Assembly: GCA_003313425.1 (NCBI GenBank)
Contig: NHZP01000013.1
Coordinates: 806,001-870,000 of the forward strand
DNA: 64,000 nt
Direction: 5' to 3'
DNA from: Pseudopyrenochaeta lycopersici
Taxonomy: Eukaryota; Ascomycota; Dothideomycetes; Pleosporales; Pseudopyrenochaetaceae
A program made the position numbers and the translations under genes. Shown here piece after piece: positions 1 through 64,000 of the stretch (positions are counted from its first letter, which is position 1; each line of letters opens with the position of its first letter). The notes under the pieces were generated by a model that was given only the letters and a program-made list of their open reading frames with translations, searched no databases and had not been told where the DNA came from.

Positions 1-406
1 CAAGCAGACTTTTTATGTAAGTCTATACTACTTGATCTTCTACAGCCAATTGGTCATCCCATCTCTGACTCAAACTCTAATAGATGCCACCGTCGACATC
101 TCTCTCTGGTCTACAGTCGAAGCTGGGGTCTCCGTCTTCGCTGCTAATCTTGCAACCCTGCGACCTTTGGTTCAACGCTTTACTAAAAGAACTAAATCCT
201 CTTCGTCGCAAGTGAGAGGACCGCCAAATCGAGCTCCGCCGAATCCCGCCTTTGATTTCCAAGAGCTTAGCATCATTCAGGTACATGGCAGCAGTAAGGA
301 AGGTGCGAAAACAAATATTTGTGTGACAGAAAGAGTGGGTGGTGGGGTTGAGGCTAAGAGCACAGTCAGTTTGACCAGGTCAACACGGCGGAGTGACAAT
401 ACATAG
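1..406 (+). CDS. PF20684-like fungal rhodopsin-domain membrane protein, 3' end (partial)
   Basis: Only the C-terminal end is in the window. I read exon pieces 1..16 and 84..406 with a 67-nt intron (17..83, GTAAGT donor, TAATAG acceptor). Joined, they give ADFLYATVDISLWSTVEAGV followed by an S-V-F-A-A-N-L-A-T-L-R-P-L segment. This matches the last transmembrane helix of the fungal seven-helix family, where a D-x-x-x-W-S-x-V-E motif precedes an A-x-L-R-P-L motif. A hydrophilic tail of about 70 residues, rich in Ser, Thr and Arg, follows to the stop at 404-406. The family is usually annotated as integral membrane or PTH11-like protein of unknown ligand. Reading straight through without the intron is also open but breaks the family motif, so I prefer the spliced model. 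Confidence 0.72.
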   Translation, partial: KQTFYVSLYYLIFYSQLVIPSLTQTLIDATVDISLWSTVEAGVSVFAANLATLRPLVQRFTKRTKSSSSQVRGPPNRAPPNPAFDFQELSIIQVHGSSKEGAKTNICVTERVGGGVEAKSTVSLTRSTRRSDNT

Positions 407-2455
407 CTTTTCATTCTCATTCTGATTAAATAGGAGAAAATCTTACCAACGCACGATCTTTGCAAGGACCCCTTGGTGAGGTCTAATACAGGAGCAAAGT
501 TTTGGATGGATATCACAATCAGGACAAGTCACTCATGGCTTGTGCAGCTTGAGTTTCCAATCTACCATCTGTGTTATCACAATTCAGTTCGATCTCAAAA
601 CACTACCTCTCTCTTTGGCGCCTTGAATTATTCATTCCTATTGCCATTCACTTGTTCTTTGAAGCTATTTTCAAGGCTGCTTCCTCACGGAGTATTAGAC
701 TCCATAGCGGCTCGGATACTTTATCTCCTAGCTGACTACGTCTTTACGTCTTCTATTTATACCATTTGCTTGCCATGCGAAAGCAATATCATTCACATGT
801 TGAGGAGCAATGAGTTGTAGCTGTTGGGCTCGCGAAAAACAAATGTATCCAAGTATATAATGCTGGAAGGACCTGACAAAGTCGTGGGGTGGGAATCAAG
901 CGTTAGAGACAGGTCTTTCAGCAAAGGTTCTGTCTCCTGCTCGGAAGTCTACATTAATCGATGCCCTAGAATCTTGAAACGACGGGAATAATGAGACAAA
1001 GTGATGAGTTTCGAACATCTAAGAGGCTATAAGCACAAAATCTTATGGTTTTAAAAGCATCAATCATGTGGCGGCGGTCTTGCAGTAGAAAAAGGATGGA
1101 AGAGACCTAGACCCAGTTCCGCTTTGACAAGCCGTCCTCTTCGAAAGATGGTGTGTAGTGATCACCCCATAATTGAGAGCGGAGGCTAACTGCTATAAGC
1201 AGTAGGTCTTGAAGGACCCAAATGAGGAGTTAGAAAAGAAGCTTTATTCCCACACATCCTGAGATCGATGTTGTTTTGAAACGCAACTTGTTCGTGAATG
1301 AAACGGGCCCAAGGCTTAAAATCTCTTTCGTCGTCATGACCTAAATAAATCTGCCAGACTTAGACAGAGATTCAGTGAGGTTAAATTCACCACACAGGAT
1401 AAACCAGGCATGGGCGAGGTGAATTTGTGAGAATACAACAATCAACGCCACCGCCGCCTTATCATTGTCTTGGAAATAGCGGTGAACAGTGACAGAAGAA
1501 CTTGAAATCTGGATTCTGGACAGCACCAAATCGGATGTGGTCTCTCGGAAGAGGCTCGTGTTCAAACGTGATGAGTGTTGTTATTAAATTAAACGCAACC
1601 ACTGTATGCCAAAAGAGCCCGCTCTTTTAGTTACATAGTCTGAAGTCAAAGAGTTCTAGTTATCATCTAAGTATCATCCAGACTTTTGTGTACCCAGGCC
1701 GTCCTGTAATACCACCCGAGTCATGACGCCGAATATAGTTTCACCTCTAACCGATGGCGCCAACCATTTGCCCCAAGAGCTGTAGGCGCAGGGTCATGTG
1801 CAGGCGCTAAAAACCCCACCCCGTACCTATGCACCAATGCACCAAAAGTAATGCTTACCGATTTAAACGTATCCCAAACGCAAGAACCAAACGCCATCGT
1901 ACAGCGCCATTGTCCAGAATAATAATGAATAAGACCCAAACGAGTGTTGTGTAGCGCGACTAAAACAATTTGAGGAAAGAGGCAGAACTGGGACAGTATT
2001 GTGTGAAACAAAGGATTCGTGTCATTTGATGATTGGACTGGATTTGCGACTATCCTCTGCGACGGAGAATTTGAAGGGGATCGCTGTGTTGAAGGAAACT
2101 ATGAGGCAAATTAAACTTAAAAAGAGACTCGAGGGTGTAGTGGGATAGCGGTAGGTTGGCCGACCAAGGTGCAAGTTATGTTGAGGAAGCGGCAAGCATC
2201 TGTCCTGCAGACATCGGTCGTGGACTGCATTAGGCTTGCATCACGATAATGGATTCCCGCAGAGCGGTTTCACAGCCGTACACACCCATCTAAATCAGAC
2301 TGGTGGTTGCATATGGCCTTTGTCCATGCTTTGTAGTGTTGATTCGCCGTTTGCGTCAGAGTCTTCGCCGTTATCCAGTTTGGATCCTCGAGATGGGACT
2401 GTGCTCTGAAGAAACAGGCCGGCTGAAGAAGACCGAACTCCCCTTTACGCCATTT
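407..2455. other. Intergenic region with no supportable gene
   Basis: About 2 kb between the PF20684-like gene and the 3' end of the proline-rich gene. Only short open frames occur on either strand. None has an ATG-led frame with splice-linked continuation or a recognisable motif. I see no tRNA, repeat or transposon in it. Confidence 0.5.
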
Positions 2456-4010
2456 TTAGTAAAAGATTCTCACCGCGTCTGCATCTTCCTCTTCCTCGGC
2501 TAGCATCCATAGCTCATCAACCTTTTTAATAACTCTGTCCCTTTCTTCGAAGTCTTGACCAAGTCTCATAACGCAGCTAAAAGCAACATTCCACCCGTTT
2601 ATTCCTGCCGCATAAAATGCTTCAGCTGCTGCTGCCTCGCGGCTTCCACACTTGATTAGCTTATATATTTGGCAACCATTGAAGTGGGCTCCGTGCATGA
2701 AAGGGTCGCTAGCCTGACAAGTGCTCAAGACCAAATAATAAACAAGTGGCGTAGCTTCCAGAGATTCTGACTTCTCCTCTGTGCATCGATGGCATGATGT
2801 AGCATAGCCGTTGTCCAGGGCGTGGTCAGCAAGACAATCGAAGATATCGTCGTCTAGAGGGGCAGTCATAGCGGAAGAAGCCCACACTTTAGGAGTCTCC
2901 AAGCTGACGGGTCTAGCATTCATGAGATGGGGAAGTCCCTCGAGGTTCTTGATACTCCTGAGATAAGTTTTTGCGGGCTTCTCGTACCAGAAGTCTGGAC
3001 TGCCGTTCTCAAGGATCCACTTGTATTCCTCAAAGTCAGCCGCATGAGCACGATGCCGGGTGACAAAGACGTTGCGCCCGAGCGGAACAAGTCGGACGAC
3101 ACGGCTACCAATCTCGAGCGAGGAAGAACAATTGTATTGCGGGGGAATCAACGAAATTGGAGATGAGACTTCATCGTCTGGGCATATGAGAGGAGCCTCT
3201 ACTAGTCCCGGTATGTATACCCGTGGCGGCGGTGGAGGGGGCTTTCAATCCAGTTAGCAACTCGAAACACTCAAAGGGCTGAGTCACCTACAGGGGGGGG
3301 AGGAGGAGGAGGAGGAGGTGGTGGTGGTGGTGGTGGAGGAGGAGGAGGAGGAGGAACAACCCCCTTTATAATATTGAGATATTGAGGTATCGCATCAGGC
3401 GGCGGCGGTGGCGGCGGTGGCTGCGTAAAGATTAGTTGTTCATTCTGAGGTAAATGGTACCAGGTATGATCATATGAACTCACGGGAGGAGGTGGGGGAG
3501 GGAGAGGAGCCTATTTTGCTAAAGTGAGCTGATGGATTCAAGAGAGAGCAATCAACTTACCGGAGACAAGGAAACACACTCCTCGGAAACCCTAATAGCA
3601 TTCGTCTTGTGATGAGGTAACTCCGTGGGCAGAGGAGAACCGATCGGCCGTGGTATTGCTTTTGTTTCATCTTCATACATTGCGTGTTCGTACCGCCTCA
3701 CTTTCGAAGTTTGGCAATCTCCAGTGTTGCAGCCACTTTGTCGATCTTTTGCCTGATCTTCAAGGAGACTCACGCGACGCGCAAGGTCGAAGATTGAATC
3801 TAACATGAGGGATCCCTTGTGCTCACTGTACCCTTGACAAGGCTCATGTTTTGAAGATACAAGTTCCGACAGTGCACGAAAATTGTCCCGTGACCTAATG
3901 CTGGTGAAGGGTGGATTCGGTATCACCAATTTAGGCTGAGCGGAAGGCGATGGCGAAGGAACAATGCTGGTGAACGATCCACTGTCAACAAGAACCAAAT
4001 CTTCGTCCAT
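2456..4010 (-). CDS. Uncharacterised proline-rich protein, four exons
   Basis: Exons (minus strand) 4010..3561, 3510..3484, 3420..3292 and 3241..2456 keep phase 0 throughout and give 463 residues. Introns are 50, 63 and 50 nt; the third has a GTAGGT donor and a TGCTAAC branch point. Exon 1 encodes a Ser/Pro-rich N-terminus with a short heptad-like stretch. Exons 2 to 4 join three proline tracts, the middle one about 20 prolines long and encoded by a (GGA/GGT)n tract at 3292-3355 (plus-strand reading). The C-terminal 240 residues are a mixed, probably folded region with several Cys and an acidic end (AEEEEDADAVRIFY). I do not recognise this domain and assign no function. Poly-Pro could bind SH3, WW or profilin partners, but that is only inference from composition. 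Start is the first ATG of exon 1. Confidence 0.6.
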
Positions 4011-6433
4011 CGAGGATGACAGAATGTGTCGTCAAATTGTCAGAAGAGTTGGTAGAAATAAAACTTGACTGGTAAAGCGTGCCAATCTAGATTTTTGATC
4101 AAGTAGGATGAGAAGAATGCTGACGTCGAAGCTAAAGGAAGACAGTAGTCGGGCGGGTTATAAGTTAGCAGCATTTTAGAGGTAGCAATATCCCTCAAGC
4201 CATTGTAAGTGAGGCTGCAGGGGCGCCGCGGGGGTGACGCATTGGCTCTGCCTTGCTTTACAGCAATTCGCCACCTTGTCACCCGTGTTTTGAATTCTTT
4301 CCCGGTTTTGTACGCCTTGCCATACGCATAGCAGACCATCCTTGGTCCTGAAGCTTGTCAAAAGGCTCTTTGCACAGGTGCCAGCGCAGGTTTCAATCGG
4401 ATCAACTAAAGCTAGAAGACTTGGAAATCTCGTCACACCTACCATATCCTCGTCCTCATATCTGGGCACATGGTACTGGGATAGGAGCAACGAATCATCT
4501 GTGCGTACGTAAGAGATAGGCAAGCAGCAAAGTCCGTCACATTTACCCAACGTGTCGGTAAAGGCTAGCAGGATTGCAAGCTTCTGGTCCGAGACGTAAG
4601 GGGCCAGCGTGTCTCGCAGAAGTGCAGCCAGACTTAGGCAATGTATTGAAACTGCATTAAACCACAGGAATGCTGGTCCTGTACGGCCTTGGATGTGCAT
4701 GGTTGATTGCTGGTCAAGGCCTAAACCGTGGCCACCACAGACGGATCCGCACAGAAGTGGGGAGGAGGGGTTCAGAACGATACAGGGCCGGAGCTCCACG
4801 ATCAACGAGAATAGAATCGAAGTGCATGACCCAGGATCATCGCCAGGAATGTTTTTCCTCATTACTAAGAAACCTACTAAGTGGTGTTGAGCGCCGATAT
4901 TTACAATGGAAGGCGCCGTTAATGCCTAGGATGTAGACCGCAAACGCACTCGAGGCCACATCCTGGTGAATATGCATTTGCAGGGGTTACGAAGGCCGAA
5001 GCACTTAGATTTTCGGTCCGAGCCAGTGTATATTGATTAGTCAAGGAAGTAAGATCTATGAAGAATCAAGCCATAATAGAGAACAGGGCGTATGCCGGTA
5101 TAACACTTGGAGAGCCGGAACCGGACCACGGTCTACGAGTGAACTCGGGTTCCTGGAGAACAGTGCAAGTGTCCGGCACGATAAAGAAAGAGCAGAGAGT
5201 CTGTAGTCCGTCCGGCATTCATCCTTAGAAGTAGACCCAGAAAAATCCAGCATTTGCAGTTCTGACGACATGAGCTCTGTGATCGCGAAGCGATACCGGC
5301 TATTGGCGCTTGTCTTTGTGTATCACCATGCAGTAGCTTGCATATATTTTCTAAAGCTCTTTAGTCAGCAACAGTCCTCTGAAAAGGCGGTCAATGTAGC
5401 TTACAAGCATTGTCTGACCTCGTCGACACCGGCTGATGAAGCAAAGAACGCTCGTCATCAATGGTAGTCTTCTTTGAGGCTCATAGGCCGTTTGAGGCTG
5501 AATGCAGGTACACAATCAGGCTAGGCGAAATGAAGCTTCACCGGAAAATAGGCGATCTCCACGCTCAGCCACGCGATGGCGAATAGATGAAGCGACCATA
5601 GATATCACATGCTGCTGGTAATATAGGAATCTGAGTGTCGATGTCCGTCGCCAGCCGAAGAGCTGAGCAGGTACGTGGTGTTTCGAGTAACCGTAAGTCT
5701 GACCGGTTGTCAACAAGTGACTCGGACTTCAGGTCTAGGTGAACAGGTAAGTGTTGGAGCCTCAATGGAAGATAAAGCCATGAGATGAAGGACGTAACGT
5801 GAAGAATACGGGAATTTGAAAGAGAAAGTAGAAAGACTACAGGAGTTGACGGGCTCCAGTCGTTCTTTATGAATGTGGCAAAGGGACTGCAGCAGGGATG
5901 CACTGGATGGTCACGAGACGAATAACTGACATCCATGGCGACTTCCCGTGTCTCAGATTGCTCAATGATTTAATAGAGTGAGGCGAAGAGGGAATAGGGC
6001 GAATGCGGTCCTGATCGCCATAAGCCTCAGCTGGCAAAAACGAGCGAGTTCGTAGCGTCAAGCAGCTGCGGGAACGGCTTCGTCAGCCAGATTCGATTCT
6101 GCAGCGTAGCTCATCCAATGAACTTGTCACAGTGGAGCATGTACGGGTGAGGTTGATTTAGAGATATAGGACTCTCTCTACTTTCTACGGGTCATCCCAA
6201 ATGCGGTCTAGTACACACCCATGCACGAGCCACCTTTGGATCAACCTTACCCCGAAAGCTCTCAGAAGGCAGGCGTCATAGTGCCATCCATAGCTCATTT
6301 GACCACCCCAAGCACATTTCCGCAACCCCATACTTGAGCTGAAAACATACTCTTGAATCTTCCCTATTCTCGATACGCCTGCCGAATATCTACCCGCACC
6401 TTCCACGCGCCCAATCTCTCCACACCCATCATC
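4011..6433. other. Intergenic region; open minus-strand frame of unknown status
   Basis: About 2.4 kb upstream of both the proline-rich gene and the V-ATPase gene. A 228-codon ATG-led frame (4862 down to 4176, minus) is the longest open stretch, but it shows no recognisable motif and no family resemblance. Other frames around 5270-6060 are short and overlapping. No tRNA or repeat was seen. I treat it as non-coding unless transcript data say otherwise. Confidence 0.35.
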
Positions 6434-6720
6434 ATGGCCAACGGGTACCCACCTTCACGCACCTGCATCTCCCGTCCCGCAGAACTAACATGGCCAATAG
6501 CTGGGCGCCCATCATCGGCCTCGTAATCGTCGTCATTTTCTGCGCCGCAGCGTGGTTCCTAGCACCAAAGGGCGAGAACCAAACCGTCTGGCGGTCCACC
6601 CTCGTCCTCTCAGCGGCAGCCATGTACATCATGTGGGCGATAACGTTCCTCGCGCAACTACATCCGCTTATCACGCCTGTGCGAAATAATCTACGGCCGG
6701 AACTGAATGGGGGACGCTAG
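6434..6720 (+). CDS. VMA9: V-type proton ATPase subunit e (Vma9)
   Basis: A small membrane subunit of the V-ATPase Vo sector, which acidifies vacuoles. Two exons: 6434..6444 (11 nt, ATGGCCAACGG) and 6501..6720, joined to MANGWAPIIGLVIVV and so on, 76 residues. The 56-nt intron (6445..6500) has an ACTAAC branch point 13 nt before its AG. Two transmembrane helices are visible, and the signature stretch PKGENQTVWRSTLV, then MYIMWAITFLAQLHPLI, then an R-P-E end matches yeast Vma9 closely. A second ATG at 6490, inside the intron's 3' end, gives almost the same N-terminus (MANSWAPI) in the same frame as exon 2. I prefer the spliced start because the G-W dipeptide is the family form. The gene is convergent with ARV1, 332 bp away. 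Confidence 0.9.
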
Positions 6721-7052
6721 CGCGAGGATCGAATGCGCGATAAATGTTGGAGGGAAGGCAGAGGATGAGGAGGTTATGCTCTGATGTAGAAAGTGCACTT
6801 CAGGATGTGCGCCATAAGCAGGAACCTGGCACCTGGAGGTCAGAAGAGCACGATTCGACCTAATACGCTGCTGATACGCAGTTTATGCTGGAGAAACCGC
6901 GCATCACATTGGATCTTGGGAACATTGTGTAGTTAAGCAGGCGTTGCATGGGACATGTAGGATTGTATAAATATCAATTGGGGTATCACTGCAACACAAA
7001 TCATTGAGCGCATGTTCTCTTCCAGCATATGGCATGCCACCAGTCCTGGGTT

Positions 7053-8171
7053 TTACGAGACTTCAGTGAGGCTTCGCATCCATTCCCCGACACCTGCTAC
7101 CACACCTTCCACTCCCCCAACACTATACCCCTCCCACCCACTACCGAGTCCTGCCATCCTCAAAACCATATACCCCATGATCGTCCTAAATCCAGCACCG
7201 ACGCCCACCAACAATCCCGCCCTGATATATCCGCAATTCATAAGAATCTCCAGCGCAGCCACATTATTTACAATGACCGCCCAGCTGACCGCCGTCGCGC
7301 TGGAGGGCAGGTCGTAGTCCCAGATGATGAGCAGAATGGGAAAAAGCTTCGTGCAGCTGCTGACGAGGAGCGCTGTAGAGAGGGGCGTGGATTGGGAGAA
7401 GTGAGGGACCAGCATTGTCCAGAAGGTGCGAAGATGTCGTGGTATATGTTGGGGCGAGAGGCTACAGAGTAATCGAATGGGCATGTGGAACGCCAACGTG
7501 CTCAGCGTGACAAGGAGCAAGAAGAACAAGTATTGCAGCATGAGCGGCTGAGCCTGTAGCACCACTGCATTCGTGATCCCATCGTGCGGCGCGACGAGCG
7601 GGCTTCTCGAGGTGACATTTCGCGTGGTTACGGCGTAGGAAGGGTGGCGTGGCGAGGTCAGAGGCAGCGGGAGCTTCTCGATGCGCGCCCATGTGAGGTA
7701 GACGTCGAAGAGGAGGAGCAGGATGCCTAGGCGGAGTATAGACCGCTATTTAGATCAGTCAATCGAGTCTCATACACGAGTGGATAGTAGTAGATACTCA
7801 CATCGAATTTATTATCGTCGCGCCCTAAGCGATTGAATAGCAAGTGTCTATACACCTATTGCCAAATCAGCCTTGCCCATCACTCCACGAAACCCCTCTC
7901 TGCCCTGCTCCCTAACCAGGAATCCCATAATACTGCTCTCTCGCGCGCATTCCTCTCACACAACCCCGTGTCCTAGACTTACCGGCGGTTTGATCAGCAC
8001 CAGATCAATAAACAAAACCACGAAATCATGCTCGACATATTTGTCCGCAAATTTGTTGCACGCAGGGCACTGTGTCAATCTGACGCCCTTTCCCAGAGCG
8101 CGGTCATCGGCTTTCGAATACGTGGTGTAGAGTGTTTTGACGGGGAAGCGGCATTCGATGCATATCGGCAT
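7053..8171 (-). CDS. ARV1: Arv1 lipid-homeostasis membrane protein
   Basis: Arv1 is an ER membrane protein needed for sterol and sphingolipid distribution and GPI-anchor synthesis. Exons (minus) are 8171..7983, 7855..7802 and 7745..7053, all joined in phase 0, for 311 residues. Exon 1 holds the Arv1 homology domain: a zinc-ribbon-like MPICIECRFPVKTLY, then LTQCPACNKFADKYVEHD, then a first membrane segment VVLFIDLVLIKP. Exon 2 gives VYRHLLFNRLGRDDNKFD, another family signature. Exon 3 encodes several hydrophobic helices. Introns are 127 and 56 nt with GTAAGT and GTGAGT donors. Length is near the usual fungal Arv1 size. It lies tail to tail with VMA9 and in tandem with NUP170. Confidence 0.93.
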
Positions 8172-8720
8172 TGTGAGAGGGGAACGATAGGAATTACTTT
8201 GGGTTACATGGTCTGCGGATATTCTTTCGAAGGGCTAGTGCGTTGTCAAGTCTAAAGGGAGAGGTGTGACGATGTGGGAGAGTTGGGGAGAGCTTGCTCG
8301 GCGTTAATTTTGCGAGAAGGTATAATCTCCGTTTACGCCTATCATACTTCCACAATATGATCGTTTCATACAACGCCCTAGTTTTAAGCCAATGATTCCA
8401 AAGTACAAGTATGATTTCTCGTATTACAATGCTTTCATTGGAGAATAGCTAGTCCGCATTTGGCTTTGCTTGCCTCCCCCTTTGTACCCCGCTACAAGTG
8501 AGACAATCCTACAAGATGGTGTAATACATTCATGCATGCTTTTGACGCCGGCCAGTTCTGATGCTCCTAGACAACGCCGAGCGCTGAAAGCAAGAAATGG
8601 TAAGAAGACCCAAATACACAATCGTCTTCAAGGGGTGGCCATGTATATCTTCACAAATCCCCCGTCGTATCTCCGTTTCTCCTTCTTTCTGGCGCATTAC
8701 AACACTCCTTTGTTGATCTT

Positions 8721-11700
8721 TCAGCGCGCAGCTTCCTCAACTGTGGCGCTAATTTCCCTCGCCCTCTGTATCCACATCTGATCGTCTACGTCTCTTCCAA
8801 GTACATCACTACCCAGGACGACCCTGAGTAAGTCTGCAAGACCAATTGCGTTCTCTGCACCACCGAATAGTGCACCAGTCCGTCTACTGACCACGCCCCA
8901 CTGCTCCACCAGATAGATGATCCATTTGACAAGCAGCTTGCGGTTGCGGCCTGTGAATGGATGTTCTTGCGCGTACCACAATCCTTCGAGCGTTGCGACA
9001 AGGTACTCGAACGGCGCGTTGAGCTTGAGAAAGACGTCGATTGGCCAGGTCAGATTGGCATTGAGAGCAAGACTCTGTGCGTTGGGCGCACTCGCATCGT
9101 GGGTGTAAAATTCAATATCGTACTGGAGGAGTAGCTGCAGAATTATGTTGACTGGGAATACGCTCTCGTTAAGGCCAGTACGGTGACCAATATCCTCGAC
9201 CTTCAATGCCACAATCTCCCATGGCGAAGTCTGCCCGTCTGCGACTGCATTTCTGTGAGTTTGCTCGACCAGATTGGACCATGTATGGCGAATATCGGGA
9301 ACACTGCGATAGTCGGCGGCATGGTAGATAAGCAGACAGATGTCGTAGTAGGCAGCTTGGTCGGCGTAGTCATGATAGAGCTGAGACGTAGATGTTAGTA
9401 TTCGTTCCTCAGAAGTTGAATGGATATTAGTGAAGGGTGACTTACTTCATCAAGAGGATGTATCTGGCCGTTGAGATGCTCTATGACTTCCTCTCTTCGT
9501 TTGCCCGAGAGCCGCTGATCAGCTTTGATCTTTTGCAAGATGTCATCTTGGATGTTAGCGATATCAAGGTGGTCAGTGATATTTCGCAGCAATTCTTGTC
9601 TCGATTGCCTATTGCGGACCCCAGTCTCAGAAAAGCCGGTCATGCGTGTCGAGGCGTTTGCTTTAGCGCGTGAAAGATACTCTATCCGCTTCTCTAATGA
9701 CAGCGGAACAGTGCTCTTCGCAAGTTGGTACTGTGTCTCGGCGGCGCTTAAATAGTCATTGTAGTACGCATAGTAGCGCCAGAGGAGATCGGCATGCGCA
9801 AGATCCTTCTCTGAGCTCTGTCGAAGATAGTCAACAACGAATGGAGAGTTGATCTCCAGCAATCGCTCCGCCCAGCCTTTTGACATGTACCAGTCGTATA
9901 AGTAGTTCTGGAAGACCTCATCATCCGAGTTGTTGATCTGCTCGTAGGCTTCGTGTTTACGACGCGTGACCTGAGATATGACACCTTCTGGTACAGGCCC
10001 TTGGCTATTGTATGCCTGGTCAACGGCTTCGATGACCTTGCAGACAAGCGTGTAACATGAAGCACGCCTGTCGTAATACTGCCTCCGCACATCGTTCGGG
10101 TCGGTATTGGAATCGCTTTGGTCTCTCAACCAAGAAAGGGCTTTATTTCCCCGATCAGATTCTTGAGCGACTTTGAGTGCAAGTCGGATAGCACCTAAAA
10201 GAAGGGTTAGTGGCTATAAAATTGAAGGTATTGAATAAGCTCACCAGCATAAAATTCGAGCTCAATGTACTTATTGACAGTCGCCGTAAGGTTCTCGTAG
10301 CTCAAGCTCTTCGCTACTTGCTCGAACAATCTGAGACTGTCATTGAGCAAGATACGCCCGCGCTCTGCATTTGCGCCCGAATCGGCTGCCTTCTTCAGAT
10401 TCTCTTGTGCCTTGAAAATGACAACATCATCAGAACTGCAGAAGCTGCCGCATTTTCTCCGCAGGGCTTCCGCAACTGTTTCAACATTGGAGCCCTTGGT
10501 GATGTTGCGATTCACAATCGCCTTGACCAGCTCCCTTGCAAGTTCCTTGCCCTCCTTAACAGAAAAGAGGCCTTGGAAGCTAAGTCGTCGGACCCTCGCC
10601 TGCAATTCCGGGTCAGGCAACAGCACCAAGATGTCTTCTAGTCGCTCCTCGAAGAGCACGAGAACAAAGGAGATGCCTTCAACAATGTTTTTGACCAGTA
10701 GCAGCAAGCTAGTGAGCGCCCTGTTCTCGCCCTGCAGTTCCACCTCTTCTTGCCGTGACGACACTCGTCCCAATGCTTCTGGACCGGCCAGGCCTTCGAT
10801 AAAAGACTTGTTAGACTCGAGGAACTCTTGCAGCTGAGCAAGAGAGCGCTGTATCTCTTGTAGCTTAGCGGTGTTGTGCGTCGATGTGAGCACCGGTCCA
10901 GTTGGAGTCGCCACCTCTTTGATGATTGTGGTGTTCCATATTGAGCGAACAAGTCGAGCAACGTACGTCGCAATACCATCGTGTCGAGGTGATGCCCGAA
11001 CGTTCTCAACGCTCAGTCCCTCGACCGTTGCGGTCTCTGTCAAATGTGCCTTTCCACCAAATTCGATAAAGACTCTGCGAGCGAAGTCGAGAACCTCGGG
11101 ATCCGTGACTTTAGCGATTCGAGAGTCAGGTCCAACATCTGATCCCTGGCCACATGCTACAGCCAAAGCGGTAGCAGAAGTTTCAGCAAGGCCATACTGC
11201 TTCGCAAGTTTGCGAATGTCGCCTTCAGTCCCCTCATGGCCTCCACCAAACTTGACAATGGCAGCAAAGATATCAACCAGTCTTCTCCGTCGAACGGTTT
11301 CAATGCCGTTGGACGTGATAATGGCGAATTCGGAAATAGGCTTATCAAACTGAGTTGAGAGCTCGTTGCCGAATCCTAGAGGTTCACTCCTCGCTGAAAA
11401 GGGTTCTGTGACTTGTCCCATGTCCTGGACTCTGCCCACCAGCTCCAATTGCAACCCAGTCTCAGTGTATCGTGGAGGTTCTGAACTTTCTCGTTGGCCG
11501 AGCAAGCCCGAATGTGGAGCGGAAATGAATACTATGTGATTTGGATCATTTGGCGACTTGTGGACAAAGGAGAAAAACGACCCTGGCGCGTATCTGTTCC
11601 CAAATTTGGTCTCTCTCAGCAGCTTCGAATCAAACCCGACAGGCGTGCCACCTTGGTGTGGTTGTAGCTGTGTGGAGTTGTTCTGTGGCGAGGGCTGGCC

Positions 11701-12984
11701 GTCGTTTGGCGGGAATCGAATATGGCGCAGTTGCATGCTGTTTGGTGCGCTCGTACTGGTAGCATTTTGATAATAGCCGCCTGACGTTGTGCTCAGATAC
11801 AACCTGCAGCCTGATGAAGTAGTTGCCATCAAAGATAGGTGGTCCGCTTCCGTGCCTGTGATGGCACTCAAACTGACTATCTGCATCTCGTTAAGGACTG
11901 CCGACTGCCGTACGATATGACTGCACATGGTTTGGATGCTAGCAAGGGACCGACTGATGACGCATTCCAATATAGCGGGGGCTCGCATATGGTACACTTT
12001 TATTGTGCCATTGGTGGAAAGGGTATACAGCACGCTTCGGGTGTCATCAATGACAATCTGATGTATCCCAGCTTGCTTTGCAGTTCCGTAAAATGGCAAT
12101 GCTGGTAGGCCGACGGATTTTGTTACGTGGTTGGTCTTGCTGCATTTGCTGGAGAACCATCTATCCTCCTGCTGGTAGTTGAGCTCGTATACGTCTTCTG
12201 TATTGCCATCACCAAAGAATATGCGCCCCGTCTTGGTCGAGCCTGCAATTGCGGTTACGTTGATCTTCCTCACCGAAGTTGTCAACCCTGTCCGGTACAG
12301 TGTGACTGCATGGACGCCCTCGGGCCCTCGTTGGCATTCAACAGCGATCAAAAAGATGTCTGACACGGTTGCGACTACCAGCAGGTATTCGATGGTTTCC
12401 ACGAAGACCTTGGGGCGCGGCTTCACCAGCTTCACGCAGGTGATGTTGTGCGGTTGCTCTTCAAAGCCAACGAGTTCGGGATTTGGGTGTGTGTAGTCCC
12501 AGAGATAGACTTGGTTGTCCACCACTACCCAGGCATGGTTAATCTCGGCGAACAGGCCCATACTCGTCGACATCTGCGTGTGGTCCACCTGCTCGAAGAC
12601 GGCTTCGGGGAGTTTGTACGATCGTAGCTTCTGGAATGGCGCCCACGCCGGATTGGCTGGTAACTCATACTCGCCCGAGATGCCCTCTGCCACGCTTGGT
12701 TAGCATTTGTCGCTGCTTGCACCAGTCCCACAAGGCTACTCACGTCCGATGTATGCTTCTAGCGCCGGGAACCTGTTGTCCCTGTCCAACATGCTGTTTA
12801 TCGTGCGGGCAGCGCGATCTATTGGACTCTCTACTGGAGGCGCAGGCAGCGCGAGGGCGGGTTGTTGCTGGGGTTGCGACATGGAGGCTTGTCGTGTGAG
12901 GCCAGGCCGGTTTGGCGCAGGAGTATTGACAAATGCGCCCGGAGTAGGACGCTGCGGCGTCGCGGGCGGCATCTGGAATGCCAT
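8721..12984 (-). CDS. NUP170: Nucleoporin of the Nup155/Nup170 family
   Basis: A large scaffold nucleoporin of the inner ring of the nuclear pore complex. Four exons on the minus strand: 12984..12744, 12686..10245, 10194..9446 and 9380..8721. The phases match at every junction and total 1,363 residues, normal for the family. The N-terminal 50 residues are Pro/Gln rich. Then comes the Nup155-type beta-propeller start (ISGEYELPANPAWAPFQKLR, then NHAWVVVDNQVYLWDY). The remainder is an alpha-solenoid. Introns are 57, 50 and 65 nt with GTGAGT, GTGAGC and GTAAGT donors and clear CTAAC branch points. Long plus-strand open frames inside it are antisense shadows. Confidence 0.95.
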
Positions 12985-14186
12985 AGTGGGTTGCGTGCGG
13001 AGACGGGGGGGCGGTGGTCGCGGCGGCCTGGTGAGAGCGAGCTTCAGGTGGAGGTTGGGGACACGCGCCGGCCGTCAGACATGGACATTAGCTGCGCGCA
13101 AATGCTGGAAGGATACGAAGGAAATAGAAGCGCACAGAAATTGAGAACAAAAAAAGTACACAGCGCAATTGCGATGATATATAGAGCGCACGCTCACGCA
13201 CAAGCTGCAAAGTTGACCGCCGACAACAAAAGACCATGCTTGGCGGCAGGGATGCCAGCTCTGGCGCGTCGTCTGAGCGTGTTTATGTCATCCACGGATT
13301 TGGGACTTTGTTTGGTCGACAAACGGTGACCACTGTCAGCTCTTTCACTCAAACCTTCCAAAAATTTATTGCGTAGTCTTTGGGTGGTACAGAGGTTGTA
13401 TCAACACTAGCAACTTTCGCTCCTTCATCGAAGCGCTGCCGCAATCCGTATCTACAGAAAAGCTGTTTGGATAAACAGTAGGAACACAGACAAAAGGAAA
13501 AAAGCATTCCGCCAGGAGGGGCTCATATTGACAGCCGTATATCATGAGGACGCCTGAAGCGCGATCTGGTTTTATCAGGGCCGGCCAACGAGCGAAACAT
13601 TGTGGAGAATGCGAGTACATTAAACTTTGTTGATCACCTAGCTTTTGCAAACTACGATTATAAAGTAGCACATTCTGTGGTCTACTTCTTTTTTAGTCGT
13701 GGCCAATGCCAATGAGATTGAAGATCTGCTTCTATTCAGCACGCCGACCTCGCCGGCGGCGGTTTCCCACCCTGGAGCAATGCATGCAAACGGTAGCGCA
13801 AATCCCGTCGGTATGTATGGACTCATGTTTGGGCAAAAAAGATTGTCTTTTCACCGTTATAGAGTGTGTACTTCCTAGTAGTGAATGTTAGATAGCATTG
13901 GGACGCTCAAAGCCACCCGTTTACCTATGATAAAGGTGACCAGTGTAAGCTTCAATGAAGACATGTACACATAGTTGCGCACGATTTTAGGTCAGTCTGC
14001 CATGGCAAACAGAGGCATGGTCAACACTAGAATTCTAATCACTGTTTACTACACAGACATGTTGATCGCTAGTCTTATCCCAGTAACGTTGTATGCGACA
14101 ATGTCAGGCTAGTTTTGAAATTGTGCGTAGTCACAGAACGCGGGAAAGACCTTAAAGTCTGAATCCTTAGCATACAAGACTGCTTC
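12985..14186. other. NUP170 promoter and intergenic region
   Basis: Upstream of NUP170 and downstream of the small two-exon gene at 14187-14538. Short frames only; no supportable gene, RNA or repeat. Confidence 0.45.
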
Positions 14187-14538
14187 TCAAACTCTGATAT
14201 CTTTTATCAACGCAGCCCTGATTGCTTCTGGGGTCATGGATTCATCCTCCGGCACCAGTGCCATAGCGACAGTCTGTGGCGCCGACTTTCTCAGAGATGT
14301 GATCGTTGTTTCCTTATTGATTTGGACTTGCAGGTTGTGCTTCTTCGGGTTCCCACTAGTCATCTGAGAAATTATTAAATCAATCCTTTGTATGAATACC
14401 GATGCGATTTACCCCCTGCATGTCCAAACGGAAGTCAGTGTCCTTGATAATGAGCCCACTAGAGCTTGATAAGCCGGTGAGTTTACTATCGGGGATGGAC
14501 TCGATGAATTCTTTGACTCGCTTGGTGTTTTTGCCCAT
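14187..14538 (-). CDS. Candidate small hypothetical protein, two exons
   Basis: Exons 14538..14413 and 14363..14187 join in phase 0 across a 49-nt intron (donor GTAAAT, acceptor TTCTCAG) to give about 100 residues. The product begins MGKNTKRVKEFIESIPDSK and ends in a helix-like stretch, MTPEAIRAALIKDIRV. The sequence is hydrophilic with no signal peptide or membrane segment. I do not recognise a family. Support is limited to matching splice phase, plausible composition and an ATG in frame. The donor is not ideal, so this could be a chance model or a remnant. Confidence 0.38.
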
Positions 14539-15231
14539 TTTGTGAAAAGCTCGGAATGGCGTTAGGATGGGATTGGCAATTAGAGATGAGGAATATAACA
14601 CAGGTGAAGGCGTTTCTTCGGGCAAGATAGGATTTAGACTTTCTAATCCACTATCTATTCATCTATGTAGCATGAAGGTCTTGTTATATGCTTCTACTGT
14701 AGACGTTGGGGTCAAATGTAGCTACCGAACAACCATGCCACACAGGGCGCTAATTGAAGACGGCGAGGACCGGTTGCATATAATCAATATAACCGCTTGT
14801 GTCATAACGTTTCATATTAAGAGTTTAGAGCGCTTAAAGGCTGATCAAGTGGGCTGGTGAATTGCTAGACATGCATATTTCCCCGCATTTCGGAACCAAG
14901 AAACCGTGGCCAGCAGCAAGTTACTTTGGCAAATCAACATGGATATCGCGAGAACTACTCGGCGTTGTCTGAAGTTTATCTCAACCTCATGCGTAACATA
15001 GTGTCGCGCGGGGTACGGAACCTTCCGCGCTGTGGTCGATTGCGCCTAAGGTGTGCTAGAATCAGGTCCTTTCGCATCTGATGCGCTTCGATGCGAGCAT
15101 GAGTATGATGGCTTGTGTTTAGCTCTACTTGTTGGTACAACCTTTCATAAACCCAATTGAGGCATCTTAAATGGTAGGATTGGTTGCTTTTAGCGTGGTC
15201 GGGGGATCGAAAGCGTTGTTTGTCGTGTTGA
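14539..15231. other. Intergenic region
   Basis: About 690 bp between the small hypothetical gene and the end of the APH-fold kinase gene. Nothing supportable on either strand. Confidence 0.45.
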
Positions 15232-16506
15232 TCATTCTATCAACTTGGCCGCCAGACTCTCCAGATTTCCTTCCATGTACGCGTTCAACCAACGACTTAC
15301 AATCTTGAAGCTCCAATCATTGTCACAATTGTGCACTGCTTTTTCGAAATCCGATCGCAAAGTGTTCGTCTCCAAAATTGATATCCAATTCGGGCTTAGT
15401 GTCTTCATCTCGTCTAAGAAGAGTTTCCTAAGTTGCGTTTGCTCATACTCCAATAGGTGATCCCAGTAGAGTGCATTGACGCCTTCGTTATCAAGTGTCC
15501 CCGGTAATGTAGACTCTTGCGTTTCGGAGGTCAAATCTGGAGCATATTCGGTTTTTTCGGGCTTCGCTTCCCGCGTTCGTCCTTCAAGTAGGCGTGGTAG
15601 TTGGCACGCGCGCCATAAAGGCAATACAGAAACACACTCCCAGTCAATGATCGCCGTCAGTTTACCTCCTTCGTCAACGAGAATGTTCTCCATGTGAAGA
15701 TCGTCGTGGAAGAGGATGCTTTCTTCACATTCGGTAGTGTCAGGCTGAAACACCTGAGGGAGGATCTGTAGTATCCTCGTGGCGAGGTCCTTAGCAAACT
15801 CAGCGTCCTCGATTTCATCTTCATCATCCGAATTGTGTAGTATGAGCTCTTGGTCAGCAAGTACGAATTCCAGTCGCGCTTGGAGCCAGTCCCGGCTAGC
15901 CTCGAATGGTCCTCGAGGTACACTGTGTTCGAGATGATTGCCCCAGAAGAAAAAAAGCGAGACCATCTTGCCTAGCACGAATGTACCTTGGCCCTCCTCG
16001 TGGAACAGATTTCCGATGCCTCGAAAGTGGGCGGAAAACAACTGAGCCTGGAATTGTGCCATCTGTTTAATGATTACTTCCTTCGCTTCCCATGCAAGTG
16101 TCCTCCATTTTTTCCCGAGAGCCTCGCCGGGCATCATTTCCATTAGGATCCACTCGAAGCCCAGTTCGTTTTGATTGTCAGAATCAGAGGCTATAATGCG
16201 GGGAACAGGCATGTTGGTGGCTTTGCGGACAAACTCAATTGTTGCGACCTCGCTCTTGGTTTTCAGGTGTGGATCTACAGGCAAAGATACTCGAAGAAGA
16301 CTGTCTGAGGAAGAAGTGGAAATCTTGTAAAGCTTGTTGAAAGCTCCCTGTGCATGGAAAGTAATTTTGACTGGAGACTCCTCATCATCATGACCCAAAT
16401 GCTTGCGTGCAATCTGTGCGATAATATCCAGGTCAGGTTCCTCTGTCCACCGAGGCTCCAGGCCGAAAGTCGTTGAGACCCATTCCAAACCACGTTGGTT
16501 CGGCAT
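15232..16506 (-). CDS. Aminoglycoside-phosphotransferase-fold (APH) kinase-like protein
   Basis: A single-exon gene of 424 residues if it starts at the first ATG, 16506 (MPNQRG). The open frame continues upstream to 16572 but only from a TTG. The protein-kinase-like APH fold is shown by an N-terminal nucleotide-binding region (TFHAQGAFNKLYKIS, then SLLRVSLP), the catalytic loop FHDDLHMENILVDEGG and the metal-binding IDWE motif. This large fungal family phosphorylates unknown small molecules, and antibiotic resistance should not be assumed. The C-terminal 120 residues are helical and acidic. It is divergent from AIM41 with about 226 bp between the starts, so the two may share a promoter. Confidence 0.88.
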   Translation of the reverse strand: MPNQRGLEWVSTTFGLEPRWTEEPDLDIIAQIARKHLGHDDEESPVKITFHAQGAFNKLYKISTSSSDSLLRVSLPVDPHLKTKSEVATIEFVRKATNMPVPRIIASDSDNQNELGFEWILMEMMPGEALGKKWRTLAWEAKEVIIKQMAQFQAQLFSAHFRGIGNLFHEEGQGTFVLGKMVSLFFFWGNHLEHSVPRGPFEASRDWLQARLEFVLADQELILHNSDDEDEIEDAEFAKDLATRILQILPQVFQPDTTECEESILFHDDLHMENILVDEGGKLTAIIDWECVSVLPLWRACQLPRLLEGRTREAKPEKTEYAPDLTSETQESTLPGTLDNEGVNALYWDHLLEYEQTQLRKLFLDEMKTLSPNWISILETNTLRSDFEKAVHNCDNDWSFKIVSRWLNAYMEGNLESLAAKLIE

Positions 16507-16732
16507 TGTCGTGAAATTGATGAGAGTACCTTTTGGCCTAATCGTGTTATAAAATATTGTCAGCACTGACAAGAGGAGGTGCGGTTAAACAATGAGCCCG
16601 ACTCGAAGACTGTGAACGGAGATTACAACCAATCAAACTGCGTAATCACGCGCAGTGCACGTGCACAAATTATTTACCGCCATCACTGAGTTGCGAAGCT
16701 TTTACATCTCGACCAGCGTCACCTCAGTCACA
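16507..16732. promoter_or_regulatory. Divergent promoter between the APH-fold kinase and AIM41
   Basis: A compact intergenic stretch separating two start codons on opposite strands. Part of it may encode 5' leader. No specific factor site is claimed. Confidence 0.45.
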
Positions 16733-17284
16733 ATGTCACTCTTTCGCCCAATGCTGCTCCGAGCTAGACCAGTTTGCTTTCGCTCTGGCGTTCTCGCTCT
16801 TCGCTACTCATCCACATCCACATCCGAAGCCACAGTCCTTCCCCGATTACAGGCCGACCTGAAAGATGCTATGCGTGCGAAGAATAAACCCGCTCTCAAC
16901 ACAATCCGAGCCTTACAAGCCGAGATTATAAATGCCTCAAAAACCGCAAAGCCCATCACGACCGACGGCGCCTTCTACTCCCTCATCCAAAAACAAATAA
17001 AAGCTTCAAATACCGCTATCGAGGAATTCCAGGCCGCGAAACGGGAAGACCTTGTCAGCAAGGAGCAAGAACAGTTGAATGTCTTGAACAAGTATGCAGA
17101 CCAGATACCAAAAGTTCCAGAGAGCGAGATCGATGAGCTCGTGAAGAGTGTGTTGGAGACGTTAGATGAGGGGAAGAGAAGTTTCGGCAGCGTGATGGGC
17201 AAGGTCATGGGAGGCATCAAGGGACGGCCATACAATGTCGAGTATGTGACGAAGAAGATTCAGGAGGCTGTTGGAACCAAATAA
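16733..17284 (+). CDS. AIM41: Aim41-like mitochondrial GatB/Yqey-domain protein
   Basis: The gene encodes 183 residues from the ATG at 16733 (MSLFRPMLLRARPVCFRSGV), an Arg-rich, acid-free N-terminus typical of a mitochondrial presequence. An open frame extends upstream to 16655, but that start would bury the presequence. The body is a Yqey/GatB-like helical domain, with LQADLKDAMRAKNKPALNTI, then GAFYSLIQKQIKASNTAIEE and a C-terminal GSVMGKVMGGIKGR motif. Yeast Aim41 is mitochondrial with an unresolved role. GatB-tail domains bind tRNA in amidotransferases, but no amidotransferase activity follows from this domain alone. No intron is needed. Confidence 0.9.
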   Translation: MSLFRPMLLRARPVCFRSGVLALRYSSTSTSEATVLPRLQADLKDAMRAKNKPALNTIRALQAEIINASKTAKPITTDGAFYSLIQKQIKASNTAIEEFQAAKREDLVSKEQEQLNVLNKYADQIPKVPESEIDELVKSVLETLDEGKRSFGSVMGKVMGGIKGRPYNVEYVTKKIQEAVGTK

Positions 17285-18442
17285 AACGGTACTCAGGAAA
17301 GCACTCCGGTCAAATAGGACCTCTGTATATACGGTGTATGATTGCTGTAAGATATAGACATACCCCTTACCTCTGGAGGAGTATGATGTACATAGTGCAC
17401 TTGCTCCATGTAAAGTTATGTGTATTGCAGCTGGCTGCTGCTGTGATGAAGAAAGTGCTTTGGCGCAAGACGTTTCCAGCAGGTATGCCTGCGGTACCCC
17501 ATCATTGCTTGTGCTCCACCCTACGAGGCTGCATTGTGTGCCGAGTACCTTTGGGCTTTCTTCGCTGGGAGAAATTGGGCATGATTGCGACCATTGGGTT
17601 TTGACGCTACGATTGTCCGGTGAGAAACACAACGGCAGCGGGCCGTTCCTGAAAGATTTCAGACCACGTTGAGAGCCGGCATTTACTTCCGGTGATGAGG
17701 AAGCCCATTGTCAAGTCTTCACCCCTGGACACGAAATACGACGTGGTAGTAGTGTTGAGGCTGAGAACGTCGTGGCTTGCGAAGCGGAAACTACCCCACA
17801 GGCCGGCCAATCCTGCTTCGCGCCCTCCAATATGACGTCACTGTGCTCAACTTCGAAGGCTTGCTCATGCACCCGCTTGCTTCTGTCCGGTGACAACACT
17901 GGTTAGACGGGGTAGCCCTGGTAAAAATTGAGCCTTGGGTCACGACGATAATTTCATCGCCTGCGTGAATGTCGCCTGAAAATCTTCAATCTCGTCATGT
18001 CAACAGCCATGTATTCTGCCCAACATCAACGCCCAAATGCCCGCTTTGCATGTACTTGAGACATGGAGCATGCCGCGACAAACGGAAGTTTGACGAGCAT
18101 CAGGGGTACATCCCTCCAGTTATGTCTCGAGCTGGCGCCCTAGTGCAATGCAGGGAAGTGCCTGTGTGAGCGCCGATGACGAAGCCGTCCCCAAAGCCCA
18201 CATGTAAAGTTGGTCGCGCCCACACACCACCATTGCACCCCTCGAGCCTTGGACCATATAGTTCCTTGTTATCCGCTCTCTGTGCTGCCCTCTTACCATC
18301 GCAGTGACCGTCGCAATCTCTTCCAGATCGCACTAACATCAATTACCTTCCGTCTTTCTAGAAGGTTACCCGGCAGCCCCGCATCACATACTTCTTACAT
18401 CAACGATTCGCAAAGTGAAGCTTACCACTTTGTCGCTCAGTC
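17285..18442. other. Intergenic region, no supportable gene
   Basis: About 1.15 kb between AIM41 and the DUF8035-like gene. Short frames occur on both strands without motifs. It holds the AIM41 3' end and the promoter of the next gene. Confidence 0.45.
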
Positions 18443-19982
18443 ATGTATCGCTCTTCGACAGGAAATCTAGATCACTATGATGATCCACCCCGTGGCGGTG
18501 AGCGATGGGATCGCGACAGATTTGAGCGCATGAGGAGAGGAGGTGGAGGTGGCCGTGGTGGTGATGACTACGAGCATTTCCGCTACCAAGAACACGATCG
18601 CTATCCCGGAGGCCACCGGGATGTTGACATTCATGAAGATCGCCAACGACGAGGCCCGCCGGTTATGGAAAGAGAGCGATTCCATGATGATGATCGCTTC
18701 GAACGACATTCGCGCCGCCATACTGACCTGTTCCACGAACCTACGCCATCCGAAGTAGCCAATCAGGCGCTTGCCCCTTACCGTCGAAAGTCAGTTATTG
18801 ACAAGGACGTCAACATTGATATCGATATACACTCGCATCGACAGCCTGCTCGACCTGCTCGACCAGTAAGACCTGGCTATATCCGGCGACAGTCATCCCT
18901 CGATACCTTTGATCGTCGACCTGTGCCACGATATGCCGAGATTGAGAGGTACGAAAGGCAGGATTATAGACCACCTGCCAATGTTCCTATTCCACTCCCG
19001 ATTCGCGAACGTCGCAGATCGCCTCCTCGTCGCTACGAGGAGGATTACGAGGACGTCAGGTTCGATGACCGCAGCGGAAGAGGCAGAGAGCGAGAGGAGT
19101 ACCGTGAGGTCGAAGTGCACAGAGAAAAGAGCAAAGTACGGAGAAGCAAGAGCGTGGCGAAGTCAACGCGCAGCTCCTCCATGTCCAGTTTTGAAGAAAT
19201 CCAGCCTTCGCGAGCGACCTGGGGAAAGAAGGGCAAGACCAGACTCCCGAAGCGCTTGGTTAAAAAGCAAGCCGTTATTGAACTTGGGTATCCATTCGAG
19301 GAAGAGGTATGCGTTCCTTGTTAAAATCCAGAACGTCTCTAACGACAGCAGGACGACTTCATAATTGTCACACGAGCTCTCGAAAAGGACCATATTGATG
19401 AAGTGATCAAGATCAGTGAGAACTACAAAGAGGGTGCGTAATTCACGTCAGGTTGAATTTCTGAGCTAACATATAGCAGAAAAAACGACATATGTGTACG
19501 AAGAAAAAGTCACGGAAGCTCCTCCTCCACCTCCTGCCTCTGTTGTACCGCCTCCTCCTCCACAGGAATACTACCCTCCTCCGCCTCCATCCATAGTGCA
19601 CGCGCCCCCTCCACCTCCTCCGGCAGCGTATGCGCCACCCCCAGCATCCCACCACGCGCCATCGCACTATGCTCCTTCAGAGCGCCCCCCTTCGCCCTCC
19701 ATCCACGAGCATGAACGATACGTTGAAATTGAGCGCTCCAACGCTATGCACGGACCCGCCACCGCTTTCCTCCCTGAAGGCCGCCAGATTGTCCGCAGGC
19801 GCTCAGAACGCGATATTCGTGAAGAGATTCGCTCGCTTGAAGAGGAGCGCCGCATGCTCAAGTACGAGCGTGACGGAGACCGCGACTACGAGTTCATTGA
19901 AACCCGACCGGCGCGCAGAGAGGTGATCCGCGTCGACAAGGATCGAAAGGGTAGGTTGGCCCTTGTTCGCTCCGCTCGTTGA
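18443..19982 (+). CDS. Arg/Asp-rich protein with a C-terminal DUF8035-like segment
   Basis: Exons 18443..19306, 19352..19433 and 19480..19982 join in phase to 482 residues. The N-terminal half is highly charged and disordered, with Gly-rich and RD/RE/HR clusters (MRRGGGGGRGGDDYEHF and similar). The middle holds a conserved segment, GYPFEEEDDFIIVTRALEKDH, then IDEVIKISENYKE, split by the first intron; I associate it with fungal DUF8035. Next come a Pro-rich stretch with repeated PPPP runs and a charged helical C-terminus (RSERDIREEIRSLEEERR). Introns are 45 and 46 nt, among the shortest here. Function is unknown; composition suggests a disordered scaffold or RNA-associated protein, but that is inference. 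Confidence 0.8.
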
Positions 19983-20410
19983 GACCGACAATTGATGAAT
20001 CTGGGTAGGACGACGGGATAGGCCGAATCCAAAGATTGTAGCGGCGATGATGAGCACGCTTACATGATTGGGCATATTCTATGGCGCATTATTTGGATTT
20101 CTTACGGCTGGGAATGACTCTTCCAATCCTCGGTGATTTTAGGTGGCTTTTTGAAGTTTGGAGAGAGTGGGTTTTTTTACTTCTTTACGATTTACGGCTG
20201 GATCTTTGTCTTTTTTTTTATTCTTCTTCCAGTTTTTCTATAAGGGGTTCTACTTCTGGCGTGACTATACAGGGAGCCCTCATAGCTGTACATTGGGTAT
20301 CGGCGAATTCACGTACTGTAACGGTCGGCAACGAAATGAATGAGCTACACTATAATCCTGTTCCCTAGAACCAGTGCAGCCAATTTTTGACTTTTGCTCT
20401 ATACGTGCAC

Positions 20411-21401
20411 TCACAGCTTTTTCTTCGTCACAGGCACCAAGCCCTTGTGCGTGGAGATGAGCTGGTCCAACCTCGCATAGCAGTCCAATGTCATGAAAAC
20501 ACCTACACCCATGATTAGTAAACGATCACTCTAAATATATAAATTTGAATCACCAGTGTCAAACAGTAGCAACTGCAGTCCCTGTTTCCAACGTTTTAAA
20601 AAAAGTTTAGACTTACCAGCAGCGAGATATCCCCCATACATGCCCCCAAGCCCGCCTAGTCCTCTCTGCGCAGCACTGAGTTCCTCCCAACTCAGCATCT
20701 CGGCCAAACAAACCAAGGTCGTTAGACTAGTCTCTAGGCCAAAAACGAGGAGGGCGAGAGGGACCCGGGGGTCATCGCGCAGCAGCGCGGGGATAGCCCA
20801 GAGAGTGAGGGGAAGATGGTAAACCAGTTCGAGGAAAGTTAGGAGGGGGAACCATGCTCTATGTGGGTGTTAGCCTGCTTGTGCAATTGAATAGATAGAA
20901 TGAGGATGTACTTACGGGGCATTGTAGAAGAAGCGATCACCGTATGTAGCAACATACCAGTCGCGCAGGGAGCCCATCCAAAGAGGCTTGATTTGAATTG
21001 GGTAGTAGGCTGTCAGGTCGAACCCTTTACATGGTTAGTACTGATTATCGCTGAAAAAGTATATATTTTTGCCAAAGCGCTATGCACCATATTGACATTC
21101 GCCGTCATCGCATGGGCTCGATCTTCTTTCAATTGCGCATTGGAGATGAGCATAACAAAACAATGTTGAAGACCAATGTCGCAGATGTTAGGCTATTGAC
21201 GTGACCAAATACAAGTAAAGACAAATCCAATATGGAAGAAGACCTAGATGAGCTAGGATGAAATTGGAACACGAAGTTCGAGATCAAAAGAAGAAGCTGG
21301 TACAAACAAACTTGTGACTCACCAAGCATAACCGGCAGATGGACAATAAAGAAGACAAGGTACACAAAGTCCCGCTTCCTCTGGAAAATAGAGATCGCCA
21401 T
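20411..21401 (-). CDS. TMEM97/sigma-2-receptor-like EXPERA membrane protein
   Basis: Four exons (minus) 21401..21323, 21024..20916, 20858..20617 and 20502..20411 join in phase to 173 residues. Introns are 298, 57 and 114 nt. It has four hydrophobic segments: YLVFFIVHLPVML, a second around WFPLLTFLELVYHLPLTLWA, a third at VPLALLVFGLETSLTTLVCL and a short fourth before an aspartate in a FMTLDC motif. After helix 1 comes an FDLTAYYP segment. The C-terminus KKKL is a dilysine-type ER retrieval signal. This layout matches the TMEM6/97 (EXPERA) family, which binds sterol-like ligands in the ER. It is convergent with the DUF8035-like gene and divergent from the transporter. Confidence 0.85.
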
Positions 21402-22617
21402 TTCGGATAATTGTTGGCGGCAGATTCCAGTCCTGTGTTGATGGTGGTTGTTGTTGGAAAGGAGAGGTTTGAGACGCTTACTGCAAGGGGAAATTGGGGC
21501 GTCAGCAAGTCCTGTGGTACGTGCGCGAAGGCTTTGATATCCTTGAACGACATTAGCAACGATCTCCAACTATTGTTATCCGCATCATATCGTCATACAA
21601 CTCATGATCCATTGATTTCAACTCTTGCTCTACTAACGTTCCATCATTTCTGCAAGCTGGTGACTAGCGCGTGCTACTGCCATGCGTTGTCGTGACGACC
21701 AGGATATTGATATTTCCTTATCTTACGTTGGCAAGGGCGTTTCAGATGACGCTCCAACACACACCCGGGATATCGTTCCTACGTGGTTTTCACAAACGAA
21801 TTCCATGTCAGTGTGTTGCTTTGGCACACTATCGTTTACCGCACAGCGGCGTTTCATCCGCATGCCAGACAGATCATACAAACCTTAGTTAACCTGACAC
21901 CATAATCAACATGGAAGGGAACCGCGGTCAAATTGCTCTGAATACTTACAACAAACTTTGACACGATGTGCGATTTAACTTTAATCATTAAAACGTTCTA
22001 GCTCACATTCGGCGCTTATTTGCTGCGCTTTCCCGAACATCACGATGAAGTCGCGAAAATCGACCATCAAGGCCCAAAATGCAGATACATTCAGGCTGAA
22101 TGTAACCCCGCAAAAGCTTAGGTATGACAACCATCTGGATACCGAGAGGAGCAGGCATCATGAGAAACATCACGTGAAAGCCGGCTTACAGTGGAGCAAC
22201 ATATCGACTGGCTGTCCAATTAGATACCCATGACACCGCATCGGCGGGTCTTCCACCTCAGCATTCCCACGGCTCGTTTATCCTTAGGTTGCTTAACGGG
22301 CTAAATGCAACCGACGATCGCCCCAGCGGCCAGAAACGAGCCAGGAGTGGATACAATAGCTGCCAACATTCCCCACTGCCAAGGATCCTGCACTGATCCT
22401 ACACAGGGTATCTGGATAATATCATATTGTGGGACATGCTGTGTGCAGCGCTGTACAAGAGCATGCAGTGCCCAGCAATTGCGCGTGGGGCCTGGCCTTT
22501 CGGGGGCACATCTTTGCAAGATTGTATTGATCATCGTTCTTGTATTGTTTCAGAACGCAGGAAATTCGAAAGAACAACGAACGCTGGAAACATAGGATAC
22601 TGATATAATTCGTCACC
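21402..22617. other. Intergenic region between divergent genes
   Basis: About 1.2 kb upstream of both the TMEM97-like gene and the sugar transporter; presumed promoters. No gene is supportable. Confidence 0.45.
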
Positions 22618-24487
22618 ATGGCTGGAGGAGGCACTGGTGCGGCTGGCTTTGATGCAGCCTTACAACGAAGGCAGGCGTTGATGGGAGCCAGTGGACCAAG
22701 AGCGCTCGTCAAGAACTTCAAGGTCTTCCGCATTGCTCTCTTTGCTTGCCTGGGTGGTGTCCTTTATGGCTACAACCAAGGCATGTTCAGCGGCATCCTA
22801 GCCATGCCGTCATTCGGCAAGCGTACGTCTTCATGCCCAAGTCCAATACTCCTCGACTAACATCTTGCAAGACACGGATGGATACATCGATAACCCCACC
22901 CAGAAGGGCTGGCTTACCGCCATCCTGGAACTCGGTGCCTGGTTTGGAGCAGTAATGTCTGGGTTCCTTGCTGAAGTCGCCTCCCGCAAGTACGGAGTCC
23001 TCATTGCCACTGGCATTTTCATCATCGGTGTCATTGTTCAAGCGACGGCCATTGTTGGTGGCCACGATGAGATTCTTGCCGGCCGCTTTATAACGTGAGC
23101 GGCATATCACCCTCGAGTAAAGTGACCTTGAACAATTAACAAGTCGTAGTGGTATTGGCGTTGGTAGCCTTTCAGTCATTGTACCAATGTACAATTCGGA
23201 ATGTTCACCTCCGTGAGTACACCATCGATGCTCTCGAGAAATTTATCTCGTGCGCTCTAGCAGGAGTGCTAATCCTTTACCTTCAGGGAAGTTCGAGGAG
23301 CTCTTGTGGCACTGCAGCAACTCGCTATTACCTTTGGCATTATGATTTCCTTCTGGATCAACTACGGAACAAACTACATCGGCGGCACAACTGTCGATAC
23401 GCAGTCCAATGCCGCCTGGCTTGTACCCATCTGCCTCCAACTCGTGCCCGCCGTCGTCCTTCTCGTAGGTATGATCTGGATGCCGTTTTCGCCCCGTTGG
23501 CTCGTCCACCACGGCCGCGAAGCAGAGGCGCGCAAGAACCTGGCCCACCTTCGTGGCCTACCTGAAGACCACGAACTGATTGAGCTTGAATTCCTCGAAA
23601 TCAAAGCTCAGTCTCTCTTCGAGAAGCGCAGCGTCGCCGAGGCGTTTCCTCACCTCCAGGCGCAGACGGCATGGAACACGTTCAAATTGCAATTCGTCGC
23701 CATTGGCGCTTTGTTCAAAACAAAGGCCATGTTCAAGCGTGTCGTCGTTGCGACGGTGACTATGTTCTTCCAGCAATGGTCTGGCATCAACGCCGTCCTC
23801 TACTACGCGCCTCAGATCTTCGACCAGCTCGGGCTGACGGGAAACACCACTTCGCTGCTCGCCACGGGTGTCGTCGGCATCGTCATGTTCATTGCGACCA
23901 TCCCCGCAGTCCTGTACATCGACCGCCTAGGCCGGAAACCCGTCCTTGCAATCGGCGCCATCGGCATGGGCGTCTCGCACATCATCATCGCCATCATTCT
24001 CGCCAAGAACATCAACCGCTTCGCCGAAGAGCCCGGCGCAGGCTGGGCCGCCGTCGTAATGGTCTGGCTCTTCGTCATCCACTTCGGCTACTCCTGGGGC
24101 CCCTGTGCGTGGATTCTGATCGCAGAGATCTGGCCCTTGTCCACGCGCCCGTACGGCACCGCGCTGGGCGGCAGCAGCAACTGGATGAACAATTTCATTA
24201 TTGGCCAGATCACGCCGGACTTGCTGGAAAAGATTACATATGGCACATATATCCTGTTTGGCCTGTTGACGTTTGTCGGCGCGGCGTTTATCTGGTTCTT
24301 CGTCCCTGAGACGAAGAGGTTGAGCTTGGAGGAGATGGATATTATCTTTGGAAGCGAGGGTACCGCGCTCAAGGACCAGGAGCGCATGGAGGAGATTAAT
24401 CGCGAGATTGGGCTTTCAGGATTGGCGGGCGATGTGTCGCCCATGCATGAAGGAGTGGTTGCGGGCTCGGAGAAGGGTGTCGTGTAG
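22618..24487 (+). CDS. MFS sugar/quinate-type transporter
   Basis: Exons 22618..22822, 22872..23094, 23150..23212 and 23287..24487 join in phase to 563 residues with 12 predicted helices. Introns are 49, 55 and 74 nt and cluster at the 5' end, one right after the GRFITGIGVG motif begins. Sugar-porter signatures are present: LYGYNQGMFSGIL in helix 1, GRFITGIGVGSLS, PFSPRWLVHHGRE in the central loop, QQWSGINAVLYYAPQIF in helix 7, DRLGRKP and the C-terminal PETKRLSLEEMD. The substrate cannot be told from sequence; quinate, hexose and polyol porters all share these motifs. It ends 89 bp from the end of HRQ1 on the other strand. Confidence 0.92.
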
Positions 24488-24576
24488 CACGGACAGGGCA
24501 CATGGCCCAGATGATGGATTATTTTGAATTGTTGATCGGAGCACTCCACAGACTCTTGACTTTAATATTTAGTATG

Positions 24577-27500
24577 CTACCCGGACTGCCTATGCACACC
24601 AATAAACGTCCTTTCCCCACCATACATATGCACGCTCCTCGCGAAATGATCATCATCCTCTTCCTCCTCCTTGATCCAGACGCCATCCACCAACTTCGCT
24701 CTAACCATGTGTTCGCCCAGACTCTCCTCATTCGCCATGCGACTCCCCGCCGCCATGCGCACTTCACTCGCCTCCACGACCGTCTCGATGCCCGCTTGCA
24801 CGCTATCTTCCTCGCCCCAGGGCAAGGCATCGATGTCGATTTCCCTTTCCTTGCCGAGAAGACACATGACGATTACCATGGCGCCTGCTTTGGAAATAAC
24901 CTGGTTGGCTTGTTTACATGTTTCGTCGTTGCAGCACTCGAGGCATCCTTCCAGACAATGGCATGTTTGTAATCGCTGACATGCCTGCACAAGCAAGGTG
25001 TCAATGAACTCAAACGCCTTGGTACTAATTCCTGAACCGCTCGCGCCGCCCTTTGCGTCGTAGAATGTCAAGCGCGCTGGGCGTTTACGTTGGGATTCCT
25101 TCTTTGCAAATTCCTTCTCTGGGACTTTGCATTCTGTGCGGACGTCGCCCGGCATGCTGATTACAAAGTTTGGCATGAGCGAGAGGACGGCGTGTTCGGC
25201 GGCATGGATCCCAGCTGCAATGTTCAAGCGTCGAGATTTTAAAATGTCCATGGCTGATCTTGGAACATCAAGCCACATGCCCTTACTGAACAGTACAATT
25301 GGTGGATTGTCCACTTGTACAGCGTCCAAGATCCGCTTTCTTTTATCAATCTTGAAGAATCCGTAAACGACTTGACAAATCTTGATGGGGCCGAAGAAAG
25401 CTTTCGACTTGCTTCCCGGGATGCGACGGATAGCCTCTGTTTCAATGGGATCAATGTCCGTGTAATCGCGTTGTTGAGTTGTCCAGTCGACTCTCACAAA
25501 TTCCACTTTTGCCATCATACGCTCTTGACTAAACTCTTTTACCATGTACGTGTTTCCTTGGTGAAGGAATATGCCACCATCGTAAAGCGTGAAGAATGCG
25601 CGCGAAGCTTCGAGTTCTTCTAACACCATATTCCTTCCATTTGTGATGTCTATAATGGCGAAATGATCCTCTTCGGTATCGCGGATTGCTACAGATCGTG
25701 AGGGCTGTGGAAGGAAACGCTCGTTACAGTGATAAAATCCTTCTTTATCCCTGCGCATACGCTCTCTTGCGATCTTGGGTAGAAGCGCACCGAAGTAGGT
25801 GATGTCTGCTTCGATATTGATAGGCATCTCGTGTGCTGCGCATTGTATGTGTCCTTCTAAAACGAGCATGTTCTCCAAGTCGACTTGTAGTGCACTATTA
25901 GGCTTGGTGAAGATCTCATCGGGGTTCGACATGTAGTACTGGTCCGTGGGGAAACAATCGCCAACAAGTACGGAGAGGGAATCCTTATTCCTTCGCCCGG
26001 CTCTTCCACTCTGCTGACGGAGATTGGCGATAGTGTAGGGAAAGCCAACGGTGATCACGGCGTCCAAAGATCCAATGTCAACACCAAGCTCTAAGGCACT
26101 GGTAGCCACGATGCCGCAGAGTTTCCCAGCGAACATTTCGCGCTCAATCTCCCGTCTGTCCTGTGGCGTATACCCGCCTCGATAAGACATAACCCGAGAA
26201 ATAACTTCCGTTCTTTCAAGAGTAGTCAATTCTGTCTTTACAGCAGCAAGCAGCGCTTCACATTGCTTTCTCACACGGCAGAACGCAATAGTCCTCACGC
26301 CCCTGAGCATGAGCTGACAGAACAACTTTGCAGTTTCAGCCATACAATCTCCACGACCAGAGGTAGGATCCCCAGGATCCTTGAAAGGCGTGTTCCAGCA
26401 CAGGAACTCTTTGCGTCCAGAAGGCGAGCCATCAAAGTCAGTCAATTTGACTTTTTCAACGCCAAAGATGGTCTTCATATGTTCTTCCGGGTTTGCGACT
26501 GTAGCTGAGCAGGAAATGAACTTGACATGGCGGTTTCCGACCGCTGCGCATATCCTGCGTAGACGCCGCATGATGAAAGCCATGTGTGCTCCAAAGAGGC
26601 CGTTATACACATGCAGTTCGTCAACCACCACAAAGCGTAAGTTCTGGAGGAACGACCGCCACGCGTCTTCTTGAGGAAGTATTGTGATGTGTAACATATC
26701 TGGATTGGTGAAAATGATGCGAGCTTCATCTCGGATGTAGTTTCGATCACCCATTGGCGTGTCGCCGTCGAAAGTCTCCACGAGAACCTCTTCGAAGCCC
26801 GGCATAAATCGCAAGAGTTCCTTCATGCTCTTCCTCTGATCTTGCGCTAGCGCTTTCGTTGGGAAGATATACATTGCCCGTGTCTCCGGCTCTTGTTCTA
26901 GCTGGTGCAGGACTGGTATCTGGTAGATTAAAGATTTGCCAGAGCTAGTCGAAGTCGAGACAATAACATTGTGGCCGTCATATAGATTATTGATAGCTTC
27001 CGCTTGATGGGCGTATAGCTGCTCGATATTCCTTGTGTTATACAGCGCGTTGACCAGATTTTGCGACATGGCAAAGTTCAAGTCTCCATAGATTGGCTCT
27101 TGTGGGTCGAACACACGATGGCCATCTGGTACAATCTGTCCAGTATACCATTCCAGTGTTTTCACCTCCTCAAGGATCTCAGGAATGGATTTTCGTTCCG
27201 TCGGTATTGACGTTGGTAGCTTGGCGCGCTCAGGACCCGGCGTGGATTCTCTGCTCCCTGTCGGCATCGGCACAAAAGGCACAGAGGCCTCCTTGAGTTT
27301 CTCCACCGCGTCCACACTCTCTTCAGCGCACTGATTGAGAAACGCATTGACTGCGGACGTGAACTTCACATTCCTCTTCTCGATAAGATTCATCATCTGT
27401 TTCTGGCTGAAAACCGGCATCTTCAGATCTTCATTCCGCAGCTTCGTCGTCGCTTTCGTCGGCTCTCCAGTCTTCTTATGCTGCACCTGGCGCTTTAAAT

Positions 27501-28140
27501 CGCCATCGATAAACTCAAATAACAGCACCTCCTTGTGCTCGCCTTTATCTGGTTCTGGCATCATAATGACATAGTCCTGTGCCCTTCGTCCTTGTAGGTT
27601 GTCTTCCGAGCCCATCAAATTGATCTGAAGCATCGCCTCGTCCACGTATGCAAAGTTGATTGCTTTCGGGATCAAGGCCGTTATCTGGGCGATTTCTTCA
27701 ATGACCAGCTCCCGCCGTATGTGTCCTTCAACTGTAGTTCTGAGGTTGTCGAGAGTGGTTGCGAGGTTCTTGCGCGTGCAGCAGAACGTGTAGACGAGGT
27801 TCAGAGCGCGATGTACCTGGGCAAGCTTGGTGAAGTGTTCAGGCCATGGAATCGACGTCTCTACAAGAGTCGAGGATCCAAGGCGTACCAAAGCAGGCTT
27901 TCCATCAGCACTCTGCGCTTTTGGTGTCCTTCGCGGTTTCTTTCCTCCATCGTGTGTCTTCGTGGGTACGGTCGTGGTGGTCGAGATCTCGTTTTGCGCC
28001 TCGTTCAGTCCTTCGCCTTCAGCGCCCTCAGGAGCCGGCGTCCCTGCGGGTGTCTCTTGTAAAACGTCATCGTCACGCGCTTTGCGTTTTCGCTTTCGTA
28101 TGATCTGGTCTGAAACGGAGGCAGCCTTCAACCGGGGCAT
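24577..28140 (-). CDS. HRQ1: Hrq1 (RecQ4-related) DNA helicase
   Basis: An intronless gene of 1,187 residues. The SF2 helicase core runs from about residue 370 to 740: Walker A TSTSSGKS near 398, an FPTKALAQDQ motif Ia, DELH box near 508, SCSAT near 544 and motif VI QQSGRAGRR near 710. The C-terminus has the DUF1998-type cysteine cluster CHCLEGCLECCNDETC near residue 1065, typical of Hrq1 proteins and a metal-binding candidate. The N-terminus is basic (RKRKRKAR) and probably nuclear-targeting. Hrq1 is a 3'-5' helicase working in interstrand crosslink repair and telomere maintenance. Length and motif order agree with fungal orthologues. Confidence 0.95.
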   Translation of the reverse strand: MPRLKAASVSDQIIRKRKRKARDDDVLQETPAGTPAPEGAEGEGLNEAQNEISTTTTVPTKTHDGGKKPRRTPKAQSADGKPALVRLGSSTLVETSIPWPEHFTKLAQVHRALNLVYTFCCTRKNLATTLDNLRTTVEGHIRRELVIEEIAQITALIPKAINFAYVDEAMLQINLMGSEDNLQGRRAQDYVIMMPEPDKGEHKEVLLFEFIDGDLKRQVQHKKTGEPTKATTKLRNEDLKMPVFSQKQMMNLIEKRNVKFTSAVNAFLNQCAEESVDAVEKLKEASVPFVPMPTGSRESTPGPERAKLPTSIPTERKSIPEILEEVKTLEWYTGQIVPDGHRVFDPQEPIYGDLNFAMSQNLVNALYNTRNIEQLYAHQAEAINNLYDGHNVIVSTSTSSGKSLIYQIPVLHQLEQEPETRAMYIFPTKALAQDQRKSMKELLRFMPGFEEVLVETFDGDTPMGDRNYIRDEARIIFTNPDMLHITILPQEDAWRSFLQNLRFVVVDELHVYNGLFGAHMAFIMRRLRRICAAVGNRHVKFISCSATVANPEEHMKTIFGVEKVKLTDFDGSPSGRKEFLCWNTPFKDPGDPTSGRGDCMAETAKLFCQLMLRGVRTIAFCRVRKQCEALLAAVKTELTTLERTEVISRVMSYRGGYTPQDRREIEREMFAGKLCGIVATSALELGVDIGSLDAVITVGFPYTIANLRQQSGRAGRRNKDSLSVLVGDCFPTDQYYMSNPDEIFTKPNSALQVDLENMLVLEGHIQCAAHEMPINIEADITYFGALLPKIARERMRRDKEGFYHCNERFLPQPSRSVAIRDTEEDHFAIIDITNGRNMVLEELEASRAFFTLYDGGIFLHQGNTYMVKEFSQERMMAKVEFVRVDWTTQQRDYTDIDPIETEAIRRIPGSKSKAFFGPIKICQVVYGFFKIDKRKRILDAVQVDNPPIVLFSKGMWLDVPRSAMDILKSRRLNIAAGIHAAEHAVLSLMPNFVISMPGDVRTECKVPEKEFAKKESQRKRPARLTFYDAKGGASGSGISTKAFEFIDTLLVQACQRLQTCHCLEGCLECCNDETCKQANQVISKAGAMVIVMCLLGKEREIDIDALPWGEEDSVQAGIETVVEASEVRMAAGSRMANEESLGEHMVRAKLVDGVWIKEEEEDDDHFARSVHMYGGERTFIGVHRQSG

Positions 28141-28904
28141 CGTTTGCTCATTGTCGTGCTTGGAGGCGCAACGGCGAGGTCAAGACTCTTGTTAAGGGGA
28201 GGAGGAAGTCAATGACGCAATGGCGCACAGAAGGTGCAATGCGCAAGCGAAAAAGGCTGTAAACGACCCAAAATGTACTATTACGAGTATCGTGGGGAGC
28301 GATATCACCTTACGAGACCTTGCACAAACTGATGCGGCAACAGGTAATTCTTGGGCGCGGGGGATCTGGTGGCACGCTATCGCGCGTTCACGTGAGACAA
28401 TCACAGCCCCATAGAGTATCATTACTCAGTCGTTGGTAGCACAATATTGTTGCATATCAAATGGTAACCAAGGTTGATTACCCGTTGCATAATATCCAGT
28501 CTCCTCGATCAACCATTAACCAGCTTCCTACTAGAGGATCCCTCATGGAATATCTCAAAGACATTAACACACCTCCCTGGGTATAAAGCGAAGCAGCTCA
28601 GCCTACCTCCACCCCAACCCGACCCAACCCAACGTAAACCCAACCACCTCCCACCTCACCAACTATGCCAAGCTTGGATGTACAGAAAGGTATCATAATA
28701 TGGAAACCCCGTCGCTAGATGCAGCAACCGAAAAGGACAGACCAACGATTGGGTACCAAAACATGCCATAACCTCGTAATGAAAGACAAATCGCTGCAAT
28801 CTGGTATATCCGCGGCGAAACCAGGAGGTAATACTAAAACCGAAAGAAATGCGCCGCAGCGCCCAAGGGATCATTTCTCACATAAGCGTCCCCGCACCAT
28901 TTCT
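28141..28904. other. HRQ1 promoter and 3' region of the C2H2 regulator
   Basis: About 760 bp. A C-rich CCAACCC-like stretch near 28607-28650 looks superficially telomere-like but is irregular and short. No gene is seen. Confidence 0.4.
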
Positions 28905-31900
28905 TCATAGGCTACCCATGCCGGGTACGAGCATATCGATACACTTTGTCAGCAAGTTACTTGCTTCGTGCAGCAATTCCCACCTCGTCTTTTTAAACAT
29001 ATCTCTCATAATAATCAAAAGTCCCAAACACGCGTTTCGGTCGGGAATTTTCGCCAGATCTTCAGGCGAACGCACGCCTCCCACTCTTTTCAGGTAGCCA
29101 ACCATGTCCTTCACTTTGTCGTCATAATCTGGAATTTGGTAGGGATTCTTGATTGGACCGTCGAGCGCAAACCCGTATGACCACACAATAAGGGTGGCGA
29201 AGTACAGCACCCATGGTCGGTTGAGTAAGAAATCATCCCGGGCGGAGTAGGAGAAACCGACACCAGGGGCGGTGTTGGGATTTAAACTGTGATCCCCGGC
29301 AACCATGACATTAGACAGGAATCGAAGGGCGTAAAAGGTCGCGTCCCGAGCTCGTGCCGTCGGCGCCCAGACCTCTTTCATCCGCCGTTGAGCGCCGTTG
29401 TAGTCCTGGGGTGTAATGGATCGCCCGAGCAATCTACCAGCGCCAGCATAGATTTGGCAATCCACAATGTCAACATGCATAGCCATATGAGCCAAGTGGT
29501 GTAGTACAGTCCGTGATTCGAAAACATTATCGTCGTCTAGGCCGTTCGAATACGTGTATGCGTTGGGAGCGGAGAGATCGTTTGGTCGCGCCAGCGAGTT
29601 GTCAAAGTCCTGTTTCCAGAAGTCAAAGGCACGAGTCAATGATCCTCGCCATTTGTCGCGGCCCCCAAGGGCTTGCGTTACACCAAGTGAACTAACTTGG
29701 AGATCTCGTTGATTCATGTGCCAAGACACGCTTAGTAAGCCTGCCATGAGAATGGTCCGACCAAACGAATTAGTACGAACAGTTAGTCCGTTGAGCGTCT
29801 TCTTGAGGCCATCGAGGAACGACAAGTGTTTTACACCGTTGGAGTGCAGGCTCGCTTCTACTCGGCCCACTTCTGAGCTGCTCGTGGCGGACCACAAGGC
29901 TTCATCACAAGGTAGCGGGAGGCGCATCTCGTGGGCGACCATGACAGCGCTGTGACCGAACATGGTTGCGTGAATGCTGTCCATTACGAACGCTGCGAAT
30001 GCTGCTCTTCTAGTAGCTTCATTCGTGATCCAGTGATTCCACCACTCATCTGGTGTGTTTGCTGTGCCCACGGAGCCGCTCTTGCCATCTTTGATGCTTG
30101 GAGGAGAATCCATCGCCGACCTTCCAATCAACGAGCTCCCTCGCCGCATCAATGTGAGCGTTGTAGCATGGTGGATGTGAGCCCTCTCGTGCAAGGGGCG
30201 AGTAGAATACATCTTCTCGAAAACCTCGAGTAAGAGCAGGCCTTGGAAGATCCAGAGTTTGGCTGGTGGCCGAAAGTCGACATCCATGAATAATTCCCAT
30301 CGCAGATGCCAGGCAAGGAAGTTGGACAAAGCCGAGCAAGCCTGAGTAGTTTCATGCCCGTAATTTTTCTCCAGGCACGATGCCCCAAGGCACATGATAG
30401 AAAGCAGCAAAAGGTCTGGGCAGGTGCTCGCATTGAATGTTGGTTTGTGAAGAATGGGAAGCTGTGGGTGGAAGTGGACCCAGTATGAGCTAATGTACGT
30501 CTGCATCATGTGCAGGCTGAGAACATGATGATCCTCGTCTTTGTTGCCCTCAAAGATATCTTCCTTTTGCTTCTTGACGGGTGCGTGGTCGGTCTCGTTG
30601 AAGCGACCGCTGATTAGGTCAAGCAAGTCTTTGCGCTTCTCTTCAGAAAGCGCCGATTCGGGCAGTGTGGTGTCGAGAATGCTGTGTACGGCCATGGGAT
30701 GTGCTGGCGGTGCGGGGTTGTTGAGGTAGCCTGCAACTGAAGGATCGTAGTTAAAGTAGGGCGCTTGTAGACCAATTTGGGATGACGCACCAGCTACGGG
30801 GTTGGCTCCACCTGGATAACCCATTGGTGACTGGCCGCCGGGACCAAATTGATTGTCGTTGAACAGCCAGGCGGCAAAGTCGTCGGCCATGGCAAAAGGC
30901 GACCGGCTGTAGCCTTCGCCGCCAAACATGGGGATGGCGTAAGAAGGCGTCTGGTCCATGATGGCTTCAGAAACACTATTCATTCTCGAGTCGATCTGGT
31001 TAGTAGACTCGACGCCATTCATCGGCGTCTGTCCAGAGGTGCCATTGTAGAACTGATTCTCCGAATCTCTCGAAGCAGGCGTGCCTGTCTGCTGTGGATA
31101 CTCTGGTGGAGGTAAGGACGAGAAGGGCGGAAAGTTCTGCGACGATTGAAACCCACTTGCTGAGTTTGGGTAAGTAGTCGATGCTGCCGAGGGAGGGTAT
31201 GATTGTGATGGGGTGACGGCCGAGTTGTAGGGTGAGCTCGAGCCATAGGATGAAAGGTTAGAGGTCTGCGCGCGCAGATCGGGCCGGGAGAAGTTTCCGT
31301 TGGCAACATGTGGGGAGTTGTGGAGTGATGTTCGACCTCCACTGTAGTTACTTAAAGCGGCTGGACGTGGTGGGGGTGCAAAGTTCCCAGTGCCCGGGGA
31401 CTGCATATCGTAAGGCTTAGCCTCGGAGCCACCGCGATAGGTGTCGTCGCTTCCTGCCCGCTGCAATGAATCCTGCCGGCTCATCGTCGAGGCTGGCGAT
31501 TGGAAGGCGGGCGGAGACATTTGGCCGCCAGGACCATTGTTGGATGCTGCAGGTGCCGGTGACTGCAATCCGTGCGGCGGCTGGTTCTTGATGGAGAGGA
31601 CCTTTGTGGCCGCATTGTTCTTGCCGCCTAATGCAGCGGTCACGATGGGGTTCAGATTGTGCATGTTGAAGGTGTCCTTGCGCAGTAATTGCGATCCTCT
31701 CGCCGTGTGTCTTTCCTTGTGTCGCGCGCAGAGGTCCTGCCGTACAAAGGATCGGTGGCAGTCCGGGAAGTCGCAGTGGTATATTTGTTTGGGATTGTCT
31801 GTGCAGGGTCAGCATTGGCCGAAGAGGGCAGGCACTGGATGACGACTCACGGTTCAACTGATGGCGGTACAGATGCTCGGCCCTCGAGTAGCTCTTTCCG

Positions 31901-32178
31901 CAGCCTTCGTGCGGACACTCAAACTTCTTGTCGAGGCCCTTTCTGCTTCTTCGCCGCTTCCTCGAGGAGCCCTGGCCGTCGCCGTCTGCGCCGTCGGCAG
32001 TGTCGCCCTCATCGCTCCTGTCGCGGCGGCGGCCTCGCGTCTCACCACTTTCGGGCGAGGCGGGGGTTGGCGGCTCGTTTGCACCGACGGTGGTGTCCAT
32101 CTTGTCTCCAAACTGCGTCTGAATCTTGCTCAACTCAGACGCGTGCCCTGCATGCATGGATAGGATTTGCGCCGTCAT
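28905..32178 (-). CDS. C2H2 zinc-finger transcription factor with fungal-specific regulatory domain
   Basis: Exons 32178..31851 and 31798..28905 give 1,073 residues. Two C2H2 fingers lie near residues 88-145: FECPHEGCGKSYSRAEHLYR and then YHCDFPDCHRSFVRQDLCAR. The 52-nt intron falls inside the codon for the last histidine of finger 1 (C|AC), so splicing is needed for a complete finger. A basic patch (RKRRRSRKG) precedes the fingers. A long Ser/Pro/Gln-rich linker follows to about residue 500, then the fungal_trans regulatory domain begins at SYWVHFHPQLPILHKPTFN near residue 545. This layout matches fungal Klf1/Adr1-like regulators; the target genes are not known from sequence. The upstream 2.2 kb may include a long 5' leader. 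Confidence 0.92.
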
Positions 32179-33173
32179 CGCCGGTGGGCAGGGCGGTCAA
32201 AGTCAAGTGTCGCGACTTTGCAGGCTGTGCGCGTCTCCGGGGTAAAAGTGGAGGGTTGTGTAGTACGGTGGCGGGACGACTCGCGTGCGGGTGTGTTAGT
32301 CAAGATCAGTGGGCGAGGTTCCGAGGTGGGCGCGCATGCTGTTTGAAATCACGCTGCAGGCTAGACGCTTCTGCGGAAAAAGGAGCGCGTGGGCTGGCAA
32401 AGGATCAAGAAGGTGTCAAGCAGATCAGGTACTAGCTGCGAGAGGGAGGATGTGGTGCTTGGGAGGGGTGGGAGAGCAGTAGTGGGCTCGAGGAGTCGGA
32501 GGGGTGCAGCGCTCCGTGTAAATCGGCCCAAACCCTGTCGAATGACTTGCAGCAGGGTCCTTGCCGGTAGAGGCGGAGGCGAGTCGCGAAGAGTGAGAGA
32601 GCCTGTGGTGGAGAGAACCCTGGACGTGGGGAAGAGCAGTCGTGGGCGACGACGGGCGCGGGTAGGCCAGTGGATATGGAATGGAGCAAGGCCGGCGCCG
32701 CCGTATGTAAGCTTCCGCGAGGGTGCACCGCCAGAGGGCCGGGATGCACAGTCGCGAGCCGAAAGACCACTTGATCTCCGCAGTAGCCGCGATAAGAGGC
32801 TGGATCCCGTGGCTGTGGGTAAAGTCCAAGCAAGCCGCGTGCTGCTTTGACGCGCCCAACGCTGCCTCGAGAGAAGAGGGGTAGGAGAGCTCCAGGGCTG
32901 TATTCCCGGGCGCGAAGCATGGACAGACAGGGCGCCAGCACTCAACCCAAGGGCACCGGCATGCAATGCGAATATGCGCCTGCGACCCAGCATCTCGCCG
33001 CCGTCTCCTACGTAGCATGAAATGTGGAGAAGCAACGCCGCTGCTGGGCGTGGGGGCGCAAAACACGGCGTGGAGGCCACCATCGCACCATGTCTCCGTC
33101 ACGACTTCTCGTAAATAGAACGGCGAAGCCCACAAGAAGGCCCTCTCTTTGGCTACTCTGAGCCATTTTGATA
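32179..33173. other. GC-rich upstream region of the C2H2 regulator
   Basis: About 1 kb with several overlapping long frames on both strands. None has family resemblance or consistent codon character; overlapping openness is expected in GC-rich DNA. Probably promoter and 5' leader. Confidence 0.4.
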
Positions 33174-33571
33174 TCAACGTGTGCCTGTTATGCACAGGGC
33201 TGCAGGCAGCAGGAACATGCCTCGCATGAGTAGTACCCCGTTTTGCGCGCACATTTCCACCCTTTCTCCGGTCCCGCTCTCGACAGCTTGCTCGACTTTG
33301 TCTAATCTCGCCTGGTCGTCTATCCGTCATCCATTCATGGCATGGCGGCTACACTCGTTGTCTCACACTAAGCGTAAACCAGCATGCACTCACCAGTCAT
33401 CAAACCTCTGTGCAGCGCCAGATCCCCACGTCTCCTCACTGTCCATTCCACACCAGAAACATGTACTAATTTCCACACCTCATCACACGTGCGCTCGCAA
33501 CCGCAGGCCTTGAACACTTTCTCCAGCCCATCATTGGCCCTTTCCACCTCAATACTCGGCTCGTCGGTCAT
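33174..33571 (-). CDS. Weak candidate small protein, two exons
   Basis: An ATG at 33571 opens a 178-nt exon (33571..33394) ending at a perfect GTGAGT donor. An acceptor at 33302 (GATTAG) continues the frame in 33301..33174 to a TGA, giving about 101 residues with four Cys near the middle (KACGCERTC). No branch point of good quality is visible and I do not recognise a family. It could equally be an upstream open frame of the regulator's leader. Confidence 0.25.
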
Positions 33572-34354
33572 ATTGCGCCCGTGGCCTCTGCGCTTCGCCA
33601 ATCACCACCGACGACGCCCTACCCCAGATATGTACCCCCGCCAAGCTATTACGACTTGTGGCTTACAGCGCTGCGAGGTTGCTAAGTACTACTTGGCCAA
33701 TGACTACATAGACGTGTCCAATACGGTTGAGTGCGGACGTTGCCTTTTCTTTTTGTCCGAGGGGAAACAGGACCGTCAGAGCAAAGGGGAGTATCTGTTC
33801 CGTGGCATACAGTGAAGCTTCACTTTGCACTTCAATTCACGTACTATGGCCCGAACTCGTCGCACAGCCAACGCTGTGTGTAACCGCCAGCCATCTCCGC
33901 CCCCAACAAACCATGCCAACCTCTCCTCGGACATACTATCCAATCCCTGCTCACATGAACCGAGCACCAGATCTCTGCCGCAGCCTCATCGTCAAAACAA
34001 TTGCTTTTCTTCATCAGCCTGTTTCAACATCGACCTTCTCCTTCATTCTTGCTCCAGCCGCACCATCCATGCCATATAGGGGCCTCCCGCGGACCTGATG
34101 GTGCATCTTTTTGCCCTCGATAATCCCCCTGGTTGGTGGAGATAAAGTCTACTTGTGATGAGCGTGCATATCACTCAGGCACTCAATCGTGAACATGAAT
34201 CGAGAAGCTGCGTGACTAGTGACATCGCATTCGGAATCGCTACAAAATTACTGTCCTTGCTCGCATGCCCTGCCAAGTTCAGATATGCCATCGCTAAGAT
34301 TACACATTAGACGAAATCTTTTCCGCCATCTCTATCCACTCCGTCTAGCTTTAA
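33572..34354. other. Intergenic region
   Basis: About 780 bp before the 3' end of the MOB3 gene. Nothing supportable. Confidence 0.4.
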
Positions 34355-35904
34355 TCATTCGCTTGGTTTCTTGTCCTCGTCAACCTTCTCGGCTGACTCG
34401 GCAGGAGCCTTGGGGTTCTCTGTCTCCTTTGGAGCTGGCGTCTCTTCTTCTATCTCCACCTCTTTCTTGGCTGGCGTATCATCCTCATCTGTTTGAAGTT
34501 CCAATCTTGAAGCTTCTGCTTCTGCCGTCTTCAGATTTGAAATCTCAGCCTCAGATTTTTCGGTAGTTCCTTCCTCTCCAATGGGGATCTGAGGCTCCTT
34601 TTCTTCTTTTATCTCTAAAGGTTCGGCGTCTGCAGACTTTTCCTCGCTTGCATCTTGCTTTTCCGGCTGAATAATCCCCTCAGTAGCTTCTGGGATCTCG
34701 GGCTTTGTCTCTTCTGCTTCTTCAGTTTCAGTATTGGTCCCCTCCGACTCCTCAATTGCTGGAACATCACTGTCTTCTTCCACTGGCTCAAAAATTTGAG
34801 ATACGGGCCTAGGTAGATCTTTCGGTGGCTCATCTTCGTCTTCATTCTCTTCCACTACAGTATGAACAGATGTCGCGCCTACAGAGGGTGAGTGTCGGTG
34901 TCGTTTTGTTGTACCGGCGGTTGATAGTGTGTGATCTGCGACTCCTTCTACGTTCGAAGGGTTGTCGGAATCGTGGAGCCCAGGCCCCGAGGATTCTCGC
35001 TTCAATATCAGTGGTGGTATTGACGATCTTGATTCTGCTGGTGGTTCGATGCCTTCGGCCTCTGCTGGGATGGTGTAATTATCCTCTGGAATCAGTCCAT
35101 ACACATCGCAAACTGTCTTGAAGAAGACATAGAGCCCTGTACGTCCTTCAACTTTCCAGAACATATCACGGTGTTGGAACCAGGCGTGCGCAAATATCCT
35201 GTACACCCGTCGGAAGATATTGGTCAACTGGCGCATCTGCGAATGCTGCGTAGACTGATCGGTGCCTAGCGCCAGCCTTGATGGAAAGTGCTTCGGCGAT
35301 GTGAGTGTGTTGGCGGCCCAGTCCAGGGTGTGACAACAATAATCGATGGCGCAACATGACTTGGGAGGATCGTGGACTGCGCACAAGTATTGCCATTCGG
35401 ATGCGCGCATCTCGGGACAAGTTACAGAGGAACATGCCGGGTTATCGGAGAACAGGGCGACTATAATAGAGTTCACCTTCTGTGTCAGGAAGCGGCACAG
35501 CTCATATAGCCATAGTGTCTTGTCTACGTTGTCGGGCGATTGCGCCAGTTTCAGGGCCATGTCCCTGTCCACTGCTATTGTGCTGTTCGAGCCGATTGGG
35601 TGTGTGAGGAAGTTGTGAAGCGCCTTGAGGTGTTCTGTGAGCTGGAATGCCGAGTCGATCTGCCCATGACATTAGCCTTCTGGTCTGGTATCACAAGCTC
35701 GAGTAGACGCACTTCTGACAGATCCACTAGCGGAGGACCCTCTGCCATATCTTCCGCCTTTGTGCCCGGCCGTATTCGCCTTGCCGCAGCATGGTCGAGG
35801 TTGCTGAAGAGCTTCTGCTGCTCGGGGGAGGCGGATACTGGCGACAACTGGTCTTCTGGAATGGGTGGTGGACTGGGCAGTCGAGGCGATACAGGCGACG
35901 TCAT
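34355..35904 (-). CDS. MOB3: MOB3/phocein, STRIPAK-type Mob protein
   Basis: Exons 35904..35713 and 35659..34355 join in phase 0 across a 53-nt intron (GTGCGT donor, GGCTAAT branch, GGCAG acceptor) to 498 residues. After a Pro-rich N-terminus, the Mob1/phocein domain spans about residues 60-255: PLVDLSEIDSAFQLTEHLKA, then metal-binding residues in CPEMRASEWQYLC and HTLDWAANTL, then RRVYRIFAHAWFQHRDMF. The last 240 residues are an acidic, Glu/Pro-rich disordered tail. In filamentous ascomycetes MOB3 is a subunit of the STRIPAK complex needed for hyphal fusion and fruiting-body development. The unspliced reading is also open but disrupts the domain start. Confidence 0.9.
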
Positions 35905-36465
35905 TGCTGTTGTGCGAAAGCGAAGGTGGAGGAAGGAGCGTTCGTTGTCGTTGGTATCTGGTCAATTTCCGAGCATGGCGAGCTTGGGATGCAGGGTAAC
36001 GGTCAAGGTGGTTCCTGCCTCCACGCGAACGCTAGCGCAAATTCGGGTTCGCTCCTTCCGCTTGACGTCGCAGCGCTGGACACTCCACCACGACGTCACA
36101 ATGGTCAGGACGGGTTAAGAATAATCAAATGTGAGCTTCTCTGAATATTGTATCTTGCTAGTATCAGTATGGCGTATTCGCTGTTTCGCCCATGTTGAGC
36201 ACAATTCCGTATGGCGGAATCGGAGTTCAACATTCATTGCATATCCACACTCCACCTCTCGTCTGTGTTCATTCCATACCCAGTTTCTCCTTCATTTTCG
36301 TACGTATTGCCAACTGTTTTGAGGACACTCACTTTATACATTATTTCCACCTACATGTGTCCGTTATCCTGACTGAGATCTAGCATCAATATTTGTTCTT
36401 AGTAAACGTCTATACATTGTCGCACCTCATCCCAACACCATCGCAAGGCCGTAAAGTCGATCATC
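35905..36465. promoter_or_regulatory. Divergent promoter region of MOB3 and ZNG1
   Basis: 561 bp between two outward-facing start codons. No specific site is claimed. Confidence 0.4.
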
Positions 36466-37763
36466 ATGGATGCCGATGCCTCAGACGATGAGGTCCCAAG
36501 CCTCGTCCAGCCCACAACCAATGCTAATATCGAGGCTAACCAGGAGGAAGACATTCCGGATCTTGTCGCAAACTCTAATGATGCCCCGCAAAACAAAGTC
36601 CCCATCACCATAGTCACAGGATATCTGGGCGCGGGCAAGACTACGTTACTTAATTATATCCTTACAGAACAACATGGCAAAAAGATTGCTGTCATTCTCA
36701 ACGAGTTCGGCGACTGTATGTGACTGTGTCAACGAGCTAGCTAGATTTGTGAGCTAATTTTCCCTTCACAGCAATCGACATTGAAAAACAACTCACAATC
36801 TCGGACGCAAACTCCACATCCACATCACCAGCGCCCTTTGTGCCGCTCGCAAATGGCTGCATTTGCTGTTCTGTCAAAGACATTGGTGTTGCCGCAATCG
36901 AGAACTTAATGGAGCAATCCGGACTTTTCGACTACATCCTTCTCGAAACCACCGGCCTTGCTGATCCGGGAAACATTGCTCCTATCTTCTGGCTTGATGA
37001 CGGACTTGGAAGCAGTATCTTCCTCGATGGTATCGTGACGTTAGTGGACGCTAAAAATGTACTCAAGAGCTTGGATGAGGGGTACGGAGACGAAAAAAAG
37101 GAGGATCCTGATCACGATGAACATGGACCGCTTCTGACCACAGCACACTTGCAGATCAGCCACGCCGATGTTATCATCGTCAATAAGACAGATCTTGTGT
37201 CTGAGGAGGAGCTGGAGAAGGTTGTCGAGCGCATTCGTTCGATCAACGGCCTCGCGAGAATTAAAACGACAACAAGAAGCCAAGTTCCCCAATTAGAAGG
37301 ATTGGTACTGGATCTGCATGCATACGATGAGGTCACAGATGCAGATCTCAAGTTTGCTAGCAAAGGCCATAGTCACCTCGACCCTGTGAGTACTGACCTA
37401 CTGACCCGTCCCTTCGCCATGCTGATTGAAAACCAGACGATTACTACATCAACCATTGCATTTCCTGCCTTGACTTCGGCTCAAGTCGATAAATTCGACT
37501 TCTTTCTCCGTACCATTCTCTGGGAAGAGACGCTGCCTACTGATACCCCACTCAAGCCATTCGAAATCCATCGTCTGAAAGCACGCATTCCTGTTCAAGA
37601 TGGTAGAATGTTACTGATACAAGGCGTTCGTAATCTCTATGATACGAATGAATCAAAAGCCAAGTCAGACGGTGATGCTGGGGACGCGAAATTGGTATTG
37701 ATTGGAAAGGGGGTGGATCAAGTGGCCATAAAGGAGAGCTTGATAGCCACGCTGGCGTCATAA
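36466..37763 (+). CDS. ZNG1: COG0523/CobW-type zinc GTPase metallochaperone (Zng1)
   Basis: Exons 36466..36715 and 36772..37763 give 413 residues across a 56-nt intron. The GTPase core shows the P-loop GYLGAGKT at residues 52-59, the metal-binding GCICCSV motif (C113, C115, C116), ETTGLADP and NKTD. The N-terminus is acidic and contains a V-P-x-L-V motif (EVPSLVQP, then DIPDLV). In animals and yeast a C-P-E-L-V-type motif lets Zng1 dock on methionine aminopeptidase 1, but here the Cys is not obvious. A C-terminal CobW domain carries [13 protein letters not shown]. The known role is delivering zinc to methionine aminopeptidase during zinc limitation. Confidence 0.92.
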
Positions 37764-37945
37764 AGTGCAACACTTAAGAGAGACATGTCAATAGAAATTC
37801 GGTGTGAACCTTTATAGTTCATATAGCGGATGATAGATGCACTAACAAGAGTTTACATGACAATAATCCAGTCCTCTCCTTGAGCTGTTTCCCATATCTA
37901 AAGTTTCGATGGCATGTTCAAGCAGTCTGATTGCGGGACTTTGTT

Positions 37946-39422
37946 TTACTGCGTACTATCCTTTCTCCATTTCCCCGTCAAAGGATCCTGAGCCACTGCA
38001 TCCAGTCTTACAAGCCCCGTTGCATCCATGAAAGGATTCACTGGATTCGCAAATGGATTCTCATATGCCCTGCGAACACCCCCATTGTTCTCTCTTTCGA
38101 ATTCACTTCCCCGTCTACCAGGCTCCAGCTTGGCAGCACCGGTTTGTGCGTGGGTCAGACCAGAGTTGCTAGCTAGCATACCAGCAGGAATTGCGGCAGT
38201 GCTTGGGGGCGGTGGTAACTGCGAGGATGGAAGTGCTACGCTGCGAGTGTTGGCATTGATTGTGTCATTGTCAGCGTTGCGAACGTCGTTGCGTCGAAGG
38301 TCTCGCATGCGAGTAGAGTTTCGACGTAAATCTACACGATTCTCAATCGCTGCTGCCAAAGCAAGAACGAAGTAGAACGTCACACTACAATCAATATTAG
38401 CCATCGCTATCCTCTCTTCTCTTTCCTCCCCACGCACAGCTATGAAATACACACAAACAGAACCACTCACAGAATCACCCCCACCCCACTTAGAACCTTT
38501 GCTGCAAGCAGCAACATCCACCTGTTCAACCGCTCTTGCCACAGTTGTGTCATAGCGGCTGTATTTGTCCAGCACCAATTGTACTCGACGTGGATTCTGT
38601 GAGCGTCGATGTCAAGCCAGTAGTCCTGCCCGTGGACAGTGACGAAGAGGAGGAGCAGACAGAACGCGAGGAGTATGCCGGAACGGTTGGACAGGCGGAA
38701 GAAATGCATGGTGAGCTGGGCGAAGAGGGACAAGAGCATAATGAGTGGGGTTGCGATGGATATGAAGAGGATCTCACTGTTGAGAAGAAGGGGATTGGGT
38801 TAGTATGAGTTCGACCGGTAGGTTGTAATGATAAGTATGAAAAGAGGAATCAAGCAGCGTCTGAACGACTTGAGCAGCAATACACAGTTTCCAGCGAAGT
38901 ATGCTCAGCATTGCGACGATTCTCATCCACCGTCAAACAACACTGCGAAATTTCAAAACCATATCACACTGCACACCGCAATAAAAACCAACGCTTTCAA
39001 AGACGACTATGAAAATCCACTTACTGCCTCGACCTATTCTCACGCACACTCAAATAGTCCCTCCCCGTCATCTTGTCCGCCTCCTGGTCCGCAAACGTAA
39101 CGGGGAGATACCTCACCTCGTCTCCAACCCGCAGTGGGTCCTTGCACACGACTTTGTCGCCCAAGCGGAGCAGCTCGACGCCCAGCGCGACATTGGCGAC
39201 TAACTGGGCGATGGCAATGAGCAGGCAGACGAAGAGGATGTGGACCTGTGTAGCATGTTAGGAATATGGGTGGGGGGAAGGAGATGATTATAAGGAATGG
39301 TAAGGCGAAGGGAGTGAGGGAATGCGTACCGCGAAGCGACTTGCTCCTGGCCAGCGGGTAGACTTTGCGTCTGCGATGAGCGAGAAGCATGAGCATGGTG
39401 AGAGTAGAGTAGTGCGCGACAT
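37946..39422 (-). CDS. Uncharacterised fungal four-helix membrane protein
   Basis: Exons 39422..39330, 39245..39025, 38776..38471 and 38384..37946 join in phase to 352 residues. Introns are 84, 248 and 86 nt, with GTACGC, GTAAGT and GTGAGT donors. Four hydrophobic segments are visible: VHILFVCLLIAIAQLVANVA, ILFISIATPLIMLLSLF, SGILLAFCLLLLFVTVHG and GVILVTFYFVLALAAAIE. Between helices 3 and 4 is an aromatic stretch, QDYWLDIDAHRIHVEYNW. The C-terminal 125 residues are polar, with a conserved-looking ENPFANPVNPFMD motif. I do not recognise a named family. The first ATG of exon 1 is chosen because it keeps the frame through the first splice. Confidence 0.72.
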
Positions 39423-39824
39423 TGTGGAATAAGGCTGGTGGTTGGAACAATATGATGTTGAAGAATAGGATCTGCGACTGCATGGGCTGAACGACTTTGA
39501 TCCGGGAGAAATACAAGAGAGTGTACTGCTCAGGAAAGCGGGGAGGTCGAGAGCTGTGTACGGCCATTTTGCCATGTCTGTAATCAGGAGACATGGTAGT
39601 GGGTAGGTAGCGAGACGATGTATTGGGAGAGTTGTGGTTGGTGAATTCAGACAGACCGTCAGCACATCGAAACAAAAGTCGGGGGGCGGTATGGACTCGA
39701 TTCAACAGCTACAGAAGAAATACGGAGGTGCGCTTCATACAGCTATAGATAGGCCAGGTTATTGTAGGGTGACAAAAAGATCATTATAGCCAAAGGAACG
39801 CATATTCAAGATAACATGGGCAAT

Positions 39825-41148
39825 TTACATGCGGCTGCGATACGGCCGGGGAACAGGTGGCTGAAAGTACCTATCAGGCAGCCTATTGCCGTACTGATCG
39901 AACCTATAATCCTCCTTTTGTTCAATCCACATCTGCTTGCATCAGCCTCTGCCAATCACATCTTTACAGTTTCGAAGAACGGTAACGACTCACCTCGCGC
40001 TCCGCATACTTCCGATCCAAAGGCACTGGTTGGGGATTCAGTATCTCTTCATCTCCAAAGCCTGCGTCTCCTTGAAACCTACGCTGGTAATGGGCCGCTC
40101 CTATGGGTTGAGGCGCGCCGTACTCTGCATACTCTCCATACGCGCCGGATTGACCGCCACGCGATCGGTTGCGCACGTCACTCTGCATCCAGGTGTCGCG
40201 TTCGGGGAGGCGGTCCTCGAAAGACTCAGGGCGGCGGCCTAGAGGCTCCGGGAAAGCGCGCTCATTGGGACGACGATCGTCGCGGTACCTGTCCTCGGGG
40301 TGCCTGTCCTCGGGGTGCCTGTCCTCGGGGTATTGTGGGCGGCGCTCATATTGCTCATGCTGCTCGTAACGCTCATCATAGTGGGCTTCGTAGCGAGGCT
40401 CACGGGGATCGCGGCCGCGCTCGATGTGAATGTCGCGCTCCTCAAAGTGTTGAGGGCCGCGCTCACGTTCATCGATGTAGACGTCACGATGCTCTTCGTA
40501 ATGAGCTGGAGGCTGGCGGTCGCGTTCAATCCAGACGTCGCGATGCTCCTCGACTCTCCTGGGAGCAGCATCACGTTCGACCCAAACTTCTCTGTCGATC
40601 TTCTCGGTGGTGTGCTGAGGAGCCTGGCGGTTGATGTCGATGTCGATATGGGTTTCCTTCTTGGACGACTTGGGCTTGTGCGTCTCCTCGATGGGCTCGA
40701 GGCCAGTCAAGAACCCGAGAACTTCGTTGAGGCTAGCATGCGCAATCTGCAGTTCCTTCTCCCTGTTCTCCAGCTTCTCTTTCTCGCTCAAGAGCCAGTA
40801 AACGCGATGCCTGATGCCCACACGGCGGCCGTCCTCAATGTCGCCGCCGACACGCTCGGTATGCGGCGTGATGTTCTCCAACGCGCCGCGTACGTCCCGC
40901 ATGGCCCCATAGACCCATTTGGACTTCTCAGGGTTGGACTCGAGGGCGTCGTGGACTTCACGGACAGAGAGAAGGCGCCGAACTTCGTCAAGGTCGGAGC
41001 GAACGCGGCCGATGATGCGCACGTAGACTGCATTGGAAGGACCCACGTCACGGAGGCGTTTGGCTTTGTACATAAACTCGCCGAGTTTGTAGGCACCGCC
41101 AATAGCGGTCGCGGCGGCGCCGAGGGTGATGAGTTCTCCTTTAGCCAT
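39825..41148 (-). CDS. Uncharacterised charged protein with Arg/Asp/Glu/His-rich repeats
   Basis: Exons 41148..39994 and 39932..39825 give 420 residues. The 61-nt intron has a GTGAGT donor and a GGCTGAT branch point, and exon 2 ends YFQPPVPRPYRSRM before TAA. Reading through the donor gives a shorter alternative tail, so intron retention would yield a different C-terminus. Residues 1-150 are helical and well ordered (GELITLGAAATAIGGAYKLG opening, then coiled-coil-like EKEKLENREKELQ). Residues 160-330 are disordered, with repeated EEHRDVWIERD-like units and a tandem PEDRH repeat. A large plus-strand frame opposite it is a shadow. Function is unknown; a cytoplasmic scaffold is a guess only. Confidence 0.75.
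40291..40330. repeat. 15-bp tandem repeat inside a coding region
   Basis: Nearly three copies of a 15-bp unit (gtcctcggggtgcct on the plus strand) encode the five-residue repeat PEDRH on the minus strand. Unit length is a multiple of three, so gains and losses stay in frame. Confidence 0.85.
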
Positions 41149-41672
41149 GTTTGGTGTTGATAGAGCTCAGGGAGCTCTCGGATATGCCGTGTTGACGGAT
41201 CAATTGATTTGTAAAGTGCCTGCGGAGCTGCGGATGCCTGGTGAGAGCATCCCGCGCAGGTGTGACCGGCTGCAAGAGTGGGGATACCGGATGGTGTTGG
41301 GGTGAGGTTGATCTGTTGTGAGCTGAGCCAAAACAACAGGAGTGGCTGGGGATCCAGGGTGACCCGCATCAAGTCTAACCACACCGGGCACTAGTGGCTT
41401 GAGCTCATCTTCCCTCACGACCAACCCGAGGTTGCTCCTGAAAATAGCACATGATTGGCTCTGAGAGGGGTCTGTTGTCATGGATCTACGAATGTTTACC
41501 TAGGTCAAATGCGTCGTCTCTGATGGGCCTTCGTCGCCCCATCCCCACATAAACACAGCCTTGTCTGAGTTTGCTGACAGCCCTACATCAAGGCATCTTG
41601 GATGATCCTGGTTGGAGACACAAGCTCCACAGTGACAACACAACTGCTAGCAAATCATACACTACTTTCATC

Positions 41673-43370
41673 CTACTTGCCATATTTCGTGATGAAAGCC
41701 CGGACCTTGGGGTCACTCAGACTCAACTCGCTCCCTTCTGCTTCCAAGAGCTCACGATCCTTCCGTTCTAGTTCCCGCTCCATTGCTTTCAGTTGCTCAT
41801 TTAGTCTCGGGTTGGTCAGATTGACTTGCCGAAACGGTGTATGTTCATATAACGCGCTTGAGATGATGCTTGAGTCTGCATCTGCTTTACTTGATCGCTG
41901 TGCCAGCCTCTCGTGGGCCGATATCGAAGCAGACTCAAAGTGGTCGTGCAGCTTTTTGGCACGTTCGAGCTGAGCGTGTACCAAAGCGTCTTGAAGACTC
42001 TCCATATTGTCATGATTGAAAGATATACCGGCTTGGCGGAGAGCGTCTTGAAGTGCAACAGGGAGGTCAAGGCCCTTGGCTGGCTTGAGCTTTACCATAG
42101 GCGTGAATGCTGATAGTGGACCCGATGTCGTCCTTCTTCTTGTAGGCGTTGGCGCTGCTGCGTGTGTATCAGGCATGCGCTTTGTTGCAGCTTCATTTAT
42201 CTGGGCAAGCGCCTGCTGGAACTCGCCGGTGTCTTTCGTGCTGGTAGTGATTATATCGAGACGCTTCCCCATATAGTCGAGCGTGGACAGAACCTGCCGT
42301 CGTTAGCAGAGTATGGGCATAAACATGGAGTGACGAACGTAGTTGAGCCAAGCATTGCGAGCTTGTATCGTCTCTCTGTCTCTCCGGTCTCTCGTTTCGT
42401 TCATTGGCTTCTTTATTTCGTGCTCGACCACCATTTCGGTAACTGAGGCGATCTCTGAATATAACTCTTCCATCTCAGCTTGAAATGCGACCTTTTGTTC
42501 CTTAAGTTGAGCCTCAGATACTTCTGTAGCCATGTTGGAAGATTGACCAGAGAGATTTTGCAGGTATGTTGTGTCCACTCGAGCTTTGATCTCAGCGGCT
42601 CGAAAGGAAATAATAGCCTTACACCACTGTTCGATCGACTTCTCATCCTCACTAAGCTCTGGTTCTGTAACAATCTTGGAAACAATGCCGGGCAGTCGGC
42701 TCAGAATCTGGTCATCTGAGCTTAGCCGTTCGGCCAAGTAGTTTTTGATAGTTGACTTCTCGATATCAATCTCTCTCTGCGTCTCGGTCAATTGCTCTGT
42801 GAGAAATGTAGACACATCATCGACCTAGGTTCATTAGCATCTCATGGCGTTATTATCGTCTGAGAGCTTACAGCAACGTCCAACCTGGCCTTCTCTTGCC
42901 CCTCCTTTCTACGCCTTTCATTCCTCGCATGCTCCACCTCCAAGTTTGGCTTGTCAAGGGCCTTCAATTTCATCAAAGCATCTTTCTGTGCTTCCAATAC
43001 TTTGCACTGCTCTTCAATGGCTGCAGTGGAGCTCTGCAAGGATTCAATGGCCGAAGCTATCTCATGGTCCAAGATGGGACGGATAGGCTCTCCTTCACTC
43101 TCGTACTGGTGCGATAGGCCTTTCTTCTTCAATGTTTGATAACTTGGATATACTTAGCAACTGATCGGGCCGAATTTTGTGTCGCACTTACAGCTCTAAC
43201 TCTTCTCTTGTCAACAGAGTGTCCTCATGCAGATATTCTTCAACCCACTCTGCAGCTGCGATCTTTGTGTCTTCATCCTCAAACCCCAGGAGTATCTTAT
43301 CGAGGTCAACATTTAGTCCCCTTTCCTCCAATACATTCAGTAGGTGATGAGCTGCTTGTTCTTCAGCCAT
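41673..43370 (-). CDS. HAUS augmin-like complex subunit 3 homologue
   Basis: Exons 43370..43192, 43142..42872, 42824..42339 and 42293..41673 join in phase to 518 residues from the ATG at 43370 (MAEEQAAHH). The frame extends further upstream only from a TTG. The N-terminal 70 residues resemble the HAUS3 N-terminal domain: a short LNVLEERGLNVD, then ILLGFEDEDTKIAAAEWVEE and an LTREELELYQTLKK helix. The rest is almost entirely coiled coil. Introns are 49, 47 and 45 nt. Augmin recruits gamma-tubulin to spindle microtubules and nucleates branches. The identification rests on the N-terminal motif and architecture, so it is less certain than the enzyme calls. It is divergent from thymidylate synthase, 207 bp apart. 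Confidence 0.7.
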
Positions 43371-43577
43371 TGGTGTTGGATGTTCATTGGTTAGTCTCGT
43401 GTTGGTGTTTTCGGTGAGAGCCAAAGCGGTTAGTAGGAGGGTTAACTTCTACGGGAAGCCACAAAAACCGGTCGCGCAGTCGCGCTTCCATGAATCGTAA
43501 CGCGTTTTGCGACGATATTCCCTTAAGCTTCAGCCCACATCTGCATTATACGACAAGCCCTTATTTTGCTAGTCAAA

Positions 43578-44630
43578 ATGTCACCTGCTGCACTTGAGCC
43601 AGTTATTTCTTCTTCGAACCACTTGGACACCACTAAAGAGACCACCAACGGCGCTAATCCACCCACAAAGACGATGCCTCATAGCAACCCCGCGCACGAA
43701 GAGCAACAATATCTCTCGCTGATCCACGACATCCTCCAAAATGGTGAACATCGCCCTGACCGCACAGGGACCGGCACATACGCCGTCCCCTTCCCCGCAC
43801 AAATGAAGTTTAATCTCTCGCGGCCATCAACCGACCCCACGCAATCACACGAACTCATCCTCCCCCTCCTCACAACAAAACGTGTGTTTCTGCGTGCCGT
43901 AGTCGGCGAGCTGCTTTGGTTTGTCGCAGGCTCGACACACAGCAAAGCGCTCTCAGACGCAGGAATCAAGATCTGGGACGGCAATGGCTCACGAGAGTAT
44001 CTGGACAGCGTTGGGCTGAGCCACTACGAGGAGGGCGAATTAGGACCCGTATACGGGTTCCAGTGGCGGCATTTTGGCGCAGAATACAAGGGACACAAGG
44101 AAGATTACACAGGCCAAGGCGTCGACCAAATAGCGGAGATCATCGACAAGCTCAAGAACAAGCCTTACGATCGGAGGATCATACTGAGTGCATGGAACCC
44201 TGCCGACTTGAAGAAGATGGCTCTCCCGCCCTGCCACATGTTTGCGCAATTCTACGTCAGCTTTCCACGGCAGCCAGAAGGCTCGACAGAAAAGCCAAGA
44301 GGAGTGTTACACTCGCTGCTGTACCAGCGGTCGTGCGACATGGGACTTGGTGTGCCATTCAACATCGCATCGTATGCGCTGTTGACGCACATGCTTGCTC
44401 ACGTATGCGATCTTACTCCAGGGACCTTCACGCATACAATGGGCGACGCGCACGTCTATCTTGATCATGTGGATGCGCTGAAGGTGCAGCTGGAACGAGA
44501 GCCAAGAGACTTTCCTACACTGAAGATCAACCGCGAGGTTGGCGGAAGCATAGACGGGTGGAAGGCGGAGGAGTTTGAAGTCATTGGCTATAAACCTCAT
44601 GCAAGTATTGCTATGAAGATGAGTGTATGA
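43578..44630 (+). CDS. Thymidylate synthase
   Basis: Converts dUMP to dTMP with methylene-tetrahydrofolate. A single exon of 350 residues from the ATG at 43578. The 50-residue N-terminal extension is low complexity and longer than the bacterial form. Core motifs are in order: [48 protein letters not shown], the active-site [11 protein letters not shown] with its nucleophilic Cys, [16 protein letters not shown] and the C-terminal [18 protein letters not shown]. All catalytic motifs appear intact. The start of the open frame 12 bases earlier is a TTG and was not used. Confidence 0.97.
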
Positions 44631-45364
44631 TATGGTATCGATTTGGCTATAGATAATGGTATGTGTACATAGAGGGAACGCGTTTGGGCGCCAACATATG
44701 AGGCATCCACCATATGCGCATACCCGGGTCTCAAGGCGACATTTGGAATTGATTCTAATATTATGTATTGCATGAACGTATCACTTTTGTTACTTTTAGG
44801 CCGCAGTCCAATGAGCCGTTCATGCACCCTTGACTTTCTATGAAACAGTAGGCCGAAGCACTTCCCACCCCCCCCCCCCCCCCCCCACACATCCCGAAAA
44901 CCTCCTCAAGACCTACTCGCAATCTGTACCCCATTCCGTCTTGTAAGCTCACTTTATTCAAACGTCGACTGACTGCCTTGGGTTCATGGGCACCACTATG
45001 CTGTCTAAATGCTGCATGCGATGTGCATGATTGACCGGCTGTTCAAACTGCTGCACATCGCCACCCTTGCTCTATACACATGCACCACGAAACAAGCGGA
45101 GGGCCGAGGAAGAATTCTGGTGATGTTCTCGCTGTGTGTCCGCGGAGTTGAGAGAAGAGAGGAGTCACAACCCTCGACATGAGACTAAGATTGTGCGACA
45201 ACTAAGAGAAACCAAACCCAAGCTGCCGCATTTGTTTGGCCAAACATTATGTAACACTCATATATTTTCATTTTTGAGAAGGCATGCCATGGTATGCGAC
45301 TGCGCCGATAGTCCACTCCTGATTTGTAGATCTAAGGTCAGTCCTCAGAGTAGAGGCACCGCTA
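44631..45364. other. Intergenic region containing a poly(C) run
   Basis: About 730 bp. It contains an uninterrupted run of 19 C at 44868-44886, otherwise nothing supportable. It includes the thymidylate synthase 3' region. Confidence 0.6.
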
Positions 45365-46510
45365 CTAGCCTACCCTCCAGAACTTGTCAATGTCCTTGGG
45401 GACGGCGATGCCATTACGCTCAGCAAATTCTTTCCAGTTATAAATTGGGTTATACCACTTGCGAGAAGTGACCCACACCTTCCTTACGGGTTCTCTAAAG
45501 TGTCGTCGCTTCCTGACGTTCACGAGTGGCCAGTCCGTCTCTGCAACGTCTCCTCCCTTACCCTGAATGCACACCCGCAGGCAATTTGCGTACCATTCCG
45601 GTAAACCTGCAATCTCGACATTCTTGATACCCCGGAGTGCAGCAAGACCATCTAAGCCAAACATGTATTTTTCGTCGCTTATCGGTGTACTGCGGCGACG
45701 ATAACGGTAGAGATAGCGGTCCCAATTCTCTGGAGTAAAAGCTACTCTGAACTCCACTTTTAGCTCATGAAGCAGTGATTTTTGGTTCTCATCATCAGCA
45801 TGGGCTTTGAGAACCGCCACAAATTGCTCCAAACGCGGCCGCAGTTGTCTAACGGCCCAGTGGCCGCTCCAGTCAATATAAGCAACAAAATGTATGCTGC
45901 GCATGTGACGTAAGAGCGGGAGCCGGGTGGGACAACTGAAAGGCCCAAACTGGTATGAAAGTGGAATTTGGCGGTCAGTGCAGAACCGGTAGGTATTAGA
46001 CCTATATAGAATCGCTGAAAATATTAGCAGAAACCATCAGATTGATCAACGAATAGGCTTACCACGTGCCTCATTCGAGATGAGTTTGTTAACTAGGAAC
46101 AATTGCGACTCTGCTTGGGGATAGTCACGAGGAGCGGGTTTCCCCGCGCGACAGACTTTGGGTACAATGACATATCGGGTTGAGTCTCCAGTCTTCGTTC
46201 CATAAACCGCCCAACTTGTTTGGCAACCTTCCCTTTTTTGATCATAATAGAAACTTATGGTGAAATCGTGAGGCAGCAAAAACTGATATATGTAAACGCG
46301 TAATTCCGCAGGTAACTCCAGGAGCCGGCAGCATCCATCAGGTGCTTCTGCTTGAATGGTGCAGTTGGCATTGCTCTCTCCGTCGCGGATAAACGTCGTC
46401 GCTTTCCCCTTCATGCGTGGAGTGGACGGAAGTTCCGTCTCGTTGGAGTCATCGTCGGAGAGGTCAAACTCCAAGTCAGAATCGGGCAATGGCATATCGG
46501 CTGTTGTCAT
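45365..46510 (-). CDS. Uncharacterised fungal protein with an F-box/2EXR-like N-terminal motif
   Basis: Exons 46510..46063 and 46014..45365 give 365 residues across a 48-nt intron. An acidic N-terminus (SDLEFDLSDDDSNETE) precedes RLLELPAELRVYIYQFLLP, the helix-loop-helix typical of fungal F-box and 2EXR-type proteins. After it come ESQLFLVNKLISNEARA and a body with many aromatic and basic residues, ending WYNPIYNWKEFAERN. These families are large in filamentous fungi. The F-box-like motif suggests a substrate adaptor for SCF ubiquitin ligases, but only the short motif supports that. Confidence 0.65.
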
Positions 46511-46690
46511 GTTGCTGACTGAAGATGCCAGCTAGTTGAGTTGCGGTCGTCTTTGTGCATCGAGCATTGGAGAGATTATGTGTTATTGTACCGGGAGGCG
46601 TGCCGTTCAGGCAACACTTGGAAGCTGTGCCACATCGCCAAGGCGAGGCTACAGCAGGCTGCACCTAGGCACCAACCGAGAGTAGCGGTC

Positions 46691-47921
46691 CTAGATATAA
46701 CTGATTCGTTTGCAAATGAGTGCATCCAGATCCAACTTTGAAGGAAATGTAGTGTAGATTCCGCATGGCGTACGACGAGTCTCCAGACCCGCGAGAATGA
46801 AGAGAAGGATCGCACCAACACACAGCGATATAGTGTAGGCTTTGTACCATACCGTATTCACCGATGGCAGGACGACATTGGTATCTCGGCCTCTCAGGAC
46901 GTCCCAAAAGATGACACAGAGCGTTGCAAAGACCAAGTATGTGGCAAAAATGATGAGCGCCGTGCAGGTGGCGGTATAGATCAAGCCTTTACCTGCGAAC
47001 GGAACGAACAACAGCATCGTGAGAATAAATTGAGCCAGCAAAGGGACGAAAAACAGAATCCGAATGGACCATGTTCGCCAAAGGTACTGGAATGCATAAG
47101 AGTCCGTCGGCTTCTTGCTCTTCAGGTAGTCGAAAGTGTCCTGGGTGTCGGATCGTTCGTTCATTATGGCGCGGGAATGTGCCGAGTCGACGTCCGCGAA
47201 GCTGAAGTCTTCTACAAGCCAAGGCGCCACCACAAGGCGATATAGTCCGATGAGTGCAATAAAGGAAAAGAGGGTCGGCATCGCAACCTCCTCGCCAGCA
47301 TCGCCTTCAGAGAAGCCCCGTGAAACATCAGCCAGGGTCTGCGCACCCTGCAAAGCAACGACAATGGTCTGAGCAGCAGACTTTGACAGCAAACTGACAT
47401 GTGGGTGCCTTCCAACCCCAGTGCACTGCCGTCGAACCTCGTGTGCAACCTCTTCAGAGCCATCCCACTTGTAACCCGTCCAAAAGGCAGTGTTTGCAAC
47501 CGCAGCGTCGTAAGGAGCCCATTTTTTCGCATTGGCTCTGCGTAGCGCAATGGTATAGTACCGCCAAATGATAGTCGTTGGATTATAGAGACATGCATAG
47601 TCTAGCCAATTTGGCCGTTTCGGGTTGAGAACCACCACCTGAGGGCCGCCCACAAAGATATGCGCCAAAAGCGGAGCAACGGCAAGCGTCAGGAGCCAGA
47701 TCCACTCGGAGAAAGTTATATTGCTGGATTGCAGGCTGATGAAGAATCGCATGCGCTCCGTTGGGTTGACCCGGGCCACTGCTGCCGCAGACGTTTGCCA
47801 GACCTGGAAGGCATCTGCAAAGGTGCAGTTCTACCGCTTGTTAGTTGTGACATTAATCGAAATGGGTGGCATCTTTTTTCTGTTTTAGGGTTTCGCGGAA
47901 AAATGAACGTACAGTAGGCAT
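46691..47921 (-). CDS. Uncharacterised multi-pass membrane protein with a 9-nt first coding exon
   Basis: The model starts with a three-codon exon (47921..47913, ATG CCT ACT) followed by a GTACGT donor. The second exon, 47830..46691, begins NCTFADAFQVWQTS, for 382 residues in total. The longer open frame has no usable ATG near its start, and an in-frame TAG lies upstream of the proposed ATG, which supports this start. Five or six hydrophobic segments are visible, including WIWLLTLAVAPLLAHIFVGG, LFSFIALIGLYRLVVAPWLV, ILFFVPLLAQFILTMLLFVP, ALIIFATYLVFATLCVIF and ISLCVGAILLFILAG. An NCT sequon lies near the N-terminus. I do not recognise the family. Confidence 0.65.
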
Positions 47922-48487
47922 AATCGAGGCGACACAATACCAGCACTACTCCTACAGCTGGGGGGCCTGAAAGGCATTTCAAAGGATTTGGTGTAAGCCC
48001 CCCTGTGGTGGGCGTCCGGGGTACATGGTCGGTGTTCTCGGGGAGTTTCTGAAAGTGAGATAGACGAAAGCACTATTGGGTGTATTACTCTGGCTAAATG
48101 CGAATTAATGAAATTTTGGGGGCCAAAACGGGCGGCGGGGAACGACTGTACTGGGTGGAAATGAGAAGGTGCCAAATACTTCTAGAAAAGTTACCCTAAT
48201 GGGACTGACGATCAATACCTTATTTAGTTTGAGATATCTATAGAGCGGAAGTATTGCTCACTTGGGTGGCCGATCGATTGCGCATCTGGTTCCCACTACA
48301 GGCATTGCAAATGTGGCCAGATGTAGCTGTCCATCGAAAACGTAGGCTAGATAGCTTTGGGCACTTGTGGTGCGCTAGGAAAATGCTTCTCACATACTTT
48401 TGTACATGCGAGACCTGAGTTGGCACAACCCTCCGGTGAGATGGCATGACGGAAGAAATGGTGGACGACGAGTGTCGGTGTATTTCG
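47922..48487. other. Intergenic region
   Basis: About 570 bp between tandem minus-strand genes. No gene or repeat is supportable. Confidence 0.4.
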
Positions 48488-49163
48488 TTATGATGATACC
48501 TTGTCGGCGTCCCCATGACTTCCTGCCTGCTCGTCCTTTGCCATTTCCTTTGCCAGCCAAGTAGCTTCCTTATGCATTTCGTCATCGCTTCTGGGCTGAC
48601 GGCTGTCATTATCAACGGCTGCGAAATGCCCTCTATTTCGGCCCTCTGCATGATCAGTTCTAGCCGCCCTTTCCTTCTCCTGCAGCTGTGCATTCAAGTC
48701 TGCGTCCTTGCTCTCCATCATCTCGTATATTGCGTCTGTGCCTCCCTTCGCCTCAAGGTCATCCTTTTGGCGAGGAATGATATGGGCATGTACATGCGGC
48801 ACGCTCTGGCCAGCGTCTATACCATCTTGTATGGCGATATTCAAGGACGAGGCATGAAAAACACGCTCGACCATACGCGAGACGCGCTGCACGGTCAGGA
48901 ACAGATCCTGCACCTCGGCGGCGGACAGATCGTTGAAACGCGGCACGATCCGGCGGGGCGACACAAGGACATGACCAGGCAGAAGTGGCTTGAGATTGAC
49001 GATGGCAAAGGACAGGCGGGTGCAGTGGAAGACCTGCACATGTCAATACTTTTGTCCCTGTTGTCGCTGCCGCATTTGGACCGCCAGTCGCAGAGGTAAA
49101 ACAACACACCTGGCTCGAGACCACAAAGGTGCCAAAGTGGATGACATCCTTTGTTAGCGGCAT
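48488..49163 (-). CDS. HIT-family hydrolase of the FHIT (bis-adenosyl polyphosphatase) type
   Basis: Exons 49163..49110 and 49033..48488 join in phase 0 to 199 residues. FHIT-type enzymes cleave diadenosine tri- or tetraphosphate to AMP plus a nucleotide. The strand-loop motifs LKPLLPGHVLVSPRRIVPRF and IAIQDGIDAGQSVPHVHAHI are present, with the H-x-H-x-H triad in HVHAHIIPR. A linker rich in charged residues follows, as in fungal Fhit homologues (Hnt2/Aph1). The 76-nt intron has a GTGTGT donor. An extra upstream exon is possible but not needed. Confidence 0.9.
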
Positions 49164-50190
49164 GGCCTCCTGCTTCTCCTGCCAATAAGTTGTATTCGTC
49201 GCAGAAGAGATCAGAGACTCGCCAAGGCGGTAGTCTCAATGTCGGATCCGGGCGGCGGGTTTCCGAAACGGAAATTTCCTGGCGTCTTCTATGCAGGGCG
49301 CTGGCAGCTATAGACGAGGCGGTTTCGGCCCTTCGACCCTGTCACATGTCGAGCTGCAGCGGAGGCAACGCGTGCAAGCTTTCTGCTCACTGATTCGCGT
49401 TTGCAAATGCTACTCCACCTGCCGTGGGGAGTCATGGACATCGTGGGGTGAGTTCGTCCAGAACGCTGTGTGTGCAATAGCGCCGCCGGCGCCCTCTCGC
49501 AGTCTCTAGTCATGGAGCGCCTCTCCCGGCGTATATAATCTAGCTCGTCCTCACATGGCGTTTGTTGATCAAGACCGACCTTCAGCCTCGCGCGACGCCG
49601 ATTTCTTATCAATATCTGCTGCTTTTGTGGAGCGCTTGGTGGGCCCTTTTACATACTCAACAAACCCTTGACGCTACGCTCTGCCTTAGCTCTGATTGCT
49701 TTCCTCGACTAAGAAATCGCCGAGAGGGTCTCAAAGCGTGCTGCAGACACTTGGCTGGTGCATTGAGTTTCGCGCCACGGACGGGTCTTCAAACAAATTG
49801 CTCCACTACCTTGCCCTCGCCTCACATCCTCTCGCACAGGCAATCACGTTGATGGTCTATGCCCATTCGTCTCCCAGAATCATAGACGAAGTACCCACTC
49901 TCTCATCACTCGCCTCAGCGAGCGCAAAGCGTTGCAGGTGTGGAGGTGACTGTTTCGTCCCTATTTCCAGACGACTATAAGACAGGCCGGACTTCCACTC
50001 CGGACTTGCATTCCACAGCCTTCCAGCGATAACAAAGCACGCAAGCCGATCATAAGCCGGGCTCCTGACAGTATAAGAGCAACTTTGTTTCCGTTGATCG
50101 GTCATCTTGGTTCTTTCGGCCGATATATCAACACCTACGCCATCACCACAACAAACCACCTCCAGCACAGCAACGCTTTTTACTAGCACA
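49164..50190. promoter_or_regulatory. Divergent upstream region of the FHIT-type and STEEP1-like genes
   Basis: About 1 kb between two outward-facing genes. Short frames only. No individual sites are claimed. Confidence 0.4.
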
Positions 50191-50736
50191 ATGGATATCG
50201 CTACTTCTTCCCGCGCCTACTTCTCCATGCCCTCTCCCACTGCAGAGGAGAAGATCTCTCTCCAGGCGTCAAACACGGTTTACACCTACCACTGCTTATG
50301 CAGCCATTTGCTCCTCGCCACCACAACACCACTGCCCTCGTTACCAACACGGCAAAACTCTCATGACAGGGCTCACATGATGCCGCTTCCCCCGCCACCA
50401 GCCCCCTCCAACCGCAAGAACTCGCATCATTCACCCATGGACCACTACGGCCTGCTGCTCTCCACACGCCAGGACCGGAACGCCGAGATGGTAACGAGCG
50501 ACCAGGGCTTCGAGAAGCGTTACTTCCAACGGTGTGGACGCTGCAACCTGGCTGTCGGGTACCAACTAGATTGGCAACAGTTTTCCGCTGACCGGACCGG
50601 AAGGCGGGACGACATTGTGTTCCTGTTGCCCGGAGGCTTTATCAAGACGGCTGATATGATCATGGGCAAGGCAGCATCCGGCGGCGTCAGTGGTGGCGGC
50701 ATGGCCACTGTCAGCGTAACGGAGGTGAAAGTCTAG
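50191..50736 (+). CDS. STEEP1/UPF0428-family protein
   Basis: A single exon of 181 residues from the ATG at 50191 (MDIATSSRAYF). Family features are an early YTYHCLCSHLLLATTTPLPS, the C-x-C motif followed by a Leu-rich strand, and later the FEKRYFQRCGRCNLAVGYQL segment whose Cys pair matches the R-Y-x-x-x-C-x-x-C of animal STEEP1. The region between is low complexity, rich in Pro, Ser and His. In animals STEEP1 helps STING leave the ER; fungi lack STING, so the conserved role here is unknown. The open frame begins upstream from a TTG, which I did not use. Confidence 0.85.
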   Translation: MDIATSSRAYFSMPSPTAEEKISLQASNTVYTYHCLCSHLLLATTTPLPSLPTRQNSHDRAHMMPLPPPPAPSNRKNSHHSPMDHYGLLLSTRQDRNAEMVTSDQGFEKRYFQRCGRCNLAVGYQLDWQQFSADRTGRRDDIVFLLPGGFIKTADMIMGKAASGGVSGGGMATVSVTEVKV

Positions 50737-51191
50737 GCTCCCCACCATCCGCCGGTGCATGTGCATACGTCTTGGTCAGGGATTATGAAGATCATAGACA
50801 CGTCGTGGATGAATATAGAGGAGTTTGGCGTTTCACGGGTTCGGTTTCCAATTCTAGAGGCGGATAACAGCGCGCATCTGCAGAAGTGCAGCAAAGCAGC
50901 ACTTTTTGACACAAGATACCCCATTGGCGAACGCATAAGGCTTCTCATGCTACATAGAGAACCCACATGTTTATAGACAGCGTCCCTTATGGATCCAAAA
51001 AACAGAGTTCATTTCCCTGTTTATCTCAAAGCTTGACTTGCTCTACTGAGTACATAAACTCCTCCCCCGTTGTCCTATGTGATGATGGCCTAAGGAACAA
51101 TCTAACGCCAGTACCCGCATGCAAACCCATGACCCGTATCGTACGTGCCGCATAACAAGAAGAAGATATAGCAAGAGGCGACTACGAGACT

Positions 51192-51764
51192 CTAGTTCTC
51201 TGCAATCGTCTTTACGAACTCTGTGCATACATATTAGCATCCCTGAGCCTGCAGCCTTCTTGATTCAAGACTTACCCCTATAGTCAACCTCATTGTTGCT
51301 CGCATCGATGGTGCTCTTGAACAGCTCATCGACCTCCTCCTCGCTCATCTTCTCGCCCAAGTTTGTCAAAATGTACTTGATTTGGCCCTTGCCGACGAAT
51401 CCCGAGCGGTCCTTGTCAAACACTTGGAAGCCGCGGATGTATTCTTCGATGTCAAAGGGCTCGCGGAAGCCGCCGGGGCGGTTGAGGATCTTGCTGAAGG
51501 TCTCGAAGTCGACTATTCAGGTAGGTCAGCCTTTTGCTCCATTTCGCAGAGGCTTGTTGCTCTTGGTCTAGGGGTACAACAGGAGGACGTACAGTCTGCG
51601 CCAACGCCGCGCTCCAAATCCGTAATCTCAGCAAGTGTAGGGTTCTGTCCGCATGCACGCAGCAGATCGCCGAGCGCGCCGCGGTCCACACGGCCGTTGC
51701 CGCGCTTGTCGAAGAGCTGGAATGCTTCGCGGTAGTTTGTGGAGGCCTGGTTGCTGTTATCCAT
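51192..51764 (-). CDS. MLC1: Essential myosin light chain (Cdc4/Mlc1 type)
   Basis: Exons 51764..51593, 51512..51276 and 51220..51192 join in phase to 145 residues, the usual length. Calmodulin-like EF-hands are visible: YREAFQLFDKRGNGRVDRGA near the N-terminus, then IRGFQVFDKDRSGFVGKGQI and a degenerate last hand ending VDYREFVKTIAEN. This is the pattern of the essential light chain that binds IQ motifs of type II and V myosins and acts in cytokinesis. The last coding exon has only 29 nt. Introns are 80 and 55 nt. It is convergent with the STEEP1-like gene and divergent from the P450. Confidence 0.92.
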
Positions 51765-52875
51765 TGCTGTCCTGTACTGTGTATGGCGAGTGTTTTGGCA
51801 GGAATCGCAGAATCGTCGAGGTCGTGATTACAAGCGGATGAAGCTGCGTGTGTTGGGTGGTACAAGGCAAATGCAAGGGGTGTTGTTTGTGTAGCCAGTC
51901 CTCGCTGCTTCACTTTGGTTGAGGCGGATTCGACCGACCGGCCAGTGCTGAGGGTGGGGCCATGTGACTGCGAAAGAAGGGTCTACATACCATTGTGTCT
52001 TGGTTTGTACGTTCTTCGCAACCAAGTAATATTCTGATTGTCCAAAAAGAAGTGTATGTGTAGCGGGATCAGATCTGTTGTCTGAAGGGGCTGCTTCTGG
52101 AGTTTTGAGCGTGGGCCGCGTTGTGCGTCGAGCGCAAATATTGCCCGCCAAGACTCGACGGGCGTTGTTATGGAGACCAGCAGAACCACTGGGATTAGCG
52201 CTGAGATTCGACGACGGTACCGTTCGCTAGGTCGCAGGGACGAGTGCCTGACTTCAGGATGATGCAAGAAGAACTGAATCAATTGACTGAATTGCGATGT
52301 TTGTCATCGCCTGGCCTTCCTTTCCATCTCACCGCTTCCATGCACACTAGCGAATCAAGCGTTGGACTAGGGACGCGTTGAATCGCTCCTCGCAACGGCT
52401 CAGGGAGTGCAGTCATTTGTTCAGAAACACACTTTTCATTCTTTCCTTCTATTATTCTATTTTATGTAGGCTATGATGTGAATTGTATCTCTGCTTGGCT
52501 CCTCTTTTCTTCTTTTCTAGTATGCAGAGACACGTCGATACAGTGCGGCTGTACAAGCCCGTGACGACTAGAAAATAGGAAGTGCATTGCTCCTTGTTTG
52601 AGGAGATTAACATTACCCGACACTAGATTCTCACATTCTGACTCCCCTAGCTCAGTGGTACACCGGATCTCAAGCTCATGGCCACGCTGTTGTGGATGAA
52701 TGCGATGATCCAAGGATCCACGCCAGCGGATCTTCGAACCGCTCCGTCATAACGTAGCTGCAGCTTGCGCCTGCAATGCCAATATAAGGTATCTCGAAAC
52801 GATAGCGGGGCAAAGTGCTTGAGGTGCGCGAGCGCCTTCATGCCATACCCATTTGCCATACTTTCATATGCAACA
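51765..52875. other. Divergent upstream region of the myosin light chain and P450 genes
   Basis: About 1.1 kb. A tRNA-D-arm-like TAGCTCAGTGGTA at 52650-52662 was examined and rejected as a tRNA gene. Nothing else is supportable. Confidence 0.4.
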
Positions 52876-54679
52876 ATGCCCAGCAACGTCGTGCTGTTAA
52901 TCTCTACCGTCCTGATAGGAACACTGTATCGACTGCTTCGAATCGGTCGACGACCAAATGGGTACCCTCCAGGGCCCCCTACGATACCGGTGCTTGGGAA
53001 TCTGCATCAAGTGCGTATCATAATAGCAAGTCGAATTTGGTTTAACATCAGGTAGATAGCGTCAGCAACAACTGCACCACATCTGCAATTCCAAAAGTGG
53101 GCAGAAGATTACGGTCCAATCTACTCACTAATACTTGGTACCAAAGTGATGATTGTATTGTCTCAAGATAAAGTGTTCAAGGCGTTACTGGACAAAAGAA
53201 GTGCAATTTACAGCTCCCGTCCGGATCTATATGTCGGAGGGCATCTATTAAGCGGTGGGCTCAGGATGTTGATGGAGGCAAGTTAGGTATTTGAAATTTT
53301 CGCTTTTCTGAATACTGACTTCTTCAACGTAGCCGTATGGCCCAAATTGGCGATTGGTCAGTCTTGCTATATAGACCAGTATGCATCAAAGTATTGACAG
53401 ATGCACAGCAGCGAAAGGTCGCCCATAGTGCACTGAACATAAAAAAATCTGAAGCATACGCGCCATACCAAGAAGTGGAAAACAAACAGCTACTCTTCGA
53501 CATCATGCAAGACTCAACAGATCTTCTTGGCCACTTTCGCCGTTTTGCATCTTCATTGACAACGAATATCGTCTTTGGGTAGGGCTCGACGTCAACGCAT
53601 CATGAAACCTATCTAACAGCTACAGATTTCGATGGAAAACATTCGATAACCCTCACCTACGAGAGTTCTTTTGTATTCTTGACAATTTGGTAGCACTCAA
53701 CTCAACAGGCGGTGCCGCCTTTGCCGATTTCTTCCCAATTCTTCGTAATCTGCCAGCACCACTTTATCCAATCAAGCAAAAGGCAAAAGAGCATCATGAT
53801 CATGAAAAGAAAGTTTACATGGGCTATTACCTCCAAGCTAAGGAGGCGATCGTGAACAAGCTTCCCACCGCCAGGCCATGCACATGCGATGATATTGTCG
53901 AGATGCAGCGGCAGCAAGGTTTTAGCGACGAGTTTGCAGCCTACATCGCCTGTACGTTCTTCGAAGCAGGCAGTGAAACAACATCCTCGGAGCTCTATGG
54001 CTTCGCACAAGCTATGCTCTTATACCCCGAAGCACAACGAAAAGGTCAAGAAGAAGTCGATCGCATATGTGGTGATGAGCGCTGGCCCACGCTGGATGAT
54101 ATGCCTAATCTTCCGTACGTGCGAGCATGCATCAAAGAAACGCTGCGCTGGATTCCTGCCGCCATCCTCGGTGCGGTACCTCATGCGCTTACCGAAGATG
54201 ATGAGTATATGGGCTACCACCTTCCTGCAGGCGCCATGATCCTGCTAAACGTATGGACTGTACACCGCGACCCCAAACGCTACTACTCTCCAGAAAAATT
54301 CCTACCAGAACGTTACCTTGGCGATGACACGACCTCCGCAGAGAGTTACACCCTCAACGATGTTTCGAAACGGGATCACTTCTCCTTTGGCTGCGGACGA
54401 CGCGCGTGTCCTGGTGCTCATATTGCGGATCACAGTCTGTTCCTCGCTATGGCGAGATTACTATGGGCTTTTGATATCAAACCTAGGATTGGAGAGGATG
54501 GCAAAGAGATATTGCCGGTACAGGATGACTTTGCGCAGGGTATGACTGTGCACCCAAAGAAATTCGAGGTGAGTATCACGCCAAGGGGGAATAAGAGGGG
54601 AGAACTTGTCAGGAGAATGTGGGAAGAGGCGGGGAAAGAGTTAGACAGCGAGGGGCAGTTCTTGAAGAGCCCAATCTAA
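52876..54679 (+). CDS. Cytochrome P450 monooxygenase
   Basis: Exons 52876..53010, 53056..53277, 53333..53356, 53409..53578 and 53626..54679 join in phase to 534 residues. An N-terminal membrane anchor (VVLLISTVLIGTLYRLL) and the proline hinge YPPGPPTIPVLGNL are followed by FEAGSETTSS of the I helix, K-E-T-L-R near residue 355 and the heme loop FSFGCGRRACPGAH with its Cys near residue 445. The model needs a GC-AG intron (53278..53332, donor GCAAGT) and a 24-nt exon; with them the motif YGPNWRLQRKVAHSALN is restored. It looks intact. The substrate is unknown; the P-Y-G-x-x-W-R-x-Q-R-K pattern resembles fungal P450s related to O-methylsterigmatocystin-oxidoreductase-like annotations, which says little about chemistry. 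Confidence 0.9.
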
Positions 54680-55056
54680 GTACACAGTGCGTTCGCGTAC
54701 TTTCTTTCATTGTGAAATCCCTAACTCTTTTAGGGGTTGAGTAAAAGCCGGTTTTAGGTCCCCCTTGCAACAGCTCAAAATTAAATCAGAGTTCGATAAC
54801 GCTGATTGTATAAGCGAGTCGTCGTGCTTTGTTCCGGTACTTGGCTAAGGTATAATGCCCACTGATAACTTTTGAATCTTTGTCTATCCCCACGCCATAT
54901 TTCATACCCTTTATCACAGGAAGGCTCTTTGTACTCATGGCCGACCAACATGGCATATATGATCTTTGTCACATGCATCATGTCTGTTGACACCCATCCC
55001 CCTTTCAACCTCTCTCACGTCACCAATTGCTGACTCGCCAAAAAAAACTGGTAGGC

Positions 55057-58000
55057 ATGGCCGGTAACATGAATACAAACGATCATGATACCCGAGGCGC
55101 GGAGATTTCCCAAGTAGCTGCCACTCAGTCGTCGGGGAAAGATGCTATCATCAACGCATGGCTGCGCTTGCTTTATCTAGAACACGACTATGTTGGGGAC
55201 ACGCTCTCAATATCCGTCGAGGACTTCATCAAAATCATTGCAACTGCTGACACTGATCCTCGCAACAGCTGGCTATCAGACGATCAGGTCGCTTTGCCTA
55301 TGATTTTGTTGACGGAGCTTCAGAAGAAAAGACCCGATATATTGGTCATACCACCCACGGCTGCGTCGATTCTCGGTAGTATAGGCCTGGGTATCTACCC
55401 TTCAAACTATCTCCTCCACCAGTTTCCTAATATTGCACGGGCAATGATGTCAGAAAGCGTTAAGTGGATTGTCGTCCCATGCAATGATGGCATGACTCGG
55501 GACGCGGAGCAGACACTACTTGATCAGAGAAACAAAAACGGACTCGAGAGCAATGAAGTGGCAGGATCCGCAGCAAGGGAGATTCAAGATGGAGGAAGAA
55601 TAACTGCACATACCAGTGGAACTAAGAAAGGCAATGGCACAAAAGGAACTAACAGGCCTCGAACTGTTGGCGTCACTCATCAGGGCATTGGTGCGCATTG
55701 GGGCCTCATGATTATCGACAAGCAAATGGAAGACGCTAGATGGCTCGATGGAAGTCTTGAAATTGGAAACGAGCGGAACAAGACCTACATCAAAGCCATG
55801 CACAATGCTGGCGGATCTGCTGGAAAGATTCTCTGTGGATATGACAAAGTAATGAGACGAGCCCGCGGACGCATTGCGACAAGCACACTCAAGCATGTTC
55901 CCCAAGACCAGCAGCACAACAGTTATAATGGAGACGGAGGTTCTGCTTGCGGACCTTGGGTTTTTGCCATGCTGAAATATATTTTGGAGAACCCTCAATT
56001 CCTTACGAATGGCCGCGGGCTCAAAGGCAACTTTGACAAAGGATCCCAAGATCGTCATATCAGAGACATGGCCTTCAACTCCTGGTCGAGCCGGCGTACT
56101 ATGCAGCATATCATTCGCCAGGAGGCCGACAAAGATTTGCTTGCGGATGAACTGCCGTACAAAATGACCGTGCCAATCCTGAAAATTCTCGGGACTCTTC
56201 GCGCTGCCGATTTGCTGAGGGATGTTAACAATTTTCTTGGTGGTACTTCCCGGCCATCCAGACGGGGCAGACAACGGCCAAGTTTTGGCCCAAATGACGA
56301 CGAAGGCGGCAACGACGATGATAATCTTCAGCGCTCTACTCCCGAAAGCCCTTCTCTCACGAAAATTTTACAATTACTGCAAACCGTTACACAAAACCCA
56401 AATGCGCTCTCGCAATTATCAGTTGACCAACAGAAGGTTTTAGCAGAGCAACTTTCACTTTATCCAGAGGCAAAGCAATCGCCAAAAGGAGGAGCTACTT
56501 CATCCAACATCGTCAAGGCACTTCAAGACCACGCTGTCAATTTTGTACAATTACCGGTAACCCAGCTGGAAGACTTCGTTGCTTTGAACCTAGTAGGAGA
56601 CTCGCTTAAACCTGAGATGCCAGAATGGGAACAACGAGCCATTTTGACACATGTCCTGGGAGATTTCGATAGCTTGTCTGAAGATGACAGCTCTACCTGG
56701 AAGGCTAAAGATCCACGCTTTAAAGACCTTCAGACGGCGTCCCATGACCAAGTGATTGCAGCATTGAAGGGATTTGTTGCCATTGTACCCAAGTCCAGAC
56801 TACGTGGCTCTGTCACAAGTTATCCTCGGAGTTATATCGATCTTCTTGATTCTCAGCGAACAGTTCGCGCTAGGGGTCATCTCAACGCAGATAAAATAAT
56901 TACCAATGAGGTGCCCTTGCGTGTAGAAGAAGTGCCCTCTCGTACAGGCTGGCCGGAGGGAATAGATGAATTACCAGACTTCGCGAGGCTATCTCATGAC
57001 GAGCTCGCAAAGTGGGAAGCTTGCAACCCTGAATTATTCCAAGAGAAGAAAGAGGGCCATAATGATGTGACGAGTCGTGCGTTGCTGCACAAGAATTTCA
57101 AGGGCTCTTTTCGAAATGCCAGCCATGAAGATCTCCTACAAGTGTGGGTTCGAGATGCGACGGTCTTCGAGGACTTGGCCATCGGTGAGCTTGAGGCGGA
57201 CCAAATCTTGATTAAAATGATGAAGGCTTATGAGCCCCACGCACTTCATTGGATGAAACTCAAACTCACTACTAAGAAAAGCAAAGGCAAGAATGGGAAA
57301 GTAGGGGAACATGCTGTGCCTATCAAATCGAACAAAAGACTTCACGACGGTGCTCAACCAGGCAATGCCCCAAAGAAAACCAAGGTTGATTACGCCACCA
57401 TCAGCACCGAGGAACTCATGAAGGAGGTCAATGACAATATAAAGAAGCACAAATCTATCGATGATACCAGAGCACCTAACGAGTACTCGTATAGGGCTAT
57501 TCTGTTTGTCGCCCAAGGCGGGACTTTCAAGACCGAGAACGCAGCTCGCTGTAATACAATCTGGATCCGTGACAGCAATGTCTTTACTGAGGGTATGGAC
57601 TTCGAAGTTACCAAGGGGAACAAAATCAAGCTGCTCAAAAATATCTTCCACGGCAATATCAGAGCAAGAATGCAGTCCAGGTACGAAGTGACGCCGCAAG
57701 AAGTCTTCAATGTTACAGACCTGGGTTCAAGTGACGACGAACAACCCGAAAAATCGACCACACCACCCAACAGACTAGGCTCCGAGATGTCCGATGCTCC
57801 AAAGAAACCTGAGAATGATATGGGTACTGTAGATGAGGCGAAAGTTTCATCAGAGCAGGAGGGTGAGTCTTGCACAGCGACAGCAGTGAAGAGAAAGCCT
57901 GAAGACGCGACTGGGCCAGGCCAGACCAATCAAGCCAAAGAAACCTTCCCAAGCGTGTCTGAGCAGGCTACTGCGTCGAACAAATTCCTGACGACGGATA

Positions 58001-58536
58001 ATCCAGTCCCTCTCACAGAGCCACTTACTAGCGGTAGTACCAAGCGAAAGCAGGACGAGTATCAAACAGACAGCACCCAAACAGACACGACTGAACCTCC
58101 AGCAAAGAAGCTAAAGCGCTTGTTACCTAACTTTCTAAAAATTCCAGAACCGGAGGTCAAGCTCTGGGTCGAGAAGTTACCAGCATATCTGCGCAGCGAG
58201 TTGTACAATGCGGAGCTAGAAATCAAGGACTTTCGTCGCGCCCGAACTTGGCTACAGCGCATGTTCACAGACACATTCCAAACCATACAAGCAAAGGAAA
58301 CACTATCGGGTGAAGACCTCAAGGTATTGCGTGCGTGGCGCTTTGAACAAGATTACGCTTGGCGGTACCAGAAGACGGAATCTGGATTGAGAAAGTTCTT
58401 GGACGAAGTGCTATTGAAAAACACGTTTAGGGAGCGGATAGGGAAAAGAGATGCTATCGAAAAGACGATTAAGTTTCCGGACTTGAGGGGGGATGAAACT
58501 ATGTGGCCGGATTATTGGAGGAGCGCTGGGGTGTGA
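55057..58536 (+). CDS. Large protein with N-terminal Ulp1/C48-like cysteine protease module
   Basis: A single 1,159-residue frame from the ATG at 55057. A protease-like module covers about residues 90-330: GIGAHWGLMIIDKQ with His214, ARWLDGSLE with Asp231 and GGSACGPWVFAMLKYIL with Cys298, preceded by a Gln-rich loop. The order H, D, Q, C and the H-W-x-x-x-x-I-D and C-G-x-x-V contexts match the adenain/Ulp1 fold that cleaves SUMO-like tails. The middle and C-terminal parts contain several helical modules with related motifs (LLQVWVRDATVF and NTIWIRDSNVF), basic KKTK/KKLKR patches and acidic linkers, and end in WPDYWRSAGV. I know no named family for the full architecture. It is intronless, unlike most neighbours, and sits beside degenerate transposon-like DNA and a HET gene. 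Confidence 0.72.
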   Translation: MAGNMNTNDHDTRGAEISQVAATQSSGKDAIINAWLRLLYLEHDYVGDTLSISVEDFIKIIATADTDPRNSWLSDDQVALPMILLTELQKKRPDILVIPPTAASILGSIGLGIYPSNYLLHQFPNIARAMMSESVKWIVVPCNDGMTRDAEQTLLDQRNKNGLESNEVAGSAAREIQDGGRITAHTSGTKKGNGTKGTNRPRTVGVTHQGIGAHWGLMIIDKQMEDARWLDGSLEIGNERNKTYIKAMHNAGGSAGKILCGYDKVMRRARGRIATSTLKHVPQDQQHNSYNGDGGSACGPWVFAMLKYILENPQFLTNGRGLKGNFDKGSQDRHIRDMAFNSWSSRRTMQHIIRQEADKDLLADELPYKMTVPILKILGTLRAADLLRDVNNFLGGTSRPSRRGRQRPSFGPNDDEGGNDDDNLQRSTPESPSLTKILQLLQTVTQNPNALSQLSVDQQKVLAEQLSLYPEAKQSPKGGATSSNIVKALQDHAVNFVQLPVTQLEDFVALNLVGDSLKPEMPEWEQRAILTHVLGDFDSLSEDDSSTWKAKDPRFKDLQTASHDQVIAALKGFVAIVPKSRLRGSVTSYPRSYIDLLDSQRTVRARGHLNADKIITNEVPLRVEEVPSRTGWPEGIDELPDFARLSHDELAKWEACNPELFQEKKEGHNDVTSRALLHKNFKGSFRNASHEDLLQVWVRDATVFEDLAIGELEADQILIKMMKAYEPHALHWMKLKLTTKKSKGKNGKVGEHAVPIKSNKRLHDGAQPGNAPKKTKVDYATISTEELMKEVNDNIKKHKSIDDTRAPNEYSYRAILFVAQGGTFKTENAARCNTIWIRDSNVFTEGMDFEVTKGNKIKLLKNIFHGNIRARMQSRYEVTPQEVFNVTDLGSSDDEQPEKSTTPPNRLGSEMSDAPKKPENDMGTVDEAKVSSEQEGESCTATAVKRKPEDATGPGQTNQAKETFPSVSEQATASNKFLTTDNPVPLTEPLTSGSTKRKQDEYQTDSTQTDTTEPPAKKLKRLLPNFLKIPEPEVKLWVEKLPAYLRSELYNAELEIKDFRRARTWLQRMFTDTFQTIQAKETLSGEDLKVLRAWRFEQDYAWRYQKTESGLRKFLDEVLLKNTFRERIGKRDAIEKTIKFPDLRGDETMWPDYWRSAGV

Positions 58537-58796
58537 ATGGTATGATAGGAGGTCATGGGAAGGAAATAGGTAAGTGAGTTTCAGCACAGCTCCAATGCAG
58601 ACAATGTGGTTAATTTATAATTGATTGAGTCTCTTTTATTATTGAATTCGCGCAGCACGCACTCCAGAGCTGTTCATGACTTCGTCGCGTTTAAATGGAA
58701 ATGGCCAGAATATGGAGCGACCGAGGTCTCTTGCTCTCTGATTTCAACAACTTGTTAGCAGTAACTAGATAACATCCCCCACTACGTAGCGAGAAC
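58537..58796. other. 3' region of the protease-like gene
   Basis: Transition from coding DNA to a TA-rich tract. A short direct repeat tagcgagaa occurs at about 58787 and 58804. Nothing else is supportable. Confidence 0.4.
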
Positions 58797-59245
58797 CACA
58801 CCGTAGCGAGAAAACCAACAGGTACTTAGACTTTAACACATCAGAAACTCTTCCTATATCTAGCTATCTATATTTTACTAATTAGATAGTATAACTTAGC
58901 TATTCCTAGACATCTTAAACCCCTTTAATCTAAAAATTACGTTACGTATTATCGCCTTCGCGCCTAATTTATAGAGAGCCTTATTCTTTAGTAAAACAGC
59001 GTTCCTTTCCTATAGCACTACTATTAAGCTCTTACTAGTCTATAATACTTATAATAGTACTATCTAAGTCTTAGAACCTTACTATAATGCTTAGGAGTTA
59101 TTACTAGCCTTATATCTACTGTTGCACGCAAATTTATGTTAGGGTTGCTACTCTAATTAGTACTGCTCTAGATTAATTACTAGTTCTAGCTAGTGTAAAA
59201 CAGCTACATAATTATTATAGTGGCTGCTAGGCCTGTAGCGGTGTG
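58797..59245. mobile_element. TA-rich degenerate transposon-like remnant with short inverted ends
   Basis: About 450 bp of strongly TA-rich DNA, packed with TA dinucleotides (cttactatta, ctataatac, tagtactatc), as expected after RIP-type C-to-T mutation. It begins CACACCG (58797-58803) and ends CGGTGTG (59239-59245), an inverted pair whose adjoining bases are also partly matched. No coding frame survives. A clear target-site duplication is not seen, so the exact ends and class (MITE or fragment of a larger element) are uncertain. Confidence 0.45.
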
Positions 59246-59675
59246 AAGTCTTGGCAAGCGGGCCGACCTTAGCCCCGCAGCCTTGCGATCCAACTCAACC
59301 TTGGCCATGCCTCCAGTCAACCAACTCACCTCTTACAGAATTCGCCACCTCACAAGGGTATGGCCGGAGCGGGTCGGCCATCCTCCCTGCTAGAGGTGGC
59401 GACATACATGACTGTTATTGTTCATAAACATGCTTATACAGCTACTAACCCCATCGTCTGCATACTAAAGCGACATTAAAATCCGATGGCCGTCAGCGTA
59501 TCTAGATGTTCATCCCTTCTCTTTCTCGTCTCCACCAGCTGCTCCACTCGATCGTCGGCCTCATTCCACCGCCTTGACTCCAAACATCAAGGCGGAGTAG
59601 CATATTGTAAACATGCGCATTGTTATCTTCAAATTTGTTACTCTCTAATAAAAGTTCCGCTTCCTGTTTAGACAC
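59246..59675. other. Intergenic region downstream of the HET gene
   Basis: About 430 bp. GC content returns to normal. A loose inverted pair gggccgacc/gggtcggcc (about 59270 and 59370) may be a hairpin. No gene is seen. Confidence 0.35.
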
Positions 59676-62600
59676 TTAAAACACCCATAGGTGCTGCGGT
59701 GGTTTACTGAATGATAAATATCCGCTTTGGATAACCGCTACGCCAAGCCTTTGAGACACTACTCCGCATGGCTGCCCGAGAGTGGCGCAGGAGACAACCA
59801 AGACGTAAAAATGAGTGCCCGGTTTCAAATCCTTCCCCCACGAAACATCTGCAAACCTTTTCCAACTGTCTTGACTAAACTTGTTCCAACCATTGGGTGT
59901 GTGCCGCGCGAGAACAACGCATCCCAGACGTCTGATGTCGACATGCTTTTGGTTGTCAAACCGAATGCAGCCGACTGCATGACCTTCCGCAGATTCTATC
60001 TTGCAATTTGAGTCAGGCAAAAGTGTAATGCGGCAATCTTGCGAAACTCTCGCCACTGAAGCCGCTAATATGCTCTGACTTCGACCGCTTGAGCTAGTAG
60101 GGATGAGCTTGATATCTCGGTTCCAGCTTGTGTTGACTTTGGGAATATCTCCATAACGAATCTTCCCCTCATATCTCATCCACGACCACGATGGGACCGT
60201 CTCAATCTTGCGATCGCTTATTTCCTTCAACGGCTCTTTACCGGACCGTTGCCAGAGCAGGCTCTTTCCGAGGCAACAGTGGATAATACCATGCGAACTT
60301 TCCGTCGTGTAAAATTCATTCAGTCTGCGCTCTAGTCCGGAGATTGCATATGGCCTATCCTTGCTGTGCGTAAGGGCGAGCTCCGAGTACCTGGTGAAGA
60401 TGCTTTCAAACGCAGAGGATGCACCTCCCGAAGGTGGTCCGGCGGTCGCCATTGGAAATCGGGAACTACTTAGCAAGTTCGAAGGCCTTGCTCCATGTCA
60501 GTCTATGAACCAGCGCGAAGGTATAGGAATACACAAGCACAGGGTAGTTATGAGATCAGACTAAACGAAACATCACTCACTTAGCCATTTGAGTCAGATT
60601 ATCGCAGCGGATTACAGATCCGCACTCCCAGTATGTTTGCGTTGCGGTGAAATGGATTGTCCGAGGTGATAAGGCTCGTTCTTGCAACACCCAGCCGCGT
60701 TTGTTCAGCACTCCATTTTCTACGTCGCGGTTGAAACCTTCGCCGACTTCACAAGCATAGACGCTGAATGGAGCGGCTGTGTTATTGTCTACAAGCTTGA
60801 CAAACTTTTTGCCAAGCCGAGGGAGAAAACGATCGTTCGAATTCTTGGCAGTGGTGGCAGCGATGGTGCAGTATGCTGAAGCAAACACCTTTTCCATGCG
60901 TTTTGCTTCATGCTGCCAATCATTTTCGTCGTCCTGAATTATACAAAGTGAATCGATCCAGAGAAATTGTATGCCAAGCTTCCGAGTAACGACGACAGCA
61001 TCTTGGAACAATTCTGGTAGATTCTCGAACTTGATTGCTTTGCGGTGTGCCACAATAGTGTCTTTCTCGGTACGAAGCGGCGTGGCACCTCCCCAGCAAT
61101 GAGATAGGGCAATGTACTTCCCTGATTTACCCTTGGCATTGCGAAGACGTAACCTCTCTGGGTTTTCCGAATCTCCAATGTCGAGTACTCTCGTGGGTAA
61201 TTTGCTATCTTGAGCAGAATTATATCCATGATCATTATGACTATAATTGCAGTCTCGAAGCCATTCACAAAGCAAGGAAAAATTCCTCCCGGTGTCTGCT
61301 TCAAGTAAGAGTGGAAGTCCGACTTCAATACCCATGCTTGCGGGTTCCGAGTCTAATCACAGTTAGATTACGATCTGGGCGAATGAGCGGGAGATAAGAG
61401 AACTAAAAGATATGGCATACCCGGATCTGTACAGAGCCTCAGAAAGCTGTGGTCGACCTTACCGCCAGTTACGGCTTCGATTATTAAGAATTGCGGCGCA
61501 ATTCCAATGTTGATTCTCCCCACCCCCTTATTGTCTAGACTACCGCGAGATTTAAGTATCAACCCACAGAGGTCACACATCTTATCAGACTCCCTTTGCT
61601 CAGACTCCCTTAGCTCTTTTGCATTGCGAAAGAGAGTATAGCCGCGCCTTGGTGATTCCAGCAACCATCTGATAGGGATACTCTTGCACAAGTCGCACAG
61701 CTTTGGTGGTATTTCAGGCGTAGAACAAGAAGGGGTGAACCGTTTCGAAAATTGGATAGCGAAGTCCGATACTTCCTCATCTTCCGTCGGCGTGTCTCCG
61801 AACCCGTGCTGCTGTCGAAGAGTATATGGTAAGCTCCACCCAAAAAGCGTGGCTGATTCCAAAGTTTACTCACTTCCTACAATCAAGAAGAAGGCCCGAT
61901 TAATTAGTGCCCAAGACACATGCTTTGGTATGGTTTCCCGAACTTACCAACTGCATCCGCCAAGATGGCACGGTCAGCTACCAACTTAAAAAGGCAGTAT
62001 ATACTACACTCTGGAAAATTCACTTACTCCCTGCAATGGTTAAAGAGAGGAGGTTAGCAATTATTTTAGCAGGAAGGTGTATCCATTGCACCAGAAGTTA
62101 CTTACAGTCTATTATAGTAGAAAGGCGAACGTCAACGATAAGTTTACGGAGAGACACGTTAGCTAGGATCACTCACTTCCTGTGATTGTAAGGAGGTGTA
62201 GTTAGCTAAAAGTCGATAGGAAGGCATGCTAGAGCTGATTTACTACCTATGTTTAACAGGAGGCAACGTTAGCAATTTAGAAACAAATTTGTTTGCCTAA
62301 ACAGGTTTTACTTACAGCCTAGAACGATTAGAAGAGGCCAGCTATATGTATTTAAATAAGGCGCCTTGTTGCAACTTACTTTCTATCCGTTGTCATATTA
62401 GCTAATAGCTTTATTGTGAACTACATTACTAAATTACTATACACTTACAATCTATAAAAAACAAAGAAGTTATAGTTAGCTAACAAAATGTACTTTTTAA
62501 GTTTTAGCCTAGTTTCCTTACTCTCTATTATTATTAAGGCGGAATTAGCTATTTATACAATATATTACTCCTTTACAGCGTTTACATACATCCTATAGCC

Positions 62601-64000
62601 ATAAAAAGATATAGTTAGCTACCAAACTAGTAAATTATGTAATATTAGTATATACTCACATCCTGCAACAATGGAAGGAACGCGATTAGCTATTATTGCT
62701 ATAATTTCTCCAAGGGGCCTACTAACTAGCTGTAATGATTTGAGACAGACGATTAACTACCCATCTAGCGTACTATTTTTAAATGGGGTTAACCTACACG
62801 CTGCAACCGTCAAGAACACACGGTCAGCTATCTATCTAGCTTACTATTCTTAAGAAGGGTCCACTTACATACTACAACCATCAAGAACGCGCGATCAGCT
62901 ATCCATATAGCATACTATTCTCGAGTAGGGTCTACTTACCTCCTGCAATGGTTAAGCGTACGCGTTAAGCTATCCATCTAGCTTACTATTCTCGAGTAGG
63001 GTCCACTTACCGCCTGCAATGGTTAAGAGCACGCGGTTAGCTATCCATCTAGCATACTACCCTCGAGTAGGGTCCACTTACAAGCTGCAACCATCAAGAA
63101 CGCGCGATCAGCTATCCATATAGCATACTATTCTCGAGTAGGGCCTACTTACCAGCTGCAGCCGTTAAGAGTACGCGGTTAGTTATCTATTTAGCTTACT
63201 ATTCTTAAGCAGGGCCTACTTACATACTACAACGGTTAAGAGCACGCGGTCAGCTATCTATATAGCATACTATTCTCGAGTAGGGTCTACTTACCGGCTG
63301 TAGCCGTCAAGAGTACGCGGTCAGCTACCTATTAAACTTACTATTCTCGAGTAGGGTCTACTTACATACTACAACCGTCAAGAGTACGCGGTCAGCTATC
63401 TATCTAGCATACTATTCTTAAGAAGGGTCCACTTACATCCTGCAACCATTAAGAGCACGCGGTTAGCTATCCATCTAGCACACTATTCTTAAGAAGGGTC
63501 CACTTACCTCCTGCAACCGTCAAGAGTACGTGGTCAGCTATCTATCTAGCTTACTATTCTCAAGTAGGGTCTACTTACCGGCTGTAGCCGTCAAGAGCAC
63601 GCGGTTAGCTATCTATCTAGCATACTATTATCAAGAAGGGTCTACTTACATCCTGCAGCCGTCAAGAGCACGCGGTTAGCTATCCATCTAGCATACTATT
63701 CACAAGTAGGGTCCACTTACATACTACAACGGTCAAGAGTACGCGGTCAGCTATCCATCTAGCATACTATTCTCAAGCAGGGCCCACTTACATACTACAA
63801 CCGCCAAGAGCACGCGATCAGCTATCCATCGAGCATACTATTCTCGAGTAGGGTCCACCTACCGGCTGTAGCCGTCAAGAGTACGCGGTCAGCTATCTAT
63901 TAAGCTTACTATTCTCGAGTAAGGTCCACTTACACCCTGCAACAGTCAAGAACTCGCGGTCAGCTATCCATCTAGCATACTATTCTCAAGTAGGATCCAC
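59676..64000 (-). CDS. HET-domain (heterokaryon incompatibility-type) protein with single-codon micro-exons, 5' partial
   Basis: Three ordinary exons, 61811..61421, 61352..60581 and 60486..59676, join in phase and encode 657 residues to the stop. Exon 1 carries CDLC motifs (PPKLCDLCKSIP, then KMCDLCGLIL). Exon 2 carries the HET domain: GKYIALSHCWGG, AVVVTRKLGIQFLWIDSLCI and RGWVLQERALSPRTIHF. Exon 3 has the C-terminal WSW-type region (VPSWSWMRYEGKI). Introns are 68, 94 and, before exon 1, 62 nt. No ATG lies between the exon 1 acceptor and its first motif, so translation must begin upstream. Upstream on the same strand is an array of 30 three-base exons, each in phase 0 with exon 1, running past the window end. 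HET proteins trigger cell death on recognition of non-self; the ligand here is unknown. The N-terminal structure is inferred from splice signals. Confidence 0.8.
61874..62729 (-). repeat. Diverged part of the micro-exon array next to the HET exon (13 units)
   Basis: Units 61876 to 62729 are spaced 64-80 bp and are more AT-rich, with little sequence identity outside splice signals. Donors include GTAAGT, GTGAGT, GTAAAT, GTATGT, GTAAGG and GTTAGT. Branch points read CTAAC, CTGAC or CTAAT in nearly all; the intron near 62340 has the weaker CTGGC. All acceptors are AG. Exon length is exactly three bases in every one. Confidence 0.8.
62798..63936 (-). repeat. Homogeneous 71-bp part of the micro-exon array (17 units)
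   Basis: Seventeen units spaced exactly 71 bp apart. The 68-nt introns share a common sequence: donor GTAAGT followed by GGACCC, then GAATAGTATGCTAGAT, the branch region TAGCTGACCGCG or TAGCTAACCGCG, and CTTGACGGTTGCAG or a variant. Most intron differences are transitions (C/T or G/A), but the three exon bases differ by transversions too. Confidence 0.88.

Follow-up and report, generated by a model that had tools for sequence, protein, structure and literature searches.

A tandem array of predicted one-codon microexons at the start of a HET-domain gene in Pseudopyrenochaeta lycopersici

Introduction

Can a gene spell part of its protein one codon at a time, with every codon set between two introns? 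This question is raised by the end of a 64,000-base window, the whole stretch of Pseudopyrenochaeta lycopersici DNA analysed here (contig NHZP01000013.1, abbreviated C13, positions 806001-870000). A first-pass annotation had described its minus strand as a tandem array of 30 single-codon microexons, each embedded in its own intron, and had stated that no gene of this kind was described. Many very short exons that encode variable secreted proteins are known from schistosome micro-exon genes and aphid bicycle genes, where the exons are longer than 3 bases and, to our knowledge, do not form uniform one-codon tandem units. The present locus resembles these genes in that many very short exons would yield variable proteins, and differs from them in that its predicted exons are shorter, at one codon each.

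Results and Discussion

Structure of the Array

A splice-chain parse of the minus strand between 61874 and 64000 of the window returned exactly 30 three-base units, each flanked by an acceptor and a donor, which supports the single-codon units, each within its own intron, that had been described. The true array is longer, comprising 68 units that run from C13:872629 down to 867874, beyond the window edge (Table 1). The units follow the pattern AG/NNN/donor, with a branch motif in most, and all 68 triplets are in phase 0 and free of stops. The array starts at ATG-AAG/GTAAGT, and the first exon codes only for MK ahead of it. Final microexon coordinates were taken from a dynamic-programming parse, which superseded a greedy parse that had misplaced exon 67.

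Table 1. Features of the array and the HET gene (window positions unless prefixed C13)
Feature	Position	Strand	Remarks
Array units inside the window, microexons 39-68 (30 of 68)	61874..64000	-	spells GPYYDPEDYPYLLAEYRLDDRIKAVETGLE
Remaining 38 units and ATGAAG first exon	C13:870005-872709		beyond the window
Homogenised array segment, period 71 bases (intron 68, exon 3)	62757..64000	-	Tandem Repeats Finder: 17.5 copies, 81% matches
Diverged units 56-68	61874..62729	-	intron lengths vary, exon length constant at 3
Last array intron, GTGAGT...CGACAG	61812..61873	-	62 bases
Peptide stretch of the predicted product			...DDRIKAVETGLEQHGFGDTPTEDEEV...
HET gene exon A (QHGFGDTPTEDEEVSDF... CDLC...CDLC)	61421..61811	-	phase 0 entry
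HET gene exon B with HET domain	60581..61352	-	PF06985; six-frame match 60679-61116
HET gene exon C, ending at the stop codon	59676..60486	-	junction LTQMAKPSNLLSSSRFPM consistent with homologues
Inverted repeat, left copy, 621 bases	58785..59405	+	97.6% identical to C13:873713-874333, minus strand

The array is confirmed as real and beyond chance. Because the parser demands AG and a donor (only GT or GC), the signals are given by construction, and the evidence lies in the length of the chain. The longest chain in the main array had 68 units. Shuffling the letters of six array regions, with 3 shuffles per region, left chains of no more than 4 units; the longest chain outside the array had 3 units (window 1-61700, either strand), and reading eight array regions on the other strand gave chains of up to 3 units. 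When the exon length was set to 0-2, 4-9, or 12 bases in place of 3, shorter chains were obtained in all eight arrays tried. The next-best length in the main array was 4, with 19 units and a score of 117 versus 746 for length 3, and that in the P47 array was 7, with 20 units and a score of 147 versus 358; alternative lengths gave at most 7 units in the other six arrays. Uniform tandem repeats let other exon lengths chain too, as seen in the first two of these arrays.

The HET Gene Downstream of the Array

The first-pass annotation had placed the array 5' of the exon at 61811-61421, and this exon was placed correctly. Beyond that description, the array is part of a HET-domain gene that belongs to a family of such genes. 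It leads in frame into a 657-residue HET-domain protein, giving a gene model of 657 + 70 = 727 residues in total, and the HET frame is open across all three exons of the main gene. The three-residue linker QHG in exon A equals in length that of the homologues P0004, P0005, and P0008. Judged by its sequence, the product is a HET-domain (heterokaryon incompatibility) protein; the HET domain is a known inducer of cell death in fungi. The PF06985 match scored 105.3 bits versus a Pfam gathering score of 22.5 and covered residues 209-354 of the 649-residue first model version. An hmmscan of Pfam (E <= 0.001) with this version detected no domain other than HET, with no NACHT, ankyrin, or WD40 match. 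The domain scan and some of the protein searches were run with all or part of this 649-residue model rather than with the final 657 residues. This first model, which started at CAC and had a wrong exon C acceptor, was dropped, and the homologues led to the 657-residue version. The two copies of a 621-base inverted repeat bracket the whole gene.

Paralogous Arrays in the Genome

Arrays of 4-68 units with other codons were present at 13 of the best 18 paralogous places, while no array was found within the 1.5-kb flank read at the other 5. With one further array known from pattern matches only, the array family comprises 15 HET genes or more (14 read, one from pattern matches), that is, at least 14 sister genes of the gene described here. 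A pattern that requires two adjacent units matched 309 times genome-wide, and its reverse did not match; a search for units with GTGAGT as the first donor gave one match. Fungal introner-like elements are near-identical short spliceosomal introns that multiply and spread into unrelated genes. The array introns are likewise near-identical, short, and multiplied, but the paired units are almost all confined to the tandem arrays of a single HET subfamily (293 matches within 14 array genes by a separate regex versus 309 genome-wide by the search tool).

Past the last donor, 12 of the 14 genes have a first well-scored acceptor that leads into a phase-0 frame of 107-396 codons. The two exceptions are the remnants P43 and P45, in which a different acceptor leads into such a frame. 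Less telling is the presence of one or more in-frame AGs in every one of the 14 genes, for which random frames would give a chance of 0.03. Paralogues resemble each other in their start exons (MEKKWSFT and MENKWSFT; MANITEADVSRNRSDDYFQ and MSSITETNISPNHDNNYFK) beside unlike arrays, and P50 and P51, whose flanks are 98-99% identical, carry 9 and 32 units, a difference of 23 whole units. On a tree of HET domains, array labels changed 6 times versus 9.9 under shuffling, which gave as low a number in 9 of 500 cases. The 6 changes are inflated by two rows, L032 and L035, whose loci also appear as array rows but which carried the label of no group. The arrays cluster, yet do not form a single clade.

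The loss of the array 5' end in P43 and P45, together with one damaged unit, is what would be expected of a mis-assembly or a pseudogene relic. Such an origin is nevertheless very improbable for the main array, given that the 14 array loci are spread over twelve contigs and have eleven distinct unit consensus sequences, that the main HET frame is open, and that TATA-like motifs and the ATG exon stand directly ahead of the first unit.

Codons Compared with Their Introns

The 12 arrays with both ends read (P43 and P45, with their 5' ends lost, were left out) contain 414 microexons and 426 introns. A GT donor is present at 424 of the 426 introns, the parser allowing GT or GC only, and a CTNAY branch motif at 399, whereas none of the 414 microexons is a stop triplet. 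The first parsed triplets of P47 (TGA), P54 (TAA), and P48 (ATG) had been dropped before these counts: by eye, the TGA and TAA either belong to the predicted first exon or straddle its donor, and the ATG is within the P48 first exon. With an alternative P47 first exon of similar score, the TGA triplet would be intronic. In eight arrays, 0 stops were found among 356 triplets versus 16.8 expected when the three codon columns were shuffled among units, an expectation that is not a strict probability because the units are duplicates; taken singly, four of the eight arrays show an unremarkable absence of stops (P(0) 0.25-0.89).

Diversity was compared in eight long arrays (P50, P52, P54, P42, P43, and P45 were left out; the P47 triplet was dropped and the P48 ATG still counted). 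Codon variability exceeded that of the intron by a factor of 2.3 to 7.8, in agreement with the proposal of the first-pass annotation that introns are what is repeated and codons their variable payload. Exon diversity was 0.49-0.77 versus intron-core means of 0.065-0.34, single intron columns reached at most 0.47-0.68 depending on the array, and the exon triplet exceeded every intron triplet in six of the eight arrays.

A few founder units with fixed codons, incompletely homogenised through block duplication and drift, might produce such a pattern without diversifying selection. We consider this possible but doubtful. The codon vocabulary per array is small (7 to 15 kinds among modal-length units in the eight arrays), near-identical multi-unit blocks recur within arrays (in the main array, for example, 239 bases at 97.9% identity, 8 units apart), and in several arrays the preceding introns of same-codon units are slightly more alike. 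Linkage between codon and intron haplotype is weak and not present in every array. The P41 array argues against fixed founders: its introns are 96% identical to their consensus, yet the codon takes 7 kinds, with a triplet diversity of 0.72 versus a median of 0.12 for intron triplets, and linkage of the codon to the following intron is absent in P41.

Reading Order of the Codons

The last ten codons of the main array spell RIKAVETGLE. HET homologues have RIKAIENGLE, RIEAVRDGLE, and RIAAMKVALE at the matching place, identical at 8, 7, and 5 of 10 positions, respectively; random draws from the 68 residues matched equally well in 0, 0, and 1 of 200000 cases. This match indicates that the array codons are very likely read in order. 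The conserved peptide could be part of an ordinary exon in P0004, P0005, and P0008. Protein searches with the N-terminus of the main gene returned P0001 and P0005 only, and those with the P41 N-terminus matched P0121 as the only protein. P0001 is the closest annotated relative (84% identical), and its annotated Met lies inside the counterpart of the last array intron, so that the annotation is uninformative on an array in P0001. Gene finders can miss such arrays, as this start illustrates.

P0121, an annotated HET protein of Lepidopterella palustris, reads MGAEKWKDSSFQ-YDGWEHTFDNNFALDF, two segments similar to the first and HET exons of P48-type genes, joined with no array codons between them. 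The array may be absent from this gene, skipped, or missed by the gene model. The joining of both flanking exons in P0121 is also what would be seen if the whole array were removed as a single intron of about 4.9 kb, its units being a minisatellite with splice-like signals, or decoys. This is unlikely for the main array. Neither the lack of stops in 414 triplets nor the excess codon variability in eight arrays is expected of an intronic satellite, units 56-68 have diverged in their introns yet keep the donor, the acceptor, and the 3-base spacing, with a branch motif in most, and the last ten codons match homologous proteins.

Proposed Explanation

We propose that the 68 predicted one-codon exons of this HET gene are spliced serially to give a variable N-terminus of about 70 residues that would likely set or tune non-self recognition; on present evidence this is probable. 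The short introns would be recognised singly (intron definition), and if introns are recognised one by one, three-base exons could be joined in series. Because every exon is one phase-0 codon, the gain or loss of a unit would keep the frame. Intron-plus-codon units would be copied by tandem duplication, unequal crossing-over, or conversion, and the introns would be held alike for splicing while the codons diversify. The variable N-terminus could provide the HET domain with a sensor or specificity tag and would likely adjust the choice of neighbours that are rejected by the fungus. More fully, a recognition segment may be written one amino acid per intron, with the intron as conserved copying carrier and the codon as hypervariable letter, so that unequal exchange, conversion, or splice choice would edit whole residues, always in frame, and yield a large repertoire of specificities for triggering cell death. 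We hold this fuller account to be evenly balanced between right and wrong.

With one-codon exons in phase 0, the frame would also survive the joining of a donor to whichever acceptor lies further along, and splice sites are near-identical across units, so that neighbours should be hard to distinguish. Many or most microexons might then be optionally skipped or included, one gene giving many N-termini, as could be suggested by the alternatively spliced 3-bp microexons that citing papers report for Tuber. Such a combinatorial library is a tentative alternative, since strong uniform signals are equally compatible with constitutive splicing, and the ordered, conserved RIKAVETGLE suggests that the 3' end of the main array, at least, is kept in order.

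If serial splicing is true, spliceosomal introns can be the evolving unit of a recognition repertoire, in which residues are gained, lost, and swapped singly in frame. The spliceosome would face a hard problem, with 69 introns separated by three-base exons. What drives the diversity of HET genes is stated as an open question in PMC10197012; if the proposal holds, the question becomes testable here, where variable letters and an intron yardstick alternate about every 70 bases.

Comparison with Known Systems

The earlier statement that no such gene was described did not hold. For the NACHT-ankyrin genes of Tuber melanosporum, microexons of codon size, tens in number and alternatively spliced, have been published (Iotti et al. 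2012, Fungal Biol 116:261, as summarised in the citing papers PMC10197012, PMC4986451, and PMC3689799). A comparison of exon size and number, domains, and proposed role on these summaries shows that both systems have tens of 3-bp exons (predicted in our case) in a fungal family of self/non-self type, and both have been proposed as a source of receptor diversity. The present proteins, in contrast, have a HET domain without NACHT or ankyrin match, the array follows straight after the start-codon exon and ahead of the HET exons, the introns are tandem-homogenised, and near-identical copies differ in unit number. No microexon array in a HET gene was found in the literature searched, in which few subscription papers were covered. 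Arrays of one codon per homogenised intron, here in a HET-domain family, extend the Tuber kind by a further variant.

In the HNWD/NWD genes of Podospora anserina (het-d, het-e, and het-r), as described in PMC1805685 and PMC2873952, WD40 repeats evolve in concert and vary in number, a few codons per repeat are hypervariable, specificity resides in the repeats, and some members have a HET domain. The Pfam hmmscan showed no HET-NACHT-WD40 architecture. The present array is no member of this group, but it would work alike, through homogenised repeats with hypervariable codons; the repeat there is a coding WD40 repeat, whereas here it is an intron with a one-codon payload. A microexon in a filamentous fungus is likewise described in PMC11121469 for the transcription factor Xlr2 of Trichoderma virens, in which a single microexon is regulated and functional, whereas 68 units are predicted here.

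Main array and the HET gene joined to it

The first-pass annotation had read the last 2.1 kb of the window, on the minus strand, as 30 units of intron, AG, a three-base exon, GT and intron, and this reading was borne out. The array extends upstream beyond the window to 68 units in all, its far end reading ACAAG ATG AAG before a GTAAGT donor, with TATA-like motifs within the 120 bases preceding the ATG AAG start exon. The exon is constant at 3 bases and the introns span 61 to 77 bases; GTAAGT is the donor in 52 of 69 introns and a CTNAY branch motif occurs in 66 of them. Tandem Repeats Finder reported the homogeneous part as a tandem repeat with a period of 71 bases, in 17.5 copies with 81% matches.

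Chains of units were counted with a parser that requires AG and a donor, both of which are hence present by construction. The longest chain was at most 4 in letter-shuffled copies of six array regions, 3 in window positions 1-61700, and at most 3 when eight array regions were read on the other strand. Setting the exon length to a value other than 3 shortened the chain in every one of the eight arrays; the longest chains so obtained were 19 units at exon length 4 in the main array (16% of score) and 20 units at exon length 7 in the paralogous array P47 (41% of score). A pattern of two adjacent units matched 309 times across the 62.7 Mb genome versus 0 times in reverse.

The HET-coding exons A, B and C (see table) encode a 657-residue protein with HET domain PF06985 (105.3 bits, scored on a 649-residue first version of the gene model). 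Together with MK and the 68 array codons, a protein of 727 residues is predicted, with the N-terminus MKERRYGYELGGQVGDPLGQGGPRYLDYEWPNYGDYELLDGPYYDPEDYPYLLAEYRLDDRIKAVETGLE. When the exons are concatenated, only phase 0 stays open; both other phases contain stops.

The end of the main array plus exon A reads RIKAVETGLE-QHG-FGDTPTEDEEVSDF, the peptide lying three residues before a conserved FG/LG. At the equivalent place, homologous proteins of other origin read RIKAIENGLE-SYR-FGNTPTEDEE (P0008), RIEAVRDGLE-LRP-FGNTPTEDEEVSDF (P0005, Xylaria bambusicola) and RIAAMKVALE-EQR-LGNSPTENEEVSDF (P0004), with 8, 7 and 5 of 10 identities to RIKAVETGLE; ten-residue random draws from the 68 array residues reached these values 0, 0 and 1 times per 200000. 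RIKAVETGLE corresponds to the diverged units 59-68, so that the peptide stretch conserved between genera is encoded where the introns of the array have diverged furthest. The other nine of the 12 closest homologues read showed no RIKAVETGLE-like peptide, several being partial or later-starting. Compared at the protein level, the peptide match independently supports an in-order reading of the main-array codons.

In P0121 (Lepidopterella palustris), a first exon like that of paralogue P48 is joined straight to the HET exon. This counts against the array reading, the array being absent there, skipped or missed; true absence would point to a single intron, lying between the two exons, as the origin of the arrays. 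The closest relative, P0001 (Pyrenochaeta sp., 84%), has its annotated Met inside the last array intron of the main gene, and its start, MLFGWSLPYTLRQ, matches the translation of that intron at 12 of 13 residues. The deposited model may therefore miss an array, and because P0001 is annotated from within an array intron, the relatives' annotation cannot decide the array question.

Features of the main gene, the paralogous arrays and the inverted repeats (C, contig; other positions are those of the window, which is C13:806001-870000)
Feature	Position	Strand	Size	Remark
Last array intron		minus	62 bases	from last unit's donor, phase 0 into exon A
Exon A	61811-61421	minus		phase 0 after last array unit
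Exon B	61352-60581	minus		HET gene
Exon C	60486-59676	minus		HET gene
P40 array			68 units
P41 array			66 units
P42 array			9 units
P43 remnant (L043+L069)			6 parsed units	5' side lost
P44 array			26 units
P45 remnant (L045+L070)			4 parsed units	5' side lost
P47 array			33 units
P48 array			26 units
P49 array			36 units
P50 array			9 units
P51 array			32 units
P52 array			32 units
P54 array			9 units
15th array	C46:91980-92330	minus
Inverted repeat	58785-59405 and C13:873713-874333		621 bases	97.6%
TIR pair	C14:1142098/1147248
TIR pair	C54:287720/300118			includes P47
TIR pair	C46:88929/100064
TIR pair	C43:244253/248706			P42
TIR pair	C5:1757988/1765627
Open frame	53606-54679	plus
Open frame	54991-58536	plus	1181 codons

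Paralogous arrays

A genome search with the HET part as query returned 112 matches; besides the main gene, the 18 best places (L040-L057) were inspected singly. Microexon arrays lie directly upstream on the same strand in 13 of these 18; L046, L053, L055, L056 and L057 had no array within the 1.5-kb flank. Among 30 fetched HET loci, chains of at least 4 units occurred in two, P43 and P45 again. The HET repertoire of the genome is very large, with at least 150 matches over the Pfam cut-off from 520 candidates.

In 12 of 14 genes, the first fair-scoring acceptor after the last array donor leads into a phase-0 frame 107-396 codons long; in the remnants P43 and P45 a neighbouring acceptor does so instead. 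Taken alone, the chance of some in-frame AG in all 14 genes is 0.03. These two remnants (C63 and C43:194292) are near-identical (98.7 and 99.9% in two pieces), are cut 5' by transposase-like sequence as judged by eye, and hold unequal numbers of units.

Related paralogues have alike first exons (MEKKWSFT and MENKWSFT; MANITEADVSRNRSDDYFQ and MSSITETNISPNHDNNYFK; MGQEMWEDGLFQ and MSQEGWDDSMFE), whereas the arrays between alike flanks differ, as in EREEERRRGREELKLL... versus ERLNRWKRGGKRGKLK..., except in the near-copies P50/P51/P52 and P43/P45. Our own regular expression placed 293 pattern matches in the 14 genes, versus 309 genome-wide by a separate tool count; among the matches listed, the further ones were one lone match on C1 and four on C46. 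The pattern matches revealed a 15th array; it sits inside a TIR (terminal inverted repeat) pair, with the HET match C46:90612-91428 shortly downstream of it.

P50 and P51 have flanks 98-99% identical upstream and downstream and contain 9 versus 32 units (AEAYRD-PDH versus AEAYRD...PGADH). By BLAST coordinates, they differ by 1561 bases, equal to 23 units, with the frame preserved. Between P51 and P52, identity is 99.7% across 5.2 kb; the P50/P51/P52 copies may be separate loci or haplotypes.

Codon and intron variability

Mean pairwise difference per site, computed for eight arrays, was 0.49-0.77 over the three exon columns and 0.065-0.34 over the intron core; the exon-to-intron ratio was lowest in P49 (2.3) and highest in P41 (7.8). 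The single intron column that varied most in each array reached 0.47-0.68. Exon triplet diversity exceeded that of every intron triplet in six of the eight, and was reached by 1 of 53 intron triplets in P49 and 2 of 55 in P40. In P41, the introns are 96% identical to consensus and the codons alternate (GAA, CGA, TTT, CTC, GGA, CTA, GTC). No stop occurred in 356 triplets of the eight arrays, where shuffling the columns predicts 16.8 for all arrays together, zero being unremarkable in four of the eight if each is taken alone; likewise, none occurred in 414 microexon triplets. The codon vocabulary is small in every array. A weak link between codon identity and the preceding intron is seen in several arrays, and one with the following intron in P47 and P40, suggesting that units are partly copied in blocks; no linkage was detectable in P48. 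From these comparisons, the intron appears to be homogenised faster than the codon, or separately from it.

Proposed function and known systems

Anatomy, phase, family, variability and unit-wise size change are observed features of the arrays. Because fungal introns of 50-80 bases would be recognised as introns, the codons would be joined one by one, the growing exon gaining codon n when intron n is removed, with a normal donor left for intron n+1. As every splice choice would preserve frame, the array is predicted to act as an in-frame, N-terminal segment of the HET protein, editable residue by residue. In Podospora HNWD genes, recognition specificity is set by homogenised repeats with hypervariable codons, according to PMC1805685 and PMC2873952. 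By analogy, the array would most likely function in non-self recognition or in tuning it.

In Tuber melanosporum, NACHT-ankyrin genes are reported to carry tens of codon-sized, alternatively spliced microexons each (Iotti et al. 2012, as cited in PMC10197012, PMC4986451 and PMC3689799), and a microexon is described in Trichoderma virens Xlr2 (PMC11121469, 2024). The literature searches turned up no HET-gene microexon array. The codon-sized microexon trick is therefore known, and what appears new is its predicted use in another gene family, HET genes here in contrast to NACHT-ankyrin genes in Tuber. The Tuber paper reportedly found two HET genes only, and none among NWD genes. Pyrenochaeta and Dendryphion, both Pleosporales, are the sources of the two nearest proteins, so the array-bearing fungus probably belongs to another class than Tuber.

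Inverted repeats and neighborhood

A 621-base inverted repeat with the outer end TAACATCCCCCACTACGTAGCGAGAACC brackets the whole HET gene, and its copies occur elsewhere, often as plus/minus pairs around HET matches. TA precedes ACATC on both sides in ten hand-chosen pairings with both ends readable (two share an end), and may thus belong to the repeat itself or be a target-site duplication; TA is lacking at one repeat end on C68. To judge by this arrangement, TIR elements seem to carry the HET genes as cargo. The TIR pair at C42:358850-366450 encloses none among the HET matches listed. Its inverted identity extends past the TIR ends, and the flank recurs at C34:432140, suggesting a larger inverted structure that has been duplicated. 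Of the two open frames neighbouring the main gene, the first shows cytochrome P450-like motifs by eye.
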